NCBI RefSeq assembly: GCF_019924635.1
Contig: NZ_CP065037.1
Coordinates: forward strand, 62,001-126,000
From: Leifsonia sp. ZF2019
GTDB lineage: Bacteria; Actinomycetota; Actinomycetes; Actinomycetales; Microbacteriaceae
Reading direction: 5' to 3'
Length of the DNA stretch: 64,000 bases
The notes under the pieces were generated by a model. The model was not told the origin of the DNA, did no database searches, and saw only the letters and a program-made list of their open reading frames with translations. Of the stretch, positions 1 to 64,000 are shown in pieces; the stretch's first letter is position 1; each line of letters starts with the position of its first letter. The translations under genes were made by a program, and so were the position numbers.

Positions 1-1
1 C

Positions 2-484
2 GCGGCGGAGCTCTCGGGCGTGAAGATCAAGCGCATCAACTTCTTCGTCATGATGAACATGTCGGTGCTCGCCGCGCTTGCGGGCATGATCGCCGTGGCC
101 CGCTCGGTCTCCTCCGGCCCGCAGGACGGTCTCGGCTGGGAGCTCGACGCCATCGCGGCCGTCTTCATCGGTGGCGCGGCCGTCTCTGGCGGCATCGGCA
201 CCGTCGCCGGCTCCATCGTCGGTGGTCTGGTCATCGCGGTCCTCAACAACGGCCTCCAGCTGCTGGGAGTCACGAGCGACAAGGTGCAGATCATCAAGGG
301 GCTCGTCCTGCTCATCGCGGTCGGCATCGATGTCTACTCGAAGCGTCGCGGCGGCCCCTCGCTGATCGGCCGGATGTTCGGCGGCGGCAAGAAGCAGGAG
401 GCCAACGCCGTGGGCGCCGACCAGCCCGCCGTGGTCCCCGCGGACGACTCCGCCGAGGCCTCGTCCCGTTCACTGACGAACTGA
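2..484 (+). CDS. mmsB: CUT2 sugar ABC transporter permease, 3' part
   Basis: Inner-membrane permease of a monosaccharide ABC importer. Only the 3' part is present: the frame is open from the left edge and about 160 residues remain of the roughly 400 usual for the family. The visible part holds the last membrane spans, the conserved loop GGAAVSGGIGT, the final span LVLLIAVGIDVYSKRR and a polar cytoplasmic tail of about 45 residues. It ends 47 bases before a ChvE-like sugar-binding lipoprotein, the order of mmsA-mmsB-chvE (gguAB-chvE) operons, so an ATPase gene is expected just left of the window. The substrate cannot be told from sequence. Confidence 0.85.
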   Translation, partial: AAELSGVKIKRINFFVMMNMSVLAALAGMIAVARSVSSGPQDGLGWELDAIAAVFIGGAAVSGGIGTVAGSIVGGLVIAVLNNGLQLLGVTSDKVQIIKGLVLLIAVGIDVYSKRRGGPSLIGRMFGGGKKQEANAVGADQPAVVPADDSAEASSRSLTN

Positions 485-531
485 CTTCACCTCACACCTG
501 CACCATCCAACACACAGAAAGTAGAAACGCC

Positions 532-1623
532 ATGCGCAAATTCGCACTCGCGACAGTGGCTGTCGCAGCTGCCGCCGCGCTCGCCCTCACGGGCTGCTCG
601 AGCCGTGACGGCTCGTCCGGCTCGTCGACCGCGGCCGGCTTCCCCAAGGACTCGACCATCGGAGTCGCCCTCCCGACCAAGACGTCGGAGAACTGGGTGC
701 TCGCCGGTGGCCTGTTCGAGAAGGACCTCAAGGACGCCGGCTTCAAGGCCGACGTGCAGTACGCCGGCGGCTCCGGCGTCTCCGACCAGCAGTCGCAGAT
801 CCAGTCGATGATCACCAACGGCGCCAAGGTCATCATCATCGGCGCCGTCGACGGCGGCCAGCTCGCCGCGCAGGCCAAGGCGGCCCACGACGCGGGCGCC
901 GTGGTCATCGCGTACGACCGCCTCATCCTCAACACGAAGGACGTCGACTACTACGTTGCGTACGACAACGAGAAGGTCGGCGAGCTGCAGGGCCAGGCCC
1001 TCCTCGACGGCATGAAGGCCAAGTACCCGGACAAGAAGACCTACAACATCGAGCTCTTCTCCGGTTCGCCGGACGACGCCAACTCGAAGGTCTTCTTCGA
1101 CGGCGCCATGAAGATCCTCCAGCCGAAGATCGATGACGGCACGCTGAAGGTCGTCTCCGGCCAGACCGACATCAAGCAGACCGCCACTCAGGGCTGGCTG
1201 CCGGCCAACGCGCAGACCCGCATGGACACCCTCCTCGCGGCCAACTACGCGTCGACCGAGCTCGACGGCGTCCTCTCCCCGAACGACACCCTCGCCCGCG
1301 CCATCATCACCTCGGTGAAGGGCGCAGGCAAGCCGGTGCCGATCGTCACCGGTCAGGACTCGGAGGCCGAGTCGGTCAAGTCGATCATGGCCGGCGAGCA
1401 GTACTCGACCATCAACAAGGACACCCGCAACCTGGTGAAGCAGGCCGTCGCGATGGTCTCGTCCCTCCAGAAGGGCGACAAGCCGGAGATCAACGACCCG
1501 ACGTCCTACAACAACGGCGCGAAGGTCGTCCCGGCCTACCTGCTGAAGCCGGTCATCGTGACCAAGGAGAACGCGGCGGAGGCGTACGCCAACGACCCGA
1601 CCCTGGAGCCGCTGACCAAGTAG
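532..1623 (+). CDS. chvE: ChvE-like monosaccharide-binding lipoprotein
   Basis: Extracellular sugar-binding lipoprotein that delivers substrate to the CUT2 permease encoded just upstream. The 363-residue protein starts with a short basic signal peptide ending in the lipobox LTGC (Cys22), followed by a Ser/Gly linker and a periplasmic-binding-protein type I fold. Recognisable pieces are IGVALPTKTSENW (first strand), the hinge segment VIAYDRLI and the late motif VTGQDSE, all typical of ChvE/XylF proteins. The length is normal. It is the last gene of its operon, because a strong hairpin terminator follows 29 bases after the stop. ChvE binds several aldoses, so the substrate is uncertain. Confidence 0.88.
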   Translation: MRKFALATVAVAAAAALALTGCSSRDGSSGSSTAAGFPKDSTIGVALPTKTSENWVLAGGLFEKDLKDAGFKADVQYAGGSGVSDQQSQIQSMITNGAKVIIIGAVDGGQLAAQAKAAHDAGAVVIAYDRLILNTKDVDYYVAYDNEKVGELQGQALLDGMKAKYPDKKTYNIELFSGSPDDANSKVFFDGAMKILQPKIDDGTLKVVSGQTDIKQTATQGWLPANAQTRMDTLLAANYASTELDGVLSPNDTLARAIITSVKGAGKPVPIVTGQDSEAESVKSIMAGEQYSTINKDTRNLVKQAVAMVSSLQKGDKPEINDPTSYNNGAKVVPAYLLKPVIVTKENAAEAYANDPTLEPLTK

Positions 1624-1652
1624 CACCAGCCTCCCGCCCTCGGGCGGACGGC

Positions 1653-1689
1653 GAAAGGGCCGGAGCGACGATGTCGCTCCGGCCCTTTC
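1653..1689 (+). terminator. Hairpin terminator after chvE
   Basis: A perfect 17-bp stem (left arm GAAAGGGCCGGAGCGAC, right arm its reverse complement) with a 3-base loop, 29 bases after the chvE stop. No U-run follows, as is common in high-GC actinobacteria. Confidence 0.85.
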
Positions 1690-1898
1690 CGGTGTCCCCC
1701 TGGTTGTCCCCCCTGGCCGAAAACCCGTGACAACCCTATGAGCGGGGTGCCGGACGGGACATCGGGGTCCCCACGGATTCTCGGCACCGTGGAATCCCCT
1801 ACCGGATGGTTTGTTTTGCGACGGGACGCCGACATGAAGTAGACATATATCAGGGTACCCGCATCCTTCATCCGCCTCACCCGGCCGAAAGAACGCAC

Positions 1899-2570
1899 AT
1901 GCCCCGCGACACCGAGACACCCACCCGCCCGGTCGCCATCCGATCCGATCGCCGGCTTCTGCGCAACGACGTCTTCGAGCTGCTGCTCGAACGCATCCTC
2001 GACGGTTCGCTCGAGCCGGGCGCGCGGCTCAAGGATTCCGACCTGACCTCCTGGCTGCAGGTCTCCCGCACGCCGGTGCGCGAGGCGATCGCGCGCCTCT
2101 CGGCGGTCGGCCTGGTCGAGACGGCGCCGAACCGGTTCACGATCGTCGCGCCGCTCTCGCCCGTGGACGTCGTCGACGCGATCGCCGTGCTCCGCCGGCT
2201 CTACCCCGACGCGGTGCGGCAGTCCCTTCCCGCTCTCGACGCCGACGCGGATCTGGAAGTCGGCCTGCTCGCCGGCCGTCTGGAACGCGACGACGACCAG
2301 AACGCGGTCGAGGTGTTCCTGCGCGTGATGCACGTGGTGCTCGCCTCGCTGCGCAACGCGGTGCTCGCCGAGACGGTGGTCGCCGTGCACCTGCGCGTAC
2401 TGCGCCATCTGCGACTGGAGCCCGGTGCGGCGAGCGTGCTCCCGCGCCAGCGGGTCCTCGCGTTCGCGGCGGCGTTGCGGGCGCACGATCCTCGGTCCGT
2501 GCGCATGGTGGAGCAGGTGCTGGACGATGCGGACGTCGCCGTGGGCGCCCGCGCCCTCAGCTTGCGCTGA
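1899..2570 (+). CDS. GntR-family transcriptional regulator
   Basis: DNA-binding regulator of 223 residues. The N-terminal winged helix (about residues 22-90) contains GARLKDSDLTSWLQVSRTPV and REAIARLSAVGLVE, the classic GntR pattern. The C-terminal half is all-helical like an FCD ligand domain but lacks the clear metal-binding histidine set, so the ligand is unknown. I chose the ATG at 1899 because homology starts there; an upstream in-frame ATG at 1806 would add 31 non-conserved residues. It follows the sugar importer in the same direction, separated by a terminator, so a link to that importer is possible but not shown. Its 3' end overlaps the convergent gene at 2557. Confidence 0.8.
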   Translation: MPRDTETPTRPVAIRSDRRLLRNDVFELLLERILDGSLEPGARLKDSDLTSWLQVSRTPVREAIARLSAVGLVETAPNRFTIVAPLSPVDVVDAIAVLRRLYPDAVRQSLPALDADADLEVGLLAGRLERDDDQNAVEVFLRVMHVVLASLRNAVLAETVVAVHLRVLRHLRLEPGAASVLPRQRVLAFAAALRAHDPRSVRMVEQVLDDADVAVGARALSLR

Positions 2571-2940
2571 CCGGGGGAACGGCCGCTGGACGACGCAGGG
2601 AGGCCCGGTAGAAGCGCAGCAGCTCCGACGCGCTGGGGCGTTGCGCCTCCATGGTGGTGGAGTCCACCCTCCGTGAGGCCATGTGATGCCGCCACGACTC
2701 AGCGGCGCAGCGGTAGTCCCAGGCGACCTTCGCGGCGGCATCCAGGGTGCGGCACCAGCCGATGAGTTCGCGCTCCACGGAGGCGGCGGACCAGGTGACG
2801 ACCCGGAACCAGATGTCGGGCCGGCCGGGGTCGCCGAACGCGAACCGGCGCACGACCGCGTATGCGGGCCCGGCGGCACCCTGGCGCAGCACCCACTCCG
2901 TCGGGTGGGCGTTCGACACGGGATGCCAGGATGCGGTCAC
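2557..2940 (-). CDS. Conserved hypothetical protein
   Basis: I do not recognise this 127-residue protein. It is rich in Trp and Arg (WVLRQG, WFRVVTWSAASVE, WDYRCAAESWRHH), has no signal peptide or membrane span, and looks like a small soluble globular protein. Codon use matches the neighbours, so it is probably real. The gene converges on the GntR regulator with a 14-base overlap at the 3' ends and lies just upstream of azlCD on the same strand. No function can be inferred. Confidence 0.6.
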   Translation of the reverse strand: MTASWHPVSNAHPTEWVLRQGAAGPAYAVVRRFAFGDPGRPDIWFRVVTWSAASVERELIGWCRTLDAAAKVAWDYRCAAESWRHHMASRRVDSTTMEAQRPSASELLRFYRASLRRPAAVPPVSAS

Positions 2941-2976
2941 GGCGAAACTGTACGAAGGGCCCCCGACACCGTGTCG

Positions 2977-3282
2977 TCAGGGGAGGAGCCGGATGAGTGC
3001 CGCCACCACCGCGGCCGCCGGCACCACCACGATGAACGGCACCCGGAGCGCGTAGAGCCCGGCGGCGATCGCCAGGGCGGGGAGGCGCGCGTCCAGCTCC
3101 AGCGACTGCCCGGCCCCGAAGGTCTGAACCGCGATCAGGGCGGCGAGCAGGGCGGCCGTGAGCAGGTCGCTGATCCGGGCGACGGTGGGATGGTCGAGCG
3201 CCTTCGGCGGCACCAGCCAGCCGACCGCCTTGAGGGCGAGCACGGCGATGGAGCCCAGCAGGATGATGTTCCAGGTCGTCAC
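2977..3282 (-). CDS. azlD: AzlD-like branched-chain amino acid exporter subunit
   Basis: Small membrane subunit (101 residues) of an AzlCD/LIV-E exporter for branched-chain amino acids. It has three to four hydrophobic spans and the family features of a central Pro-rich loop (WLVPPKALDHP) and the C-terminal span YALRVPFIVVVPAA. The GTG start at 3282 overlaps the azlC stop in a GTGA quartet, so the two subunits are translationally coupled. Longer upstream reading in this frame is antisense to azlC and was discarded. Confidence 0.82.
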   Translation of the reverse strand: MTTWNIILLGSIAVLALKAVGWLVPPKALDHPTVARISDLLTAALLAALIAVQTFGAGQSLELDARLPALAIAAGLYALRVPFIVVVPAAAVVAALIRLLP

Positions 3283-4019
3283 GGCTCCACCTCCCGCTCC
3301 ATCGGGATGGCCTCCGGATGCGGCGGATCGTCGCGCGCGCCGAACAGGTTGAGCGCTCCGACCACGATGGCGACGAGCGCGGCCGCGAGCACCGGGAGCC
3401 CCGGCATCAGGAACGGTGTCAGCAGGGTCGCGACGAACGCGGCGGCGACGGCCACCGCTTGCGTCTGGCGGGCCTTGAGGCGGGGCCACAGCAGCCCGAG
3501 GAAGGCGGCCGCCGCCGCGGCGTCGAGACCGTAGGCGCGCACGTCGCCGATGAGGTTGCCCAGCAGGGCGCCGGCCAGGGTCATGAGGTTCCAGCCGACG
3601 TAGACCACGAGCCCGGTGACCCAGAAGCCCGTCCGCTGCGCGCGGGGTTCGGTCTGAGCGGTCGCGACGGCCGTCGACTCGTCGATCGTCAGCTGCACGG
3701 CCGCCGACCTCCGCCAGAACCCATGACCGATGATGCGCGAGAGCCGCAGGGCGTAGAACGAGTTGCGCACCCCCAGCAGCGCGGCGCTCGCGATCGCGGT
3801 GCCGCCGGCGGCCGCACCGCCCGAGGCGAGCACTCCGATCAGCGCGAACTGCGAGCCCCCGCTGAACATCAGCAGGCTGAGAACGCACGCCTGCCAGACG
3901 TCCAGTCCCGACGCGGTCGCCAGTGCGCCGAACGAGATCCCGTAGGCCGCCGTCGCGAGCCCCACGGCCCAGCCCGAGCGCGCGGCGCTGCGGACCTCGG
4001 GGGAACGGTCGTCGGCCAT
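3279..4019 (-). CDS. azlC: AzlC-like branched-chain amino acid exporter subunit
   Basis: Large membrane subunit (246 residues) of an AzlCD exporter. The family signature is clear: GWAVGLATAAYGISFGALA near the N terminus, FSGGSQFALIGVL around residue 53, and LLGVRNSFYALRLS around residue 85. Six or so membrane spans follow. The protein works with the short AzlD subunit encoded directly downstream with a 4-base overlap. The gene starts 48 bases after the stop of the tetR gene on the same strand, so transcription may or may not be shared. Confidence 0.87.
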   Translation of the reverse strand: MADDRSPEVRSAARSGWAVGLATAAYGISFGALATASGLDVWQACVLSLLMFSGGSQFALIGVLASGGAAAGGTAIASAALLGVRNSFYALRLSRIIGHGFWRRSAAVQLTIDESTAVATAQTEPRAQRTGFWVTGLVVYVGWNLMTLAGALLGNLIGDVRAYGLDAAAAAAFLGLLWPRLKARQTQAVAVAAAFVATLLTPFLMPGLPVLAAALVAIVVGALNLFGARDDPPHPEAIPMEREVEP

Positions 4020-4066
4020 CCTGCGAGACTAGCGCGGCGCGGCGGCACGCGCCGCCGCGGTGGTCG

Positions 4067-4621
4067 CTAGCGGAACAGGCGCCCGACGAGCCCGTCGGCC
4101 GTCGTGTCGTCGAGCGTCCACGGCAGGAAGATGACCCGGTAGATGATCGGTGCGATGACGATGTCGATGATCTCGTCGACGGTGAGGCTGGATTCGGGGT
4201 GCCGTTCGAGCAGCATCCCGGCCTCGGTGCGCCGGTTGCGGAGGCAGTCGGACTGGCGTTCGCCGGCGCTCGACGCCCCGCCGCGCAGGAGTGCGGCGTT
4301 GACCGGCTTGCGGTAGTGGGCGACGAGTTCGCGGGCCCAGCCGGCGAGGTCGTCCCGCAGGCTGTCCGCCCGTGGGATCGGCCGGTCGGGTTCGAGCCGA
4401 TAGGTCGCGATGTCGTTGATGAGGGTGGGGAGGTCGCCCCAGCGGCGGTAGATGCTGGTCGGGTTGACGCCGGCGCGCTCGGCGATCATCGGCACCGTGA
4501 CGCGCTCGCTCCCTTTCTCCTTGACGAGGTCCTCGACCGCGGTGCGCACGTTGTGGATGACCGCGGCGCTGCGGCCCCCCGTGCGCTTGGCGGCGCCCTC
4601 GTCGATCGGTGTTTCGGACAT
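4067..4621 (-). CDS. TetR-family repressor
   Basis: Transcriptional regulator of 184 residues. The N-terminal helix-turn-helix (about residues 22-68) contains RVTVPMIAERAGVNPTSIYRRWG, here split as the helix VTVPMIAERAGV and the recognition helix NPTSIYRRWGD. The C-terminal half resembles TetR_C ligand domains. It is divergent from an MFS pump, and the 90-base gap carries two matching inverted repeats, so it very probably represses the pump and itself. The inducer is unknown. Confidence 0.88.
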   Translation of the reverse strand: MSETPIDEGAAKRTGGRSAAVIHNVRTAVEDLVKEKGSERVTVPMIAERAGVNPTSIYRRWGDLPTLINDIATYRLEPDRPIPRADSLRDDLAGWARELVAHYRKPVNAALLRGGASSAGERQSDCLRNRRTEAGMLLERHPESSLTVDEIIDIVIAPIIYRVIFLPWTLDDTTADGLVGRLFR

Positions 4622-4630
4622 GACAACAGC

Positions 4631-4654
4631 TTAAAGCAAATTCTGTTGCTTTAA
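4631..4654. promoter_or_regulatory. TetR operator 1
   Basis: Inverted repeat TTAAAGCAA - 6 bases - TTGCTTTAA, placed 10 bases from the tetR start codon. The same half-sites recur at 4679-4700 with the same 6-base spacer, which argues for a specific operator of the adjacent TetR protein. Confidence 0.8.
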
Positions 4655-4678
4655 CTGGTTCGAGCGTTTAGAGTCCAC

Positions 4679-4700
4679 TAAAGCAACCCGATTTGCTTTA
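4679..4700. promoter_or_regulatory. TetR operator 2
   Basis: Inverted repeat TAAAGCAA - 6 bases - TTGCTTTA, ending directly before the AGGAGG ribosome-binding site (4701-4706) of the MFS gene. It matches operator 1 in half-sites and spacer. Occupancy would block transcription or early elongation into the pump gene. Confidence 0.8.
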
Positions 4701-4711
4701 AGGAGGCCGTC

Positions 4712-5980
4712 ATGACCACAGCCGACGAGATCTGCCCGACCGGCGCCACCGCGGCGCTGCACGTCGCTCCGCGACCCGCCCGTCGCTCCCTGCGGCTGCG
4801 TCCGGTCGCCGCCTTCGCCGGAACGGCACTCGCCTTCGTCGCGGTGGCCCTCGCGGTCGGCGCGCCGAGCCCGCTCTTCGTGCTCTACGAGCAGGAGTGG
4901 GGCTTCGCCCCGTGGCTGCTCACGGTCGCATTCGCGATCTACGCCGTGACGCTCCTCATCACTCTGCTCGTCGCCGGGTCGCTCTCCGACCACATCGGCC
5001 GGCGACCGGTGCTGATCGGAGCGCTGGCCCTGCAGATCGTCGCGATGCTGATGTTCCTGTTCGCGACCGACATCGGCTGGATCATCGCCGCGCGGGCCGT
5101 GCAGGGCGTCGCGACCGGTGCCGCCATGAGCACCTTCACCGCCGCCCTCGTCGAACTGGCGCCCGAGAAGCACAAGAAGCTCGGCGCGACCATCGGAAGC
5201 ACCGCACCGGTGGGCGGGATCGCCCTCGGTGCGTTCTTCACAGGCCTCGCGGTGCAGTTCACGAGCGCGCCGACCACGCTCGTCTTCGTCGCCCTCGCCG
5301 TGCTCTTCGCGGCCGGCGTCGTGGTCGTCGCTGCATCGCCGGAGACCGTGGAGCGGCGACCCGGAGCGCTCCGCTCGCTGGTGCCCCGGCTGGTGATCCC
5401 TCGGGCCGCCCGTGGCGAGTTCGTCGGTGCGATCCCGCTCTTCCTCGCGACCTGGATGCTGGCCGGACTGTTCATCGGGCTGTCGCCGTCCATCCTCCAC
5501 GGCGTCTTCCACCTCGACAGCGGGCTGCTCAACGGCGCGATCGTCGCGGTGCCTCCGGCCGTGGGCGCCGCAGCCGGCCTCCTCCTGACCCGTGCGCCCG
5601 CCCGGTTCAGCACGCAGTGGGGGATGGTGGCGATCGTCGTCGGCGTCGTCCTCGCCGGGATCGGCATCGCCGCCGCGGTCCTCCCGCTTCTGTTCGCCGG
5701 TGCGACCGTGGCCGGTGCGGGTTTCGGCGCCGGGTTCTCGGCGATGCTGCGCATCCTGGCCCCGCTCGCTCCGAACGACAAGCGGGCCGAGCTCTTCGCC
5801 GGCATCTTCCTGATCAGCTACCTCGCCTACGGCGTGCCCGCACTCGTCGCCGGAGAGCTGATCGCCTCCGTGGGGCTGCTGCCGACCGTCCTCGGCTACG
5901 CGGTGGCGATCGGGGCCGCGGCCGTCGTCGCGCTGATCGTGCAGACGCTGCGCGCCCGGCGGCTCACACCAGGTCGATGA
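4712..5980 (+). CDS. MFS efflux transporter
   Basis: Twelve-span major-facilitator transporter of 422 residues, drug/solute efflux type. A 30-residue polar N terminus precedes the first span. Motif A (GSLSDHIGRRPV, residues 89-100) marks the loop between spans 2 and 3, and span 5 carries the Pro/Gly-rich TAPVGGIALGAFF stretch of exporters. The ATG at 4712 has an AGGAGG site 5 bases upstream. The divergent TetR gene and its two operators suggest induction by the pump's substrate. The 3' end overlaps the convergent oxidoreductase gene by 17 bases. Confidence 0.88.
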   Translation: MTTADEICPTGATAALHVAPRPARRSLRLRPVAAFAGTALAFVAVALAVGAPSPLFVLYEQEWGFAPWLLTVAFAIYAVTLLITLLVAGSLSDHIGRRPVLIGALALQIVAMLMFLFATDIGWIIAARAVQGVATGAAMSTFTAALVELAPEKHKKLGATIGSTAPVGGIALGAFFTGLAVQFTSAPTTLVFVALAVLFAAGVVVVAASPETVERRPGALRSLVPRLVIPRAARGEFVGAIPLFLATWMLAGLFIGLSPSILHGVFHLDSGLLNGAIVAVPPAVGAAAGLLLTRAPARFSTQWGMVAIVVGVVLAGIGIAAAVLPLLFAGATVAGAGFGAGFSAMLRILAPLAPNDKRAELFAGIFLISYLAYGVPALVAGELIASVGLLPTVLGYAVAIGAAAVVALIVQTLRARRLTPGR

Positions 5981-6986
5981 GCACCTTGCCCACGATGCCG
6001 CCCTCGACGGCGTCGTGGGCGGCGGCGGTCTCCGCGAGGGGGTATCGCGTGAGCGGGAGGCCGTGCTCGGCCCCCACGGGCAGGGCGCCGTCCGCGACCG
6101 CGGCCGACACCGCGCGCACCGCGGCATCCTTCACCGACGCGGCGGTCGTGTACGTGAGCACGAACTGCCAGCGCAGGTTCTTCGACATGCTGGGCCGGAC
6201 CGGCACGCTCACCTCGGACTCGCCCGGGGTGTCCGCGTAGATCGCGATGGTGGCGCCGGTCGCGGCGACCCGCACGTCGAGTTCGGCATTCGCCGCGGGG
6301 TTGACCTCCACCACGATGTCGACGCCGCGCGGGGCCAGCGCCCCGATGGCCTGCGCGGCGTCGGGATCGGTGTAGTCGACGACATGATGCGCGCCCGCCG
6401 CCCGCGCGAGCTCCGCCTTCTCGTGGCTGCTCACGGTCGAGACGACGGTCGCCCCGGCCCAGACGGCCAGCTGGATGGCCGCGTGGCCGACGGCCCCGGC
6501 GCCGCCCGCGACGAGCACTGTCCGGCCCGCCAGGCTGCCGGGAGCGAGTTCGGCCGGCGCGTGCTCGTACGATGTCAGCGCGCGGTGGGCGGTCAGCGCC
6601 GGGATGCCGAGGCTCGCCCCGACGTCGAACCCGACCTCGTCGGGCAGCGGGACGACCTGCCGTTCGGGAAGCACCACGAGCTCCTGCGCGGTGCCGTCGG
6701 GGCGCTGATAGGCCGCATCCCACACCCACACCCGATCGCCCGCGCGGAGGCGGGTCACTCCCTCCCCGACCTCGTCGACGACGCCCGCGCCGTCCTGGTT
6801 CGGCACCTGTGGGCGCGCGAGCGGTGCGGGATCCCCGCCGCCGCGACGCGACTTCCAGTCCGTCGGATTGACCCCGGAGACGTGGATGCGCACGCGCACC
6901 TGACCGGGACCGGCGTGCGGTTCCTCCCGCTCGCCGAGCACGAGCACGTCGGAGTCGCCGGTGGAGGAGTACGTGACAGCCTGCAT
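5964..6986 (-). CDS. NADPH:quinone reductase-like medium-chain dehydrogenase
   Basis: Zinc-independent medium-chain alcohol dehydrogenase of the quinone oxidoreductase type, 340 residues. It begins with a GroES-like domain (GVNPTDWKSRRG around residue 38; PNQDGAGVVDEVGEGV around residue 62) and continues with an NAD(P)-binding Rossmann fold whose glycine loop is VLVAGGAGAVGHAA (residues 157-170). There is no structural-zinc cysteine cluster. The ATG at 6986 was chosen because homology begins at MQAVTYSS; a longer upstream frame is antisense to the next gene. The substrate is unknown; the physiological role may be reduction of quinones or enals. Confidence 0.86.
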   Translation of the reverse strand: MQAVTYSSTGDSDVLVLGEREEPHAGPGQVRVRIHVSGVNPTDWKSRRGGGDPAPLARPQVPNQDGAGVVDEVGEGVTRLRAGDRVWVWDAAYQRPDGTAQELVVLPERQVVPLPDEVGFDVGASLGIPALTAHRALTSYEHAPAELAPGSLAGRTVLVAGGAGAVGHAAIQLAVWAGATVVSTVSSHEKAELARAAGAHHVVDYTDPDAAQAIGALAPRGVDIVVEVNPAANAELDVRVAATGATIAIYADTPGESEVSVPVRPSMSKNLRWQFVLTYTTAASVKDAAVRAVSAAVADGALPVGAEHGLPLTRYPLAETAAAHDAVEGGIVGKVLIDLV

Positions 6987-7005
6987 GACCCCAGCCAACC
7001 ACGTG

Positions 7006-8193
7006 TCAGCCCGCGGAGCACGCCCCCGAGCTGATCGGGGCGCTCCCGACCGAGGAGAGCACGGGGCGCAGCTCGGACAGGGTGAGCGCGTATCCGGTGT
7101 CCGGGTCGACGGTGGAGCGGGCGAAGACCACGCCGACGACATCCCCCGACGAGTCGAGGAGCGGCCCGCCCGAGTTGCCCGGCCGGATGGTGCCGCGCAG
7201 CGAGTAGATCTCGCGCTCGACGGAGCCGCTCTGATAGATGTCGGTGCCGCGCGCCGTGAGCTGGTCACGCACGCGCTGCGGGCTCACCGTGAAGGGGCCG
7301 TTCCCGGGGTAGCCGACCGCGTAGGCCTGCGCACCCGACGCGAGGTCCTGCCCGATGTCGAGCGCGGGCGCACCGAGGCCGGTCACATCGAGCACCGCGA
7401 GGTCGCGCGACGGGTCGAAGGCCACCAGGGTCGCCCGATCGAGGGTGCCGCTGCCGGACTCGCGGACCACGATCGAGGATGCGCCCGCGACCACGTGCGC
7501 ATTGGTCACCACGCGCCCGCGCTGCACCACCCAGCCGCTGCCCTCGGAGTCGACGCCGCAGGCGGGCTTGGAGGCGAGAACGGTGACGACGGACTGCTCC
7601 GACCTCGTGACGTCGGCCGGAACCGACGGGTCGGGAGCCGAGATCGTCTTGATCGACTCGTCGCCCTCGAAGACCTTGGGTAAGCCGGCACTGGCGAGCG
7701 CATCGTCCATCGCGCCCAGCACGGTCGAGGCGGGCAGCGGGGCGATCCCGTTGAGTGCGGCGACGACGCGGGAGGAGTCGGCCGCCTGCACCACGGTCGC
7801 CAGGCTGGTCGACATGGCGAAGCCGGCGACGAGCCACACCACGACGGCCCAGGTCGCGAGGCCGAGGACCGCGCCGATCAGGGAGTCGAGCCAGCGGATC
7901 GGGCCGCGGCGCAGCACCTTGCCGAGCAGTGCGGCGATCCCGCCGGCGATGGCGTAGACCACACCGGCGCACACGAGGATGACGACGCCGGCGACGATCG
8001 AGCGCTGGGTGACTCCGGTCCAGCCGTAGGAGACGCCCCAGCCGACGACGGTCGGTGCCAGGAACAGGCCGAGCGCGATGCCGCAGCCGAGACCGACGAG
8101 CGAACCGGCGGCGCGGATGGCGCCGTTGGTGTAGCCGGCGACCACGGCCAGCACGCCGAGCACCAGCAGCACGACGTCGACCACGATCTCCAC
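7006..8193 (-). CDS. MarP-like membrane-anchored serine protease (CvpA-trypsin fusion)
   Basis: Membrane protein of 395 residues. The first 150 residues form a CvpA-type domain of four spans; the rest is an extracytoplasmic trypsin-like protease. The catalytic triad is visible as His233 (TNAHVVAG), Asp264 (SRDLAVL) and Ser341 (GNSGGPL). Two cysteines flank the protease domain (Cys212 and Cys392), as in mycobacterial MarP, where they form a redox-sensitive disulfide. MarP acts in acid and oxidative stress by processing cell-wall hydrolases. I chose the GTG at 8193 since the CvpA homology begins there; a TTG 13 codons upstream is possible. Confidence 0.88.
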   Translation of the reverse strand: MEIVVDVVLLVLGVLAVVAGYTNGAIRAAGSLVGLGCGIALGLFLAPTVVGWGVSYGWTGVTQRSIVAGVVILVCAGVVYAIAGGIAALLGKVLRRGPIRWLDSLIGAVLGLATWAVVVWLVAGFAMSTSLATVVQAADSSRVVAALNGIAPLPASTVLGAMDDALASAGLPKVFEGDESIKTISAPDPSVPADVTRSEQSVVTVLASKPACGVDSEGSGWVVQRGRVVTNAHVVAGASSIVVRESGSGTLDRATLVAFDPSRDLAVLDVTGLGAPALDIGQDLASGAQAYAVGYPGNGPFTVSPQRVRDQLTARGTDIYQSGSVEREIYSLRGTIRPGNSGGPLLDSSGDVVGVVFARSTVDPDTGYALTLSELRPVLSSVGSAPISSGACSAG

Positions 8194-8333
8194 GGGCCTT
8201 ACGATGCCGCACCAGGCTGGGCGCAGCCTCAACCCCGGGTGAGCATCCTCTGGCCCTTGTCTCCGAGCGACCCCGGGGCTACCGTCCGTGGTCCGGTCCG
8301 AGAAGGATCAGGCGGCCGGGGAAGGAGCAGACC

Positions 8334-8495
8334 ATGAGCGACGAGCAGCGCGGAGACCTCGATCCCGGCGAGCGGGAGATGACCAGTGCCGACTTGACGG
8401 CGCACGACGCCGCGCACGGGAACGAGCCCTCGCAGCAGGATCACCACGATGCCGAGACCGAGGAGGACACCGCTTCGGGTGGTGCGCCGGACTGA
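8334..8495 (+). CDS. Small acidic protein
   Basis: A 53-residue, strongly acidic, polar protein (MSDEQRGDLDPGERE at the start; HHDAETEEDTAS near the end) with no membrane span. A good GAAGGAG ribosome-binding site lies 6 bases before the ATG at 8334. It is likely intrinsically disordered. I do not recognise a family. Its stop lies 15 bases before a hairpin that also forms the 3' end of the opposite small gene. Confidence 0.6.
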   Translation: MSDEQRGDLDPGEREMTSADLTAHDAAHGNEPSQQDHHDAETEEDTASGGAPD

Positions 8496-8510
8496 GGCGC
8501 GTCGACGACG

Positions 8511-8541
8511 GAGGACGGCCGGATCAGTTCCGGCCGTCCTC
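8511..8541. terminator. Bidirectional hairpin terminator
   Basis: A perfect 13-bp stem (GAGGACGGCCGGA and its reverse complement) with a 5-base loop, between two convergent small genes. The left arm and loop hold the stop codon of the minus-strand gene and the right arm encodes its last residues. Confidence 0.75.
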
Positions 8542-8652
8542 CTCGTCTCCATCGTCGATCGACTCGGGCGCCGGTTGCGGCGCCGGGACGATGTCCGGAT
8601 CCATCTGCTCGTCGGGAACGATGTCCGGCTGGTCGCGCTTCGTTGAGGCCAT
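8524..8652 (-). CDS. Small acidic protein
   Basis: A 42-residue reading frame: MASTKRDQPDIVPDEQ, then a near repeat (MDPDIVPAPQPAPE), then an acidic tail DDGDEEDGRN. The internal repeat (QPDIVPDEQ / DPDIVPAPQ) and the clean ATG support it being a real gene. The last codons are coded by the arm and loop of the terminator hairpin at 8511-8541. No family is recognised; it is probably disordered. It faces the other acidic small protein at 8334-8495 tail to tail. Confidence 0.5.
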   Translation of the reverse strand: MASTKRDQPDIVPDEQMDPDIVPAPQPAPESIDDGDEEDGRN

Positions 8653-8697
8653 GCGTGGACGGTACGCCCGCGGAGGCCTCGCGACAACGGGGTCCGG

Positions 8698-9462
8698 TCA
8701 GCTCCCTGCGGCGTCGTCCTTCCCGGCGTCGTCCTTCCCGGCGTCGTCCTTCCTCGGGGCGTCCCCCTGCTCGGGGCCCGAAGGGGTGCCCGCTGCCGCC
8801 GGCGGCCTGCGCCGGGCGGTCAGGACGACGATGACCACGCCCGCGATCGCCAGCACGACGATCGCGATCGCGATGCCGATCACCAGGCCGAGCCCGGAGT
8901 CGTTCGCGGCCTGCGTCGGCTGCGGCGTGGAGGCCGTCACGAGCGGCTCCGAGCCTCCCGCCGTCGGCTCGGGCGAGCCCGGGTCGGACGCCGCGGGCGT
9001 CGCGGTGGCGGGAGCGGTCGCCGCCCCGCAGCCGGTGGTCTCGCTGCCGGCCGCCTCCGGAGTGCCCGCCGGCGGCTGGTAGGCGAACGTGTACGAGTTC
9101 GAGACGGTGTGGCCGTCCGCCGAGACGATCTGATACGTGACCGTGTACGAGCCGGCTGCTCCGAGCGCGACGGGCGCGCTGACGTTGCGGTCGGCGACGG
9201 TCGCGCATCCCGTTTCGAAGTGGCGCGTCGCCGCGTCGGGGCCGGTGACGGTCAGCAGGGTGCTGGAGCCGTCGCCCGCCAGGTCGAGCACGCGATCGTT
9301 GAACGTCAGCGTCACCGTGCTCAGCGGGGCGGTGACCGTCGCATCGGCCGCCGGGTCGCTGCTCACCAGGTAGTCGTGGGCGGACGCGGCGACAGCGGGC
9401 AGCACGGCGAGGGCGAGGGCGGCGGCCAGGCCGGCCGCCGCCGCGAGGGCACGACGCATCAT
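8698..9462 (-). CDS. CopC-domain secreted, membrane-anchored protein
   Basis: Exported protein of 254 residues with a signal peptide ending near ASAHDYL, a CopC-like beta-barrel (about residues 30-125; SSDPAADATV, VTLTFNDRVLD, VSADGHTVSNSYTF), a Ser/Thr/Pro linker, one C-terminal span around residues 188-212 and a short cytoplasmic tail with a KDDAG repeat. CopC proteins bind copper outside the membrane; the N-terminal His of the mature protein and the His in SADGHT fit this. The ATG at 9462 overlaps the stop of the ycnI-like gene in an ATGA quartet, so the two are coupled. Confidence 0.83.
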   Translation of the reverse strand: MMRRALAAAAGLAAALALAVLPAVAASAHDYLVSSDPAADATVTAPLSTVTLTFNDRVLDLAGDGSSTLLTVTGPDAATRHFETGCATVADRNVSAPVALGAAGSYTVTYQIVSADGHTVSNSYTFAYQPPAGTPEAAGSETTGCGAATAPATATPAASDPGSPEPTAGGSEPLVTASTPQPTQAANDSGLGLVIGIAIAIVVLAIAGVVIVVLTARRRPPAAAGTPSGPEQGDAPRKDDAGKDDAGKDDAAGS

Positions 9463-10187
9463 GCCCGCACCTTGCCCCGGCGCACGAGCGCCAGCACCGA
9501 GATCACGAGGGCGATGGCCCCGAGGGCGAGTCCGCCGATCCCGAGCCCGATCGACACGGCCGTCGCGGCGGTCCCCGCGGAGGTGGAGGCGGGCGTGGTG
9601 CCGGTCGTCTCGACCTGCGTCGTCATGGTGCCACCCTCTTCGGCCGGAGCCGGGTCGTTCACGTAGAGCGTGGGGGCGGGGTGCTCGGGCTCCTTGCCGG
9701 AGGCGGGAGTCTTGTCCGCCCAGTCGACGACGCTGCCGTCGGAGTAGTACTGGTGCGTCGGCAGCAGGATGGATCCGGTGTCGGGCACCGCGCCGGCGGA
9801 GATCGTGAACTCCTGGAACTGCCCGGGAGCGATCTGGGTGCCGTTGTCGGCCGTCCAGGTGATGCGCACCGGCGCTTCGGTGATGGTGCCGTCGTCGGTC
9901 TTGACCGGCGTGGCGAGGGTCTCGGTGTCGACGGAGGCCGTCCACCCCGGGATCGGCTGGTAGCTGACGGAGGTGAACGGTGTCGCGGTGGGCAGGTCGA
10001 CCACGAGCTTCACCGTCCCCGCCGTGGCGGACTCGGTGGGCACCTTGAACGTGAGGGTGGCGTAGCTGCCGGGCGTCGCCGAGTCCGGCGTGACGTGCAC
10101 GTGGGCGCTGGCCGCGAGCGGTGCGGCGAGGAGCAGCAGGGCGGTGGTGGTCGCCGCGATGGAGGCGGCGAAGGTCGTCTTCTTCAT
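9459..10187 (-). CDS. YcnI-family (DUF1775) exported protein
   Basis: Exported protein of 242 residues. The signal peptide ends at ASAHVHV and is followed by the YcnI domain (PDSATPGSYATLTFKVP, then WTASVDTE, then ITWTADNG), a Thr-rich linker and a C-terminal membrane span before RRGKVRA. In YcnI domains the N-terminal His of the mature protein binds copper, and that His is present. The gene lies directly upstream of the CopC-like gene with a 4-base overlap and downstream of a His-rich membrane protein gene. The set probably handles copper at the cell surface; this rests on family knowledge and gene order. Confidence 0.85.
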   Translation of the reverse strand: MKKTTFAASIAATTTALLLLAAPLAASAHVHVTPDSATPGSYATLTFKVPTESATAGTVKLVVDLPTATPFTSVSYQPIPGWTASVDTETLATPVKTDDGTITEAPVRITWTADNGTQIAPGQFQEFTISAGAVPDTGSILLPTHQYYSDGSVVDWADKTPASGKEPEHPAPTLYVNDPAPAEEGGTMTTQVETTGTTPASTSAGTAATAVSIGLGIGGLALGAIALVISVLALVRRGKVRA

Positions 10188-10267
10188 GAGGGTCCTTGGT
10201 CTCTTCAGGGTCGTCGAACGCGTGCGCGCGCCGGACGGCCCCGACCGCGAAGAGCGAGTGGATGCCG

Positions 10268-10933
10268 TCAGAACGCGCCGGCGACGGCCGGAGGCCCGCG
10301 ATGCCGGAGCCGTGCGAGAGGAAGGCCCAGATCGCGCACGTGCGCCGGCTCGGCCGCGGCGACCGTGGCGACCACGGCGACGACCCGCACCGGAATCGGA
10401 GAGGCGCCGGCGACGAGACGCGCGAAACGCAGCACCCCGAGCCGGGCGGTCTCGAACAGGCTCCAGAAGGCGCGCTCGCCGAAGCGCAGCGCGATCACCG
10501 TGATGAGCGCCGCGGTGGCGTGCGTCAGCCACATCGACGGCGCCGTGTAGTCGGTGTGCCCGGCCGGCATCGCCGCCCCGGTCATCGTCAGGTGCGACCC
10601 GGTGTGCACGTGGACGGCGGACGCGCTCGTGCCGTCGGCGGAGACGAAACGCGCCGTGCCGTCGCCCAGGCTGAACAGCGCGTGGAACAGGAACTGGCTC
10701 AGCACGACGGAGGCGACCAGCCTCCAGAGCGACAGCCGGCGAGACGTGAGCGCGATGGAGGCGAGGGTCGCGAACGCCAGGCTCAGCGCCAGGGGGACGA
10801 CGCCGGGCACCGCTCCGCCGCCCGCGACATGGAACAGGGCGGCGACGAAGATGGCGACGGCGGACGCGAGGGTGCCGCGCATCGCGCGCGCCGGCCTCGA
10901 TCCCATCGGTCCGTCCTCACTCGTCGCCCTCAC
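10268..10933 (-). CDS. Membrane protein with His/Met-rich loop, next to ycnI/copC
   Basis: Membrane protein of about 221 residues with four or five hydrophobic spans. A loop between spans carries HVHTGSHLTMTGAAMPAGHT, which has four His and two Met and looks like a soft-metal ligand site. I recognise no named family, but genes of this type often precede ycnI and copC in actinobacteria. The start is either GTG at 10933 or ATG at 10906. The gap of 80 bases to ycnI allows co-transcription. A copper role is inferred from the loop and neighbours only. Confidence 0.65.
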   Translation of the reverse strand: MRATSEDGPMGSRPARAMRGTLASAVAIFVAALFHVAGGGAVPGVVPLALSLAFATLASIALTSRRLSLWRLVASVVLSQFLFHALFSLGDGTARFVSADGTSASAVHVHTGSHLTMTGAAMPAGHTDYTAPSMWLTHATAALITVIALRFGERAFWSLFETARLGVLRFARLVAGASPIPVRVVAVVATVAAAEPAHVRDLGLPLARLRHRGPPAVAGAF

Positions 10934-10970
10934 GGTGTCGACGAGGGTTCGGAGTCAGTCTACGGAACGG

Positions 10971-11117
10971 ATGCCGCCTCCCGGGCACCCTGGTGGGCCG
11001 GCGCCGCCCGGCGGTCCAGTGCGACGGGACGCCCGCGAGGCCGAGACTGAGGGCGCGAAGGCCGCTGAGACCCGCGCGCGCCGGGTGGCCGCGGTCCTGA
11101 AGGAGCTCCGCTCCTGA
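10971..11117 (+). CDS. Possible small basic protein
   Basis: A 48-codon frame starting MPPPGHPGGP and ending ETRARRVAAVLKELRS. The tail looks like an amphipathic helix and the frame sits alone in the 272-base gap between the His-rich membrane protein and the response regulator. The ribosome-binding site is weak and coding bias cannot be judged in so short a stretch, so this may be chance. Otherwise the gap holds only an inverted repeat (GCGGGATGCG / CGCATCCCGC, 11159-11183) just before the regulator's promoter. Confidence 0.25.
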   Translation: MPPPGHPGGPAPPGGPVRRDAREAETEGAKAAETRARRVAAVLKELRS

Positions 11118-11192
11118 CAGCGGCGTCGCGCATCCTCGCCGTGCTCCTCTTATAGGGGCGGGATGCGGGCATGCGCGCATCCCGCAGGCGGT

Positions 11193-11198
11193 TATCCT
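11193..11198 (+). promoter_or_regulatory. Likely -10 box of a leaderless mRNA
   Basis: TATCCT ends 7 bases before the ATG at 11206 and no ribosome-binding site is present, so the transcript probably starts at or next to the start codon. Confidence 0.5.
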
Positions 11199-11205
11199 GT
11201 GCAGG

Positions 11206-11874
11206 ATGAGCCAGGTGGACGGCGGAACGTGGAGCAGGAGGGTGCTCGTGGTGGAGGACCACGCCCTCATGCGCTCCCTGGTCGCCGACGCCTTCCGCCA
11301 GCGTGGATTCGAGGTGACGTCCGCCGCGTCCGCGCCCGAGGCGCTGGGAGCCCTCGAGACGGCCGACCCCGACCTCCTCGTCACCGACATCGACCTCGGC
11401 CAGCGGCCCAACGGGGTGGAGCTCGCCACCATCGTGCGGGAGCGTGCGCCGCACGTGGCGGTGCTGTTCCTGAGCAACCTGTCCCGGGAGGCCGCCGCGG
11501 CGAGGGCGAAGGACACGGTCGCCGACGCGTCCTACGTCAACAAGTCCGCCGTCGAGTCGGTCGACGACCTGGTCGACGCCGCCGAGGCGGTGCTCGCCGA
11601 CCGGCCCATCGCGCGCGACGCGGAAGCGAGCGGGCAGCGGGAAGCGCTGCTCCGGCTCAGCGAGGCGCAGCTCGAGACCGCACGCCTGCTCGCGGCCGGT
11701 CTCACCAATGCCGAGATCGCCCGACGGCGCGGTATCTCGGTGCGTGCGGTGGAGAAGAGCGTCGAGCGCGTCTTCCACGCACTCGGCCTGTCGGCGGAGG
11801 AGGGCACCACCCCGCGCGTCGCCGCCGCCACCCTGTACGTCACCACCTTCGGCGATCCCCGCAGCGGCCTATGA
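11206..11874 (+). CDS. Response regulator, receiver plus LuxR-type HTH
   Basis: Two-component response regulator of 222 residues. The receiver domain (residues 12-130) has the acidic pocket in VVEDHALM, the phosphoacceptor Asp61 in LLVTDIDLG, and a Lys in YVNKSAV near residue 117. The C-terminal domain (about 152-210) is a LuxR/NarL helix-turn-helix: LSEAQLETARLLAAGLTNAE then IARRRGISVRAVEKSVERV. Its stop overlaps the start of the sensor kinase gene (ATGA), so the pair is made together. The signal and targets are unknown. Confidence 0.87.
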   Translation: MSQVDGGTWSRRVLVVEDHALMRSLVADAFRQRGFEVTSAASAPEALGALETADPDLLVTDIDLGQRPNGVELATIVRERAPHVAVLFLSNLSREAAAARAKDTVADASYVNKSAVESVDDLVDAAEAVLADRPIARDAEASGQREALLRLSEAQLETARLLAAGLTNAEIARRRGISVRAVEKSVERVFHALGLSAEEGTTPRVAAATLYVTTFGDPRSGL

Positions 11875-13559
11875 CCAGCATCGCGCGGGCACGCACGCAG
11901 CGCCTGATCGCCCGCGCGACCGGCCGCTCGGCGATCACCGTGTGGACCTGGGTGATCACGGCTCCGTTCGCGCTCACTGTCATGTCGGGGTTGCAGTACA
12001 TCCACGGCGGGCCGGTCGCGGTGCTCGCGCTCTCGATCACGCAGCACCTCGTCGTCGGGGTGCTTCTCGTGCTCGCCTGGGCGGTGTTGCGGGTCACACC
12101 CGCGCGCATCCGGGTCGCCGCGGTGTTCACGCTGTTCGCCGGCATCGGGGTGCTGCGCCCGCTGCTGTTCCTCGCGGTCGGGGAGGTGCTGGGAATCGGC
12201 GTCGAGACCGGCGACCTCGTCGGCCGCATCGCGATCAACGTCGTGACCACGGTCACCATCTTCACCCTGATCGCGGTCGGCGTGGATCTCGTGCGCGACC
12301 ACCTGGGCGTCTACCGGCGCCTGCGGGCCGCCCAGCGGGCCTCGGAGCTCGACGCCGAGCGGGCGGCGCTGCGGGTCAGCGCCATGCGGCACGCAGCGGT
12401 CGACGATGTGCTCGCCGAGATAGAGCGCGCCGCCGTCGTGGCGGACGCGCCGCTGCGGCCGAGCGAGGCCGCTCGTGTGCTGCGCGGGCTCGCGTCCGAC
12501 GTCGTCCGCCCGGTGAGCCACTGGCTCTACGAACGTGAGGATGCGGAGGCCTCCGGCGCAGCGGAGGATGCGCGGGTGAGCAGGCGCGACTGGGTGGTGT
12601 CGGTGCTCGGGGGGATGCAGCCCGCCCCGCCGATTCTGCTCGCCGTGCTCTTCGCCGCCCTGGTGACGCCGTTCGGCCTGTCGCAATACGGATTCCTGCT
12701 GAGTCTTCCCGCCGTCGTCGGAGGCCTGATCGTCGTCGCCGCCGGCAACGTCGGCGTGTCCAGCTTCGCCGCGCGCTCCCCGCAGCGATACAGGGTGCTC
12801 GTCCTCGTCGTCGGCTACGGGGTCGTCGGCATCCTGCTCTCCCTCACGACCGATGCGGCGATCCGCTGGGTGGGCGTCCACCCGCACTTCATCTGGTTCG
12901 AGGCCGGCACGTACCCGTTGATCGCCCTCGCCCTGGCGCTCGTCGTCTCTCTCTCCTCACGCATCCGCCTCGACCAGCACGGCCTCGAGGCGGCCGTGCA
13001 GGCGAGCGTCTTCGATGCCGCCCGCCTCCGCGCCGACTACGATCACCAGCGCGCCGCGCTCGCCCGCATGCTCCACTCGGGCGTGCAGTCGGAGTTGATC
13101 GCCGCCGCGCTCGCACTCAGCGCCGGAGGTGGCGAGGACGCCTCGGGCGAGTTGCGCCGCGTGGTCGACCGCATCCGCGTCGAGTTGCTCGCCCCCGCCG
13201 ACGAGCCGGAGCCCGAAGCGCGGGTCGGCGCTCTCGTGGAGAGCTGGCGGTCGGCGATCGCCCTGCAGTCGAGCATCGCCGCGGACGCGTGGGACCGTCT
13301 GCGCGAGCCCGCGCGTTGCGAGGCCGTCGTCGACGCGATCTCGGAGGGCCTCGCGAACGCGGTGCGGCACGGCGACGGGAGTCCGGTGACACTGGATGTC
13401 CGCTCCACGGACGAGTCCGGCGTGTCGGTCGTCGTCACCTCGGGCGGCGCGCTCTCGTCGGCCGCGCCGGGCATCGGCCTGCGGCAGTTGGCGGAGCACG
13501 CCGACGTCGATCTGAGAGAGTCGGAAGGTCGGGTGGAACTCGCGGTCGTCGTGCCGTGA
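11871..13559 (+). CDS. Multi-span sensor histidine kinase, divergent
   Basis: Sensor kinase partner of the upstream regulator, 562 residues. Four spans lie in residues 20-145, then a cytoplasmic helical segment (about 146-235), a second block of four spans (about 245-365), and a kinase core. The phosphorylatable His is probably the one in ARMLHSGVQSELI (around residue 402), a HisKA_3-like dimerisation helix. The ATPase domain is reduced: N box EGLANAVRHGDG and G box SAAPGIGLRQLAEHA are seen, but there is no clear separate F/G2 box. The arrangement of two membrane blocks split by a cytoplasmic helix is unusual. No extracytoplasmic sensor domain is visible, so it may sense membrane state. Confidence 0.72.
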   Translation: MTSIARARTQRLIARATGRSAITVWTWVITAPFALTVMSGLQYIHGGPVAVLALSITQHLVVGVLLVLAWAVLRVTPARIRVAAVFTLFAGIGVLRPLLFLAVGEVLGIGVETGDLVGRIAINVVTTVTIFTLIAVGVDLVRDHLGVYRRLRAAQRASELDAERAALRVSAMRHAAVDDVLAEIERAAVVADAPLRPSEAARVLRGLASDVVRPVSHWLYEREDAEASGAAEDARVSRRDWVVSVLGGMQPAPPILLAVLFAALVTPFGLSQYGFLLSLPAVVGGLIVVAAGNVGVSSFAARSPQRYRVLVLVVGYGVVGILLSLTTDAAIRWVGVHPHFIWFEAGTYPLIALALALVVSLSSRIRLDQHGLEAAVQASVFDAARLRADYDHQRAALARMLHSGVQSELIAAALALSAGGGEDASGELRRVVDRIRVELLAPADEPEPEARVGALVESWRSAIALQSSIAADAWDRLREPARCEAVVDAISEGLANAVRHGDGSPVTLDVRSTDESGVSVVVTSGGALSSAAPGIGLRQLAEHADVDLRESEGRVELAVVVP

Positions 13560-13815
13560 GACGCCTGTCGTAACAACCGTACCCGTTGGTTCGGAACCCC
13601 CGCGACGGAGCTAGATTCGGTCGGCCGGACCCCGCATCCGTGCACTGTCCCAGCTGGGGCGCTTCTGCGTGACCCGAACACGCGGGATGCGCCCCGTGGA
13701 GGCCTCCCTGCGAAGGCCTCGATGATCTATTCGTCTGCATTGATAGAACGTTCAGGCGAAATGGGGTAGAAAAGATCGGGTACGTGCCCGCCCCTGCCCC
13801 CTCAGGAAGATCAGC
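13560..13815. other. 256-base intergenic region, no gene seen
   Basis: Between the kinase gene and the secreted LAS-like protein. It contains an AT-richer stretch near 13722-13780 that may hold the downstream promoter. I looked for a c-di-AMP riboswitch, common before cell-wall hydrolase genes, and did not find its conserved core. Confidence 0.4.
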
Positions 13816-14889
13816 TTGTCCCGTTCCTCTGCCTCACCGCGGCCTCGCCGTGGGTCTCGTGCACCCCTCGTGGTGGATGTGGAACGGCAGACCGAGCTGA
13901 CGGCCGACCCCGTCGAGGACTTCACCCACGGCGAGCACTTGACCGCTGCCGAGACGACGCAGCCGGTCTACGGCAGCCGCCGCGCCCGGCTCGAAGCCGA
14001 GCGCTCGCAGCCCCGTAAGCGGGAACGCGTGGTCGTCACGCCGACCGTCGACCCGGCCGCCGTCGCGACGGCCGAGGCGCGCGCCCCCCGAGTGCGTCGC
14101 TCGACGGCCGACCGCTCGAACCGCCACCGGTCGCGGCGCCCCGGCGAGCACCGCCGCCGCGGATTCCACGTCGTCGTCATGCTCGCGCTCACCGCGTTCT
14201 TCGGCACCGCCGCTCTGCCCGCCTACGCGACGACGACCGAGGGTTCCCCCGTCGGAACCGCGCGCACCGCCCTCGCCGTGCAGACTCTCACGGGTGGCAA
14301 GGAGGACGCCGCCCAGGTCGTCTCGCGCGACGGACTCGGGATCGAGGAGAGCCCGCAGGCGCTCGACTCCACCACCAACTCCACCGTCTCTCCGACCGTG
14401 CAGGCCCTCGCCATCCAGCTGATGGGCGCCGTCGCCTCCGGTCGCCTGGTCGGCTCGACGCCGAACCACATCCCCGAGATCGCCAACCTCGCCGAGGGCA
14501 AGGCGGTGCAGGGCTGCGGCGTGGACTACCGCGTCCTGCAGACGATCTCCTTCGCTCTCGCGCACTACGGCCAGGTCGGCGTCTCCGACATCAACCGGCG
14601 CTGCACGGGCCAGATCGAAGGCGCAGGCACCGCCTCGGCGCACTACGCCGACGGCGGCGGTCACGCGCTGGACTTCTACCTGCTGAACGGCAGCCCGCTC
14701 ACCGGTGGAGACGCCAAGTCCCTGGAGCTCATCCGGCTGCTCGACCCGATCGTCCCGAACGGCACCGGACTCGGCCAGCTCGGCTGCCGCGGCTCGATCA
14801 GCCTCGACAACTTCAAGCCGTTCGACGACACCTGCAACCACGTGCACATCGACTTCCTCAACGCGCAGGGCTCGACGATCAAGTACTGA
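13816..14889 (+). CDS. Secreted protein with LAS/VanY-like metallopeptidase-type C terminus
   Basis: Exported protein of 357 residues. A long basic N-terminal region (about 115 residues, many Arg) precedes a hydrophobic span (VVVMLALTAFFGTAALPAYA), so it is either a long signal sequence or an anchor. The C-terminal domain (about 210-357) has SAHYADGGGHALDFYLLNG, a cysteine pair (GCRG, DDTCNH) and the closing motif CNHVHIDFLN. The H...D...HxH pattern resembles zinc peptidases of the LAS/M15 group acting on peptidoglycan, but the match is distant. The TTG at 13816 has an AGGAAG site 6 bases upstream. Confidence 0.65.
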   Translation: MSRSSASPRPRRGSRAPLVVDVERQTELTADPVEDFTHGEHLTAAETTQPVYGSRRARLEAERSQPRKRERVVVTPTVDPAAVATAEARAPRVRRSTADRSNRHRSRRPGEHRRRGFHVVVMLALTAFFGTAALPAYATTTEGSPVGTARTALAVQTLTGGKEDAAQVVSRDGLGIEESPQALDSTTNSTVSPTVQALAIQLMGAVASGRLVGSTPNHIPEIANLAEGKAVQGCGVDYRVLQTISFALAHYGQVGVSDINRRCTGQIEGAGTASAHYADGGGHALDFYLLNGSPLTGGDAKSLELIRLLDPIVPNGTGLGQLGCRGSISLDNFKPFDDTCNHVHIDFLNAQGSTIKY

Positions 14890-14907
14890 TCGCCGAGCCC
14901 CGGCCGG

Positions 14908-16089
14908 TCAGTCGCCCTTCACGTTGACGATCTGACGCAGCGTGTGGCGCACCTCCACCAGATCGGCCGCGTCCGCCATCACCTGGTCGATCGGCTTGTA
15001 GGCCTGCGGGATCTCGTCGAGGAACGCGTCCGTGTCACGGAACTCGATCCCTGTCATCGCCTCCCGCAGCTCCTCGATCGTGAAACGCTTGCGCGCCGCC
15101 GATCTCGAGAACCGGCGACCGGCTCCGTGCGGCGACGAGTGCAGCGCGAGCGGGTTGCCGAGGCCCGACACCACGTACGATGCCGTGCCCATCGACCCGG
15201 GGATGAGTCCGGGCTGGCCCGGCCTCGCCGAGATCGCGCCCTTGCGGGAGAGCCAGACATCCTTGCCGAAGTGCCTCTCGCGCTCCGTGAAGTTGTGGTG
15301 GCAGTTGATCCGCTCGCGCTCCTCCACGGCCATGCCGAAGTGCTCGGCGACCTGGCGGATGACGCGGTCCATCATCTCCTCGCGGTTGAGCAGCGCGAAG
15401 TGCTGCGCCCACCGCAGCTCGGCGATGTACGCGTCGAACTCGGCCGTTCCCTCCACCAGGTAGGCGAGGTCGCGGTCGGGCAGATCGATCCACCACGTCG
15501 ACATCAGCTCCTGCGCCACGCGGATGTGGTGCCCTGCGATGCGGTTTCCCACGCCGCGGGAGCCCGAGTGCAGGAACAGCCAGACGGCGTCCTCCTCGTC
15601 CAGACTCACCTCGATGAAGTGGTTGCCCGAGCCGAGCGAGCCCAGCTGCAGCTCCCACGCCTTCGCGTAGGCGCCCGGCTCGAGGCCGATCGCGTCGGCC
15701 ATCCGGGTCAGCTCCTCCACACGCGGCTGCGCCGTCGCGACCACCTTGTTGTTACGGCCGCCCGCCGACAGCGGGATGGCGCGCTCGATCTGCCGACGCA
15801 GTTCGCTCAGGGGCCTGGTGGAGGCGCGTGCGGCGACGTCCTCCCGGGTGAACTGCGTCTTCACCGCGATCATCCCGCAGCCGATGTCCACACCCACGGC
15901 GGCGGGCATGACCGCGCCGAGGGTGGGGATGACGGAACCGACCGTCGCGCCGAGCCCCAGGTGGGCGTCGGGCATGAGGGCAAGGTGCGGGTGGATGAAC
16001 GGCATCCTCGAGGTGGTGACCGCCTGTGCGCGCGTGGAGTCCTCCAGCAGGGAGGCCCAGCTCAGCAGGCGGTTCGAGATTCTCTCCAT
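14908..16089 (-). CDS. rtcB: RNA-splicing ligase RtcB
   Basis: RNA ligase of 393 residues that joins 2',3'-cyclic phosphate or 3'-phosphate ends to 5'-OH ends with GTP and Mn2+. Family motifs are complete: PDAHLG, GVDIGCGM (metal-binding Cys), LGSLGSGNHFIE, the His in LHSGSRGVGN, NCHHNF, PGSMGTASYVV, and the guanylylated His in SSPHGAGR. The length is at the short end of the family, as in many actinobacterial copies. An AAAGG site precedes the ATG at 16089. It has no archease or rtcA neighbour; instead an upstream leader with a palindromic promoter, a 25-codon frame and a terminator-like hairpin suggests tight control. Confidence 0.93.
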   Translation of the reverse strand: MERISNRLLSWASLLEDSTRAQAVTTSRMPFIHPHLALMPDAHLGLGATVGSVIPTLGAVMPAAVGVDIGCGMIAVKTQFTREDVAARASTRPLSELRRQIERAIPLSAGGRNNKVVATAQPRVEELTRMADAIGLEPGAYAKAWELQLGSLGSGNHFIEVSLDEEDAVWLFLHSGSRGVGNRIAGHHIRVAQELMSTWWIDLPDRDLAYLVEGTAEFDAYIAELRWAQHFALLNREEMMDRVIRQVAEHFGMAVEERERINCHHNFTERERHFGKDVWLSRKGAISARPGQPGLIPGSMGTASYVVSGLGNPLALHSSPHGAGRRFSRSAARKRFTIEELREAMTGIEFRDTDAFLDEIPQAYKPIDQVMADAADLVEVRHTLRQIVNVKGD

Positions 16090-16164
16090 GGTCCTTTCGT
16101 CTCTCGTGAAGGGTGCGGCCGGGGCGGCTCACGCATCCCGCACGGTGACGGCACACAGAGAAGA

Positions 16165-16192
16165 AGCCCCGGTCCTCGAGGGGACGGGGGCT
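16165..16192 (-). terminator. Terminator-like hairpin between leader ORF and rtcB
   Basis: On the minus strand, AGCCCC pairs with GGGGCT and GTCC with GGAC around one mismatch (10 bp in all, 6-base loop), followed directly by a pyrimidine run TTCTTCTCT. It lies 24 bases after the stop of the 25-codon frame and 75 bases before rtcB. It could end the small transcript or act as an attenuator for rtcB. Confidence 0.6.
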
Positions 16193-16216
16193 GCGGCATC
16201 CGGGCGGATGCGGTCT

Positions 16217-16294
16217 CTACAGTCCCCGAGCGGTCTCGAGCGTCCGGTAAGCGCGCTGTTCGCGCTGCAGCTGCAGGCTGAGCTTGCTCGCCAT
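16217..16294 (-). CDS. 25-residue leader peptide or small protein before rtcB
   Basis: Short frame encoding 25 residues (starts MASKLSLQLQREQRAY, ends ETARGL) with a strong GAGGAG ribosome-binding site (16303-16308) 8 bases before the ATG. It is Gln/Arg/Leu-rich and probably helical. It lies between a good promoter and a terminator-like hairpin upstream of rtcB. It may be a regulatory leader, or a stand-alone small protein with its own terminator. I know no family for it. Confidence 0.5.
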   Translation of the reverse strand: MASKLSLQLQREQRAYRTLETARGL

Positions 16295-16365
16295 GACTGC
16301 ATCTCCTCACCGGTCGGCTGATTCCGTGGAATCGGGGCGTCTGCGCCGGTCGGCGCAGGAGATCG

Positions 16366-16395
16366 ACCATACACGCCCGGGCGTGTCGCTGTCTA
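16366..16395 (-). promoter_or_regulatory. Promoter with 16-bp palindrome in its spacer
   Basis: Minus-strand -35 TAGACA (16390-16395) and -10 TATGGT (16366-16371) with an 18-base spacer. A perfect 16-bp palindrome, ACACGCCC joined to GGGCGTGT (16371-16386), fills nearly the whole spacer, the typical place for a repressor or a MerR-type activator. It drives the 25-codon leader and presumably rtcB. Confidence 0.6.
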
Positions 16396-16402
16396 CCGCT
16401 GC

Positions 16403-17074
16403 TCAGCGAGGCCGGAGGAACAGGTTCAGCGCCGCCCACTGCAGCAGGATCACCGTCTTGCCGTCGGCGATGCGGCCATCCGCGATCATCGCGAGGGCCT
16501 CGTCGTAGGGCACGACCACGGGCTCGATCTCCTCGCCTTCGGCCTCCACACCCCCGCCGCCGGCGACCTCCGCCGGGCGGTAGGGTGCGGCGTAGAAGTG
16601 CACGCGTTCGGTGACCGAGCCGGGGCTCATGAAGAGGTCGAAGAGGTGCTCGAGCTCGCCGATGCGCACCCCGAGCTCTTCGGCGGCCTCCCGCCGGATG
16701 GCCTCCTCCGGCGCGTCGCCGTCGAGCAGCCCGGCCGCCGCCTCGACGAGCATGCCGTCGGGATGTCCGTTCACATACGCGGGAAAGCGGAACTGGCGCG
16801 TGAGCAGCACGGTGCGCGCGTCGGGGTCGTAGAGCAGCACGGTCGCGCCGTTCCCGCGATCGTACGTCTCGCGAGATTGGGTGGTCCAGGAGCCGTCGCG
16901 CCCGCGGTAGTCGAAGGTGGTGCGGCGCAGCACATGCCAGCCGTCGGACGTGACCTCCACGTCGCGCACGCGGACGTCCGGGTTCGCCGCCAGGTCGCGT
17001 CCGGTCTGCTGGAGCCCCGTGCGTCCGCGGCCGTCGGGGAGATCGTGCCCGGGCCGCGCATCCTGTCCATTCAC
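16403..17074 (-). CDS. Nudix hydrolase (NudK / ADP-ribose pyrophosphatase type)
   Basis: Nudix-family pyrophosphatase of 223 residues. The Nudix box is complete at residues 115-136 (GLLDGDAPEEAI, then RREAAEELGV). Upstream pieces (GNGATVLLYDPD, LLTRQFRFPAYVNG) and the late MSPGSVTERVHFY match the NudK/ADP-ribose branch, which cleaves GDP-mannose or ADP-ribose. The N-terminal 30 residues are polar and poorly conserved, so the true start may be internal. It is the gene upstream of the rtcB promoter on the same strand; a functional link is not shown. Confidence 0.85.
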   Translation of the reverse strand: MNGQDARPGHDLPDGRGRTGLQQTGRDLAANPDVRVRDVEVTSDGWHVLRRTTFDYRGRDGSWTTQSRETYDRGNGATVLLYDPDARTVLLTRQFRFPAYVNGHPDGMLVEAAAGLLDGDAPEEAIRREAAEELGVRIGELEHLFDLFMSPGSVTERVHFYAAPYRPAEVAGGGGVEAEGEEIEPVVVPYDEALAMIADGRIADGKTVILLQWAALNLFLRPR

Positions 17075-17140
17075 GCTGGCGAGCCTATCCCGCTGCGCCG
17101 AAGCGCCCCGAAATGCCCCCCGGACTGCCGAGGCGGCCGA

Positions 17141-18154
17141 CTATTCGCCGTCTCGAGGGTCCGGGGTCGCGTGCTGCTTGCGGAGCGTGCGGGCGGCGAG
17201 CACCGCGCCGGCCTCGGCGTCGCGGGCCTTCACGATGGCGGTCTCGGACTTGAGGGGGAGGCCGAGACCGTACTCGGCCTCCGCGCCGGCGAGGATCTCG
17301 CGCGTGCGCTCGACCTCCTTGTCCAGCTCGCCGCCCAGCAGGAGCGCGTTGTTCGCGATCCAGATCCAGAGCAGGAAGACGATGATGCCCGCGAGGGCGC
17401 CGTAGGTCTTGTCGTAGCTGCCGAAGTTGGAGACGTAGAACGCGAGCCCGGCCGACGCGATGCCGATGACCAGGATCGCCGTGATCGAGCCGAGCGTCAC
17501 CCAGCGGAAGCGCGGATACTTCACGTTCGGCGCGACCCCGTAGAGCAGTGCGACCAGGACGATGAGCGCGAGGACCACGACGGGCCAGCGCAGGATGGAC
17601 CACGCCGTCTGCGCCTCGTCCCCGAGGCCGATCGCGCCGCCGATCGCCTGCGCGATGGGCCCGGACACCACGAGCAGGATGGCGACGACGGCCACCAGGG
17701 CGAGCACCGCGATGGTGACGAGCAGCTGCGCCGGACGCAGCGCGAACGCTGTGCGACCCTCCTGCACGCCGTACACGCGATTGAGAGCGCGACCGAAGCC
17801 GCCGACGTAGCCGGAGGCCGACCACACCGAGCCGACGATTCCGATCGCGAGCGCGAGGCCGGTCGCGGGGGAGCCGGCCAGGTCTTCGATCGGGCCGCGG
17901 ACGACGTCGAGCATCCCCGGCGCCACCTCATTGACCATCCCGAACAGTGCGTCGATGCCCGACCTGCTCTGGCCGACGAGGCCCAGGATGCTGACGAGGG
18001 CGATCATCGCCGGGAAGAGCGACAGCACGCCGAAATAGGTGAGCCCGGCCGCCAGATCGGTGCAGGCGTCGCGGGAGAAGCCGCGGAGCGTGCCCTTCAG
18101 GACGAAGCCCCAGGGCAGCCGGTACCAGGGCACGAGCGGGCGGTCAGCCGTCAC
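17141..18154 (-). CDS. YihY/BrkB-family membrane protein
   Basis: Inner-membrane protein of about 337 residues with six spans. Family motifs are present: AAGLTYFGVLSLFPAMIAL near residue 35, and further on GYVGGFGRALNRVYGV and FLLWIWIANNALLLGGELD. A charged cytoplasmic tail follows. The biological role of the family is still unclear despite the early ribonuclease BN name. The GTG at 18154 overlaps the end of the DUF3618 gene by 11 bases. It is the third gene of a three-gene membrane/envelope cluster. Confidence 0.88.
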   Translation of the reverse strand: MTADRPLVPWYRLPWGFVLKGTLRGFSRDACTDLAAGLTYFGVLSLFPAMIALVSILGLVGQSRSGIDALFGMVNEVAPGMLDVVRGPIEDLAGSPATGLALAIGIVGSVWSASGYVGGFGRALNRVYGVQEGRTAFALRPAQLLVTIAVLALVAVVAILLVVSGPIAQAIGGAIGLGDEAQTAWSILRWPVVVLALIVLVALLYGVAPNVKYPRFRWVTLGSITAILVIGIASAGLAFYVSNFGSYDKTYGALAGIIVFLLWIWIANNALLLGGELDKEVERTREILAGAEAEYGLGLPLKSETAIVKARDAEAGAVLAARTLRKQHATPDPRDGE

Positions 18155-18413
18155 GCCGGCGCTTCCCGATGAGCAGCGCGACCGCACCGGCGGCGGCAGC
18201 GGCCACAGCCAGAAGGACCCCGGCCGCGGCGACCGGGTGCGAGCGGATCTGCACGCGCGGGTTGAACGTCGCGAAGATGTCGTCGAGCGTGCTCGCCAGC
18301 TCGCTGCGGGTGAGCTCGAGGTCGAGCTGGATGGTGTTCATGCCGGCGTTCTTCGGCAGCGGCGGGCGGGAGCCTGCGGCGGTCGTCCCACGGGCGGTCG
18401 TCGGAGCGGTCAC
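18144..18413 (-). CDS. DUF3618 protein
   Basis: Small membrane protein of 89 residues. The DUF3618 core is seen in LELTRSELASTLDDI (an amphipathic helix) followed by RVQIRSHPVAAAGV and one membrane span, ending in GKRRRDG. Such proteins are common in actinobacteria beside phage-holin-like membrane proteins; their job is unknown. The GTG at 18413 overlaps the stop of the upstream gene (GTGA), and the 3' end overlaps the yihY-like gene, so the three are one translationally coupled unit. Confidence 0.8.
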   Translation of the reverse strand: MTAPTTARGTTAAGSRPPLPKNAGMNTIQLDLELTRSELASTLDDIFATFNPRVQIRSHPVAAAGVLLAVAAAAAGAVALLIGKRRRDG

Positions 18414-18868
18414 GGCTGCTGTCCCTTCAGTGCGTGCGCGTCGGCCCGCAGCTCGGAGCCGAGATCGTCGGGGAGGGGCGGGACGCCGCGCTTGAGGCTC
18501 GCGCGTCCGATCAGCGCCGCCAGCAGGGCGAGCAGGATCAGGATGCCCGCCACGATGAGCGCGGCGAGCCACGCGGGGACGACGAGCGCGAAGGCGAGGA
18601 CGGCCGCGGTCACGAGCACTCCGAGCGCGAAGAACACGAAGACCAACGCGCCGACGAGCAGCCCGGCCCCGATGCCCGCCGCCTTGGCCTTCGCCGACAT
18701 CTCCGCCTTGAAGAGGGCGAGTTCGGCCGAGACCAGGCGCTTCATCTGGGCAACCAGATCGCGCGTCAATTCCGGCAGCGGTCTGAGACCGCGCGTCGTG
18801 CGCCGCCGCTCCCTCGGGAGACCGGACCCTGCCGCGGGGCGGCCCGTACGCGTGCTGTCCTGTGACAT
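18410..18868 (-). CDS. Holin-X-like (Phage_holin_3_6) membrane protein
   Basis: Membrane protein of 152 residues. A basic N terminus leads into the helix LVAQMKRLVSAELALFKAEM, then two long hydrophobic spans (about residues 66-118) and an acidic tail. This is the actinobacterial Phage_holin_3_6 pattern. Despite the name these are chromosomal envelope proteins, not lysis genes, and there is no prophage context here. It is first in a coupled operon with DUF3618 and YihY-like genes and diverges from the universal stress protein gene. Confidence 0.8.
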   Translation of the reverse strand: MSQDSTRTGRPAAGSGLPRERRRTTRGLRPLPELTRDLVAQMKRLVSAELALFKAEMSAKAKAAGIGAGLLVGALVFVFFALGVLVTAAVLAFALVVPAWLAALIVAGILILLALLAALIGRASLKRGVPPLPDDLGSELRADAHALKGQQP

Positions 18869-18934
18869 CGTGTGGTCATTCTCCCTTCACCCGTACCGTG
18901 ACCGTACCCCGATGGGATGGTGCACACTAGGGAC

Positions 18935-19462
18935 ATGAGCGGTGACGACTCCCTCGGGCGGGGCGGAATCCTGGTGGCGGTCGTCGCCGGACAGCCGGTG
19001 GCCGTGCTCGAACAGGCAGCCCGGTTGGCCGACGACCTCGACGTCCCATTGATCTGCGCGACGGTCGACCCCAACCGGTACCTCGTGTCCAATTACGTAG
19101 ACGGGACCGTGGTCGCGCTCCCGTACGACCCGGACCTCCCGGAGGCGGAGGATGAGGAGTTCGACGCCGAGCTGGAGGAGCGCATCCGCTCGGTGCTCGC
19201 CGGGCGGGGAGTGCCCTACACGCTGCGGCAGCTCGCAGGCGACCCGGCCTGGGCGCTCACCCGTCTCGCGGACGAACTGGACGCGCGGTACATCGTCGTC
19301 GGCACCCGGGAGGCAGGCCTGCGCGGCAGCCTCCGCGAGTTCTTCAACGGATCGGTCGCGGTGCACCTGGCGCATCGCCAGCACCGGCCGGTGATCGTCG
19401 TGCCCCTCGCACCCGTCCCTGGAGCCGAATCGCTGCCGTGGGAAGAGCCGCCGCAGAAGTGA
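18935..19462 (+). CDS. Universal stress protein (UspA domain)
   Basis: Cytoplasmic UspA-fold protein of 175 residues with a single domain. The nucleotide-binding pattern is visible near the C terminus: VGTREAGLRGSLREFFNGSV followed by HRPVIVVPL. The first strand is GGILVAVVAG. The ATG at 18935 is preferred over a start 6 codons upstream because the fold begins soon after. The stop overlaps the start of the first CrcB gene (GTGA), coupling a stress protein to fluoride channels, which is an unusual arrangement. Confidence 0.83.
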   Translation: MSGDDSLGRGGILVAVVAGQPVAVLEQAARLADDLDVPLICATVDPNRYLVSNYVDGTVVALPYDPDLPEAEDEEFDAELEERIRSVLAGRGVPYTLRQLAGDPAWALTRLADELDARYIVVGTREAGLRGSLREFFNGSVAVHLAHRQHRPVIVVPLAPVPGAESLPWEEPPQK

Positions 19463-19917
19463 CGGCCCGCCGAACTGTCCCGGTGCACCTGCACGGGAGC
19501 TCCCTGCTGCTCGTCTTCGTGGGCGGTGCCCTCGGCACGACCGTGCGCTACCTGATCTCGGCGGCCGCGCCACCTGTCCTCGGCCTGCCGCTCGCGACCC
19601 TCGGCATCAACGTCGTCGGCGCTTTCGTGCTGGGCTGGCTGCTGGAGGCTCTCGCCCTGCGCGGGCCGGACGAAGGCCGTCGGCGTGCCGTCCGTCTCTT
19701 CGTGGGCACCGGCATCCTGGGCGGTTTCACCACTTACTCGGCGTTCGCCGTCGACACGGACGGGCTGATCGTCGCACAGAACGTCGGCGGGAGCATCGTC
19801 TACGCCGTCGCCACCGTGGCGGTCGGCGCGCTGGCCTCCGTCGCCGGCATCGCGGTCGGCGCGGCGATCGGTCGTCGACGGGCGAAGCGTGAGCAGCAGG
19901 AGGGGGAGGGCTCGTGA
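19459..19917 (+). CDS. crcB: CrcB/Fluc fluoride channel subunit 1
   Basis: Small four-span membrane protein (152 residues) of the fluoride-exporting Fluc family. Motifs: GGALGTTVRYLIS in span 1, TLGINVVGAFVLGW in span 2, and the channel motif GTGILGGFTTYSAFAVD in span 3. A second crcB follows with a 4-base overlap; actinobacteria often have such pairs that form heterodimeric channels. I chose the GTG at 19459, overlapping the upstream stop, but a GTG 7 codons earlier is possible. No fluoride riboswitch was found upstream. Confidence 0.88.
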   Translation: MTARRTVPVHLHGSSLLLVFVGGALGTTVRYLISAAAPPVLGLPLATLGINVVGAFVLGWLLEALALRGPDEGRRRAVRLFVGTGILGGFTTYSAFAVDTDGLIVAQNVGGSIVYAVATVAVGALASVAGIAVGAAIGRRRAKREQQEGEGS

Positions 19918-20288
19918 CACCCGTGCTGGTGCTCGCCGTCGCCGTGGCGGGCGGTCTCGGCGCCGTCGCCCGGCTTGTCCTCGATGGCGTGACGCGCAGC
20001 CTCGTGCGCGTGAACTTCCCGCTCGGGACGACCGTCATCAACGTGACCGGCTCATTCCTGCTGGGGCTCGTCACCGGGCTCGCGCTGGCGAACGGGCTCC
20101 CGGCCGAGTGGCGTGCCATCCTCGGCACCGGTTTCCTCGGCGGCTACACGACCTTCAGCACCGCCAGCTATGAGACCGTGCGCCTCGCGCAGCAGCGACG
20201 CCACCGGGCCGCGTTGTTCAACGGCGTCGGGATGCTGTTGCTCGCGCTCGCCGCGGCCGGACTCGGCCTGTGGCTCGGCCAGTTGTGA
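19914..20288 (+). CDS. crcB: CrcB/Fluc fluoride channel subunit 2
   Basis: Second Fluc subunit, 124 residues, four spans. Motifs: GGLGAVARLVLDG, then FPLGTTVINVTGSFLLG, then GTGFLGGYTTFSTASYE. It starts with GTG in a GTGA overlap with the first subunit, so equal amounts are likely made. The two proteins differ enough to suggest a heterodimer with antiparallel subunits, as known for other paired Fluc genes. Confidence 0.9.
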   Translation: MTPVLVLAVAVAGGLGAVARLVLDGVTRSLVRVNFPLGTTVINVTGSFLLGLVTGLALANGLPAEWRAILGTGFLGGYTTFSTASYETVRLAQQRRHRAALFNGVGMLLLALAAAGLGLWLGQL

Positions 20289-20294
20289 CGGCGG

Positions 20295-20657
20295 TCAGTC
20301 CTCGCCGCCGTCCTGCTCCATCCACCACTCGGTGAACTCCTCGGCGCGGCCGTCCGGCGCCAGCAGGATCACCCACAGGTTGCTGTAAGTGGGTCCATCG
20401 ACGTAGTCGGTGACGCCCTCGACGAAATACTGCGGGCCGTCCTGGCCGAGCAACCGCCACTCGAACGAGGCGGCGCCGGGCTCGTCGCGCGCGTCGAGCC
20501 AGCCCTCCACGATCTCGATGTGGCCGTCCCACGGCTCCGCGAACGGTTCGGTGCGGTAGCTCGCGTCCTCGGTGAAGAGCGCCCGGATGTCGTCGGGGTC
20601 GTTCGACTCCCACGCCCGTCGGTAATCGTCGATCCAGCTGGTGATCGCGTCGGCCAT
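20295..20657 (-). CDS. NTF2-like / SnoaL-like protein
   Basis: Soluble protein of 120 residues with the cone-shaped NTF2-like fold pattern: the N-terminal helices ITSWIDDYRRAWESNDPDDI, then LFTEDASYRTEPF, then the strand pattern ending in FTEWWMEQDG. Such proteins may be small enzymes or binding proteins; no catalytic residue can be assigned. The ATG at 20657 is the natural start. It converges with the crcB pair. Confidence 0.72.
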   Translation of the reverse strand: MADAITSWIDDYRRAWESNDPDDIRALFTEDASYRTEPFAEPWDGHIEIVEGWLDARDEPGAASFEWRLLGQDGPQYFVEGVTDYVDGPTYSNLWVILLAPDGRAEEFTEWWMEQDGGED

Positions 20658-20714
20658 GCCCCCGTTATACGCCCTGCCCGCGTCGACCCGCCAGCCTGGT
20701 GCAGCGGCCGCCGA

Positions 20715-20720
20715 TACGAT
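20715..20720 (+). promoter_or_regulatory. Likely -10 box of a leaderless mRNA
   Basis: TACGAT ends 7 bases before the ATG at 20728; no Shine-Dalgarno sequence is present. Confidence 0.5.
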
Positions 20721-20727
20721 ATGCGCC

Positions 20728-21228
20728 ATGACTCCGGAGTTCGAGGACTGGGCGGCGTTCAACACGGCCGTCGCCGGCGCGGGGGCGGCCCTCGGCGGCC
20801 TCCTCATCGTCGCTTTGTCGGTCAACATCAGGCAGATCGCCGAGTCGCGCGGGCTCGCCGCGCGGGCGGGCGCCTCCATCGCCGCGCTGATCCTCGGGGT
20901 CGTGCTGTGCTGCCTGGGGCTCATCCCGGGCCAGCAGCAGATCGGCTTCGGCGTGCAGGTGCTGGTGGGCACCCTCCTGTGCGCTGTGCTGGCGGTCCTC
21001 GCCATCCGCGCCATCCGTGGTGACGGCACCAACCGGGAGTACCGACGCTACGACCTCGGCAACATCCTGCCGTTCGCGCTCCCGCTCGTCTTCTTCCTGG
21101 CGGGCGGCGTGCTCCTCATCGGGGCGATCGGCCTGCTCGGGATGGTGCTCGTCGCGATCGGCACCATCCTCGCGATCGTCGGCACCGTGCTGTTCTCGTG
21201 GATCGCCCTGGTGGAGGTGCTGAGGTAG
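20728..21228 (+). CDS. Hypothetical four- to five-span membrane protein
   Basis: Membrane protein of 166 residues. The first hydrophobic segment is preceded by the polar start MTPEFEDWAAFNTAVAGA. Spans lie near residues 12-32, 50-70, 75-95, 112-132 and 137-160, with a charged loop RGDGTNREYRRYD between the third and fourth. It resembles a family of small uncharacterised actinobacterial membrane proteins; I give it no function. The ATG was chosen because TACGAT 7 bases upstream fits leaderless transcription. Confidence 0.7.
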   Translation: MTPEFEDWAAFNTAVAGAGAALGGLLIVALSVNIRQIAESRGLAARAGASIAALILGVVLCCLGLIPGQQQIGFGVQVLVGTLLCAVLAVLAIRAIRGDGTNREYRRYDLGNILPFALPLVFFLAGGVLLIGAIGLLGMVLVAIGTILAIVGTVLFSWIALVEVLR

Positions 21229-21261
21229 TCCGCCCCCGGCTTCAGCGCAGCGCCAGGGAAT

Positions 21262-21310
21262 CGGCGCAGCGCACGGGTTTCAGCGCAGCGCACGGGTTTC
21301 AGCGCAGCGC
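21262..21310. repeat. 19-bp tandem repeat at the panD 3' end
   Basis: Two full units and one partial unit of CAGCGCAGCGCACGGGTTT (first unit has G for A at position 2). The last partial unit overlaps the panD stop codon region, so the array looks like a tandem copying of the gene's own 3' end. Confidence 0.8.
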
Positions 21311-21712
21311 GAAGGGCGGTTCCTCCACTCCGGGTGTGAGGGCCTCGGCCGGATCGGAGCCGACCTCGACGATGCGGTTGCGCTCATCGACGTGTACGAC
21401 GCTCGGCACGAACGTGCGTGCCTCCGCGTCGTCGAGCTGTGCGTACGACATGACGATCACGAGGTCGCCGACCCCGGCGAGGTGCGCGGCCGCGCCGTTG
21501 ACGCCGATCACGCCACTGCCGCGCTCGCCGGGGATGAGGTAGGTCTCGAAGCGGTTGCCGTTGGCGATGTCGACGACGGCGACCTGCTCGCCCGGGAGGA
21601 GGTCGGCCGCGTCGAGGAGGTCGAGGTCGACCGTCAAGGAGCCGACGTAGTGCAGGTCGGCGTGCGTGACGGTCGCGCGGTGGATCTTGGACTTGAACAT
21701 GGTGCGGAGCAT
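21299..21712 (-). CDS. panD: Aspartate 1-decarboxylase (proenzyme)
   Basis: Makes beta-alanine from L-aspartate for pantothenate and CoA synthesis. The 137-residue proenzyme has the self-cleavage site Gly24-Ser25 in HYVGSLTVD at exactly the canonical position, which fixes the start at 21712. Other conserved pieces are [25 protein letters not shown] and [12 protein letters not shown]. After cleavage Ser25 becomes the pyruvoyl cofactor. It lies 9 bases after the marR gene on the same strand, so they may be co-transcribed; panC/panB are not here. Confidence 0.94.
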
Positions 21713-21721
21713 GGTCTTCTC

Positions 21722-22174
21722 TCAGCGGAGGGCGAGGGTGAGTTGCGGGAGGGCGGCGACGAGCGCGGCGAGCTCGGGAACGTCGGTCGCCTCCGCCAGC
21801 GCACGTTCGAGGGCGGCGTCGTGCACGGGACGGGCGCGGTCGAGGAGCTCGTGCCCGGGGCGGGTGAGCTCCGTGTAGATGCCGCGACGGTCGTCGAGAC
21901 AGTCGACCCGGGTGAGGAGGCCGCGCTCCTCCAACCGGTTGACCAGGCGCGTGGTCGCGCTCGGGCTGAGCGCGCTCGCACGGGCCAGCTGCTGCATGCG
22001 CATGTGCCAGCCGTCCTGCCGGTTGAGGGCGTCGAGCACCGTGTATTCGACGACCGAGAGCCCGGCTTCGCGGGAAAGGGCGCGCTCGAGCCCGGTCTCG
22101 ATGAAGTTGTGCAGCGCGGCGAGCGTGCGCCAGCCCTGGGCCCGCACCTCGACGGCGTCGTCTCCGATCCCCAC
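21722..22174 (-). CDS. MarR-family regulator
   Basis: Winged-helix repressor of 150 residues. The DNA-binding part is MRMQQLARASALSPSATTRL followed by VNRLEERGLLTR and the wing DDRRGIYTELT. Flanking helices form the dimer interface. The GTG at 22174 is the start. It diverges from an MFS transporter, and the gap carries the 12-bp palindrome TTGCACGTGCAA, so control of the pump and itself is likely. The ligand is unknown. Confidence 0.86.
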   Translation of the reverse strand: MGIGDDAVEVRAQGWRTLAALHNFIETGLERALSREAGLSVVEYTVLDALNRQDGWHMRMQQLARASALSPSATTRLVNRLEERGLLTRVDCLDDRRGIYTELTRPGHELLDRARPVHDAALERALAEATDVPELAALVAALPQLTLALR

Positions 22175-22220
22175 GGGGTCTCCTCTGGTCGGTTCGAGTG
22201 CTCGGGGTTGCGCAAAGTAA

Positions 22221-22232
22221 TTGCACGTGCAA
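22221..22232. promoter_or_regulatory. Candidate MarR operator
   Basis: Perfect palindrome TTGCACGTGCAA in the divergent marR/MFS gap, with a further half-like TTGCGCAA at 22208-22215. Its position in the shared promoter region suits binding by the adjacent MarR protein. Confidence 0.6.
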
Positions 22233-22306
22233 CTATTTATGGCGCGTCTGCAACTAACAGACTACGCGCCCCGAGCATCCACCCCTCACACTCACGGAGT
22301 CTTCAC

Positions 22307-23500
22307 ATGCCCGCTGGCCTGATCGCCCTCGCACTCGGGGGTTTCGGCATCGGCCTCACCGAGTTCGTCATCGCCGGGCTGCTGCCCGAGGTCGCCGCCG
22401 ATTTCCACGTCGACGAGGCCACCGCCGGATGGCTCATCTCCGGCTACGCGCTCGCGGTCGCGGTCGGCGCGATCGCGCTCACGGCCGCAGCGACCCGGAT
22501 CCCGCGCAAGGCCGCTCTGCTCGGCCTCATGGTGCTCTTCATCGCGGGCAATCTGATGTCGGCGCTCGCCCCGACCTACGGTGTCATGCTCGGCGGCCGC
22601 ATCGTCGCCGCCCTCTGCCACGGTGCCTTCTTCGGCATCGGATCGGTCGTCGCGGCCGGTCTCGTCGCACCGGAGAAGCGCGCGAGCGCCATCGCGATCA
22701 TGTTCACCGGGCTCACCGCGGCGAACGTCCTCGGCGTGCCGCTGGGCACCCTGCTCGGCCAGGCGGCCGGCTGGCGATCCACCTTCTGGGCGATCACGGG
22801 CATCGGCGTGCTCGCCCTGATCGGCGTGGCCGTGCTCGTCCCGCGGGAGGACGCCGACACTGCGGCGCCCGGCCTCCGGCGCGAGCTCGGCGCGTTCCGC
22901 TCCGGGCAGGTCTGGCTCTCGCTCGCCGCGACGGTGCTGGGCTTCGGCGGGATGTTCGGCGCCTTCACCTACATCGCGTACACACTCATCGGTGTCTCGG
23001 GCTTCGCGTCCGGCGCGGTCCCGTGGCTGCTCATCCTGTTCGGGCTCGGGCTCTTCGCCGGCAATGCGGTCGGCGGGCGGCTCGCGGACCGCTCCATCGA
23101 TCGGACCCTGCTGGTGCTCCTCGCCGTGCTCGCCCTGGTGCTCATCGCCTTCGCCCTCGTCGCCGGGATGCCCGTCCCGGCGGTGATCGCCCTCGTGCTC
23201 ATGGGCGCCGCGGGCTTCGCGACCGTGCCCGCCCTGCAGCTGCGGGTGCTGACCTACGCCGATCACGCGCCCACCCTCGCCTCGGGCGCCAACATCGCCG
23301 CCTTCAACGTGGGCAATGCGCTCGGCGCCTGGCTCGGCGGGCTCACCATCGCGGCCGGCCTGGGGTACACCTCGCCGCTGTGGGTCGGCGCCGGGATGAC
23401 CGTCGCCGCACTCCTGGTCGTCGCAGTGGCGGCCGGAGCGGCGAACCGGGCCTCCCGCCGGTCATCGCTCACGACCTCGGAAGAATCCCTTCCGGTCTAG
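22307..23500 (+). CDS. MFS transporter, DHA1 (AraJ/Cml-like)
   Basis: Twelve-span transporter of 397 residues. Span 1 GFGIGLTEFVIAGLLPEVA and the following ATAGWLISGYALAVAVGA are typical of the sugar-efflux/chloramphenicol-exporter branch. Later motifs include GRIVAALCHGAFFGIGS and NAVGGRLADRSIDR. The start ATG at 22307 matches the family; the frame stays open upstream but that part is antisense to marR. It is probably controlled by the divergent MarR. The exported substrate is unknown. Confidence 0.87.
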   Translation: MPAGLIALALGGFGIGLTEFVIAGLLPEVAADFHVDEATAGWLISGYALAVAVGAIALTAAATRIPRKAALLGLMVLFIAGNLMSALAPTYGVMLGGRIVAALCHGAFFGIGSVVAAGLVAPEKRASAIAIMFTGLTAANVLGVPLGTLLGQAAGWRSTFWAITGIGVLALIGVAVLVPREDADTAAPGLRRELGAFRSGQVWLSLAATVLGFGGMFGAFTYIAYTLIGVSGFASGAVPWLLILFGLGLFAGNAVGGRLADRSIDRTLLVLLAVLALVLIAFALVAGMPVPAVIALVLMGAAGFATVPALQLRVLTYADHAPTLASGANIAAFNVGNALGAWLGGLTIAAGLGYTSPLWVGAGMTVAALLVVAVAAGAANRASRRSSLTTSEESLPV

Positions 23501-23586
23501 TAGACGACGGCGTACACTCGACCTCGTCTCGAACGGACCAGACGAACCGGAAGTGCTCGGAACCTGACGATCAGGGGGTGATCGTG

Positions 23587-24594
23587 ATGGATGCAGCAGC
23601 AGAGGACCTGCTCCCATCGCGGCCTCCTGTCCTCCGGGTGATCCTCGGTTCGCTCCTCGGCGGAGCCGGTCTGGTCGCCCTCGGGCTGTTGTTCGGCGGA
23701 GGCTCCGCGCACGCCGACGATGCGACGCCCCCTCCGCCTCCGGCCGCCGCGTCGTCCGGGCTGGGCGGGGTCGTCTCCGGCCTGACGAGCGGACTCGGTG
23801 ACGTGGTCTCCGGCGTGACGAGCGGGCTCGGCCAGACGGTCGATGCTGCGACGTCGACTGTCGCTCCGGTGCTCCCGGAGCCCGTGCAGCAAGCCGTCTC
23901 GGCGGTCGTGACCCCGGTCGCCTCCGCCGTCTCGGACGTGGCCGCAGCGGACCCCGTGTCCACCGTGGTCCAGCCCGTCGCTTCGGCGGTCGACACGGCC
24001 GTCTCCTCCACCCCGGTCGTCGGCGACGTCGTGACCGGGCTCGTCGGGAGCGGCACACCGGTCCAGTCGGTCACCGCGCCCGTCACCGGCCTCGTGGACC
24101 AGACGGTGACCGGCATCGCGGGCGTCGTGACCGACTCCGTCGCGCCGTTGGCGCCGGGTACGTCGACCCCTCCGGTCGTCTCCCTCCCCGGCCTTCCGGG
24201 AGCGGGAGGCCAGGCCGTCCCGACCATCTCCGCGGCGGCTCAAGCGGCCCTCGCTGCGGCGGCCTCCGATGCGACCGACGGCCGCTCTGTCACTGGTCTG
24301 TCCGGCCTTCCCCTGCTCTCCGGTCACGCGGGCGCCACCGGTGCGTCTTCCTCCGGCGGAGCGTCCGCTCCTGGACCGGTCGCGCCCGGCGATCCGCGGC
24401 CAGACGGCCAGGCTCCTCCCGGCGTGCCCTCGGGCAGCGCGGGAGGCGGATCCGGCACACCCGGTCCCGCGGTCGCGGCAATCGCGGACGGCTCCGCCCT
24501 GCCCGGGCGCGCTCTCGGGGTCGCCGCCGCGTCTTCTTCGGACGACCGAATTCCGGCGTCCCCCGTCGCCGACCACGACACCAGCCCCGACTGA
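23587..24594 (+). CDS. Low-complexity exported protein upstream of chaplin-like gene
   Basis: Exported protein of about 335 residues. After a polar start comes the hydrophobic signal VILGSLLGGAGLVALGLLFG and a cleavage-like site GSAHADD. The mature part is Ser/Val/Pro/Gly-rich with amphipathic repeats (GLTSGLGDVVSGVTSGLG; PVQQAVSAVV, PVASAVSDVA, PVASAVDTAV) and then a Gly/Pro/Ser region. It has no LPxTG-like signal, no second span and no cysteine. The start may be GTG 23578, GTG 23584 or ATG 23587. It ends 82 bases before the chaplin-like gene, so the two are probably one surface operon. Confidence 0.65.
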   Translation: MDAAAEDLLPSRPPVLRVILGSLLGGAGLVALGLLFGGGSAHADDATPPPPPAAASSGLGGVVSGLTSGLGDVVSGVTSGLGQTVDAATSTVAPVLPEPVQQAVSAVVTPVASAVSDVAAADPVSTVVQPVASAVDTAVSSTPVVGDVVTGLVGSGTPVQSVTAPVTGLVDQTVTGIAGVVTDSVAPLAPGTSTPPVVSLPGLPGAGGQAVPTISAAAQAALAAAASDATDGRSVTGLSGLPLLSGHAGATGASSSGGASAPGPVAPGDPRPDGQAPPGVPSGSAGGGSGTPGPAVAAIADGSALPGRALGVAAASSSDDRIPASPVADHDTSPD

Positions 24595-24676
24595 GTGGGT
24601 CTCGTCTGCCTGCGGGCAGAACGCGACCATGCCTCCCGAGCGGAGGCGCATCGACACTCATTCGAAAGGCTGAATC

Positions 24677-26377
24677 ATGAACAAGTACGTTTCGCGAGGG
24701 TTGTGGATCACCCTCTGCGCCGGCGGCCTGTGGCTGGCGGGCACTGCGGCGGCGAACGCCGCGGAGGCCCCGTCCGCAGACAGCGCCGGCTCCGGCGGCG
24801 CCCAAGCGCTCGTCGGACTCTCCGTGCCGGTCACTCTCTCCGGCGACGGCATCTCGGTCGTGGGCGACTCCTCGTCCGCGTCGTCCGCCTCCAGCACCCC
24901 GGCTCCCGCCCCGGCGCCGTCCGCCACGATCGACCCGTCCGCTGTCGGCGGCATCCTCGACGGCACGCAGGCGGTGGCCGATGTGTCCGTCCCCGTCACG
25001 GTCACGGGCAACGCGGTCAGCGTGGTCGGTGACGCGGGCAGCGCGGACTCGGCAGCCACGGCCCCCGCGGCTGCTCCGGCTCCCGCCGCGACGGCCACCG
25101 CATCCGGCGGCTCCGGCGACGGCCTGCTCGGCGACGTGCAGGCCCCCGTCTCCGCCGCGGTGCCCGTCACTGTCGGCGGCAACGCGATCAGTGTGCTGGG
25201 TGACTCGTCGTCGACGGGCTCGGCGGCGTCGGCTCCGGCTGCCTCCGGGTCCGGGCCGTCGGCATCGGCGACGGGCGCCGGCTCCTCGGACGGCGGCCTG
25301 CTCGGCGCCATCCAGGCCCCGGTGGATGCGGCGGCCCCGGTGACGGCGGGCGGCAACGCGATCAGTGTGCTGGGTGACTCGTCGTCGACGGGTGCGGCCA
25401 CCTCGGTTCCGGCCGGGTCCGGTTCGGGCGCGTCAGCCACCGCGGGTTCCGCCTCCGGCGGGACCGGCTCGGGTCTGCTCGGTGACGTGCAGGCGGTTGT
25501 GGGCGCGGACGCTCCCGTGACGGCGGGCGGCAACGCGATCAGTGTGTTGGGTGACTCGTCGTCGACGGGCTCGGCGGTGTCGGCTCCGGCTGCCTCCGGG
25601 TCCGGGCCGTCGGCATCGGCGACCGGCGCCGGCTCCTCGGACGGCGGCCTGCTCGGCGCCATCCAGGCCCCGGTGGATGCGGCGGTCCCGGTGACGGCGG
25701 GCGGCAACGCGATCAGCGTCGTGGGTGACTCGACGTCGACCGGTTCCTCGACCACCGCGCCGGCGACCGGCGGCACGACGGCCACCGGGAACGGCTCCGA
25801 CGGCGGCCTGCTCGGCAGCGGCATCCAGCTTCCGATCGATGCGGGAGTTCCGGTGACGGCCGGCGGCAACGCAGTGAGCGTCGTGGGCGACTCGTCCAGC
25901 GACTCCTCCACCGTGGTGGCCCCGGCGACGGGTGGCACCACGGCGACGGGAGGGGGCACCGACCCGGGCACGGGGCTGCTCGGCGGCCTGCTCCCCGTCG
26001 AGGCGCCGGTCGGACTGGATGTGCCGGTGACCATCGGCGGCAACGCGATCAGCGTGATCGGCGACAGCGGGACGACGGGATCGACCTCGACCCCGACCAC
26101 TCCCACCACCCCGACGACGCCGACCACACCCACCACCCCGACGACACCCTCGACCCCGGCCACCCCGGGTGACGGCACCGTCATCGGCGCGGCGGGAACG
26201 ATGCCCGCCTCGGCCGGCGCGGTGGTGGCCCTCGGCACCGGCGGCTCGGCGATGCTCGCGTCGACGGGAACCAACGAACTGGCCCTCGGCGCCCTCGCGG
26301 CGCTGCTCGCCCTTCTCGGAGTGATGGCGCTCTTCACGGCGGCCAGCCGCGAGCGTCGGCACCACCGCACGCGGTAG
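24677..26377 (+). CDS. Wall-anchored protein with eight chaplin-like repeats and LASTG signal
   Basis: Surface protein of 566 residues. A signal peptide of about 29 residues ends at ANAAEA. Eight repeats follow, each with a core like VPVTVGGNAISVLGDSSS preceded by LLGxxQAPV. This matches the chaplin domain of Streptomyces (VQxPVxVPVNVCGNxVxVIG) but without its cysteines. Spacers are Ser/Gly/Ala/Thr-rich. A Thr-Pro run of about 25 residues leads to MLASTGTNE, a membrane span and a basic tail (SRERRHHRTR), that is an LAxTG signal for a class E sortase. Long chaplins are anchored the same way. The repeats probably form a hydrophobic or fibrillar surface layer; that is inference. Confidence 0.8.
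   Translation: MNKYVSRGLWITLCAGGLWLAGTAAANAAEAPSADSAGSGGAQALVGLSVPVTLSGDGISVVGDSSSASSASSTPAPAPAPSATIDPSAVGGILDGTQAVADVSVPVTVTGNAVSVVGDAGSADSAATAPAAAPAPAATATASGGSGDGLLGDVQAPVSAAVPVTVGGNAISVLGDSSSTGSAASAPAASGSGPSASATGAGSSDGGLLGAIQAPVDAAAPVTAGGNAISVLGDSSSTGAATSVPAGSGSGASATAGSASGGTGSGLLGDVQAVVGADAPVTAGGNAISVLGDSSSTGSAVSAPAASGSGPSASATGAGSSDGGLLGAIQAPVDAAVPVTAGGNAISVVGDSTSTGSSTTAPATGGTTATGNGSDGGLLGSGIQLPIDAGVPVTAGGNAVSVVGDSSSDSSTVVAPATGGTTATGGGTDPGTGLLGGLLPVEAPVGLDVPVTIGGNAISVIGDSGTTGSTSTPTTPTTPTTPTTPTTPTTPSTPATPGDGTVIGAAGTMPASAGAVVALGTGGSAMLASTGTNELALGALAALLALLGVMALFTAASRERRHHRTR
25177..25740 (+). repeat. 351-bp internal duplication in the chaplin-like gene
   Basis: Two adjacent chaplin-like units have been copied together: the marker AACGCGATCAG occurs at 25181, 25355, 25532 and 25706, so units 3-4 and 5-6 are offset by exactly 351 bases. 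Long stretches between 25196-25395 and 25547-25735 are nearly identical at DNA level, indicating a recent duplication. Confidence 0.85.
26085..26165 (+). repeat. Thr-Pro coding tandem repeat
   Basis: Repeated ACC-ACN-CCN codons encode a TPTTPTTP run that spans the cell wall before the LASTG sorting signal. Confidence 0.8.
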
Positions 26378-26482
26378 GCGTGCGTTCGGCCTGCGGGCCG
26401 TCGGCACCCGGCCGGCGGCCCGCTTCGCCCTGCCCGCCCGCGACGGCGATTTGCCCCATTCCCTGCGCACCCGCCCACCCGC

Positions 26483-26488
26483 TACGGT
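26483..26488 (+). promoter_or_regulatory. Likely -10 box of a leaderless mRNA
   Basis: TACGGT ends 7 bases before the ATG at 26496; no ribosome-binding site is visible. Confidence 0.45.
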
Positions 26489-26495
26489 GTGAGCC

Positions 26496-26882
26496 ATGAA
26501 CAGCCTGCGCCGCGTCCGCGCCACCCGCCCCGTCCGTGCCGCTCTCGCCTTCGCCGCGGTCGCTGCGGTGATCGCGCTGAGCGGATGCTCCTCCTCGGCG
26601 TCGTCCTTCACGGGGACGTGGGGCTCGACGGCCGCGGGGCAGCCTCATCTGACGATCCAGGACGACGGGACGTTCAGCGGCAACGACGGCTGCAACGACC
26701 TGTCGGGCAAGGGGACGGTGAGCGGCGACACGTTCACGTTCGGCCCGTTCGCGTCGACGCTGAAGGCCTGCGAAGGCGTCAACCCGTGGCTGAACATCGC
26801 AGTCACGGCGAAGGTTTCGGGCGATGAGCTGGTCGTCTACAAGAACGGCGGAGGCAAGATCGGCACGCTCGCCAAGGGCTGA
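26496..26882 (+). CDS. META (HslJ-like) domain lipoprotein
   Basis: Surface lipoprotein of 128 residues. The signal peptide ends in the lipobox LSGC (Cys31). The rest is a META-like domain: FTGTWGS, then DDGTFSGNDGCNDLSGKGTV and FGPFASTLKAC, with the Cys pair and GNDGCN turn typical of HslJ-type domains. META domains are linked to stress or antibiotic tolerance in other bacteria, but the molecular role is unclear. The gene stands alone after the chaplin-like gene. Confidence 0.78.
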   Translation: MNSLRRVRATRPVRAALAFAAVAAVIALSGCSSSASSFTGTWGSTAAGQPHLTIQDDGTFSGNDGCNDLSGKGTVSGDTFTFGPFASTLKACEGVNPWLNIAVTAKVSGDELVVYKNGGGKIGTLAKG

Positions 26883-26959
26883 GCGTGCCGACCCTGTGAG
26901 TGAGAGGGCGCCGTGCATGTGCCTTGGGGGATCAGCTGCACGACGCCCCCTCGTCCCGA

Positions 26960-27253
26960 TCAGAACCCGATGGGTCGACCGGGAGTCAGTGGTTCCTCGC
27001 TCGCCGAGAAGGGCTTGCCGTCGTTGTGCTCGAGCTCTCGGCGCTCCACCTCGGCGAGCAGTGCCTTCGTGAGCATCTCGGACCAGCTGCTGTCGCGCTC
27101 CGCGAACGACGTGGCGCGGTAGACCGCTCGTGCGCGGTTGCGCAGCGCGTCAGACAGATAGAACGTGATCGTGGTGCGCTGCCGTTTGGTCGTCGCCGGC
27201 GTGACGGTCGTGGATGGAGACCGGAAGCCTGATGCCTCGGACGGCTTGCTCAT
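26960..27253 (-). CDS. Ribbon-helix-helix-type DNA-binding protein
   Basis: Protein of 97 residues. A disordered basic N terminus precedes QRTTITFYLSDALRNRARAV, a strand-helix-helix start of the RHH type, then RDSSWSEMLTKALLAEVERR. This layout resembles small partition or antitoxin regulators carried by plasmids and islands (ParB/ParG-like). No ParA or toxin gene lies next to it. It has a strong AGGAGG site and a good promoter at 27269-27297. The upstream DNA is AT-richer than its surroundings, hinting at acquisition. Its role is unknown. Confidence 0.6.
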   Translation of the reverse strand: MSKPSEASGFRSPSTTVTPATTKRQRTTITFYLSDALRNRARAVYRATSFAERDSSWSEMLTKALLAEVERRELEHNDGKPFSASEEPLTPGRPIGF

Positions 27254-27268
27254 TCCCGACCTCCTGGA

Positions 27269-27297
27269 ATATCACACGGTTACAACGGATCTTCCAA
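27269..27297 (-). promoter_or_regulatory. Promoter of the RHH-type gene
   Basis: Minus-strand -35 TTGGAA (27292-27297) and -10 TGATAT (27269-27274) with a 17-base spacer, 15 bases before the start codon and just ahead of the AGGAGG ribosome-binding site. Confidence 0.6.
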
Positions 27298-27386
27298 ATG
27301 CTAACGCTGCCGACCCCAAGCGCGCATCATTTAGGCCTTCCTATGCATGCAATACCCGCGCCGCAGTCACCGGCCGGGGCCTGTCG

Positions 27387-28445
27387 TCAGCGAGAGAGGC
27401 GCTCGACGATGGAGCCGAACAGCTCGGGTCGCGCGACGGCCGTGGGCACGATGCGGGGGCGGAAGGGCGACCGCGCGGCGAGGACGAGCGCGGAGGTCAG
27501 CATCCGGAAGTCCCTCGTCGTCGCGCGCCAGGCCCGTTCGTACTGAGTGGTGTCGCCCGCGCGCACGGCGGCGACCGCGGCGCGCGCCTGCGCGAACCCG
27601 ACGCGCATCCCCTCCCCGGTGAGTGCGTCGACGTAGCCGGAGGCGTCTCCCGCCAGCAGCACCCGCCCCGACGCGCGCGACCGGGCGCGCTGCAGCAGCG
27701 GCCCAGCCCCGCGCGTCGGTCCCAGCTGCAGGGCGCCCTCCAGTCGCGCGGCGAGATCCGGGAGCGAGGCGAGCACAGCGTCCTGGTCGAGGGGCCGCCG
27801 ACCGAGCACGGCGACGCCGACGGTCCGGGCGTCGACGGGGGTCACGTACGCCTCCGCCTCCGGAGACCAGTGCACCTCGACGAGATCCGTCCAGGGCTCG
27901 ACGGCGTAGTGGCGGCGCACCCCGAACCGGCGCCGGCTCTCCGCCTGCGGCCGGTGGTCGAGGCCGAGCAGGCGCCGCACGGGGGAGTGGAGGCCGTCGG
28001 CTGCGATCACCCACGGCGCCTCGACCGCGCCGCCGCCGGCCAGTTCGAGGCGCACGCCGTCGCGCCGCTGCGCGAGTGCGCTGACCCGGCCCCTCAGCCT
28101 CCGGGCGCCTCGTTCGTCCGCACGGAGCGCGAGGGCGTCGTGCAGCACCGTGCGCCGCACCCCGCGGCCGGGACGCGCGGCGAACCGGTGCTCCACCCGT
28201 GCGTCGCCGCGGACGTACGCGATGCCGGCGAGCGGGCTGCCCGGCGGGTCGACGCCGATGCGGTCCAGGGCCGCCAGTGCGCCGGGCATCAGCCCTTCGC
28301 CGCACGCCTTGTCGATCGGGCCGTCGCGCGGCTCGATCACCAGCACCTCCATGCCGTGGAGGCGCGCCTCGATGGCGCAGGCGAGCCCCACGGGTCCGCC
28401 GCCGACGACGATCAGGTCGGCATCGCCCCGCGGGGCGCCGCTCAT
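27387..28445 (-). CDS. FAD-dependent hydroxylase (SrsC-like, geranylgeranyl reductase fold)
   Basis: Flavoprotein of 352 residues. It opens with the dinucleotide-binding motif DLIVVGGGPVGLACAIEARL and the following IEPRDGPIDKACGEGLMPG, then has the DG motif WVIAADGLHSPVRR and the late FAD motif VLLAGDASGYVDALTGEGM. This is the aromatic hydroxylase / geranylgeranyl reductase group. Its place as third gene after a type III PKS and a carboxyl/O-methyltransferase-like protein matches srsA-srsB-srsC of Streptomyces griseus, where SrsC hydroxylates alkylresorcinols to quinones. The ATG at 28445 overlaps the methyltransferase stop by 4 bases. Confidence 0.8.
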   Translation of the reverse strand: MSGAPRGDADLIVVGGGPVGLACAIEARLHGMEVLVIEPRDGPIDKACGEGLMPGALAALDRIGVDPPGSPLAGIAYVRGDARVEHRFAARPGRGVRRTVLHDALALRADERGARRLRGRVSALAQRRDGVRLELAGGGAVEAPWVIAADGLHSPVRRLLGLDHRPQAESRRRFGVRRHYAVEPWTDLVEVHWSPEAEAYVTPVDARTVGVAVLGRRPLDQDAVLASLPDLAARLEGALQLGPTRGAGPLLQRARSRASGRVLLAGDASGYVDALTGEGMRVGFAQARAAVAAVRAGDTTQYERAWRATTRDFRMLTSALVLAARSPFRPRIVPTAVARPELFGSIVERLSR

Positions 28446-28966
28446 GCGCGAGCGGGCAGGACGGTCGCCAGCGCGCGGTCCTCGCACGGGATGCGCACGG
28501 CGAGCAGGAGCACGGCGTTCAGGACGGTGAAGGCGATCGCCGTGATCCACGCGGTGTGCACCAGCGGCAGGGCGAAACCCTCGACAACGACGGCGACGTA
28601 GTTCGGGTGCTTCAGCCACCGGTACGGTCCGCTCGCCACGAGCGGCAGGTCGCGCACGATGATCACGCGCGTGTTCCAGCGGGGCCCCAGCGCGGCGATG
28701 CACCACCAGCGCAGCGCCTGGCTGGCCAGCACCAGCGCGAGCATCGGCCAGCCCAGCCAGGGCAGGAAGGGGCGGTCGCCGAACCAGACCTCTGCGAGGC
28801 AGGCGAGCAGGAGGCCGGTGTGCAGCGCCACCATCGGGGGAAAGTGGCCGCGCCCGAACTCCACACCGCCGCGCGCGAACGACCAGCGCGCGTTGCGGGC
28901 CGAGACGACCAGCTCGGCGATGCGCTCGCCACCGGTGGCGAGCACGAGCACCGTGTACCAGATCAC
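28442..28966 (-). CDS. Isoprenylcysteine methyltransferase-like membrane methyltransferase (SrsB-like)
   Basis: Membrane methyltransferase of 174 residues with four or five spans. The ICMT/PEMT family signature is near the C terminus: GPYRWLKHPNYVAVVVEG, followed by RIPCEDRAL. In srs-type clusters such proteins O-methylate alkylresorcinols. The GTG at 28966 sits in a GTGA overlap with the end of the PKS gene, and its stop overlaps the start of the FAD hydroxylase (ATGA), so all three are coupled. Confidence 0.82.
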   Translation of the reverse strand: MIWYTVLVLATGGERIAELVVSARNARWSFARGGVEFGRGHFPPMVALHTGLLLACLAEVWFGDRPFLPWLGWPMLALVLASQALRWWCIAALGPRWNTRVIIVRDLPLVASGPYRWLKHPNYVAVVVEGFALPLVHTAWITAIAFTVLNAVLLLAVRIPCEDRALATVLPARA

Positions 28967-30065
28967 GCTGCGACACCGAGGGGCTCGGGGACACGCGGGG
29001 CGCCGTCCGCCCAGCGGAGCAGGACGAGCTCGCTCGTCACCCCCGGTCCGAGCGCGAACAGGAGGCCGACCGTGCCGGGATCGTGCGCATCCAGCTGCTC
29101 GGCGAGAACGTGCAGCACCGCGGCCGACGAGAGGTTGCCCACCCGCGCCAGCGACCGCCAGCTCGCGTCGAGCGCCCCCTCGGGCAGGTCGAGCGCCTGG
29201 GCGAACGCCTCCAGCACCTTCGGGCCGCCGGGATGCGCGGCCCACGCGCCCACGTCGCTCACCTCGAGGTCGTGCGCGGCGAGGATCCCGCGGCGTCCCC
29301 GGCGAAATTCCGCTCGATCACGTCGGGCACGCCCGCGCTCAGCACGATGCGGAACCCCGTGCCTCCGATGTCCCAGCCGATCACGTCGGCGGTGTCGGGA
29401 TAGATGCGGCTGCGGGTGTCGACGACCTCCGGCCCGGCGATCCCGAGCGTCAGCGCCCGCTCGTCTCCGACCATCACGACCGCGGCCGCACCGTCGCCGA
29501 AGAGGCCGCTGGCGACGATGTTGGCCATCGAGTCGTCGGCCGCCTGCACGGTCAGCGAGCAGAGCTCGACCGAGAGCAGCACCGCGACCTCCCCCGGATG
29601 CCCGGCCAGGTAGTCGTGCACGCGCGCGATGCCGGCGGCTCCGGCGACGCAGCCCAGTCCGAAGCTCGGCAGGCGCTTGACATCGGGCCGCAGCCCCAGA
29701 CGCGAGACCAGCTGGGCGTCGATCGACGGGGCCGCGATGCCGGTGACCGAGGTGAAGAGCAGGAAGTCGACATCGGCCGGCTGCAGCCCCGCCGAGACCA
29801 GCGCGCCGGTCACCGCCTGCTCGGCCAGCGTCGTCCCCTCGGCGATGAAGAAGTCGTTGGACTCCTGGAACGAGGCGAGCGAGCTGTACCGCTCCAGCGG
29901 CATGACCAGGCTGCGCGTCTCGACCCCGCTGGCCGCGTGGATGCGCCGCATGACGGCCTGGCGCTGCGGGTCCGGGGTGATCATCCCCAGCAGCGCGGTC
30001 GTGATCTCCTGCTGGGGGTAGCTGCGGGCCGGGAGCACCGGCGCCACCGACACGATTCGGCTCAC
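28963..30065 (-). pseudogene. Type III polyketide synthase (alkylresorcinol synthase type), frameshifted
   Basis: Chalcone-synthase-fold enzyme expected to make alkylresorcinols or pyrones from fatty acyl and malonyl-CoA. The first frame covers about 260 residues, with the catalytic Cys in SFGLGCVAGAAG and WDIGGTGFRIVLSAGVP. It then runs into a stop at 29259. The rest, with the catalytic His (AAHPGGPKVL) and Asn (RVGNLSSAAVL), lies in another frame down to 28963. Adding one base to the C4 run at 29297-29300 restores a single full-length protein. The end overlaps the next gene in GTGA as intact operons do. Either a recent mutation or a sequencing error. Start GTG 30065; GTG/ATG-type starts up to 30089 are possible. 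Confidence 0.82.
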
Positions 30066-30117
30066 ACGCGCAACGTACACCCGGCGCACGCCCCACGACG
30101 ACGGCTCACGGCCGCCT

Positions 30118-30174
30118 CACATCTGGACCGAATGTCGGCTTCCAGTGCGCGATTCGCGACATTCGGTCCGAATG
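30118..30174. repeat. 57-bp palindromic intergenic element, copy 1
   Basis: Arms GGACCGAATGTCG (30125-30137) and its exact reverse complement (30157-30169) flank a 19-base loop. A second copy of the same 57-base length is at 54494-54550; both share CACATNTGGACC, ATGTCG and CATTCGGTCC at identical spacing. It lies between the PKS and ridA genes. Confidence 0.8.
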
Positions 30175-30182
30175 TGTGCCGC

Positions 30183-30587
30183 TCAGGCGAGCACGGCCAG
30201 CGCGTCGATCTCCACGAGCATCTCCGCCCGGGGCAGCCCGGTGAACACGGTGGTGCGGGCCGGAAGCACGCCGGAGGCGACGCGGGCGCCGACGAACTCG
30301 CCGTAGGCCTCGTTCATCGGGCCGAAGTCGTCGCGCGTGGTCAGGTAGACGCGCAGCATCATCACGTCGTCGAAGGTCGCTCCTCCGGCGGCGAGGATCG
30401 CCTCCACGTTCTGCAGGGTGCGGATGGTCTGCGCCTTCACATCGCCCGGGTGCAGGTATTCGCTGGTGGCCGGGTCGACCGGGCCCTGGCCCGACACCTG
30501 CAGGAAGGGTCCGCGGCGGACGCCCTGCGAGAAGGTGTGCGCGGGCGGCGGTGCGTCGGCGGTGGAGACGGCGAGGCGGTCGGTCAT
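30183..30587 (-). CDS. RidA-family imine deaminase
   Basis: Small protein of 134 residues in the RidA/YjgF family, which hydrolyses reactive enamines and imines made by PLP enzymes. Conserved pieces: FSQGVRRGPFLQVSGQGPVD, then QTIRTLQNVEAILAAGG, MLRVYLTT, and the catalytic Arg in LPARTTVFTGLPR. It is the last gene of a kinase-iclR-ridA operon with 4-base overlaps, opposite a D-amino-acid operon; quenching of enamines from D-amino-acid dehydration would fit. Confidence 0.88.
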   Translation of the reverse strand: MTDRLAVSTADAPPPAHTFSQGVRRGPFLQVSGQGPVDPATSEYLHPGDVKAQTIRTLQNVEAILAAGGATFDDVMMLRVYLTTRDDFGPMNEAYGEFVGARVASGVLPARTTVFTGLPRAEMLVEIDALAVLA

Positions 30588-31441
30588 GCGGTGCCTTTCG
30601 GTGCGGCGGGCACGGGTGCGCCCGCGTCGGTGGGGAAGGGGGATGCGGTGGAGGATGAGGCGTGGGCGGCCTCCGGGAGCACGGCCAGGGGGATCGACCT
30701 CGCGGGCGCCCCCAGCTCGGTGGAGATGCGGGCGGTCGCGGCGAGCAGTGCGGGGAGCAGCGCGAGCACGCCCTCGTAGGGCAGCACGACGTTCGGGACC
30801 GACACCGACACTGCGGCGGCGACCCGGCCGTCGGCGCCGAACACCGGTGCTCCCACGCAGTTCATGAACGTCTCGTGCTCCTCGTGGTCTTCGGCCCAGC
30901 CGCGGTCGGCGCTCCGACGGACCTCGGCGACCAGGTCGGCGGCGCCGCTGATCGTGCGGTCCGTGTAGTGCTCGAACACCACGGTGGAGACGACGCGATC
31001 GAGCTCGGCGTCGTCGAGCGCGCCGAGCAGCACCTTGCCGACAGCGGTCGCGTGGAGGGCGGCGGGCAGCCCGACACGTGAGTACATGCGCAGCGGCTGC
31101 CGCGACTCGACCTTGTCGATATAGGTGACGACGCCGTCCTGGTAGGTCGCCAAGTGCACCGTCTGCCCGGTCTCGGCGGCGAGCGAGCGGAGGGCGGTGG
31201 AGGCCGCAGTGCGCACGTCGCGGGCGTCGAGGGCGCTCTCGGCGAGAGCGAAGACCGCCGGGCCGAGGTGGTACCGGTGCCCGCTGTCGCGGCCGACGAA
31301 GCCGCGCTGCTCCAGCGTCTGCAGGAGGCGCAGCACGGTGCTCTTGTGCACTCCGACCTGGTCGGCCAGCGCATCGAGGGTGGCGGTGCCGCGCGAGACG
31401 AGGTCGAGCACGTCGAGTGCGCGGGCGAGGGACTGGCTCAT
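30584..31441 (-). CDS. IclR-family regulator
   Basis: Regulator of 285 residues. The N-terminal winged helix (residues 1-60) has LDALADQVGVHKSTVLRLLQ and LEQRGFVGRD; the C-terminal IclR ligand domain includes GLPAALHATAVGKVLLGAL, FMNCVGAPVF and AAVSVSVPNVVL. A Pro/Ala/Ser tail of about 35 residues is extra. It is overlapped by 4 bases on both sides (kinase upstream, ridA downstream). A repeat in the divergent promoter region at 32513-32537 is a candidate binding site. The ligand is probably a keto acid of the pathway. Confidence 0.88.
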   Translation of the reverse strand: MSQSLARALDVLDLVSRGTATLDALADQVGVHKSTVLRLLQTLEQRGFVGRDSGHRYHLGPAVFALAESALDARDVRTAASTALRSLAAETGQTVHLATYQDGVVTYIDKVESRQPLRMYSRVGLPAALHATAVGKVLLGALDDAELDRVVSTVVFEHYTDRTISGAADLVAEVRRSADRGWAEDHEEHETFMNCVGAPVFGADGRVAAAVSVSVPNVVLPYEGVLALLPALLAATARISTELGAPARSIPLAVLPEAAHASSSTASPFPTDAGAPVPAAPKGTA

Positions 31442-32445
31442 GCGGACCTCCACGGGAGCTCTCCGGGGTGCACCCGCCACCCGGACCACGCCCCTGCGGC
31501 GCGCGCGATCGTCTCGCGCTCCGCCACCGTCGGGACAGTGAGCGGACGGTCGCCGTGGCCGATGAGCGTCGCCGCGGCGAGAGCGTGGCCGAGCCGCAGG
31601 CAGGCCTCGTCGTCGCGGCCCTCGGCGAGGCCGGCGAGGAACCCGGCGGCGAACGCGTCGCCCGCGCCGACCGGCTCCACGACCTCCACGCTCAGGCACG
31701 GCACGTCGGTCTCCTGGCCGTCGCGACGGTGCACCGAGGCGCGGTGGGCGTCGTGCTTGAGCACGATCGCAGTCAGCTGCGGGAACGAGGCGAAGAGCCG
31801 CGCCGGGTCGGCGTGGCCGAAGTACGCGCCCGCCTCGTCGTGTCCGGCGAAGAGGAGGTCGGCCTGGGCGACGAGGGCGTCGAGCGGTGCGGTGTCGCGG
31901 CCCTCCCAGAGGCGCGGCCGGTGGTTCAGATCGACGCTGATCATGGCGTCCGGGCTGACGGCGTCGCGCAGACCACCGGTCGCCGCGGCGGCGGTCGACG
32001 AGAGGGCGGCCGTGATCCCGCTGGTATGCACGTGCGTGGCGCGCTGCAGGAGCGACGCCGCGTTCCCGCGGCGCAGCAGGTCGGCGTCGATCGCCGCTGC
32101 GGCCGAGTCGCGGCGGTGGTAGTGCATCCGGGTGCGGACGCCCTCCGGCGCGACCGTGGACTCCTTGATGTACAGCCCGGTGGGGCGTGACTCGTCGCGC
32201 TCGACGGCCGAGACGTCCATGCCGGCGTCGTCGGCGACGCGGAGGATTCGCTCGCCGAAGCCGTCCGCTCCCAGCCGGGAGACCCAGGCGGTGGGCAGAC
32301 CGAGGCGGGCGAGGGAGGTGGCGACGTTGAACTCGGCGCCGCCCACGTCGGAGCCGAAGGTCTGAGCCTCGGCGAGCGGGCGATGCGCCTCCGGGTAGAG
32401 CGCGATGAGGGCTTCGCCGAGGGTGACGAGCAGGGGCGACGGCAT
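31438..32445 (-). CDS. PfkB-family sugar kinase (2-keto-3-deoxygluconate kinase-like)
   Basis: Ribokinase-fold kinase of 335 residues. Motifs: GGAEFNVATSLARLGLPTAW near the N terminus, and the C-terminal PfkB signature VEPVGAGDAFAAGFLAGLAEG with the catalytic Asp. The segment SVDLNHRPRLW is typical of KDG kinases. Together with a KDPG/KHG aldolase on the opposite operon it can phosphorylate and split 2-keto-3-deoxy acids. It is first of three overlapping genes and diverges from the D-amino-acid operon. Confidence 0.84.
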   Translation of the reverse strand: MPSPLLVTLGEALIALYPEAHRPLAEAQTFGSDVGGAEFNVATSLARLGLPTAWVSRLGADGFGERILRVADDAGMDVSAVERDESRPTGLYIKESTVAPEGVRTRMHYHRRDSAAAAIDADLLRRGNAASLLQRATHVHTSGITAALSSTAAAATGGLRDAVSPDAMISVDLNHRPRLWEGRDTAPLDALVAQADLLFAGHDEAGAYFGHADPARLFASFPQLTAIVLKHDAHRASVHRRDGQETDVPCLSVEVVEPVGAGDAFAAGFLAGLAEGRDDEACLRLGHALAAATLIGHGDRPLTVPTVAERETIARAAGAWSGWRVHPGELPWRSA

Positions 32446-32512
32446 CGCGCCTCCTCTCCGAGTGCTCTTGGCGGACGTCCAGGGGCATGCTAGAACAGAC
32501 GGAGCACGACGT

Positions 32513-32537
32513 GCAACGAGCGTTGCAACATACGCAA
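32513..32537. promoter_or_regulatory. Candidate IclR operator in divergent promoter
   Basis: Inverted repeat GCAACG-AG-CGTTGC (32513-32526) followed by another CGCAACG (32533-32539 region), halfway between two divergent operons. The spacing suits an IclR tetramer. Confidence 0.55.
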
Positions 32538-32571
32538 CGCGCGGCTCCTGATCCCCGTTCGAAGGACCGAC

Positions 32572-33825
32572 GTGAGAGAGTACAAGGCCGTTCCGCTGGG
32601 CTACGCGCTCGCCGATGTCGCCGCGCTCGGCACCGCGCGGCCCTCGCTGCGCGAGTTCCCCACTCCGCTCGTGACCCTCAGCGAGAGCGCCGTCGCGCAC
32701 AACCTCGCGACGATGGCCGAGTGGTGCCGCAGCGCGGGCGTCTCGCTGGCACCCCACGGCAAGACGACGATGAGCCGGGAGCTCTGGCAGCGCCAGCTGG
32801 ACGCCGGTGCGTGGGGCATCACCGTCGCGACGCCGTGGCAGGCGTCCGTCGCGCTGGGCTGGGGCATCCCGCGGGTGCTGCTCGCCAACGCGCTGGTGCA
32901 GCCCGCTGCGGTGCGCGCCTTCGCCCCCCACACCTCCCGGCTCACCGTCTGGGCGGACTCGGTACGCGCCGTCGAGATCATGTCCGACGCGCTGACCGAC
33001 GCCGCTGCCACCGCGGCGGAGCCGCTCGCCGTGCTGGTCGAGCTCGGCGCTCCCGGCGGGCGCACGGGCGCCCGCACCGTGCAGGAGGCGCTCGCCGTCG
33101 GACGCGCCGTCGCGGACTCTCCGGTGCTGCGGCTGGCGGGCGTCGCCGGATACGAAGGAGCCCTCGCGCACGACGGCAGCGCCGAGAGCCTCGCGACCGT
33201 GCGGACGTATCTCGAGACGCTCGCAGCCCTCCACGACGCGTTCGAGGAGGCGGGCCTGTACCCGGAGGGCGCACCCGTCGTCCTCACCGCGGGCGGCAGC
33301 GCCTACTTCGACGTGGTGGCGGACGTCCTCGCGCCGCGTCGCGACCTGGCAGGATCCCGCGGCCGCATCGTCGACGTCCTGCTGCGCTCCGGCGCCTACG
33401 TCACGCACGACGACGGGTTCTACAGCGTCATCACCCCGCTCAGCCGGGTGGGAGGCGGCCCCTTCCGGTCGGCCATCCACGGCTGGGCGACGGTCGTCTC
33501 GCGACCGGAACCGGGGCTCGCCCTCGTCGACGCGGGCAAGCGGGACTTCCCGTACGACGAGGGGCTGCCGGTCCCGCAGGCCGTGCGGCCAAGCGGCGCC
33601 GACCGCGACCTCCCGCTCGATGGCGCCGTGGTCACCGCCCTCAACGACCAGCACGCGTTCGTGCGCCTTCCTGCGCACGCCACGGTGGAGGTCGGCGACG
33701 TGATCCGCTTCGGCCTCTCGCACCCCTGCACCACCTTCGACAAGTGGCGCGCGCTCGCCGTGGTGGACGACGCCCTCGGCGACGACCCGCGGGTCGTCGG
33801 CCTGCTCGAGACCGCCTTCGGCTGA
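32572..33825 (+). CDS. D-threonine aldolase / D-serine dehydratase-like PLP enzyme
   Basis: PLP enzyme of 417 residues with an alanine-racemase-type barrel followed by a small beta domain. The PLP lysine is in LAPHGKTTMS (about residue 64). Near the C terminus are the metal-binding His and Cys of the D-serine dehydratase-like domain in GLSHPCTTFDKW. Such enzymes cleave D-threonine-like or dehydrate D-serine-like amino acids. The GTG at 32572 has a GAAGGA site upstream. It starts an operon with a KDPG-type aldolase and an N-acyl-D-amino-acid deacylase, which supports a role in D-amino-acid breakdown. Confidence 0.82.
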   Translation: MREYKAVPLGYALADVAALGTARPSLREFPTPLVTLSESAVAHNLATMAEWCRSAGVSLAPHGKTTMSRELWQRQLDAGAWGITVATPWQASVALGWGIPRVLLANALVQPAAVRAFAPHTSRLTVWADSVRAVEIMSDALTDAAATAAEPLAVLVELGAPGGRTGARTVQEALAVGRAVADSPVLRLAGVAGYEGALAHDGSAESLATVRTYLETLAALHDAFEEAGLYPEGAPVVLTAGGSAYFDVVADVLAPRRDLAGSRGRIVDVLLRSGAYVTHDDGFYSVITPLSRVGGGPFRSAIHGWATVVSRPEPGLALVDAGKRDFPYDEGLPVPQAVRPSGADRDLPLDGAVVTALNDQHAFVRLPAHATVEVGDVIRFGLSHPCTTFDKWRALAVVDDALGDDPRVVGLLETAFG

Positions 33826-33835
33826 ACGGACCCCT

Positions 33836-34459
33836 ATGCTGCTCGACACTCTCCGCCACGACCGTGCCCTCGCCGTGGTGCGCGCGCCGCACATCGACGA
33901 CCCGGTCGCGCTCTGCCGTTCGCTCGCGGCCGGCGGCATCCGCACGGTCGAGTTCACCTTCACGACGCCCGGAGTGGAGTCGGTGATCGCCGCGGCGGTC
34001 GAGGGGGAGCACGACGCCCTGGTCGGAGCGGGCACGGTGACGGACGCACGGACGGCCGAGGCGGCGATCGCAGCGGGCGCGCGGTTCCTGGTGACCCCGG
34101 GCCTGAGCGAGGGAGCAGCCGCCGTGGCGCGGGAGGCGGGGGTGCCCATCCTGATCGGGGCTCTCAGCCCGACCGAAGTGATGCGGGCGGTCGAGCTGGG
34201 TGCCGCCGCGGTCAAGATCTTCCCGGCGTCGCTGGTCGGCCCCGGCTACCTGCGCGATCTGCGCGGGCCCCTGCCGCACGTCCCGATGGTGCCGTCCGGC
34301 GGGCTCACCGCGGCGAACGCCGGCGCGTGGATGGACGCGGGCGCGCTTGCCGTGACCGCCGGCTCGAGCGTCGTGAGCGCCGCCGACATCGCGGCCGCGT
34401 CGTGGGGCGCCGTCACTGAGCGGGCGCGCGCGTTCTCCCTCGCTGCGACCCGCGCATGA
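33836..34459 (+). CDS. eda: KDPG/KHG aldolase
   Basis: Class I aldolase of 207 residues that splits 2-keto-3-deoxy-6-phosphogluconate or 4-hydroxy-2-oxoglutarate to pyruvate plus aldehyde. The Schiff-base Lys127 is in AAAVKIFPAS; Glu39 in TVEFTFTTP and GAGTVTD are also conserved. It is 10 bases after the PLP enzyme gene and overlaps the deacylase gene by 4 bases. With the PfkB kinase on the opposite strand it completes a 2-keto-3-deoxy acid route. Confidence 0.88.
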   Translation: MLLDTLRHDRALAVVRAPHIDDPVALCRSLAAGGIRTVEFTFTTPGVESVIAAAVEGEHDALVGAGTVTDARTAEAAIAAGARFLVTPGLSEGAAAVAREAGVPILIGALSPTEVMRAVELGAAAVKIFPASLVGPGYLRDLRGPLPHVPMVPSGGLTAANAGAWMDAGALAVTAGSSVVSAADIAAASWGAVTERARAFSLAATRA

Positions 34460-36069
34460 GCGAGGCGCCGTCGACGCTGATCCGCGGCGCGCTCGTGCTC
34501 GACGGCGGCGGCCGGCCGGGGCGCGCCGGTGATGTGCTGGTGGAGGGGGACCGCATCTCGCGGGTCGGCGGCCGTCTCGACGCACCCGGCGCGCGCGTCC
34601 TCGACGCGGACGGTCTCGCGCTCGCCCCCGGTTTCATCGACATGCACGCGCATTCGGATCTTGCCGTGCTCACCGATCACGAGCACGTCGCGAAGGTCTC
34701 GCAGGGTGTGACCTGCGAGGTCGTCGGTCAAGACGGGCTCTCCTACGCCCCCGCCACTCCCGAGGCGGTCGCGGTCCTGCGCGAGCAGCTCGCGGGCTGG
34801 AACGGCGTCCCCGACGAGCTCGGTGCCGGCTGGCCGACCATCGCCGACTATCTCGCGGCGGTCGACCGCGCCCGCCCCGCCGCCAACGTCGCCGCTCTCG
34901 TGCCGCAGGGCACCGTGCGACTCGACGTCGTCGGCACCGTCGATCGTGCAGCGACGCCCGAGGAGGTCGCCGCCATGCGCGCGTGCGTGGACCGCGGGAT
35001 GCGCGACGGCGCGTTCGGCATGTCGTCCGGGCTCACCTATGTCCCCGGGATGTTCGCGAGCACGGACGAGCTCGTCGCACTGGGTGAGGTGGTCGCCGCG
35101 CACGGAGGCGTCTACGTGCCGCACCAGCGGTCCTACGGTGCCGGGGCGCTCGCGGCTTACGCGGAGATGGTCGAGGTCGCCCGGCGCTCGGGCGTCGCCC
35201 TCCACCTCTCCCACGCGACCATGAACTTCCGCGTCAATCGCGGCCGAGCGGGCGAGCTGATCGCACTCCTCGACGCCGCCCTCGCCGACGGCGTCGAGCT
35301 CAGCTTCGACACCTACCCCTACCTCCCGGGCTCGACGACGCTCGCCGCCCTCCTGCCGAGCTGGGCGGCCGAGGGAGGCCCGGCGGCGACGCTCGCCCGC
35401 CTCCACGATCCGACCGCCCGGGCGCGCATCGCCCACGAGCTCGACGTCGTCGGCACCGACGGCTGTCACGGCGTGCCCGTCGAGTGGGACACGATAGAGA
35501 TCTCCGGTGTGCGCGACGCCGCTCTCGCCGACCGCGTCGGCCGCACCGTCGCCTCCCTCGCCGAAGCCTCCGGTGAGCCCGCCTCGGCGTTCGCCCTCGA
35601 CCTGCTGGTCGCCGACCGCCTCGGCACCGGCATCCTGCAGCACGTCGGCGACGAGGCGAACGTGCGCACGATGATGCGGCACTCCCGCCACACCGGGGGG
35701 AGCGACGGCATCCTCGTCGGCGACAAGCCGCACCCGCGCGCGTGGGGAACCTTCCCCCGCTACCTCGGCCACTACGTCCGCGACGAGGGAGTGCTCGCGC
35801 TGGAGGAGGCGGTCGCGCACCTCTCCGCCCGCCCGGCCGCCGTGCTCGGCCTCACCGACCGCGGCCGCATCGCCCCCGGCCTCGTGGCCGACCTCGTGCT
35901 GTTCGACCCCGAGACGGTGGCCGACCGCGCGACGTTCGCCGAACCGCGCCTGCCCGCCGCCGGCATCCCGTGGGTGCTCGTGGCGGGGGAGGCCGTGATC
36001 GCAGACGGGCGGCGCACGGAGGCCCGGCCCGGGCGCGCGCTGCGCTCGTCGGCATACGCGCCTTCCTGA
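34456..36069 (+). CDS. N-acyl-D-amino-acid deacylase (amidohydrolase)
   Basis: Metal-dependent amidohydrolase of 537 residues, D-aminoacylase type. The first metal site is in GFIDMHAHSDL (about residue 56-66); later ligands are expected in LHLSHATMNF (about residue 252) and the Asp in GSDGILVGDKPHPRAWG. The loop that usually reads GNCG is GQDG here, so the bridging Cys may be replaced or supplied by the Cys of GVTCEVVG. The small beta-sandwich is completed by the C terminus. It would free D-amino acids for the upstream PLP enzyme. It ends at the border of the low-GC remnant region. Confidence 0.85.
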   Translation: MSEAPSTLIRGALVLDGGGRPGRAGDVLVEGDRISRVGGRLDAPGARVLDADGLALAPGFIDMHAHSDLAVLTDHEHVAKVSQGVTCEVVGQDGLSYAPATPEAVAVLREQLAGWNGVPDELGAGWPTIADYLAAVDRARPAANVAALVPQGTVRLDVVGTVDRAATPEEVAAMRACVDRGMRDGAFGMSSGLTYVPGMFASTDELVALGEVVAAHGGVYVPHQRSYGAGALAAYAEMVEVARRSGVALHLSHATMNFRVNRGRAGELIALLDAALADGVELSFDTYPYLPGSTTLAALLPSWAAEGGPAATLARLHDPTARARIAHELDVVGTDGCHGVPVEWDTIEISGVRDAALADRVGRTVASLAEASGEPASAFALDLLVADRLGTGILQHVGDEANVRTMMRHSRHTGGSDGILVGDKPHPRAWGTFPRYLGHYVRDEGVLALEEAVAHLSARPAAVLGLTDRGRIAPGLVADLVLFDPETVADRATFAEPRLPAAGIPWVLVAGEAVIADGRRTEARPGRALRSSAYAPS

Positions 36070-36109
36070 TCGCATCGTTGCGCGTCGGGGTCGTTGTGGA
36101 CGCTCATTT

Positions 36110-36586
36110 CGGAAAGCAGATTCGGCGGGGGAGAGCTGCATCTGCGAGGCGATTCTGCGCGAGGTTCACCGTGGGGGAGATCCCTTGTATGAGCGGGCGA
36201 AAAAGCTACCTGGATTCGTGTGCCCTGTGACCGATGCCGAGCTACTCACGGTCGCCCAGCTCGGCGCCGACCATCCTGGCTGGGTTCAGGGTCAACTGAA
36301 CGAGGCGGACCCGTTCATCATCGCTCACGCGAAGGCAGAGGGGTCAATCGTTGTCACTGAAGAGAACCGCAAGGGCCCAAAAACTGAAGACCGAAATCAG
36401 AAGATGGGCGTGAGGAACGTTCTTGGGATCATTTCTCATGCGGTCTCCTGCGTGGCGAGTGGGATGGTCTCGAGGCGACTCATTTCGAGGGTCAAGTCGT
36501 TGTTGGTCGATGTCCAGCTCAGGGTCGTTAAGGGGAGTTGTGTACGCGCCCCCTTCATATCGGCCAGGATCTTGGCTAAGTCGTAG
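36110..36586 (+). pseudogene. DUF4411-like PIN-fold fragment
   Basis: An open frame that reads like the middle of a DUF4411 protein (PIN-like, usually a toxin): ICEAILREVHRGGDPLYERA, then the metal-site region NEADPFIIAHAKAEGSIVVT and EENRKG. The N-terminal part with the first catalytic Asp (LLDxN) is missing, and the C-terminal end after about 36400 no longer looks like the family and overlaps the opposite gene. No antitoxin partner is seen. It is most likely a remnant truncated at both ends, in DNA of clearly lower GC than the flanks. Confidence 0.5.
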
Positions 36587-37167
36587 GCCTCCTGCGGGTC
36601 GAGCTCGTCCCGCAGGTTGACCAAGCCGATTGCGGTGAACTGCTGACGATTCCTGCCGAAGACTGCGCAGACTGCATCCAATAGGCCCCTATCGGAGCAA
36701 CGTGTAAATTCGAGCGGGAAATAGATCCGGCCTCGATTGAACTGCCCGATGAACGGTCCGTGCATGACCGGCATTAGTGAGGGCGCATCGCGCAAGAGTT
36801 GGTTCGCGGAGTTGCGTTGGGCGGGTGTGGGATTCACGTCGCCAATCAGGGTGCAGTGGATATTTGGCGCGCGGGTTTCGATTAGGTCGAAGGCAACCTT
36901 TTCAGCGAAGGATGAAGTCGCGAGACGTTGCAGGAGGTGCCGGCACGTGTCTTGGGCCAGGAACGGGCGACCGAGATCCGCGACGATTGACACCCGGGCT
37001 CGTGCATACCATCCGTTGTGGTAGTCGCGACCATTCAGGTTGACGAGCGTTCGTGGGTGTCCCGGGGCGACGAGTGGCAGATGAGCTGCCCGGTACTGTT
37101 CGTCGAAGATCAGGCCCTCACCTGCCATCGGTGTCCACCGCATTTGGTCATAGGGATCGTTGCTCAC
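36436..37167 (-). CDS. Orphan protein of the low-GC region
   Basis: Soluble protein of about 243 residues that I do not recognise. It has the early segment NDPYDQMRWTPMAGEG, a central APNIHCTLIGDVNPTPAQR, and PFIGQFNRGRIYFPLEFTRC. The HCT motif recalls 2H phosphoesterases but a second HxT motif is missing, so I do not assign that. The GTG at 37167 overlaps the stop of the upstream GH13-like gene in GTGA. Codon use is less GC-biased than the neighbours, indicating transfer. The 3' end overlaps the DUF4411-like fragment on the other strand. Confidence 0.5.
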   Translation of the reverse strand: MSNDPYDQMRWTPMAGEGLIFDEQYRAAHLPLVAPGHPRTLVNLNGRDYHNGWYARARVSIVADLGRPFLAQDTCRHLLQRLATSSFAEKVAFDLIETRAPNIHCTLIGDVNPTPAQRNSANQLLRDAPSLMPVMHGPFIGQFNRGRIYFPLEFTRCSDRGLLDAVCAVFGRNRQQFTAIGLVNLRDELDPQEAYDLAKILADMKGARTQLPLTTLSWTSTNNDLTLEMSRLETIPLATQETA

Positions 37168-37640
37168 GTGGCTGACTCCTCTGTTGACCCGAGTTCGTGA
37201 AGTACAACGCTTTTCCATGGCTCTAGCACAATGAGTTCACGTCCATGCTGTCGGTACTTCGCGGGAATCTGCAGGGTCGCGCTTTTCCCTAGCGCGAGGA
37301 GGCACAGCGCACTTGAGTTGCGCCCGGTCCGCGTCACGCTGATGACATGGTCACCGAAGTCAGGACCTAAGCCGATGCGGGACCCAGGGTCGAAAGCGTC
37401 ATACGCTGAAGCAGTCTTGCGGAACTCTCGCACGGCCGCGATCACGCGCGCTCCAATTCCATCACGCACGCTCTCTAGATCTTCAGCAAGTGAAATGGAC
37501 CCGCGATTTCGAGCTCGCTCATCTCCGGACACCCGCACGAGTTCGTCATCATTGCGTACCCCCAACAGATGCCCGAGGTGGACCAGCGGTGTTCCGCCCA
37601 GAATACCGGCGCCGCCGTCACGGCCAAACTTTAGGACCAC
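37164..37640 (-). pseudogene. C-terminal fragment of a GH13 (sucrose-phosphorylase-like) enzyme
   Basis: About 158 residues resembling the last third of GH13 sucrose phosphorylase or glucosylglycerate phosphorylase: GTPLVHLGHLLGVRNDDELV, then DERARNRGSISLAEDLESV, RVIAAVREFRKT, and a beta-sandwich tail with ISVTRTG and VLEPWKSVVLHE. In full-length enzymes these follow a barrel of some 350 residues carrying the catalytic Asp/Glu; none of that is present upstream. The likely start GTG at 37640 may be accidental. I read it as a 5'-truncated remnant, cut near an IS3 remnant. Its stop overlaps the next gene (GTGA), as in an intact operon. Confidence 0.45.
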
Positions 37641-38011
37641 GGTTGGAGATCTCCGCGCGGCTGCTCGGGATCGAGGCAGGCGGAGCCTGCGCTGTGCTTC
37701 TTTGGTGTCCCGCGCGAGCGTGTGACCGGATGCGGCCCCGCCTCCGGCGGCTGTTCTGACTGGTCGGTACCCGCTATCGCGGGTGCACTGTTCATGCCCT
37801 TGCGGGGCGTTGCCGCCATCTTGGCCGCCCGAACCTATCGACTCCGCTCGCTCCGGCCAACGGGGCGCCCGCACGCGGGCGCTGGCGGGTTGCGGGAATA
37901 CTTCCTGGCCGACGCTTCGCGCTTATCGGCCAGAACTTTTCCTGCAACCCACCAGGTGAACCCTCTTATGTCCTCCACTGGGACTGCTGAGCGTTTACGT
38001 GACAGTTTCGG
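37641..38011. other. 371-base non-coding stretch with hairpins and IS end
   Basis: No plausible gene. It holds a small inverted repeat ACCCGC-TATC-GCGGGT (37769-37784), a large 72-base hairpin (37883-37954), and from about 37979 a sequence like the terminal repeat of an IS3 element (GGGACTGCTGAGCG, then ACGTGACAGTTTCGG). Confidence 0.5.
37883..37954. repeat. Large two-stage hairpin
   Basis: Outer arms TGGCGGGTTGCGGGAA (37883-37898) and TTCCTGCAACCCACCA (37939-37954) pair over 16 positions with two G-T type mismatches; inner arms CTGGCCGA (37905-37912) and TCGGCCAG (37926-37933) pair perfectly. The structure sits between the GH13 fragment and the IS3 remnant. Its nature is unknown. Confidence 0.65.
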
Positions 38012-38155
38012 TTAGGCCGCGAGGGCCAGGTTCTGGTTCATGATGGTCTCGAACTCGATTGGGGTCAAACGGCCGAGGCGGGCTTGCCTGCGACGTCGGT
38101 GGTAGGCACGTTCGATCCAGGTGATGATCGCGATTCGCAGGTCTTGCGTACGAGA
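38012..38155 (-). mobile_element. IS3-family transposase (OrfB) C-terminal remnant
   Basis: The minus strand encodes the last 47 residues of an IS3-type OrfB: RIAIITWIERAYHRRRRQ, then ARLGRLTPIEFETI and NQNLALAA before a TAA stop at 38012. The pattern of basic residues before GRLTPIEFE is typical of actinobacterial IS3 elements. The rest of the transposase is missing: at about 38150 the sequence switches to a hydrolase gene. The terminal repeat appears to end near 37979. Confidence 0.7.
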
Positions 38156-38346
38156 CGACCATCGTCGCGTCGGACGACGACCCGTTCTGTCCGGAGGGCG
38201 CGCAGGCGGCCTACGGGGCGCCGCTCGGCATCCCGGTGCACACCATCCCGGGCGGCGGTCACCTGGAGCTGACGGCCGGGTACGGCGAGTGGCCGTCGAT
38301 GCTGGCGTGGTCGTTCGACCCGACCACGACCCTCCAGCCCCGCTGA
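38149..38346 (+). pseudogene. Serine hydrolase (RBBP9/YdeN-like), 3' remnant
   Basis: The last 65 residues of an alpha/beta hydrolase: TTIVASDDDPFCPEGAQAAY carries the catalytic Asp region and IPGGGHLELTAGYGEWPSM the catalytic His, as in RBBP9/YdeN proteins. The N-terminal two thirds with the nucleophile Ser are absent, replaced by the IS3 remnant. GC and codon use are those of the chromosome, so this is the native gene broken by the insertion. Confidence 0.7.
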
Positions 38347-38351
38347 ACGCA

Positions 38352-38386
38352 GGAGGCGCCCCGACCGCGATGGTCGGAGCGCCTCC
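38352..38386. terminator. Bidirectional hairpin terminator
   Basis: Stem of GGAGGCGC and CCGACC with GGTCGG and GCGCCTCC (14 bp, one internal mismatch) around the loop GCGAT, between the broken hydrolase and the end of mtlD. Confidence 0.75.
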
Positions 38387-38404
38387 GGGATGCCATGCGC
38401 AGGG

Positions 38405-39556
38405 TCAGGCCTGCGCCTCCCGCACGATCGCGACGAGCGGGTCGTAGAGCGCCTCGCCGGGCACGACCCCGGTGACCTCGCTCACGATGTCCTCGGCCGG
38501 CGCCTCCTCGAGCAGGCGCTTGAGCTCGACGCTCTGGGTGTCCTCCGGCACGTCGAACCGCAGCGCGGCCCCGACGGCGGCGAGCAGGGCCTGCGGCACC
38601 GAGCCGACGAACGCCACGTGATCGACGGCCGGTCCGATGAACCGGTCGTTGCGGCCGAGTTTGCGCAGCGGCTCACGACCGACGCGCACCACCTCGTCGA
38701 CCAGATACCGGTTGGTGAACCGGTCCAGGATCTTCGCGCGGTACGCGGCCATCTCCTCCGGGTCGAGCCCGTGCTTGGCGATGAGGGCCGCGGAGGTCTC
38801 CGCCAGGGCGTCCTCCGCGGCCTGGCGCACGGCGGGGATCGCGATGGCGTCGCTGATGGTCCTGGCACCCTGCAGGAACCCGGTGTACGCCACGGTCGCG
38901 TGCCCGGTGTTGACCGTGAACAGCTTGCGCTCGATGTAGGGCGCGAGCGAGTCCACGAAGTGGGCGCCCGGGATGGGCGGCACCTGCCCGGAGAACGGGC
39001 TGCGGTCGACGACCCACTCGTAGAAGGTCTCGACGGTGACGTCGATGCCCGCGTCCGGCGCCTGGGCGGGGACGATCCGGTCGACGGCGGTGTCGGCGAA
39101 GACCGCTTTCGCGCCCAGCGCCTCCCGGGTGTCGTCGTCCGGGAGGCCGTCCATCAACTCGGCGGCCAGGAGGTCCGTCGCGCCGATCGCGTTCTCGCAC
39201 GCCATCACGGCCAGACGCGGGGCGTCGTCCGCCCGGGCGGCGAGTCCCTTCGCGATGACCGGGGCGACGAAGCGTAGGATGCGCGGTCCCACCGCGGTCG
39301 TGACCACGTCGGCGGTCGCGATCTCGGCGACCAGAGCCTCCTCGTCGGTCGCGCTGTTGATCGCGCGGAACCCGGTCACGGTCTTCGTCTGCGACTCCTC
39401 GCCGACGAGGTGCACGTCGTAGGAGTCCGCCGCCGCGAGCGCGTCGATCAGCTCGGCGTTGACGTCGGCGAAGACGACCTCGTACCCGGCTTCGTGCAGC
39501 AGCAGCCCCACGAAGCCGCGGCCGATGTTGCCTGCGCCGAAATGGACGGCCTTCAT
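38405..39556 (-). CDS. mtlD: Mannitol-1-phosphate 5-dehydrogenase
   Basis: Oxidises mannitol 1-phosphate to fructose 6-phosphate with NAD+. The 383-residue protein starts with the Rossmann motif [15 protein letters not shown] and has the polyol dehydrogenase pieces [26 protein letters not shown] and the catalytic Lys in YIERKLF. It is the last gene of the mannitol PTS operon, 12 bases after mtlF. Length is normal. Confidence 0.94.
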
Positions 39557-39568
39557 CCTGTCCCTCTC

Positions 39569-40006
39569 CTACTCGTTCACGTCGCCGAGGAGCGCGTACA
39601 GAGCGTCCGCGTCCGGGGCGTCGAGCAGCTTCTGCACGTCGTCCTCCTCCGAGAAGAGGATGGCGATCTTGGACAGGATCTCGAGATGCTCGTTGTTCTG
39701 CCCGGCGATGCCGACGACGAACCGCACCTCCTCGCCGCCCCAGTCGAGCGGCGAGGAGTAGCGGATGAACGAGAGAGCCGAACGCGTGATCTCGTCCTTG
39801 GACTCGTTGGTGCCGTGCGGGATGGCGAGACCGTTGCCCATGAAGGTCGAGACGGTGTTCTCGCGGTCCTGCATCGAGTCGACGTACCCGGGGAGCACGG
39901 CGCCGGCCTGCACGAGCAGGGCACCCGCCTCCCGGATCGCGTCCTCCCGCGTGGTCGCGGTGCCCGCGGCCACGACGTTCGCCCGGTCGAGAATGGTGTC
40001 GGTCAT
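39569..40006 (-). CDS. mtlF: PTS mannitol EIIA
   Basis: Cytoplasmic phosphotransfer protein of 145 residues. The phosphorylated His64 is in LAIPHGTNES, with the family motifs DRENTVSTFMGNG and AIPHG. It takes phosphate from HPr (encoded in the same operon) and passes it to the EIIB domain of MtlA. Its ATG overlaps the mtlA stop (ATGA). Confidence 0.93.
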   Translation of the reverse strand: MTDTILDRANVVAAGTATTREDAIREAGALLVQAGAVLPGYVDSMQDRENTVSTFMGNGLAIPHGTNESKDEITRSALSFIRYSSPLDWGGEEVRFVVGIAGQNNEHLEILSKIAILFSEEDDVQKLLDAPDADALYALLGDVNE

Positions 40007-41622
40007 TTGGTGGCGTCCTCCGGTGCTGCTTGGGCCTGCTGGTTCTTGACGAGGTCGACGACCTCGTCGTACCGCGGGCTGTTCATGAAGTTGTCGACGG
40101 ACACGTGCACCGAGTCCGGCGACTGGCCCTTGGCGCGATCGGTCAGCTCGCGCTGCGTGATGACCAGGTCGGCCGTGCCGTCGAGGTTCGCGATGGCCTG
40201 GTTGGTCACCGTGACGCCGTCGATGCCCGCCTTCTTGATCTTGTTGCGCAGCACGGACGCGCCCATCGCGCTCGAGCCCATCCCAGCGTCGCATGCGAAC
40301 ACGATGTTGCGCACCAGGCGGTCGGTGCCGTCGCCCTGGGCGTCGCCGGCGTCGTGCTCGCCCTCGTCGACCAGGCCCTCGAGCACGCTGGACTGCTTGC
40401 CCTTGTTGGCCTCGGTCTGGGCCACGGCGGCGGACAGGTCGCCCGCGTTGCCGGAGGCGAGGTCGCGCTTGCGGCTGGCGCGCAGGATGACCGACGCGAC
40501 GATGAACGACACGGCCGCGGCGCAGATCACGGAGAGCGTCACCCCGACGAAACTGTCACCCGGCGTCTGGAGCAGTACGGCGATGATCGACCCGGGCGAG
40601 GCCGGGGCGCGCAGACCGGAGTTGAACGTCACGTTGACGGCGATGCCGGTCATGCCGCCGAGGATGGCCGCGATGATGATCACGGGCTTCATGAGCACGT
40701 ACGGGAAGTAGATCTCGTGGATGCCGCCGACGAACTGGATCAGCGCGGCGCCCGGAGCGCTCGCACGGGCGACCCCCAGACCGAAGATCGAGTAGGCGAT
40801 CAGGATGCCGAATCCGGGACCCGGGTTCGCCTCCAGCAGGAAGAGGATCGACTTGCCGGTCTGCTGGGCCTGCTCGACACCCAGAGGGGTGAGCACGCCG
40901 TGGTTGATGGCGTTGTTGAGGAACAGCACCTTGCCCGGCTCGATCAGGATGCTCGCGAGCGGCAGCAGGTGCGCCGACACGAGCCAGTTCACGGCGCCGC
41001 CGAGCACCGTGCTCAGCCACTCGACGAGCGGCGCGATGCCGAAGAAGGCGCCGATGGAGAGCAGCATGCCCACGATGCCGGCCGAGAAGTTGTTGACCAG
41101 CATCTCGAAGCCGGCCTTGATCTTGCCGTCCCAGATGGAGTCGACCTTCTTCATGATCCACGCGCTCAGCGGGCCGAGGATCATGGCACCGATGAACATC
41201 GGGATGTTGGAGCCGACGATCACACCCATGGTCGCGATCGAGCCGACCACGCCGCCGCGGACGCCGTAGACCATCCGGCCGCCGGTGTTCGCGATGAGCA
41301 GCGGCAGCAGGTAGGTGATCATCGGGCTGACGAGGCCGACATACTGCTCGAAGGTGTGGCCGTTCGCGTCCTGCGCGAGGACGGTGGCTGCGCCGTCCCA
41401 GCCGATCTTGGCCTGGTCGCCGAAGCCGCCGAGGATGCCGTTGATGTCCCAGCCGGTGTTCTGCAGCCAGCCGGTCGCGATGAACAGGGCCGTGATGAAC
41501 CCCCAGGCGATGAACGCCGGGATGTTCGGCATGACCATGTTCGAGAGGAAGGTCCCGAAGCGCTGCACGTGGACGCGCGCTCCTCCGGGCTTCTTCGGCG
41601 TCGTCACTGTCGCCGATGTCAT
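40003..41622 (-). CDS. mtlA: PTS mannitol EIICB
   Basis: Mannitol permease of 539 residues. The EIIC domain (about residues 20-385) has MVMPNIPAFIAWGFITALF, the EPG and NNAINHGVLTPLG loops, and GGIHEIYFPYVL (299-310). A charged linker rich in Asp/Gly leads to the EIIB domain with the phosphocysteine Cys444 in VFACDAGMGSSAMG. The EIIA domain is separate (mtlF, directly downstream). A 67-base gap to ptsI may hold a second promoter or a processing site. Confidence 0.95.
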   Translation of the reverse strand: MTSATVTTPKKPGGARVHVQRFGTFLSNMVMPNIPAFIAWGFITALFIATGWLQNTGWDINGILGGFGDQAKIGWDGAATVLAQDANGHTFEQYVGLVSPMITYLLPLLIANTGGRMVYGVRGGVVGSIATMGVIVGSNIPMFIGAMILGPLSAWIMKKVDSIWDGKIKAGFEMLVNNFSAGIVGMLLSIGAFFGIAPLVEWLSTVLGGAVNWLVSAHLLPLASILIEPGKVLFLNNAINHGVLTPLGVEQAQQTGKSILFLLEANPGPGFGILIAYSIFGLGVARASAPGAALIQFVGGIHEIYFPYVLMKPVIIIAAILGGMTGIAVNVTFNSGLRAPASPGSIIAVLLQTPGDSFVGVTLSVICAAAVSFIVASVILRASRKRDLASGNAGDLSAAVAQTEANKGKQSSVLEGLVDEGEHDAGDAQGDGTDRLVRNIVFACDAGMGSSAMGASVLRNKIKKAGIDGVTVTNQAIANLDGTADLVITQRELTDRAKGQSPDSVHVSVDNFMNSPRYDEVVDLVKNQQAQAAPEDATK

Positions 41623-41689
41623 GATGGTGCCTCGTTTCTGTCGGTGATCACGGGGATCGTTGGGGGACGTATCGCTCGGGTTGCGGGCG

Positions 41690-43378
41690 CTACCGGGGTG
41701 GTGCGGTGAGCGTGGAGGCGGCCGCACGGACCGCCTCCCGGGCCTCGGCCGCCCCGTCGGCGGCCAGGGCGACCTCGGCCAGGGACGTCGCCTGGTCGAG
41801 GGTGTAACGGGTCAGGGAGAGCCGCACGTCGGCGAGCGCCGCGGGCGACATGGACAGAGTGGTGGCGCCGAGACCCACGAGCACGACGGCGAGCAGCGGG
41901 TCGGCGGCGGCCTCCCCGCAGATCCCCACCGGCTTGCCGTGGGCGCGGCCTGCGGTGCCGACCTCCCCGATCAGGCGGAGGACGGCCGGGTGCCACGGGT
42001 CCTGGAAGCCGGCGACCGAGCCGAGGAGGCGGTCGGCGGCGAGCGTGTACTGCGTGAGGTCGTTCGTGCCGATGGAGGCGAACGCCGCCGTCTCGAGCAC
42101 ACGGTCGGCGAGCAGCGCGGCCGAGGGGACCTCCACCATCACGCCGACGGTCTTCAGGCCGAACCCGCTCGCGAGCTCGACGAAGTAGCGCGTCTCCTCG
42201 ACGGTCGACACCATGGGCGCCATGACCCACAGGTCGGCCTCGGTGGCGGCGTCCGCCTCGGCGAGGGCGGTGAGCTGCTCGCGCAGGAGGTCCTCGTTGG
42301 CGCGCAGCGCCCGCAGCCCGCGGAGACCGAGCGCGGGGTTGTCCTCGTGCGCGTCGTTGAGGAAGGCGAGCGGCTTGTCGGCGCCGGCGTCGAGCACGCG
42401 CACGACGACCTTCTTGCCGGGGAACGCCGCGAGGAGCGCCGTGTACTGCTCGCGCTGCTGCTCGACGGTGGGGGCCATGCGCTGGTCGAGGAAGAGGAAC
42501 TCCGTGCGGAACAGGCCGACGCCCTCCGCTCCGGCGTCGAGGGCCTTCTGGGCGCCCTCGGCCGAGCCGAGGTTGGCGAGCAGCGGGATCGCGGTGCCGT
42601 CGGCGAGGGCCCCGGGCTCGAGGCCGCCCGCGAGCGCCGCCGCGCGCTCGTCGATGCGGCGCTGCGCCTCCGCGCGCTGGTCGGCGTCGGGGGCGACGGT
42701 GACGGTTCCGGAGGCGGCGTCGACGACGACCTCGGTGCCGTCGGTCAGCGTGTCCGCTCCGGCCACGCCGACGACCGCGACGATCGCCTTCTCGCGGGCG
42801 AGGATCGCCGTGTGGGAGGTCGGGCCTCCCTCGCGGGTCACCAGGCCGAGCACTTTGGACAGGTCGAGCAGCGCTGTGTCGGCCGGGGCGAGGTCGTGGG
42901 CGACGAGCACGTAGGGCGCGTCCGACTCGGGGACGCCGGGCGCCGGGCGGCCGGAGAGCGCGGCGATCACGCGCTGCGCGACGTCGTCGAGGTCGGTGGC
43001 GCGCTCGCCCATGTAGCCGCCGAGGCCGATGAGCATGTCGCGGAAGACCGCGAATCCCTCGAACACGGCGCGCTCGGCGGTCGTGCCGCCGTCGATGCGG
43101 GTGGCGACGTCGTCGGCGAGGGTGGAGTCCTCCGCCATCATCGACTGCGCCTCCAGCACGTCGGCGGCGACGCCGGTGACCTTGGCGGCGCGGCTGCGCA
43201 GATCGGCGGCGACGGTGGCGACGGCTTCAGCGACGCGGGCCTTCTCCTCGTCGGGGGTGCGGGTGCTGGGCGTCTCGGCCGGCTCCGGGAGCGGGTCGGA
43301 CATGCGGAGCACCGTGCCCAGGGCGACGCCCTGGCCGATTCCGGCTCCGGTGAGCTGCGTGGCGGTCGTGTCGGTCAT
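41690..43378 (-). CDS. ptsI: PTS enzyme I
   Basis: General PTS protein of 562 residues that takes phosphate from phosphoenolpyruvate to HPr. The phosphorylated His189 is in GGPTSHTAIL; the PEP-binding domain has EGVGLFRTEFLFLDQ, FASIGTNDLTQYTLA and the Cys of VGICGEAAADP. Finding EI inside a mannitol operon rather than in a pts locus means mannitol control may also set PTS capacity. It starts 2 bases after the HPr gene stop. Confidence 0.95.
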   Translation of the reverse strand: MTDTTATQLTGAGIGQGVALGTVLRMSDPLPEPAETPSTRTPDEEKARVAEAVATVAADLRSRAAKVTGVAADVLEAQSMMAEDSTLADDVATRIDGGTTAERAVFEGFAVFRDMLIGLGGYMGERATDLDDVAQRVIAALSGRPAPGVPESDAPYVLVAHDLAPADTALLDLSKVLGLVTREGGPTSHTAILAREKAIVAVVGVAGADTLTDGTEVVVDAASGTVTVAPDADQRAEAQRRIDERAAALAGGLEPGALADGTAIPLLANLGSAEGAQKALDAGAEGVGLFRTEFLFLDQRMAPTVEQQREQYTALLAAFPGKKVVVRVLDAGADKPLAFLNDAHEDNPALGLRGLRALRANEDLLREQLTALAEADAATEADLWVMAPMVSTVEETRYFVELASGFGLKTVGVMVEVPSAALLADRVLETAAFASIGTNDLTQYTLAADRLLGSVAGFQDPWHPAVLRLIGEVGTAGRAHGKPVGICGEAAADPLLAVVLVGLGATTLSMSPAALADVRLSLTRYTLDQATSLAEVALAADGAAEAREAVRAAASTLTAPPR

Positions 43379-43380
43379 GA

Positions 43381-43647
43381 TCAGGCGTCGTGGTCTGTGG
43401 TCAGGATGTCCGCGAGGTCGTCGAGCACCGCGTCCGCGTCGGGCGCGTCGGTGGTGAGGACGATCTTGTCGCCGTGGTCGATGCCCAGGGAGATGACGCC
43501 GAGGATGCTGCCGGCGTCGACGGTCTTGCCGCCCTCCTTCGAGAGCTGCACCTTCGCGCCGGAGTTGTTGACCGCCTCGACGAAGAGCTTCGCCGGTCGC
43601 GCGTGCAGTCCGTGGCTCGATCCGACGGTGATGATCCGCTCAGCCAT
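43381..43647 (-). CDS. ptsH: HPr phosphocarrier
   Basis: General PTS phosphocarrier of 88 residues. The active His15 is in SSHGLHARPA at the canonical position, and the regulatory-type Ser47 lies in AGSILGVISLG. It links EI (next gene) to the EIIA proteins. The C-terminal region is acidic, as in many actinobacterial HPr proteins. Confidence 0.95.
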   Translation of the reverse strand: MAERIITVGSSHGLHARPAKLFVEAVNNSGAKVQLSKEGGKTVDAGSILGVISLGIDHGDKIVLTTDAPDADAVLDDLADILTTDHDA

Positions 43648-43704
43648 GTGTGTTCTCCTTCGATGGTTCGTCGCCCCGGGGTTCCGGGAGGATCGCTCGT
43701 GCTC

Positions 43705-44013
43705 TCATAGTGCCGCCGCCCCGGCGCCGAGAGCCAGGTCCAGCGCCTGTGCGCCGTCGAGGGCCGCCGGCGAGATGGGCGGGAGCACGGCGACCGCGGT
43801 GCCCACGGCGGCGGCGCGTTCGCGCAGCGCGGGCACGGAGGCCTCCAGGTGCGCCCCGACGAGGACGACGTCCACGCCGGTCAGAGAGTCGAGCTGGGAG
43901 ACGCTCCCGGCCTCGACGGTCGCTGCGATGCCGCGAGCGGCCGCGGCGTTGCGGAGCTTGACGGCGACGAAGGTGCTCGAGGCTCCCGCACCGCAGACGA
44001 CGACGATCTTCAT
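43705..44013 (-). CDS. PTS EIIB subunit, lactose/cellobiose type
   Basis: Small EIIB protein of 102 residues starting MKIVVVCGAGASSTFVAVKL; Cys7 in the CGAGASST loop is the phosphorylation site of the lactose/cellobiose-type EIIB fold. No EIIC of that class lies nearby. As first gene of the mannitol/general PTS operon it may be a regulatory phosphoprotein, or serve a permease encoded elsewhere. A GAAAGG ribosome-binding site precedes the ATG at 44013. Confidence 0.78.
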   Translation of the reverse strand: MKIVVVCGAGASSTFVAVKLRNAAAARGIAATVEAGSVSQLDSLTGVDVVLVGAHLEASVPALRERAAAVGTAVAVLPPISPAALDGAQALDLALGAGAAAL

Positions 44014-44244
44014 CGACCTGTGCCTTTCGGTAACGCAGTGTTGCTGGGTGGAGCGGATGGATCGTCTGCCATGCTCGCCCGGTTCGCGGGATCCTTCCAG
44101 CAGCCTTTCTTCCGGGGGTGCGGAAGCGGAGGCGCGCGACGGTCGCGGGTATGCATTGCGGACTACGGAAACCGGGGGCTCAGGTTTCGGGATGTTGGCG
44201 AGCACTCCGGAGACGGGCGTCACCGGTGGCCAGGTTGGGACATC

Positions 44245-46248
44245 ATGCGCCTTTATCCGAGACCTCAGTACCGTCACGCTCGCCGTGGCCGCCGTGCAGC
44301 CGGGAGGACTGTCGCCGCGGTCTCGGCCGCAGCCGTCCTCGCTCTGACTGCACCCTCCGCCGCCCTGGCGGATCAGACGATCTCCACGGCCGGCCCGCTC
44401 ACCTCCGTGCGGATCACTCCCGACCTCAACTGCGCCGTCGACTACGCCGGCGACACGCACGGGTCATTCTTCGACGGAACCGCGTGCGGGACCTTCGTCG
44501 CGTTCGGCGAGGGCGCCGAGCGGGTACTCGCCGGGCCGAGCGTCATCCCGGCCGGTGGCGACGTGGCAGCACAGACCATCCCGGTCGTGCCCGTCGAACA
44601 GACCATGACCGGTTCCGGCTCGCGGAGAGATCCGTTCGCGGTCACGACGGTCGCGGACGCACGGAGCAGCGCGGGCTCAGCGGTGCTGCGGATCACGCAG
44701 GTCGACAGCTATGTCGCCGGAGACAACTACTACGCGACCACCACGACGATCTCGTCGCTGGACGGCGGGGCGCACGATGCCGTGCTCTTCCACGGAGCCG
44801 ACTGCTACCTCGGCGACAACGATCGGGGATACGGCGACCACTCCGCTGCGACGGGCGCCGTGACCTGCACGTCCGGTCTCGGCGACGCGGCACGGATCGA
44901 GCAGTTCATCCCGCAGACCCCCGGGTCGTCGTACTTCTACGGCCACTACCGCCAGGTGTGGTCCCGCATCGCTGCGAAGCAGTCGCTGCCCGACCTGCTC
45001 GCCTCGCCGAGCCTCGCTCAGGACAACGGTATGGCGCTCTCCTGGAACCTCTCCGTGCCGGCGGGCGGATCCGCGTCCGCGTCGATGCTCACCAACTTCT
45101 CCCCGATGAACATCCGGGCCCTTCCGACCACCATCACGCCGGACGCGACCTCGGTTCGCGCGGGATCGACCGTCACCGTCACCGTCGATGTCAGCAACGC
45201 GGACAACGTCATCGACGTGACGACACAGGGCCTCGAGGTGCTGCTGCCGAGCGGGGCGGTCTACGTCGAGGGTTCCGTCGTCGGCGCGTCCGGGCCGGCC
45301 ATCCAGTCGGACCGCACGCTCACGATTCCGATCGCCGGCGTGGTCCTCGGCGGAGGCTCCACCTCCGTGACCTTCCAGGTGGTCCTCGCCGAAGAGGGTG
45401 CGGCGGCATTCGACCTGACGGGCTCCGCCCTCCTCGCGCCGGTGCTCCCGTCGACCGCCTCGGTTGCCGTGTCACCCGCGCCGGCCAAGCCGACCGCGAG
45501 CGACGACACCGCATCGACCTCCTACGCGACGGCGGTCACCATCCCGGTGCTGGACAACGACACCGGCGAGGACATCGCGGTCACCGCGGTCGACCAGAGC
45601 GAGCATGGCATGGTGACGCTGAACGACGACGGCACGATCACCTTCGAGCCGGCCGCCGGGTTCGCGGGCGACGTGTCGTTCGGATACCGGATCACGGACG
45701 CCTGGGGCGTCGACGTGCACGCGTCGGTGACGGTGACGGTGGCCCCGCCCGCGCCCCCGGCGGCGGCCGACGACGCAGCCACCACCGCCTCGGGAACGGC
45801 GGTCACCATCCCGGTCCTCGAAAATGATGAGGGCGAGGAGATCTCCGTCGCAGAGGTCGGCGCATCGGAGCATGGCACGGTGACGCTGAACGACGACGGC
45901 ACGATCACGTTCGTTCCGGTGACCGGATTCGCCGGCACGGCGACCTTCGAGTACACGATCGCAGACGCCGTCGGGCAGCGCGCTTCGGCGACGGTGATCG
46001 TCGAGGTCCAGCCGATGATCGGCCTGGACCCGGAACAGCCCGAGGGGCCGGAGCTGCCGGTGACGCCGGAGCGGCCCGAGCCTCCTGCGCAGCCCCAGCC
46101 ACCGACGGCTCCCGCGGCGACGGGCCCTGACGTGCTCGCGCAGACCGGGTCCACCATCGCGAGCGGCGCCGGCATCGTCGCGCTGGCCGGCCTCCTCGCC
46201 GGGGCGGTGCTGCTCATCGTGCGCCGCCGACGGGCCGAGCAGGCGTAG
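44245..46248 (+). CDS. LAxTG-anchored surface protein with cadherin-like repeats
   Basis: Wall-anchored protein of 667 residues. A twin-basic N terminus (RHARRGRRAAGR) leads into a signal peptide ending at ALADQT. The next 300 residues form an uncharacterised extracellular domain with three Cys. Two tandem cadherin-like domains follow (each with AVTIPVLDND or AVTIPVLEND, then GTVTLNDDGTITF and GFAG). A Pro/Glu linker precedes LAQTGS, a membrane span and RRRRAEQA, an LAxTG signal for a class E sortase. It lies between the PTS operon and its regulator but is probably separate in function. Confidence 0.78.
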   Translation: MRLYPRPQYRHARRGRRAAGRTVAAVSAAAVLALTAPSAALADQTISTAGPLTSVRITPDLNCAVDYAGDTHGSFFDGTACGTFVAFGEGAERVLAGPSVIPAGGDVAAQTIPVVPVEQTMTGSGSRRDPFAVTTVADARSSAGSAVLRITQVDSYVAGDNYYATTTTISSLDGGAHDAVLFHGADCYLGDNDRGYGDHSAATGAVTCTSGLGDAARIEQFIPQTPGSSYFYGHYRQVWSRIAAKQSLPDLLASPSLAQDNGMALSWNLSVPAGGSASASMLTNFSPMNIRALPTTITPDATSVRAGSTVTVTVDVSNADNVIDVTTQGLEVLLPSGAVYVEGSVVGASGPAIQSDRTLTIPIAGVVLGGGSTSVTFQVVLAEEGAAAFDLTGSALLAPVLPSTASVAVSPAPAKPTASDDTASTSYATAVTIPVLDNDTGEDIAVTAVDQSEHGMVTLNDDGTITFEPAAGFAGDVSFGYRITDAWGVDVHASVTVTVAPPAPPAAADDAATTASGTAVTIPVLENDEGEEISVAEVGASEHGTVTLNDDGTITFVPVTGFAGTATFEYTIADAVGQRASATVIVEVQPMIGLDPEQPEGPELPVTPERPEPPAQPQPPTAPAATGPDVLAQTGSTIASGAGIVALAGLLAGAVLLIVRRRRAEQA

Positions 46249-46258
46249 CCCCGCCGCA

Positions 46259-46293
46259 GGAAGGGGCCGCATCCATCGGGTGCGGCCCCTTCC
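46259..46293 (+). terminator. Hairpin terminator after the LAQTG protein gene
   Basis: Stem GGAAGGGGCCGCA with its exact complement (13 bp), extended by three more pairs in the loop, 11 bases after the stop codon. Confidence 0.85.
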
Positions 46294-46412
46294 CGCGCGC
46301 CGGGACCCACGACCTCCCCGGGCCGCACTTCCGGGGGAGCGGAAGATTTCCTGGGGGCGACGACCCGGATCGATGTGCTCGTGGTTGACTCGGTCCAGGA
46401 AGGTGGTCTCCG

Positions 46413-48320
46413 GTGGCGCTCTCGGCACAGCAGACGAGGATGCTCGACATCCTTGCGCGCCGCGCTGCCTGGGTGACCGCGGCGGAGCTCGCCCACGACC
46501 TCGGCGTCACGACGCGCAGCATCCGCACCTACGCCGCAGCGCTCGGCGAGCTCGTGGAGTCGGGCGCCAACGGGTACCGGGTGCGGCAGGAGGCCTACGC
46601 CGCCCACCTCGACGACTCCGGCTCCGGAGACCCCGGCCCCGGCTTCGGCTCCCCGCAGGAGCGCCTCGTGTTCCTCGCCCGTCGTCTGCTCGACGAGCCG
46701 GAGGGCGTGGACGTCTATGAGGCGGCGGAGAGCCTCTTCGTGAGCGAGTCGACCATCGAATCCGATCTGACGCGGCTGCGGGGCATCCTCGCGGACACCG
46801 AACTCGCCCTGCACCGGCAGGGTCCTGTCGTGCTCCTCACCGGCCCGGAGATCGCCCGGCGCAAGCTGATCAGCCGCCTCTTCCGCGACGAGATGCGCCA
46901 GGGCGTCGTCGATATCGCGCGCATCCAGGAGGCGTTCTCCTCCAGCGGCCTGGGCGCCTTCAAATCCGACCTCGTGGCTATGCTCGATGCCCGGGGCTTC
47001 TTCGTCAACGAGTACGGCATCAACGACGTGCTGCTGCACATGGCGGTGGCCCTCGACCGTGTCGCGAAGGATCGCGTGCTCCCGGCGGTCGGCGACCCGG
47101 AGACGAGCGAGGCCATCCGCTCGCTCGCCGACGACCTCGGCGGGCTGGTCGACACACACTTCGACGTGGTGCTCGACCCGACGGAGCTGCGCTACCTCGC
47201 CATCCTGCTCCGCACGCGCGTCATCGCACCGGCCGCCGGGCGCGACACGGTCGAGGAGTTCGTGAGCGAGGCCGACCTGGAGGTCGTGCGCGGCATCGTG
47301 GCGCGCGCCTCCACCGAGTATCTGGTCGACCTGCGCGACGAGAACTTCATCGTGCGGCTCACGCTCCACGTGCAGAACCTCGTCGCGCGCGCTCACCAGA
47401 AGTCGTACTCGCGGAATCCGCTGACGCGATCCATCAAGAGCTCCTACCCGATGATCTACGAGCTGGCGGTCTACATCGCCAGCCGGCTGCAGGCGGCCGA
47501 GGGCATCGAGGTCAACGACGACGAGATCGCGTACATCGCGATGCACGTCGGCGCCTACCTGGAGCAGCAATCCCGTCGACGCGACGCGATCACCTGCGCG
47601 GTGGTCTGCCCCAACTACTACGACATGCACATCCTGCTGCGGGAACGGCTCGAGAGCGCCCTCGGCGATGAGCTCGACGTCACGAGCGTTATCACGTCGG
47701 CGGACGCGGACTGGGCCGCGATCGACGCGGACCTCGTGCTGACGACGATCGATCCGCGCGGCCGGCGTGAGAACGCGGTCATCGTGCAGCCCTTCGTGAC
47801 GGAGACGGATGTCGAGCACATCCGGCAGGCCGTCGCCCGCATCCGCCGCCAGCGCCGTCGTGCACGCATCAAGAACGATCTGCTCGAGTACTTCGATGAG
47901 CGGCTGTTCCTGCGCAATTTCTACGCGCGCGACGCGATCACGATGATCCGCGCGCTCGGCGACCGCATGATGGCCGTCGGTGCGATCGATCAGGACTACG
48001 TCGACCAGACGATCGAGCGCGAGCAGATGTCGTCGACGGCCTTCACCGACTCCCTCGCGGTCCCGCACGCGATGACGATGAGCGCGAAGCGCACAGCGAT
48101 CGCGATCGTCGTCAACGACACGGCGATGGACTGGGGCGACGCCCGCGTCAACGTGATCGCCTTCATCGCCTTCGACGCCGGAGGCCGCGCCTCCTTCCAG
48201 ACGGTCTTCGACCAGTTCGTCGAAGTCTTCGGCGACCGGGAGGCCGTACTGGGACTGATCCGCCGTGCCGACACCTTCACCGCTTTCATCGACGAGCTCG
48301 TCCGCATCATCGACTCCTGA
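46413..48320 (+). CDS. mtlR: MtlR/LicR-type PRD transcriptional activator
   Basis: PTS-controlled regulator of 635 residues with the domain order HTH (residues 1-60: WVTAAELAHDLGVTTRSIRT), Mga-like HTH (about 85-140: FVSESTIESDLTRL), PRD1 and PRD2 (about 185-410; phospho-His candidates in LLHMAVALDR and YIAMHVGAYLE), an EIIB-like domain (about 412-490; Cys in VVCPNY) and a C-terminal EIIA-like domain (His in LAVPHAMTM). This is the layout of MtlR and LicR. It most likely activates the mannitol operon at 38-44 kb according to PTS phosphorylation. Start GTG at 46413. Confidence 0.85.
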   Translation: MALSAQQTRMLDILARRAAWVTAAELAHDLGVTTRSIRTYAAALGELVESGANGYRVRQEAYAAHLDDSGSGDPGPGFGSPQERLVFLARRLLDEPEGVDVYEAAESLFVSESTIESDLTRLRGILADTELALHRQGPVVLLTGPEIARRKLISRLFRDEMRQGVVDIARIQEAFSSSGLGAFKSDLVAMLDARGFFVNEYGINDVLLHMAVALDRVAKDRVLPAVGDPETSEAIRSLADDLGGLVDTHFDVVLDPTELRYLAILLRTRVIAPAAGRDTVEEFVSEADLEVVRGIVARASTEYLVDLRDENFIVRLTLHVQNLVARAHQKSYSRNPLTRSIKSSYPMIYELAVYIASRLQAAEGIEVNDDEIAYIAMHVGAYLEQQSRRRDAITCAVVCPNYYDMHILLRERLESALGDELDVTSVITSADADWAAIDADLVLTTIDPRGRRENAVIVQPFVTETDVEHIRQAVARIRRQRRRARIKNDLLEYFDERLFLRNFYARDAITMIRALGDRMMAVGAIDQDYVDQTIEREQMSSTAFTDSLAVPHAMTMSAKRTAIAIVVNDTAMDWGDARVNVIAFIAFDAGGRASFQTVFDQFVEVFGDREAVLGLIRRADTFTAFIDELVRIIDS

Positions 48321-48393
48321 GCCCGAACCGCCTCCCGACCGCCGGAAACCGCCGACTCCACGAACTCTCGGCGTGCTCGAGGGCGGAGACGAC

Positions 48394-48426
48394 GGACCGC
48401 CGGGCGCGCGAGGCGGCCGGCGGTCC
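48394..48426. terminator. Hairpin between convergent genes
   Basis: Arms GGACCGCCGG and CCGGCGGTCC (10 bp, 13-base loop) between the PRD regulator and the lipoprotein gene. Confidence 0.6.
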
Positions 48427-48447
48427 GGGGGCGAGGAGGCGCGAAGC

Positions 48448-48852
48448 CTAGTTCGCGGTGATGGTGTACGTCACCGAGACACCGGGGGTGCCCACGGCGA
48501 CGGTGTACTTGTCATCGGTGTAGATGGCCTTCGAGTCCGTCGAGCCGGCCTGCTTGGTGTAGCCGGCCTTCTCCAGAGCGGCCGTCGCGTCGGCGAAGCC
48601 GGTCTTGGTGGTGGGCTGGACGGTGACCGACCAGCCGTTGACCTTGTCGCCGCGGGCGACGACGATCTGGCCGTCGACGAGCGGGACGTCGCTCTTCGGG
48701 AAGTCCGACGGGAGCGAGACGGAGGCCTGCGTCTGCGAGGCGCTCGGAGTGGACGAGGAGTCCGATCCGGAGCTGGAGCATCCGGCGAGGGTTGCGATGG
48801 AGAGGGCCGCCACGAGGGCGGCGGGGACGAACAGAGTGGTGCGGGTGCGCAT
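48448..48852 (-). CDS. Small lipoprotein
   Basis: Lipoprotein of 134 residues. The signal peptide ends in the lipobox LAGC (Cys25) followed by a Ser-rich linker. The rest is a small domain with SLPSDFPKSDVPLVDGQIVV, then GWSVTVQPTTKTGFADATAA and a C-terminal beta strand VSVTYTIT. Similar small lipoproteins are common in Microbacteriaceae; none has a known role that I can name. Confidence 0.72.
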   Translation of the reverse strand: MRTRTTLFVPAALVAALSIATLAGCSSSGSDSSSTPSASQTQASVSLPSDFPKSDVPLVDGQIVVARGDKVNGWSVTVQPTTKTGFADATAALEKAGYTKQAGSTDSKAIYTDDKYTVAVGTPGVSVTYTITAN

Positions 48853-48946
48853 GATATTTCCTCGTGCTGTATATGGTGCGGTGTTACAGCACTCCAGCCT
48901 ACTCGCGCCCCTGTGACACTCCCGGCCCGACGGCCTGTGGAACCAC

Positions 48947-49627
48947 TCAGCCGAGCAGGAGCCGCCGCAGCTGGTCCGCAGAGTGCACGACGGCGATGGC
49001 GCCCGCGGCCTCGGCGGGTGAGCCGTAGCCCCACTCGACGAGGATGGTCGGGAGCCCGTGGGCGCCCGCGCCCTCCACGTCGTACTGCCGGTCGCCGACC
49101 ATCACCGTGTGGTCGAGCGCGACTCCCGCGTCGGTCAGGCGGCGCAGGGCCTCCTCGACGACGTCCGCCTTGGCGCTGCGCGACTCGTCCTCGGTCGCGC
49201 CGGTGATCACCGTGAAGAACGCGGCCAGACCGAAGTGCTCCAGGATGCGGATCGCCTGCGACTCCGGCTTGCTGGTCGCGACCGCGAGGGGGATGCCCGC
49301 GGCGTGCAGGTGCTCGAGCAGCCCACGGATCCCGGGGAAGACGGCGCTGTCGAAGGCGCCGTGCTCGGCGTAGTACGTGCGGTAGACGGCGAGAGCGGCG
49401 CGCGCCTCGGCCTCGTCCATGCCGGCGAACTTCTCGAGCGAGTCCAGCAGCGGCGGCCCGACGTACTCGACGAGCTCGGCGGGGGTGGGGACGGGGCGGC
49501 CCAGCTCCTCGAACATGCGCACGAGAGAGCCGGTGATGCCCGGAGCGGAGTCGGTCAGGGTGCCGTCGAGATCGAACAGCACGCACGTCCACGTCCGGGT
49601 GACGGTGGGGGTGATGGGGGTGGTCAT
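48947..49627 (-). CDS. HAD-family phosphatase (phosphoglycolate phosphatase-like)
   Basis: Haloacid-dehalogenase phosphatase of 226 residues. The nucleophile motif is LFDLDGTLTDSAPGI; motif II is AVATSKPES; motif III Lys and the motif IV acidic pair are in KADVVEEAL and MVGDRQYDVEGA. The cap is a helical type C1 cap. This is the Gph/PpaX branch, acting on phosphoglycolate, pyrophosphate or related small phosphates. It starts 37 bases from the end of the SseB-like gene on the same strand. Confidence 0.85.
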   Translation of the reverse strand: MTTPITPTVTRTWTCVLFDLDGTLTDSAPGITGSLVRMFEELGRPVPTPAELVEYVGPPLLDSLEKFAGMDEAEARAALAVYRTYYAEHGAFDSAVFPGIRGLLEHLHAAGIPLAVATSKPESQAIRILEHFGLAAFFTVITGATEDESRSAKADVVEEALRRLTDAGVALDHTVMVGDRQYDVEGAGAHGLPTILVEWGYGSPAEAAGAIAVVHSADQLRRLLLG

Positions 49628-49664
49628 AGCCCATCCATCGTATTAGTGCAGTGTGTACGTTCGC

Positions 49665-50087
49665 TCAGCGGTCGCCGAGAGCGGACTCCACGTGGGAGCG
49701 GGCGACGATCATCGTCTGCTCCGACCCGGGGTCGAACTGCACGGCCACGAACTCCGCGGTGCGGATGAACCCGAGGGCCTCGACCGCCGGCACGATGACC
49801 GCCTGCACCGTCGTGCCCGCACCTTCCGCCGTCTGGCCGACGGCCGAGCGCAGTGCCTTCATCGAGGTGAAGAGAGGGAGCACGGGCTCCCCGGTCGTCG
49901 AGCTGATCGTGCGCAGCCGAGTGTCCTGCGGCGTGGAGCCGGTCACGTCGACGACCAGCCCGCCCTTCAGGGCCGCCGCGAGCAGCGCCTCCAGGTGGGC
50001 GAGGGTCGGCTCCGCCGCGATGTCCGCGAGCGCTTTGCGCACCGGGACGTTCTCGTAGGACTGCGGGAAGCGGGGCGCGTTCGCCAT
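49665..50087 (-). CDS. SseB-family protein
   Basis: Soluble protein of 140 residues with an SseB_N-type domain: LLAAALKGGLVVDVTGS, then LRTISSTTGEPVLPLFTSMKAL, and the close IVPAVEALGFIRTAEFVAVQF. SseB domains occur in many actinobacteria; their biochemical role is unclear. Its ATG shares one base with the nucS stop, so it is coupled to the mismatch endonuclease gene, a pairing that may be worth comparing in relatives. Confidence 0.75.
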   Translation of the reverse strand: MANAPRFPQSYENVPVRKALADIAAEPTLAHLEALLAAALKGGLVVDVTGSTPQDTRLRTISSTTGEPVLPLFTSMKALRSAVGQTAEGAGTTVQAVIVPAVEALGFIRTAEFVAVQFDPGSEQTMIVARSHVESALGDR

Positions 50088-50782
50088 CAGAAGAGCCTGC
50101 TGTCGCTGTCGTCGAGGCCGCGCATCGCGTCGTAGTCGAGCACCACGCAGCGGATGCCGCGGTCCTCGGCGAGGGTGCGCGCCTGGGGTTTGATCTCCTG
50201 GGCGGCGAACACACCGGAGACGGGGGCGAGGAGGGGGTCGCGGTTCATCAGCTCGAGGTAGCGGGTGAGCTGCTCGACCCCGTCGATGTCGCCGCGCCGC
50301 TTGAGCTCGACGGCCACGGAGGCGCCGGTCGCGTCGCGCGCGAGGATGTCGACCGGGCCGATGGCGGTCATGTACTCGCGACGCACGAGCACGTGCCCGT
50401 CGCCCAGCAGGTGGATCTGCTCCGCCAGCAGTTTCTGCAGATGCGCCTCCACACCGTCCTTCTGCAGGCCGGGGTCGATGCCGAGATCGTGCGCAGAATC
50501 GTGCAGCACCTCGTGGATGGAGACGATCAGCATGTCGGCGGTCTTGGCCTGCGTGACCCGCCAGACCTCGGTGACGCCGGCCTCCCGCTGCGGGTCGTCC
50601 GGCTCCATGACCGCGAGCGTGCAGGGCGGGCTCATCCAGTTGAGCGGCTTGTACGAGCCGCCGTCGGAGTGGACGAGCAGACTGCCGTCGGATTTGAGCA
50701 TCAGCAGCCGCTTGGCCAGCGGGAGGTGCGCGCTCAGGCGCCCGGCATAGTCGACGGAGCAGTTGGCAATGACGAGACGCAC
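50087..50782 (-). CDS. nucS: Endonuclease NucS (non-canonical mismatch repair)
   Basis: Mismatch-specific endonuclease of 231 residues that replaces MutS/MutL in actinobacteria. The N-terminal beta domain ([16 protein letters not shown], then [12 protein letters not shown]) binds DNA and the C-terminal domain has the catalytic set: Asp in GPVDILARD and Glu-x-Lys in [13 protein letters not shown], followed by QLTRYLE. Length is normal. A C-terminal segment ending in DSDSRLF may contact the sliding clamp, as in known NucS. Confidence 0.95.
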
Positions 50783-50832
50783 CGCAACATCCTACGGGGG
50801 AGCGGGCGGGGCGTGCCTGGCAGGATGGGGGG

Positions 50833-51879
50833 ATGCCCCACGATCTCCTCATCGGCACCTACACCGAGCGCCTCCCCCATGTCGACGGTCACGCGGAGGG
50901 ACTCCTCGCGGCGCGGTTCGACGGGACGGAGGTCTCCGCGGTCTCCGTCGCCGCGCGCGTCCGCAATCCCTCGTGGGTGGCCGCGACCGACGACGGCTCG
51001 CGCGTCTACGCCGTGTCGGAGACCGGTCCGGACGGGGAGGTCGTGGCCTTCGCGCGCTCGGAGGACGGGGTTCTGACCGGGCTCGGCGGCACGTCCAGCG
51101 GAGGGGCGGATCCGGCGCACCTCGCGCTCCACCCCTCGGGGCGCCGGCTGATCGCGGGGACGTACAGCGGCGGATCGGTCTCCGTCTTCGCCCTCGACGG
51201 CGACGGGTCGATCGGCGCGCGCACGGGCTTCGTGCAGCACGACGGACGCGGGCCGGACGACGCCCGCCAGGAGGCGCCGCACGTGCACCAGCTCGGTGTC
51301 GACCCCGAGACCGGCGACGTCGTCGTGGTCGACCTCGGTCTGGGAGAGGTGCGCTGGTACGCCCTGGACGAGGAAGGAGCGCTCGCGCTGCGCCCCGAGG
51401 CCACCCTGTCGTCCGGCGCCGCCGGCCCCCGGCACCTGGCCTTCCATCCCGACGGCCGGCACGCCTTCGTCGTGAACGAGCTCGACAGCACCCTCGACGT
51501 GCTGCGGCGCGACGGCGACCGCTTCGTGCGCGTCTCGACCGTGTCCACCCGGGCCGCGGGTGCCGCCGGCGAGAACCTCCCGGCCGCCGTCCGCGTCACG
51601 GGCGACGGCTCCACCGTGCTCGCCACCAATCGCGGCGACGACACGATCGCGGTCTTCTCGTTCGACGCCGACGTGTCGCGCGCCGTCCTGGTCGCGACGG
51701 AGCCCGCCCGGGGGCGTTCCCCCCGCGATCTGGTCATCGCGCCGGAGGGCGACCGTGTGCTCGCGGCCTGCCAGGACAGCGACGAGGTCACTGTATTCGC
51801 GTTCGACCCGCGCACCCGCGCCCTGCGCTTCCTCGCCGCCTCCCCCGTCGCCACCCCTGTCTGCCTCACCTTCGTCTGA
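50833..51879 (+). CDS. Lactonase-family beta-propeller (6-phosphogluconolactonase type)
   Basis: Seven-bladed propeller of 348 residues in the YbhE/3-carboxymuconate cyclase family, which includes 6-phosphogluconolactonases. Blade motifs include RNPSWVAATDDGSRVYAVSE, ADPAHLALHPSGRRLI, APHVHQLGVDPETG and GPRHLAFHPDGRHAFVVNE. It diverges from nucS with a 50-base gap. No signal peptide is present, so it acts in the cytoplasm. Which lactone it uses cannot be said. Confidence 0.85.
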   Translation: MPHDLLIGTYTERLPHVDGHAEGLLAARFDGTEVSAVSVAARVRNPSWVAATDDGSRVYAVSETGPDGEVVAFARSEDGVLTGLGGTSSGGADPAHLALHPSGRRLIAGTYSGGSVSVFALDGDGSIGARTGFVQHDGRGPDDARQEAPHVHQLGVDPETGDVVVVDLGLGEVRWYALDEEGALALRPEATLSSGAAGPRHLAFHPDGRHAFVVNELDSTLDVLRRDGDRFVRVSTVSTRAAGAAGENLPAAVRVTGDGSTVLATNRGDDTIAVFSFDADVSRAVLVATEPARGRSPRDLVIAPEGDRVLAACQDSDEVTVFAFDPRTRALRFLAASPVATPVCLTFV

Positions 51880-51994
51880 AGCGCGGCAGCCCCCCGCCCC
51901 CGGGGCCCCGACCGCCTCGATCTATTCCGGAGATCTCCTTCGGCGCGCGCGGAATCACCGGTCGAACGGCGAACTGAGCGGCGTGCCGCGCTTC

Positions 51995-52020
51995 GGCTCC
52001 GGAATTGTCGGGCCGGAGCC
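51995..52020. terminator. Possible terminator hairpin
   Basis: GGCTCCGG pairs with CCGGAGCC across a 10-base loop between two convergent genes. Two more GGAGCC units follow in tandem, so alternative pairings exist. Confidence 0.35.
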
Positions 52021-52036
52021 GGAGCCGGAGCCCGGG

Positions 52037-53338
52037 TCAGCCGAACGTCGGCTCGCTCGACGCGCGCTCCTTCTGCGGCCGCACCGCCGGCGCGGCGAGG
52101 AACGACGCGAGCAGCAGGGCGAGGATGAGGTAGAGCGCGTTCAGCAGGCCGAACTCCTTGCCGAGGAACCCGATGACCGGGGGCCCGACGAGAAAGGCGC
52201 AGTAGCCGATGATCGCGACGGCCGACACGCGCGCGGCCGGGTTGCTCGCACCGTCGGCGGCCGCGGACATCCCGAGCGGGAAGCCCAGGGACACGCCGAA
52301 GCCCCACAGCACCGTGCCGATGACGACGACCCACATCGGACCGCCCAGGATGAACAGGAGGAGCCCGACGACACCCATCCCGGCCGTGATGCGGATGGCG
52401 TTGACACGGCCGATGCGGTCGACGATCGGCCCGCCGGCCACGCGGCCGACGGTCATCGCGGCGACGAAGCAGCCGAACACCACGGCGCCGGTCGAGTTGG
52501 CCTGGCCGTGGCCGTCGACGACCGCGAGCGAGATCCAGTCGTTCGCCGAGCCCTCGCCGAACGCCATGCCGAGCATGACGACGCCGATCAGGATGAGCCG
52601 CCAATCCGCCCACACCGACAGCGCCGCACGCATGCGCTCGCCGAAGGGGATGCGCTCCGCCTCGCCCACCTCGTCGCCGAGGTCGGCTTCGCGCGGGATG
52701 AAGCGGATGGCCACCACGATCCCGGTCACCAGCGCCACGGCCACGAACAGCAGGTGCCAGGCCACGGCGATGTGGAGGGCCGCCGCTGCGGCGCCGAGGC
52801 CCGCGCCGATGACCGTGCCCAGGCTGAAGCACGCGTGCATCAGGGGCATCAGCGTCTTGCCGATCTCACGCTCGACGGCCGTGCCCTCGACGTTCATCAT
52901 CACATCGAGTGCGCCGTTGCCGAAGCCGAGCAGCACGAGGCCGACCGCGACGATCGGCACGGCGTGGAACACGCTCGAGCCGAGGCCGAGGAGGGCCATA
53001 CCGGCCGCGGCGAGGGTGAGGGAGGCGAACATCGCCTTGTGCGGGCCGAAGCGGACCAGCACCGGAGACGAGACGATGAGGCCGAGGATCGCTCCGACCG
53101 ACATGCCCAGGATGAGGAGCCCCACGGCGGAGGGGTCCTTGCCCAGCCCGAGGTCGTCGCGGACACCGGGGATGCGCGCCACCCAGGTCGCCGTGGCGAG
53201 CCCGCTGAGGATGAAGACGGCGAAGACGGCGTTGCGCCACGCGACGAGTCCACGGCGGCTGCGCGCCGGGCTGACGGGTGAGGCCTGGCCGGCGGATGCG
53301 CCGGAGGACGAGGGAGGGGTCGGGGTCGACTGCGACAT
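52037..53338 (-). CDS. MFS transporter (YbjJ-like)
   Basis: Twelve-span transporter of 433 residues. A Ser/Pro-rich N terminus is followed by TWVARIPGVRDDLGL and PSAVGLLILGMSVGAI, typical of the YbjJ branch of the major facilitator superfamily. Later motifs include GFGNGALDVMMNVEG and GRVAGGPIVDRIGRV. It diverges from a LacI-family gene, and a 28-bp palindrome lies between them, so repression by that LacI protein is likely. The substrate is unknown, perhaps a sugar. Confidence 0.85.
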   Translation of the reverse strand: MSQSTPTPPSSSGASAGQASPVSPARSRRGLVAWRNAVFAVFILSGLATATWVARIPGVRDDLGLGKDPSAVGLLILGMSVGAILGLIVSSPVLVRFGPHKAMFASLTLAAAGMALLGLGSSVFHAVPIVAVGLVLLGFGNGALDVMMNVEGTAVEREIGKTLMPLMHACFSLGTVIGAGLGAAAAALHIAVAWHLLFVAVALVTGIVVAIRFIPREADLGDEVGEAERIPFGERMRAALSVWADWRLILIGVVMLGMAFGEGSANDWISLAVVDGHGQANSTGAVVFGCFVAAMTVGRVAGGPIVDRIGRVNAIRITAGMGVVGLLLFILGGPMWVVVIGTVLWGFGVSLGFPLGMSAAADGASNPAARVSAVAIIGYCAFLVGPPVIGFLGKEFGLLNALYLILALLLASFLAAPAVRPQKERASSEPTFG

Positions 53339-53362
53339 CGGCGTTCCTGCGGGTTTGGGGCA

Positions 53363-53390
53363 TCGAATCGTTTCGATCGAAACGATTCGA
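53363..53390. promoter_or_regulatory. LacI-type operator, perfect 28-bp palindrome
   Basis: Left half TCGAATCGTTTCGA joins its exact reverse complement with no spacer. The core GTTTCGATCGAAAC has the central CG of LacI-family sites. It lies directly upstream of the likely -10 box of the lacI-like gene and in the MFS promoter region. Confidence 0.85.
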
Positions 53391-53391
53391 C

Positions 53392-53397
53392 TAAGCT
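53392..53397 (+). promoter_or_regulatory. Likely -10 box of a leaderless mRNA
   Basis: TAAGCT ends 7 bases before the GTG at 53405 and abuts the palindromic operator, so operator binding would block this promoter. Confidence 0.5.
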
Positions 53398-53404
53398 ACC
53401 ACAC

Positions 53405-54472
53405 GTGAACGACAGCACCGCAGCCCCCGCGACCCGGCCGACGCTGGCCGCGGTCGCCCGCCTCGCCGGCGTCTCCAATTCGACGGCGTCGCTCGCCTTC
53501 TCGGGCACCGGCCCCGTCTCCGACGCCACACGCGACCGCGTGCTCGCCGCCGCCAAGCAGCTCAACTACGCCGGTCCCGACCCTCGGGCGCGCTCGCTGC
53601 GGCGCGGCCGGTCGGGCATCGTGGGCGTCGTCATGGAGGAGCGCGTCGGCGACGCCTTCCGCGACCCCATCAAGATCGCTTTGCTCGACGGCATCACGGA
53701 GGAGATCGGGGCGATCGACGCCGGCCTCCTCATCCTCACCGACGCCGGTGAAGCGGCGCAGCGCATCGAGGACGCCCCCATGGACGCCGTCGTGCTCATC
53801 GGATGCAGCCCGCGCCTCGACGAGTCCGTCGCGACGCTCCGGCAGCGCGGCATCCCCCTCATCGCCATCGAGGGCGACCCGGCGGCGGGAGTCCCCACCA
53901 TCGGGCAGGACAACCGCGAGGCGACCCGCATCGCCGCCCAGCACCTCCACGATCTCGGGCACCGGGAGGTCGCGGTCGTCGCCCTTCCGCTCACGCGTGA
54001 TCGAGCGCGCGGGCCCTTCACCGCCGCGACCGCCCGTGCCGCCAGCTCCACCACGGCGATCGACCGGCTCGCCGGCGTGCACGACGTCTTCCCGGGGGCG
54101 GGAGGCTGGGTCGCCCGCGGCTCCTTCGTCGAGGAGGGGCGCCTCGCCGGTGCCGCCCTCCTCTCCGACCCGAAGACCCGCCCTACCGCGATCGTCGCCC
54201 AGAGCGACCTCCTCGCCGCCGGCGTGATCCGCGCCGCCGAGGAGCTCGGCCTCGAGGTGCCGTGGGACGTCAGCGTCGTCGGCTTCGACGGGGTCCGCGT
54301 CGACGGCCTCTGGCCCTACGACCTGACCACCCTCGTCCAGCCCGCCGTCGACAAGGGCCGTGCCGCGGGCCGTACCGTCGTCGACCTGCTCGAGGGCCGC
54401 GAGACGCGTCCCGAGTCCTTCACCTCCGAGTTCCACCAGGGCAACACCACGGCGGCCCCCGCCCGCCGCTGA
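53405..54472 (+). CDS. LacI-family repressor
   Basis: Regulator of 355 residues. The N-terminal LacI HTH (residues 13-35) reads TLAAVARLAGVSNSTASLAF, followed by the hinge region RARSLRRGRSGIVG. The rest is a sugar-binding type I fold with GVVMEERVGD, IAIEGDPAAG and VSVVGFDGVRVDG. The start GTG lies 7 bases after TAAGCT, so the mRNA is probably leaderless. Binding to the adjacent palindrome would control both itself and the divergent MFS gene. Confidence 0.87.
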   Translation: MNDSTAAPATRPTLAAVARLAGVSNSTASLAFSGTGPVSDATRDRVLAAAKQLNYAGPDPRARSLRRGRSGIVGVVMEERVGDAFRDPIKIALLDGITEEIGAIDAGLLILTDAGEAAQRIEDAPMDAVVLIGCSPRLDESVATLRQRGIPLIAIEGDPAAGVPTIGQDNREATRIAAQHLHDLGHREVAVVALPLTRDRARGPFTAATARAASSTTAIDRLAGVHDVFPGAGGWVARGSFVEEGRLAGAALLSDPKTRPTAIVAQSDLLAAGVIRAAEELGLEVPWDVSVVGFDGVRVDGLWPYDLTTLVQPAVDKGRAAGRTVVDLLEGRETRPESFTSEFHQGNTTAAPARR

Positions 54473-54493
54473 CCGCCGCTGCCGCCCGCCCCG

Positions 54494-54550
54494 CACATGT
54501 GGACCACATGTCGCGATTCCCGGCGCCATTCCCCGCATTCGGTCCAAATG
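54494..54550. repeat. 57-bp palindromic intergenic element, copy 2
   Basis: Same length and same placed blocks as the element at 30118-30174 (CACATNTGGACC, ATGTCG, CATTCGGTCC, AATG), but with diverged arms so that the long inverted repeat is imperfect here. It lies between the lacI-like and amidohydrolase genes. Confidence 0.75.
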
Positions 54551-54593
54551 GGGAGCGCACACTCGCGGCATTCGCCACGAATGCGTGTGCACG

Positions 54594-54599
54594 TAGGGT
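54594..54599 (+). promoter_or_regulatory. Likely -10 box of a leaderless mRNA
   Basis: TAGGGT ends 6 bases before the ATG at 54606. A GAGGG within those bases could also act as a very close ribosome-binding site, so this case is less clear. Confidence 0.35.
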
Positions 54600-54605
54600 G
54601 AGGGT

Positions 54606-55814
54606 ATGGATCTTGAGGCTCTCTACCGCGATCTCCACGCCCATCCCGAGCTCTCGTTCGCCGAGCACCGCACCGCCGGGATCGTCGCCGATCACCTCAC
54701 CGCCCTCGGGGTGGAGGTGCACACCGGGATCGGCGGCACCGGCGTCGCCGGTGTCCTGCGCAACGGCGAGGGGCCGGTCGTCCTGCTCCGTGCCGACATG
54801 GATGCGCTGCCCGTCCGCGAGCAGACCGGACTCGAGTGGGCCTCCACCGTCACCACTGAGGACGAGACCGGCACGGTGGTGCCCGTCATGCACGCGTGCG
54901 GTCACGACATCCACATCACCTGCCTGCTCGGCGCGGTGGAGGAGCTCGCCGGGTCGACGGACGCCTGGTCCGGCACTCTCGTCGCGGTGTTCCAGCCGGG
55001 TGAGGAGCACGGCGGCGGCGCGCAGGTCATGGTCGACAGCGGCCTCTACGACCTCGTCCCGACGCCGGGCGTCGTGCTCGGCCAGCACGTGACCCCGCTG
55101 CCGGCGGGAATGCTCGGCGCCCACTCGGGTGCGGCGATGGCCGCGGTCGACACGATGGAGGTCACCCTCCACGGCCGAGGCGGCCACGGGTCGCGCCCGG
55201 AGACGACGATCGACCCGGTCGTCATGGCGGCGTCGGCGGTCATGCGCCTGCAGACCGTCGTCTCGCGCGAGATCGCGCCGCAGGACACCGCTGTCGTGAC
55301 CGTCGGCACCCTGCACGCCGGAACCAAGAACAACATCATCGCGGCCGAGGCGACGCTGGGGATCAGCGTGCGGAGCTTCAACGAGGAGGTCCGCGAGCGC
55401 GTGCTCGGCGCGGTCGACCGCATCCTGCGTGCCGAGTCGGAGGCCTCGGGGGCCCCGCAGGCGCCCGACGTGGAGTGGGGCGAGCGCTACCCGGTCACCG
55501 TCAACGAGCCCGACGCCACGGCCCGGGTCAACGCGGCGTTCGTCACCGAGTTCGGTGCGGACGCCCTTTTCGACCCGGGAGCGCTCTCGGGCAGCGAGGA
55601 TGTCGGCAACCTCGCGACTGCGGTCGGAGCCCCGCTGGTCTACTGGATGCTCGGCGGCGGCGACCCGCAGGTGGTCAGGGCCGCGATCGCGGCGGGGACC
55701 GTGGACACCGACATCCCCTCCAACCATTCGCCGCACTTCGCCCCGCTCGCGCAGCCGACCATCCCGACCGGGGTGCGCGCGCTGGTGGTGGCGGCGCGGG
55801 AGTGGCTGGGCTGA
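54606..55814 (+). CDS. M20-family amidohydrolase
   Basis: Zinc-dependent aminoacyl hydrolase of 402 residues (M20D, hippurate / IAA-amino acid / N-acetyl-amino acid hydrolase type). Metal and catalytic motifs: RDLHAHPELSFAEHRTA, LLRADMDALPV, VMHACGHDIHI (metal Cys/His), FQPGEEHGGGAQ, and the late His in SPHFAPL. A lid domain inserts around residues 190-305 (GRGGHGSRPE). It acts in the cytoplasm on N-acyl amino acids or peptides; the substrate is unknown. Confidence 0.88.
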   Translation: MDLEALYRDLHAHPELSFAEHRTAGIVADHLTALGVEVHTGIGGTGVAGVLRNGEGPVVLLRADMDALPVREQTGLEWASTVTTEDETGTVVPVMHACGHDIHITCLLGAVEELAGSTDAWSGTLVAVFQPGEEHGGGAQVMVDSGLYDLVPTPGVVLGQHVTPLPAGMLGAHSGAAMAAVDTMEVTLHGRGGHGSRPETTIDPVVMAASAVMRLQTVVSREIAPQDTAVVTVGTLHAGTKNNIIAAEATLGISVRSFNEEVRERVLGAVDRILRAESEASGAPQAPDVEWGERYPVTVNEPDATARVNAAFVTEFGADALFDPGALSGSEDVGNLATAVGAPLVYWMLGGGDPQVVRAAIAAGTVDTDIPSNHSPHFAPLAQPTIPTGVRALVVAAREWLG

Positions 55815-55934
55815 TTCCGGAGTCCGGCGCCGCCGCGCCGCTCACTTCTCCGTGCGGACGGAGTCCCGTACGGGTGTCGGCGGGATCTCCGGATCCGCGG
55901 GGTGCGGGAGGCGGCGACCGCTCGGCTGCGACCG

Positions 55935-57266
55935 CTAGTCCGCTCCGGCGCGCATCCACACCCGCCCGTGGGCCCGCAGCCCGAGGGTGACCGCTCGCGC
56001 GCCGAGGTAGCCGAACACGAACGCGGCCGTGAGCCAGGCGAGTCCGCTCGCGTCGTGCGCCGCCCAGGCGACGACGGCGAGGGCCAGGGGCACGAAGACC
56101 GCGACGTTCGCGATGCCGGTGAGGGCCAGGTAGCGGGCATCGCCGGCGCCGATCAGCACGCCGTCGAGCACGAAGACGTATCCGCCGAGCGGTGCGCCGA
56201 TCCCGACCAGGGCGAGGGAGACGGGCAGGAGGGAGGCGACGGTCGCGTCGCTCGTGAAGAGGCCGGCCGCGACGGGGCTGAGCAGCACGGTCGCGGCGCC
56301 GAGCACGATGCCGGATCCGACTCCCCACTGCAGGCAGCGGCGCAGCACGGCGCGCACCTCGTCCAGCTCGCCCGCTCCGAGCCCCTTCCCGATCAGTGCC
56401 TGCGCGGCGATCGCGAGCGCGTCGAGGGCGAACGCGAGGGTCGCGAACACGGTCATCGTCACCTGGAACGCCGCCAGCTCGTCCGGACCGAGCCGGGTCG
56501 CGGCGAAGACGGCGAGCAGCATGGCGGCGCGCAGGCTCGCGGTGCGCAGCAGCAGCCAGCCGCCGGCGCGAGCGCTGCGGCCGATGCCCGCGTGGTGGGG
56601 GAGGAGCGGGGAGCCGACCCGGCGCGCGTGTCGGACGACCACGACGACGTACACGACGACCATGCCCCATTGCGCTGCGACCGTCCCGGCGGCGGACCCG
56701 GCGATTCCCCACCCGGCGACGTAGATGAAGAGGTAGTTCAGGACGATGTTGGCGGCGAAGCCGGCGACGGCGACGGCGAGCGGAGTCCGGGTGTCCTGGA
56801 GCCCGCGCAGCAGACCGGTTGCCGCGAAGACGAGCAGCATCGCCGGCAGCCCCGGCATCGACAGCTCGAGGTACCGGGTCGCCTGCGCGGAGACATCGAC
56901 GGACGCGCCGAAGAGGCCGACCAGCGCGGGCGAGGCGAACCATCCCGCCGCCGCCAGCACGATGCCGAGCGCGAGGGCGAGCCAGCTGCCGTCCACGCCC
57001 GCGGCGACCGCTCCGCGTTCGTCCCCGGCGCCGAGCCGTCGCGCCACGGCGGGCGTCGTGGAGTAGGCGAGGAACACCATCAGCCCGACGATCGTCTGCA
57101 GCACGGCGCTCGCTATGCCCAGCCCGGCGAGGGAGGAGACGCCCAGGTGGCCGACCATCGCGGAGTCGGCGAGCAGGAACACCGGCTCGGCGACGAGCGA
57201 GCCGAGCGCAGGCACGGCGAGGCGGAGGATCTCCCGGTCGACCGGGCGGCGGAGGAGGGCTTTCAC
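55935..57266 (-). CDS. MATE-family efflux transporter (DinF-like)
   Basis: Twelve-span transporter of 443 residues. The N terminus REILRLAVPALGSLVAEPVF followed by LLADSAMVGHLG is the MATE/DinF signature; the second half repeats the pattern with ALDALAIAAQALIGKGLGAG. MATE pumps export cationic drugs or metabolites with Na+ or H+. I chose the GTG at 57266 because homology begins there; the frame remains open upstream. It diverges from the metallo-hydrolase operon. Confidence 0.87.
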   Translation of the reverse strand: MKALLRRPVDREILRLAVPALGSLVAEPVFLLADSAMVGHLGVSSLAGLGIASAVLQTIVGLMVFLAYSTTPAVARRLGAGDERGAVAAGVDGSWLALALGIVLAAAGWFASPALVGLFGASVDVSAQATRYLELSMPGLPAMLLVFAATGLLRGLQDTRTPLAVAVAGFAANIVLNYLFIYVAGWGIAGSAAGTVAAQWGMVVVYVVVVVRHARRVGSPLLPHHAGIGRSARAGGWLLLRTASLRAAMLLAVFAATRLGPDELAAFQVTMTVFATLAFALDALAIAAQALIGKGLGAGELDEVRAVLRRCLQWGVGSGIVLGAATVLLSPVAAGLFTSDATVASLLPVSLALVGIGAPLGGYVFVLDGVLIGAGDARYLALTGIANVAVFVPLALAVVAWAAHDASGLAWLTAAFVFGYLGARAVTLGLRAHGRVWMRAGAD

Positions 57267-57369
57267 GGCGACGTCAACGCTAGCGCGCTGCGACGACGCC
57301 GGGGCGCAGGCGGAGGCCGCGGCTGCCGAACCACAGCCGTGCCCTGCCGTGCCCCACACCCCTTCCCGA

Positions 57370-57375
57370 TACGAT
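57370..57375 (+). promoter_or_regulatory. Likely -10 box of a leaderless mRNA
   Basis: TACGAT ends 6 bases before the ATG at 57382; no ribosome-binding site is visible. Confidence 0.5.
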
Positions 57376-57381
57376 CGCCCG

Positions 57382-58148
57382 ATGCGGCTCACCACCCTCG
57401 GCGTCTCCAGCCATTACCCGCTCCCCGGCGCGCCCTGCGTCGGGATGCTGCTCGAGCACGACGGCACGGCGGTCTGGATCGACGCCGGGCCGGGCACGCT
57501 GGCCGAACTGCAGCGCCATGCTCCGCTGGCCGGTCTCTCCGCCGCGTGGATCTCGCACGGCCACGCGGATCACGCCGCCGACCTGCTTCCTGCCTTCTAC
57601 GCCTACCGCTACGGCGACGTGGGAGCACCGGCACGGCTGCCCGTGCTCGCCCCGGGGGATGTGCGCGGGCGTCTCGCCGGCTTCCTCGGCCCCGCGTCCG
57701 GACCGGAGCTCGACCGCGTCTTCGCTTTCGACCCGCTCTCCGACGGCGGCGAACGAGAGTTCGGCGGCCTCTCCCTCCGCTGGTCCGCCGTGCGTCATGA
57801 CGCACCGGCGTTCGCCCTGCGCGCGGAGGCGGCGGGAGCCTCCCTCGTCTACACCGGCGACTCGGCACCCTGTGCGGCGCTGGACGACCTGGCGCGGGGC
57901 TGCGACCTGCTCGTGAGCGAGGCCGGCACAGACGTGCGGCAGCCCGGAGATCCGCCGGTGCACCTCACCCCCGAGGAGGCCGGCGAGCTCGCCGCGCGGG
58001 CCGGCGCACGCCGGTTGCTGCTGACGCCCTCGGCCTGCGCCCCGACGACGCGGTGCGCCGCGCCGCGAGCCGGTTCGACGGCCCGGTGGAGGCCGCGGTC
58101 GTGTCGGGCGAGCCGATGTCGGTGGACCTTCCTACAGTGGAGTCATGA
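57382..58148 (+). pseudogene. Metallo-beta-lactamase-fold hydrolase, frameshifted near 3' end
   Basis: MBL-fold hydrolase (RNase Z / phosphodiesterase-like) with the metal motif SHGHADHAADL, GDSAPCAALDDLA and SEAGTD. The frame is intact for about 215 residues to RRLLLTP, then breaks. Inserting one C in the CCC run at 58027-58029 continues it as LGLRPDDAVRRAAS to a TGA at 58146-58148. That stop overlaps the next gene's ATG (ATGA), so the restored frame is surely the original one. Without the correction the reading runs far into the next gene. Recent mutation or sequencing error. Confidence 0.78.
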
Positions 58149-58756
58149 GCACCCTCATGCCGCAGCTCCTCGCCACCTGGACCTGGCGCTTGGAGCGCGT
58201 GCGAAGCGGGCGCACCATCCTCAGCCGCGGGCAGGCGACCACCGCCCGCGGCGACCTCGTGAACGATCGCGCCTCGCAGCCCGAGGCGTACGCGGTCTAC
58301 GAGGAGGAGTATGCGGCCGCCCTCGATGCGCTGGAGGTGCTCTCCCGGCAGCAGAACCGCCGCGACGACCTGCTGTCCGTGCTCTCGACGGAGCGCCGCC
58401 GTCGCGAGGGCGATGGCGCGGTCGTCGCCGGGACCGACCGCGGCCGCGTCTCGCTCGCGCCGGAGCACGATCGCGTGCCGGCCGGTCTGCCGGAGATGCT
58501 CGACGAATGGGTGCACCGGCTCATCCGCTATCGGAGCGGCGCCAAGCTCATCGCCCCGATCGAGGCCTCCCGGGCCGAGATCCGCCTCCGCAACGAGGCC
58601 GACCTGCACCCGGGCGCCTACCGCAACAGCACCGCAGCGCCGTTCTACGGCCGGGTCATGCGCGAGCTGGGTGAGATCGCCACGAGTGAGCGTCCGGGCG
58701 TCCACCTGGGCGGCCGCGGCCTCCATCGCGGCATCCCGAGCGACAGCCTCCGTTGA
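58145..58756 (+). CDS. Hypothetical helical protein
   Basis: Soluble protein of 203 residues that I do not recognise. It is rich in Arg, Glu and Ala and mostly helical: ATWTWRLERVRSGRTILSRG, then YAVYEEEYAAALDALEVLSR, and a mid segment EMLDEWVHRLIRYRSG. It overlaps the upstream hydrolase stop (ATGA) and the downstream nuclease start (TTGA), so it is part of a three-gene coupled operon. Confidence 0.6.
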   Translation: MSTLMPQLLATWTWRLERVRSGRTILSRGQATTARGDLVNDRASQPEAYAVYEEEYAAALDALEVLSRQQNRRDDLLSVLSTERRRREGDGAVVAGTDRGRVSLAPEHDRVPAGLPEMLDEWVHRLIRYRSGAKLIAPIEASRAEIRLRNEADLHPGAYRNSTAAPFYGRVMRELGEIATSERPGVHLGGRGLHRGIPSDSLR

Positions 58757-59514
58757 CGCGGCGGCGATCCCGCGCCCGGCTCGTGACGACCGTGGTGGGG
58801 ACGGCGATCGCTGTCGTGCTCGCGCTCTGCGGGTATGCGGTGATGTCCGGGAACGGCGCAACGGGGCCGGACGCGCCCGCTCCGTCGGAGACCCGGACCG
58901 CGGACGCACCGGCAACGGGGGCGACCGCGGCGTCCCCGTCCGGCCGGGATGCGGGCGTGCCGGGTGCGGCGGAGGCGCGCGCCTTGCTCGCCGCGCTGCC
59001 GGTCAAGGGCAGCGCCCCGGCGACCGGCTACGACCGGGTCGGTGACTTCGGTGAGGCGTGGCTGGATGTGGACGGCAACGGCTGCTCGACGCGCGACGAC
59101 ATCCTGGCCCGCGACCTCTCCGATGTCGTTCGGCGCGGCGCGTGCACCGTCGTGTCGGGAACCCTCGACGATCCGTACACCGGCACCCGCATCGCCTTCG
59201 AGCGCGGCGTCGACACGTCCGCGCGGGTGCAGATCGATCACGTCGTCCCGCTGCTCGACGCGTGGCGGACGGGCGCTCAGCGGCTCACCCCGGAGGCCCG
59301 GGAGCGCCTCGCGAACGACCCGCTCAACCTCGTGGCGGTCGACGGGCCCACCAACCAGCGCAAGGGCGCGGGCAATGCCGCCACCTGGCTCCCGCCCGCG
59401 AAGTCCTACCGATGCACGTACGCGTCGCGTCAGGTGGCCGTGAAGGCCGAGTACGGGCTGTGGGTCGTCCCCGCGGAGCGGGCGGCGCTGCAGCGCATCC
59501 TGGCCCGGTGCTGA
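58753..59514 (+). CDS. Secreted HNH-type nuclease (DUF1524/GmrSD C-terminal-like)
   Basis: Exported protein of 253 residues. A basic N terminus and one hydrophobic span (LVTTVVGTAIAVVLALCGYA) precede an Ala/Thr/Pro linker and a nuclease domain. The HNH-like centre is VQIDHVVPLLDAW, with Asn residues in NDPLNLVAVDGPTNQRKG and NAATWLPP, as in secreted DUF1524 nucleases of actinobacteria. It probably degrades extracellular DNA. The start is TTG at 58753, overlapping the upstream stop. Confidence 0.8.
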   Translation: MTRRRSRARLVTTVVGTAIAVVLALCGYAVMSGNGATGPDAPAPSETRTADAPATGATAASPSGRDAGVPGAAEARALLAALPVKGSAPATGYDRVGDFGEAWLDVDGNGCSTRDDILARDLSDVVRRGACTVVSGTLDDPYTGTRIAFERGVDTSARVQIDHVVPLLDAWRTGAQRLTPEARERLANDPLNLVAVDGPTNQRKGAGNAATWLPPAKSYRCTYASRQVAVKAEYGLWVVPAERAALQRILARC

Positions 59515-59600
59515 CAGCGTCCGGGGTGGAGCGGACCCGTGCGGCGGGAGCGCCCCGCACGGGGGTGGTGCGATGCCTCCTGCGCGACGCGACCGGGCAC

Positions 59601-59606
59601 TAGCAT
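59601..59606 (+). promoter_or_regulatory. Likely -10 box of a leaderless mRNA
   Basis: TAGCAT ends 6 bases before the ATG at 59613; no ribosome-binding site is visible. Confidence 0.5.
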
Positions 59607-59612
59607 CGAGCC

Positions 59613-60440
59613 ATGCTGAGCCCCGCCGAGGCCGCGGCACTCCTCGGAGTGAGCCCGACCGCCCCCACGCACGAGGTCGAGGGCGCCTACGCCGCCCGGC
59701 TCGGAGCCGTACCCGCCGCCGACACCGTGGCCCGCGATCGTCTCACCGCCGCGCGAGACGCCCTCCTGGCGGCGTCACACTGGCAGGCACCGCAGCAGCC
59801 GTACCCGATGCCACAGCCTCCGCACCCCGCGTTCCCGCTGCAGCCTGCGTACGCCGCGCCGCCTGCGTACGCCGCGCCGCCTCCCTACGCCGCGCAGCCT
59901 CCCTACGCCGCGCCGCCTGCGTACGCCGGGCAGCCTCCCTACGCCGCGCCGCCTGCGTACGCCGGGCAGCCGCCCTTCCCCGCGCCACACCCGCAGTACG
60001 CGCCCTACCCGCCATACGGCCCGCCCCGCCGCGGCCCGTCGACCGGTGCGATCATCGGCTGGGTTCTCGGCGGGTTCGCGGTGCTGCTCGTGGTGGTGGT
60101 GGTGGTGGCGGTGGTCGCGATCGTGGGGTCGGCGCACCCGGTCGCGCCGCACGGGGACACCGCAGGAGGGCCGAGCGCGTCCGGCGGCGGTGAGTACGTC
60201 GTCGACGGCGTGCGGGTGAAGTACAACGAGGATGGCTGGGACTTCACGCTCACGTCGCCGCAGGACTGCCCGGCCGCGACGGTCACCGTCGGCTTCAGCG
60301 AGGACGACGAGGGCGCCTCGGTGGAGGAGTTCACCGACACCGTGGCGCTGGTCGCGGACACCCCGCACATCTACACGGTGCCGTACGACGCCTCGAGCCT
60401 GCAGTACGCGAGCATCGACGCGATCGACTGCGGAACCTGA
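59613..60440 (+). CDS. Membrane protein with J-like N terminus and Pro/Ala/Tyr repeats
   Basis: Protein of 275 residues. The first 55 residues resemble a degenerate J-domain-like helical start (LSPAEAAALLGVSPTAPTHE, then RDRLTAARDALLAA) without the HPD motif. A cytoplasmic repeat region of PAYAAP-type hexapeptides follows, then one membrane span (VLGGFAVLLVVVVVVAVVAI) and an extracellular domain of about 95 residues with two Cys (QDCPAATVTV, AIDCGT). Function unknown. TAGCAT upstream suggests a leaderless mRNA. Confidence 0.65.
   Translation: MLSPAEAAALLGVSPTAPTHEVEGAYAARLGAVPAADTVARDRLTAARDALLAASHWQAPQQPYPMPQPPHPAFPLQPAYAAPPAYAAPPPYAAQPPYAAPPAYAGQPPYAAPPAYAGQPPFPAPHPQYAPYPPYGPPRRGPSTGAIIGWVLGGFAVLLVVVVVVAVVAIVGSAHPVAPHGDTAGGPSASGGGEYVVDGVRVKYNEDGWDFTLTSPQDCPAATVTVGFSEDDEGASVEEFTDTVALVADTPHIYTVPYDASSLQYASIDAIDCGT
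59844..59969 (+). repeat. 18-bp tandem repeat, seven units
   Basis: Seven in-frame copies of a unit like CCTGCGTACGCCGCGCCG, encoding PAYAAP, PPYAAQ and PAYAGQ hexapeptides. Confidence 0.85.
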
Positions 60441-60511
60441 TCCGAGGCGGGCGCGCACACCTCTTCCCGCACCCTCGGAGGGACTCCGCCGCGAGTAATC
60501 CGTAAAAACTT

Positions 60512-60540
60512 TTCACAAATTACTGAAACAAGCGTAGAGT
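60512..60540 (+). promoter_or_regulatory. Promoter and candidate operator of the ABC exporter operon
   Basis: -35 TTCACA (60512-60517) and -10 TAGAGT (60535-60540) with a 17-base spacer, in an AT-rich island. The inverted repeat TTTCA-8-TGAAA (60511-60528) overlaps the -35 box and may bind the MarR/GbsR-like regulator encoded at the operon end. Confidence 0.6.
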
Positions 60541-60547
60541 TCCGCGC

Positions 60548-61465
60548 ATGGACACGGTGATCCGGGCCTCCGGGCTCGAGAAGCGATTCGGGCGCGTGCA
60601 CGCCCTCGACGGACTGGACCTCAGCGTCTCCGCGGGCGAGGTGCACGGCTTCCTCGGCCCGAACGGCGCGGGCAAGTCCACCACGATCCGGGTGCTGCTC
60701 GGGCTCGCGCGATCCTCCGGCGGCACCGCCACCGTTTTCGGCCGCGACCCGTGGAAGGACGCGGTCCAGCTCCACGGTCGCATCGCCTACGTGCCGGGCG
60801 ACGTGAGCCTCTGGCCGAACCTCTCCGGCGGCGAGGCGATCGACCTGTTGTCTCGGCTGCGCGGGGGTACGGCTGATCGTGCCGCGTACGCGGAGCGCAA
60901 GAAGCGCCTGATCGACGTCTTCCAGCTCGATCCGACGAAGAAGGGCCGCGCGTACTCGAAGGGCAACCGGCAGAAGGTGGCGCTCGTCGCGGCGTTCGCC
61001 ACGCCGGCCGACCTCTACATCCTCGACGAGCCGACGAGCGGCCTGGACCCGCTGATGGAGGCGACCTTCGATGCGGAGATCGCCCGTGTGGCCCGGGAGG
61101 GCGCGACGGTTCTGCTGTCGAGCCACATCCTGTCCGAGGTGGAGCAGCTGTGCGATCGCGTCAGCATCATCCGGGCCGGCCGGACGGTCGAGTCCGGCAC
61201 CCTCGCGGAGCTGCGGCACCTCACGCGTACGGAGGTGTCGTTCGCCGCGGACGGGGTGGCGGAGGAGGCGCTCGCGCGCATCCCGGACGCCCACGACCTC
61301 CGCGTGCACAACGGCCGCGTGACGTTCACCGCGGACAGCGATGCTCTGCCGCCCGTGCTCAGCGCCCTCGCCGGCCTGGACGCGAAGAGCCTCACGGTCG
61401 CGCCGCCGTCGCTGGAGGAGCTCTTCCTCCGCCACTACGACACGGAGGAGGCGACCGCGCGATGA
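60548..61465 (+). CDS. ABC exporter ATP-binding protein
   Basis: ATPase of 305 residues from a drug/polyketide-type exporter. Walker A GPNGAGKST (residues 37-45), Q-loop region near YVPGDVSLW, the signature replaced by YSKGNRQKVALV (KGNRQK for the common SGGQ), Walker B LYILDEPTSGLDP and the switch His in SSHILSE. The C-terminal 85 residues form an extra domain. The KGNRQK signature is common in this exporter group. Its stop overlaps the permease start by 4 bases. Confidence 0.9.
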   Translation: MDTVIRASGLEKRFGRVHALDGLDLSVSAGEVHGFLGPNGAGKSTTIRVLLGLARSSGGTATVFGRDPWKDAVQLHGRIAYVPGDVSLWPNLSGGEAIDLLSRLRGGTADRAAYAERKKRLIDVFQLDPTKKGRAYSKGNRQKVALVAAFATPADLYILDEPTSGLDPLMEATFDAEIARVAREGATVLLSSHILSEVEQLCDRVSIIRAGRTVESGTLAELRHLTRTEVSFAADGVAEEALARIPDAHDLRVHNGRVTFTADSDALPPVLSALAGLDAKSLTVAPPSLEELFLRHYDTEEATAR

Positions 61466-63150
61466 GCGCCGCCGCCGCGACCGACCGTCCGGCCGCCCAC
61501 GCCGCTGCCGGCTCCGGCGGCGGGCGCACGCTCCGGGCCCTCCTCCGCCAGCGCCTCCGCCGTGACCGGTGGCAGCTCGTCATCTGGCTCGTGAGCATCG
61601 GGGTGCTCGCCGCGTTCTCGGCGGCCGCCATCGCGCAGACTTACGGGGATGCGACCAGCCGCGCCGAGCTGCTGCGCCTCGCGATCGCGAACCCGACCGT
61701 CCTGCTGCTGCGCGGCCTGCCCGACGGCACGAGTTTCGCGGCGGTCACGTTCTTCGAGATCTTCACCTTCCTCGCGCTGCTCGCCGGGTTGATGAACACG
61801 TTCCTGGCTGTGCGGCACTCGCGGGCGGAGGAGGAGTCGGGTCGCGCGGAACTGATCGGCTCCACCCCGGCCGGACGGCTGCTTCCGACCGTCGCGACCG
61901 TCCTGCACGGGGTCCTCGCGAACATCGCGCTCGGCCTGATCGTCGCGCTCGGCTTCATCGCCGCCGGTCTGCCCGCGGGCGGATCGTTCGCCGCGGGCGC
62001 CGCGACGGGAGGGGTCGGGATCACGTTCGTGGCCGTCGGCCTCCTGCTCGCACAGATCATGAGCACCTCCCGCGGCGCGAACGGCTTCGCCGCGGCGCTG
62101 GTGGTGCTCGCGTACGTGGTGCGCGGGATCGGCGACGCCCTCGGTACGCCGAAGGGCGACGGGACGCACCTGGTCGCCGCGTGGCCCAGCTGGCTTAGCC
62201 CGATCGGCTGGGGCGAGCAGTTCTCCCCGTACTCGACGGCCGACTGGTGGCCGCTGCTGCTGCAGCTCGGCTTCGCCGCCGTGCTGATCGCGGTCACCTT
62301 CTCCCTGCAAGCCGGGCGCGACTCCGGGGCCGGCGTCATCCCCGAACGGGCGGGAAGGCGTGACGCGCGGCCGTGGCTGCGCGGCTCCCTCGGACTCGCC
62401 TGGCGTCTGCAGTGGCCGATCATCGTCGGCTGGGCGGTCGGCGGCGCGTTCACCGGCGTGCTGGCGGGGGCGCTGGGGACCCTGGTCAGCAGCTCGATCG
62501 CGAACGATCCGGGTCTCTCCGACATCCGCACCGCCATCGCTCGGATCGGAGCGGGCGGGTCCGGTCCGCTCACACAGCTCTTCATCTCGGCGTTCTTCTC
62601 GATCGTCGGGGTGCTCGCGGCGGCCTGCGCGGTACAGTCCGTCATCCGCCTGCGACAGGAGGAGGCGGCGGGGACGGCGGAGGCCGTGCTCACGACCCCG
62701 GTCTCGCGCGTCCGCTGGCTGCTCGAGTTCGTGCTCGTCGGGGTCGTCGCGGTGGTGCTCGTCCTCGTCGCGGCCGCCCTCGCCTCCGGCCTCTCGGCCC
62801 TGGCGGCGGGGGAGGACGCCGCCCGCATCGGCGACTCGTTCGTCGCCGCATCCGCTCAGCTCCCCGTCGCCCTCGTCTACCTCGGGGTGCTCGCACTGGT
62901 GTTCGTCCTCGCGCCGAGCTGGACCATCCCGGTCGGCTGGGCGTCCCTCGGGTTGGGTGCGTTCATCGGCATCTTCGGCGGCCTCATCGACCTGCCCGAC
63001 CCGATCCGGCACCTCTCGCCCTTCGCCGACGCCCCCGTCGTTGTGGGTGACGTGGACTGGACAGGGGGATACTGGATGTTCGGCATCGCGATCGTCGCCC
63101 TGGCTGCGGCCGCCGCGCTCATCCGCCGCCGAGACCTCGCGATCGGATAG
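61462..63150 (+). CDS. ABC exporter permease, duplicated ABC-2 type
   Basis: Membrane protein of 562 residues with about 12 spans in two similar halves, each opening with a basic segment and a span (RRDRWQLVIWLVSIGVLAAF; LRGSLGLAWRLQWPIIVGWA). The repeated motif with SRAEEESGRAELIGSTPAGR and RQEEAAGTAEAVLTTPVSR marks the elbow helix of each half, as in actinobacterial antibiotic exporters. It works with the ATPase encoded just upstream. Confidence 0.86.
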   Translation: MSAAAATDRPAAHAAAGSGGGRTLRALLRQRLRRDRWQLVIWLVSIGVLAAFSAAAIAQTYGDATSRAELLRLAIANPTVLLLRGLPDGTSFAAVTFFEIFTFLALLAGLMNTFLAVRHSRAEEESGRAELIGSTPAGRLLPTVATVLHGVLANIALGLIVALGFIAAGLPAGGSFAAGAATGGVGITFVAVGLLLAQIMSTSRGANGFAAALVVLAYVVRGIGDALGTPKGDGTHLVAAWPSWLSPIGWGEQFSPYSTADWWPLLLQLGFAAVLIAVTFSLQAGRDSGAGVIPERAGRRDARPWLRGSLGLAWRLQWPIIVGWAVGGAFTGVLAGALGTLVSSSIANDPGLSDIRTAIARIGAGGSGPLTQLFISAFFSIVGVLAAACAVQSVIRLRQEEAAGTAEAVLTTPVSRVRWLLEFVLVGVVAVVLVLVAAALASGLSALAAGEDAARIGDSFVAASAQLPVALVYLGVLALVFVLAPSWTIPVGWASLGLGAFIGIFGGLIDLPDPIRHLSPFADAPVVVGDVDWTGGYWMFGIAIVALAAAAALIRRRDLAIG

Positions 63151-63158
63151 GAGCTGGC

Positions 63159-63632
63159 ATGGCGAAGGACCCGACCGCGCTCGCCGACGTGCGGGAGCAC
63201 TCGGCCGCCATCCTCGCCGCTGCCGGCTTCCCGAAGATGCCGGCCCGCGTGCTCATGGCCCTCACCGTGACCGAGCAGCCCGGCCTCACCGCCGCCGAGC
63301 TCGCCGACACCCTCGCCGTCAGCGCGGCCGGAATCTCGGGTGCCGTCCGCTATCTCCAGACCCTCGGCATCATCCGCCGCGTCTCGCAGTCCACGAGCCG
63401 CCGCGACCGGTACGAGCTCCCCTCCGACTGGTACGCGCTCATGGTCCGCAACAGCCCCGTCTACGCCGCCCTCGCCGACCAGGCGGACGTCGGCCTCGCC
63501 GCCGTCGGCGACCCGGGCTCCCCGGCCACCGAGCGCCTCCGCGACATGGCCGGCTTCTACCGCTTCCTCCAGGCGAGGCTGCCCGAGCTGATCGGGGAGT
63601 GGGAGGGCGTGCGCGCGGCCTCGCAGCCCTGA
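63159..63632 (+). CDS. MarR/GbsR-like transcriptional regulator
   Basis: Winged-helix regulator of 157 residues: FPKMPARVLMALTVTEQPGL, then ELADTLAVSAAGISGAVRYL as recognition helix and the wing VSQSTSRRDRYELP. The C-terminal helices form a dimer interface. It is 8 bases after the permease gene and probably represses the exporter operon through the repeat at 60511-60528. Confidence 0.82.
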   Translation: MAKDPTALADVREHSAAILAAAGFPKMPARVLMALTVTEQPGLTAAELADTLAVSAAGISGAVRYLQTLGIIRRVSQSTSRRDRYELPSDWYALMVRNSPVYAALADQADVGLAAVGDPGSPATERLRDMAGFYRFLQARLPELIGEWEGVRAASQP

Positions 63633-63777
63633 TCCGCCCCACGCTGATCCGCCTCCCGGCCGTTCGCCCGGGCGTCGGCCAGACTGGATCCAGCACCACC
63701 GCCCGCCGCCAGAACGGGCACGCACCACCGGCAGCACCGCGCCGGCACCACCGGCGTCAGCACCACAGGGGGATCCC

Positions 63778-64000
63778 ATGCGTTTCACCACGCCCCGGCA
63801 GAAGGCGATCGTCATCGCCGTCCTGATCGCCGTCGACCTCGCGCTGATCTTCCTGTTCGACGCCCTGCACTCCGAGATCGGGTCGATCGCGCTCACCGTG
63901 CTGCAGACCGCCGGGTGGTATCTCGTGACGCGTGTGTTCCGGGGGCCGGGGGAGCCGCTGCAGGCCGCCCGGCCGTGGTGGCGGATGACCAACCGCCCGC
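63778..64000 (+). CDS. Small membrane protein, 5' part
   Basis: The first 74 codons of a protein cut by the right edge. It begins MRFTTPRQKAIVIAVLIAVD with one long hydrophobic span, has a second hydrophobic stretch IALTVLQTAGWYLVTRVF, then a polar RGPGEPLQAARPWWR. A GGGGG site lies close to the ATG. No family is recognised. The 145 bases upstream contain short direct repeats of CACCACCGGC and no gene. Confidence 0.5.
   Translation, partial: MRFTTPRQKAIVIAVLIAVDLALIFLFDALHSEIGSIALTVLQTAGWYLVTRVFRGPGEPLQAARPWWRMTNRP

Follow-up and report, generated by a model that had tools for sequence, protein, structure and literature searches.

A chaplin-derived wall protein and its upstream partner gene as a putative RNA-coupled surface module in Microbacteriaceae

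Two neighbouring forward-strand genes in the window (the whole stretch of DNA that was analysed, 64,000 nucleotides) probably constitute a surface module, in which a chaplin-derived wall protein, here called CHP, is coupled to an exported partner encoded upstream, here called SPD, by an RNA helix predicted between the two genes. The architecture of CHP, its relation to chaplins, the pairing of the two genes and the covariation of the RNA in the Microbacteriaceae group are computed results. Chaplins form the hydrophobic amyloid coat of aerial hyphae; the family to which the window belongs is mostly non-filamentous, and we know of no aerial hyphae in its lineage. The CHP family lets one ask what the chaplin motif does before, or besides, aerial growth. 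Additionally, the near-constant SPD and the covarying helix provide a testable handle on the expression of a surface layer, as well as a marker for chaplin-like loci that fall below the Pfam cut-off.

Architecture of CHP and its relation to chaplins

The CHP gene (24677..26377, forward strand) has an ATG start and encodes 566 residues. Its signal peptide, placed by eye at residues 1-29 (24677..24763), is strongly conserved within the genus and by eye resembles the signal peptides of Streptomyces-type chaplins. Eight repeats of 54-59 residues, located by core-pattern matches, occupy 24785..26083; the pattern PVT..G[ND].[IV]SV.GD matches at residues 51, 106, 163, 221, 280, 338, 392 and 450 (PVT starting at nucleotides 24827, 24992, 25163, 25337, 25514, 25688, 25850 and 26024), the cores are spaced 54-59 residues apart, and the 35-residue units average 60% identity. 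Eight matches are far above chance, since 2000 shuffles of the CHP residues gave none. The unit core reads PVTxxGNxISVxGD, with one core GN (or GD) per unit and an extra GN in the linker preceding unit 7. The first-pass annotation had likewise counted eight units, but its wording of the repeat was too uniform: GGN occurs in 6 of the 8 (unit 1 has SGD and unit 2 TGN), QAPV in 3 of the 8, and units 4 and 5 have A, not V, ahead of PVT. A Thr-Pro run (residues 470-497, 26084..26167), presumably a wall-spanning spacer, is followed by a sorting signal (26255..26374) that consists of LASTG (residues 527-531, 26255-26269), a membrane span predicted as a helix at residues 534-564 and a basic C-terminus, an arrangement that agrees with the earlier description. 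So does the absence of cysteine from the mature protein, as the sole cysteine of CHP, residue 14, sits within the signal peptide as placed by eye. With a pI of 4.05 and a GRAVY of 0.36, mature CHP is acidic and no more than mildly hydrophobic, and a scan of CHP against NCBIfam gave just a weak match to the Thr-Pro run.

Is CHP a chaplin? The first-pass annotation had proposed a match to PF03777 as its own test, and CHP scores 11.8 bits (E 0.22) where the Pfam gathering cut-off is 21, and is therefore not called by Pfam's rule. The kinship that had been proposed is nevertheless upheld by other comparisons. For example, relatives in three genomes (G324, G313 and G053) score above the PF03777 cut-off, and at E <= 1 the family matches 13 of 14 aligned sequences, CHP among them, the best at 7e-18. 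A profile built from the eight units of CHP alone retrieves Streptomyces-type chaplins among 2531 ORFs, which came from loci chosen partly for chaplins. When a profile of CHP-type repeats (300 of 978, the majority from relatives) was aligned by hhalign with 21 Streptomyces-type chaplin domains, whose source genomes we take to be Streptomyces, the probability was 95.4%, with a one-template E of 1.6e-8 over 26 columns; 30 column-shuffled profiles reached at most 7%. An alignment of just 26 columns, to a protein that lies under the Pfam cut-off, is what one would also expect had a short Val/Pro/Gly-Asn motif simply converged. We consider such convergence very unlikely, as the column-shuffled controls fail, relatives surpass the PF03777 cut-off, the signal peptide, order of parts and LAxTG match those of long chaplins, and multi-repeat forms with cysteines are known in Streptosporangiaceae.

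Derivation from chaplins is thus the reading that we keep, and the portion of the domain concerned can be specified. When 296 genomes sampled evenly across the phylum were scanned, 11 had matches to PF03777. Eight of these belong to one genus with large genomes, which we take to be Streptomyces, and carry 6 to 15 matches each, mostly to a near-whole domain; in the other three, two of which are of the window's family, the match ends at position 45 of 57. The CHP units thus correspond to the front half of the chaplin domain. A chaplin domain from one PF03777-positive genome, GVLSGNVVQAPIHVPVNVCGNTISVIG, may be compared with a CHP unit, GLLGDVQAPVSAAVPVTVGGNAISVLG: the LLNPAFGNxC half of the domain is absent from CHP units, which have a Ser/Thr/Ala linker instead. 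A check of the unit sequences found neither the two conserved cysteines of each chaplin domain nor the three GN motifs 12-13 residues apart that define it in PMC13251363. Judged by its sequence, CHP is a chaplin-derived protein and not a chaplin in the strict sense, because its units lack both cysteines and retain one of the three GN motifs. The genome of CHP itself gave no match to PF03777, and hence no short chaplin, in a search that misses CHP too.

The closest known counterparts are the Streptomyces long chaplins ChpA-C (PF03777), which share with CHP a signal peptide, a repeated VQxPVxVPVxVxGNxVxVxG motif, a spacer, an LAxTG sorting signal and a class E sortase in the genome. CHP differs from them in having eight units rather than two, a mature protein devoid of cysteine and no LLNPAFGNxC half. 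According to PMC3079736 and PMC13251363, cysteine-free chaplin domains are found in ChpE and at the C-terminus of ChpB; ChpE, like CHP, has no cysteine pair, and its fibrils are amyloid in vitro. Unlike the anchored array of CHP, ChpE is a single short secreted domain and ChpB has two domains.

A CHP-like wall protein is already a known kind in the databases. At E <= 0.001, CHP matches 213 proteins; among the 120 of these that were listed, the named genera are mostly Microbacteriaceae, and several proteins already bear the names 'chaplin family protein', DUF320 or Chaplin domain-containing. The protein had been assigned to a non-streptomycete, correctly: the nearest named relatives among the matches listed are Leifsonia, and most of the other named genera are ones that we take to be Microbacteriaceae. 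Cysteine loss and high copy number had been put forward as distinctive of this protein, a view that does not survive comparison with its relatives, to which both are common. In a set of 154 sequences with at least two cores, which includes CHP and three copies of one locus, cysteine occurs at the first chaplin Cys position in none, although the query that gathered them was itself cysteine-free and may favour relatives of that type; copy number ranges from 4 to 11, with 13 in one protein (L098). Of 27 same-genus genomes, 25 have CHP, and the two that do not are small (2.6 and 2.7 Mb). Within the family of the window, 58 of 199 genomes carry it at E <= 1e-20, by row count; relaxing the threshold to E <= 0.001 raises the figure to 111, but some of these match through the sorting signal only. 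A tblastn search of PLSDB returned no plasmid match, and a search of open-access literature yielded no description of multi-repeat chaplins without cysteine in Microbacteriaceae. As to surroundings, the same MFS transporter gene lies upstream of CHP in 14 of 15 same-genus context regions, and a small gene with a ParB-C-like domain, followed by an FAD enzyme, an ICMT and a type III polyketide synthase, is nearby in 14 of the 15.

Anchoring and a possible surface role

A search with PF04203 found a single sortase in the genome, at C1:16627-17022, outside the window, which matches the class E model NF033747 at 245 bits (cut-off 160). A class E sortase in the genome fits the LASTG of CHP, and the earlier association of an LAxTG signal with such a sortase holds; the combination by which long chaplins are recognized, LAxTG plus a class E sortase in the genome, is present here. 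We infer the anchoring, assembly and surface role of CHP, as well as its coupling to SPD in the cell. The signal peptide would direct CHP to export, after which the class E sortase would cleave it at LASTG and attach it to peptidoglycan; the Thr-Pro run would span the wall, and the eight copies of the chaplin front half would protrude. Each copy is predicted, with modest confidence, to fold as a short beta unit centred on a Gly-Asn turn. By analogy with chaplins, CHP likely builds or tethers a beta-rich, mildly hydrophobic layer that would serve attachment rather than aerial growth; in other words, it may act as a coat or an adhesin. Chandra and Chater regard attachment as perhaps the older role of chaplins and report chaplin-like genes in a non-sporulating Arthrobacter (PMC4255298). 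A hydrophobic, class E sortase-anchored surface protein outside Streptomyces also has a precedent in CwpA/CwpB of Actinoplanes missouriensis, which, unlike CHP, contain no chaplin domain according to the authors (PMC13251363).

AlphaFold, run on CHP with 14 sequences, gave a mean pLDDT of 54 and a pTM of 0.47; pLDDT is mostly 70-77 in ten-residue blocks at the cores, most units show about three short strands, and confidence is low in the Thr-Pro run, the stretch before LASTG and most linkers. The SPD model has a mean pLDDT of 57, a pTM of 0.27 and no structure for the tail. Foldseek returned four matches of the CHP model to the PDB, none of them significant (best E 3.6). As both models are of low confidence and a PDB match is lacking, the fold neither supports nor excludes chaplin-like assembly. 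The CHP model resembles the long chaplins predicted by Tan et al., which consist of disordered stretches and a few beta clusters (PMC13251363), a likeness that proves nothing. The missing cysteines are compatible with assembly, since ChpE and reduced chaplins form fibrils in vitro, cysteines being dispensable there (PMC3079736).

Low-confidence structure and disordered linkers would also suit a plain wall-anchored adhesin or spacer, with an ancestral motif whose units no longer self-assemble: having lost the cysteines and the LLNPAFGNxC half, the array would be a long ligand-binding stalk or would set a distance from the wall. The acidity of mature CHP (pI 4.05) and a copy number that varies from 4 to 11 (13 in L098), as in stalk proteins, point the same way, whereas the core motif is tightly conserved across many genera while the linkers vary, and neither Pfam nor NCBIfam recognizes a ligand-binding domain in CHP. 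On balance, we hold the stalk or spacer to be possible but rather unlikely, and we continue to favour a protein that assembles into, or tethers, a layer.

The upstream gene SPD and the RNA element

Upstream of CHP lies SPD (23587..24594, forward strand), a previously unannotated gene for an exported protein of 335 residues. A hydrophobic export signal at its N-terminus is followed by a Val/Pro/Ala-rich middle, predicted to be helical, and by a C-terminal half, predicted to be disordered, that ends in DHDTSPD. A scan in frame from 23542 found no Pfam match and no NCBIfam match over the cut-off, and among 20 relatives only one matched Pfam, weakly. The first-pass annotation had described neither a co-conserved upstream gene nor RNA pairing, and no paper on SPD or on the RNA element was found in a search of open-access literature.

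The two genes travel together. SPD is present in 25 of 27 same-genus genomes, and the two that lack it are those that lack CHP. We assembled 87 CHP loci, one per genome and including that of CHP itself, from the stronger matches rather than by random draw; two (G053 and G059) represent other families of the order, and one starts at a contig edge, leaving 86 with upstream DNA. A gene ending Pro-Asp is located upstream on the same strand in 83 of these 86; two of the others end Pro-Gly (TTPG) and one has its tail in a broken frame. Ten of the 87 loci were missed by the first script and classed by inspection (six PD, two Pro-Gly, one broken frame, one contig edge). Such an ending is rare in the surroundings: of 1191 closed ORFs of at least 150 residues in 20 context regions, 20 end PD, one per region, and all are SPD partners. 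Among the 83 loci, the final Asp never varies. CHP is unlike Streptomyces-type chaplins in this respect, as none of 26 such loci has an SPD gene beside it within flanks of about 1.5 kb; among their 447 closed ORFs of at least 100 residues, one ends S/TPD and is not SPD-like. SPD is hard to find by sequence, since a search with alignment A1 retrieved just 10 proteins among 7994 scored candidates, eight ending SPD and two SPG.

The end of SPD is also part of a predicted RNA element (24582..24672, forward strand) that encloses two inner hairpins. Its helix would pair 24582-24586 with 24668-24672 (CAGCC with GGCUG), 24588-24590 with 24662-24664 (CGA with UCG) and, from the SPD stop codon onward, 24592-24597 with 24655-24660 (UGAGUG with CACUCA); the putative Shine-Dalgarno sequence of CHP, AAAGG (24665..24669), has its GG inside the predicted helix. 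The fold of 108 nucleotides has a z-score of -5.3. In a duplex test across loci, which set positions -14 to +12 around the SPD stop against the last 42 nucleotides preceding CHP, 57 of the 83 Microbacteriaceae-group loci were kept by a 70% redundancy filter; a locus's own arms pair at -23.6 kcal/mol and cross-locus arms at -17.3, a difference equalled in 0 of 2000 permutations. Control windows 12 nucleotides further on or 16-28 nucleotides before gave 1419 and 853 of 2000. Ungapped Watson-Crick matches agree for both arms (0 of 5000 permutations each), and complements of 6 bp anchored at the stop occur in 39 of 83 loci with their own partner (7.0 of 25 when weighted by type) but in only 34 of 1992 cross pairs. 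Of three windows intended as controls in a separate test, two were flat, but the one beginning 12 nucleotides ahead of the stop gave a signal (own -10.6, cross -6.9), so the last codons of SPD belong to the helix. Pairs covary at +3 (G-C, C-G and T-A) and at +4 (T-A, G-C and C-G), and at least three of four Shine-Dalgarno bases lie in the helix in 43 of 56 loci, counts that lean towards pairing because the duplex program chose the pairs.

Codon usage adds a further line of evidence. All 83 Microbacteriaceae-group loci encode the penultimate Pro of SPD by CCC or CCT, whereas CCG accounts for 751 of the 1600 Pro codons in the last 150 codons and is freely used (41 of 80) at the conserved Pro at -13; the bias is seemingly due to pairing with the ribosome-binding region of CHP. 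Some tests were less decisive. An unanchored complementarity test differed weakly (own 6.65, cross 5.77), because same-genus loci share both arms. RNAalifold gave no consensus structure on a MAFFT alignment of 38 intergenic regions, which we interpret as due to misaligned 3' arms; on the same alignment the named helix has 71% of cells paired, against 34-42% when it is slid, and letter shuffles leave a modest excess, with 10 of 500 reaching the observed share of paired cells and 20 of 500 the covariation score. Rfam returned two matches on 23400-24800, both far under their gathering scores. Two candidate explanations were dropped: purely protein-level conservation of the SPD tail, once codon bias and pairing had emerged, and a frameshift at CCC, as many loci have CCT.

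We read the element in the Microbacteriaceae group as translational coupling from SPD to CHP. As the end and stop codon of SPD pair with the Shine-Dalgarno region of CHP, a ribosome terminating on SPD should open that site, and the two proteins should then be made in a fixed order and ratio. The ribosome that finishes SPD would melt the helix and allow translation of CHP, and SPD, an exported and half-disordered partner, would perhaps help the CHP layer.

Might the SPD peptide itself act in the ribosome? Conservation of its amino acids extends past the helix, to Pro at -13 (encoded by all four codons) and Asp at -16 and -17, which would favour a regulatory nascent chain of the SecM kind, compatible with the two-gene module, whose tail stalls the ribosome near the stop according to export state and thereby leaves the CHP Shine-Dalgarno open or closed. 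Three of the features sought by Sakiyama et al. are an N-terminal export signal, a conserved C-terminus and more than 40 residues between, all of which SPD has (PMC7897499). The secM-secA and ApcA/ApdA operons resemble the present pair in an exported upstream protein with a conserved C-terminus, and secM-secA further in a downstream Shine-Dalgarno held in RNA structure, as that of CHP is predicted to be in the helix (PMC7897499). Unlike SecM, ApcA and ApdA, SPD precedes a gene for a surface protein instead of export machinery, and it is longer (335 residues against the 80-200 of the search by Sakiyama et al., PMC7897499). Its middle is predicted to be helical, no known arrest motif was seen by eye, and simple coupling explains the codon bias. 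We therefore consider a SecM-like role for SPD distinctly improbable. Equally slim is the chance we give to its extension, in which SPD would be a secretion-sensing leader whose tail acts in the ribosome while the helix adjusts how much of a chaplin-type coat is made to the state of export; if true, control of the SecM kind, applied elsewhere to export machinery, would extend to a surface coat, and a chaplin system would exist outside aerial hyphae.

A similar gene pair in Streptosporangiaceae

A comparable layout recurs in a distant family, called Streptosporangiaceae here from the names of homologues (Microbispora, Planotetraspora, Nonomuraea and Streptosporangium), where multi-repeat chaplin-like proteins with CGN cysteines follow a gene ending DDPSFSPD. 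An SPD homologue is present in 22 of 61 genomes, at 27 loci that represent 22 genes, five being second pieces, and at all 27 a same-strand ORF with at least two loose chaplin-pattern matches comes next. The homologues end SPD in 119 of the 120 matches listed of 291. A similar layout with an S/TPD tail, together with the final Asp that is invariant in the 83 Microbacteriaceae-group loci, is what would be expected if SPD were mainly a protein partner of CHP in a rodlin-like role, its tail docking on the repeats and the RNA being secondary. We regard this role as a serious possibility, though one with less than an even chance, and it is compatible with the two-gene module. Against it, the tail has no structure in the AlphaFold model, and the two SPD groups resemble each other little when their profiles are aligned (31%, 21 columns); chance or convergence may thus account for the tail that they have in common.

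Against the module that we favour, no covariation of the duplex is visible across 13 Streptosporangiaceae loci (1958 of 2000 permutations), which are those the 70% filter kept of 23, four of the 27 having been dropped as no start was found. The complement of the last two SPD codons is present in 16 of the 23 intergenic regions, where mononucleotide shuffles predict 1.7; pairing there is unproven, since two loci with changed SPD codons (L145 and L149) show no compensating change. Streptosporangiaceae-type SPD was found in none of 41 genomes of a Streptomyces-like genus, a null that says little because the profile comes from a distant group. Nor is there an SPD gene upstream of ten multi-repeat chaplin loci of the LPVTG/AVTG type (L133 and L135-L143), of which L135 has little upstream DNA; L127 and L129, among the loci of this family, were left unclassed. 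The closest Streptosporangiaceae counterparts of CHP are eight proteins (L123, L124, L126, L128, L130-L132 and L134), which differ from it in keeping the CGN cysteines and in having a C-terminal span in which LAxTG was not found. Like CHP, they carry several repeats, by pattern 5-7 in seven of the eight and 2 in L126, and each lies downstream of a gene that ends SPD.

The penultimate SPD codon

The penultimate codon of SPD, the partner gene upstream of the chaplin-like wall protein gene CHP, encodes proline (24586-24588), and this codon is CCY in all 83 Microbacteriaceae-group loci in which a gene ending in PD precedes a CHP homologue. For the similar gene pair of the distant Streptosporangiaceae, it is CCT in 22 of 27, as compared with 63 of 426 nearby proline codons. 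The predicted RNA helix between the end of SPD and the CHP Shine-Dalgarno region seems to account for the bias at this codon only in the Microbacteriaceae group.

Neighbors of the module

Directly 3' of CHP lies a META-domain lipoprotein gene (26496-26882, forward strand); because such a gene is found in only 4 of the 20 context regions around the module, we place it outside the SPD-CHP module. Consecutive reverse-strand genes for an FAD-dependent oxidoreductase, an ICMT-type methyltransferase and a type III polyketide synthase (27387-30089), likely a small polyketide/quinone cluster, recur in 14 of these 20 regions.

Absence of SPD, and an apparent membrane span before its tail

Two genomes of the same genus (G017 and G022; 2.6 and 2.7 Mb) lack both SPD and CHP, which looks like joint loss accompanying genome reduction. 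A second multi-repeat chaplin type in the Streptosporangiaceae-like family (L133, L135-L143) has CGN repeats and an LPVTG/AVTG anchor; no SPD gene was seen upstream of these loci, the upstream DNA of L135 being short.

Three SPD-like proteins (P0246-P0248) have, by eye, an apparent membrane span shortly ahead of the SPD tail, which, if real, would place the tail on the inner side.
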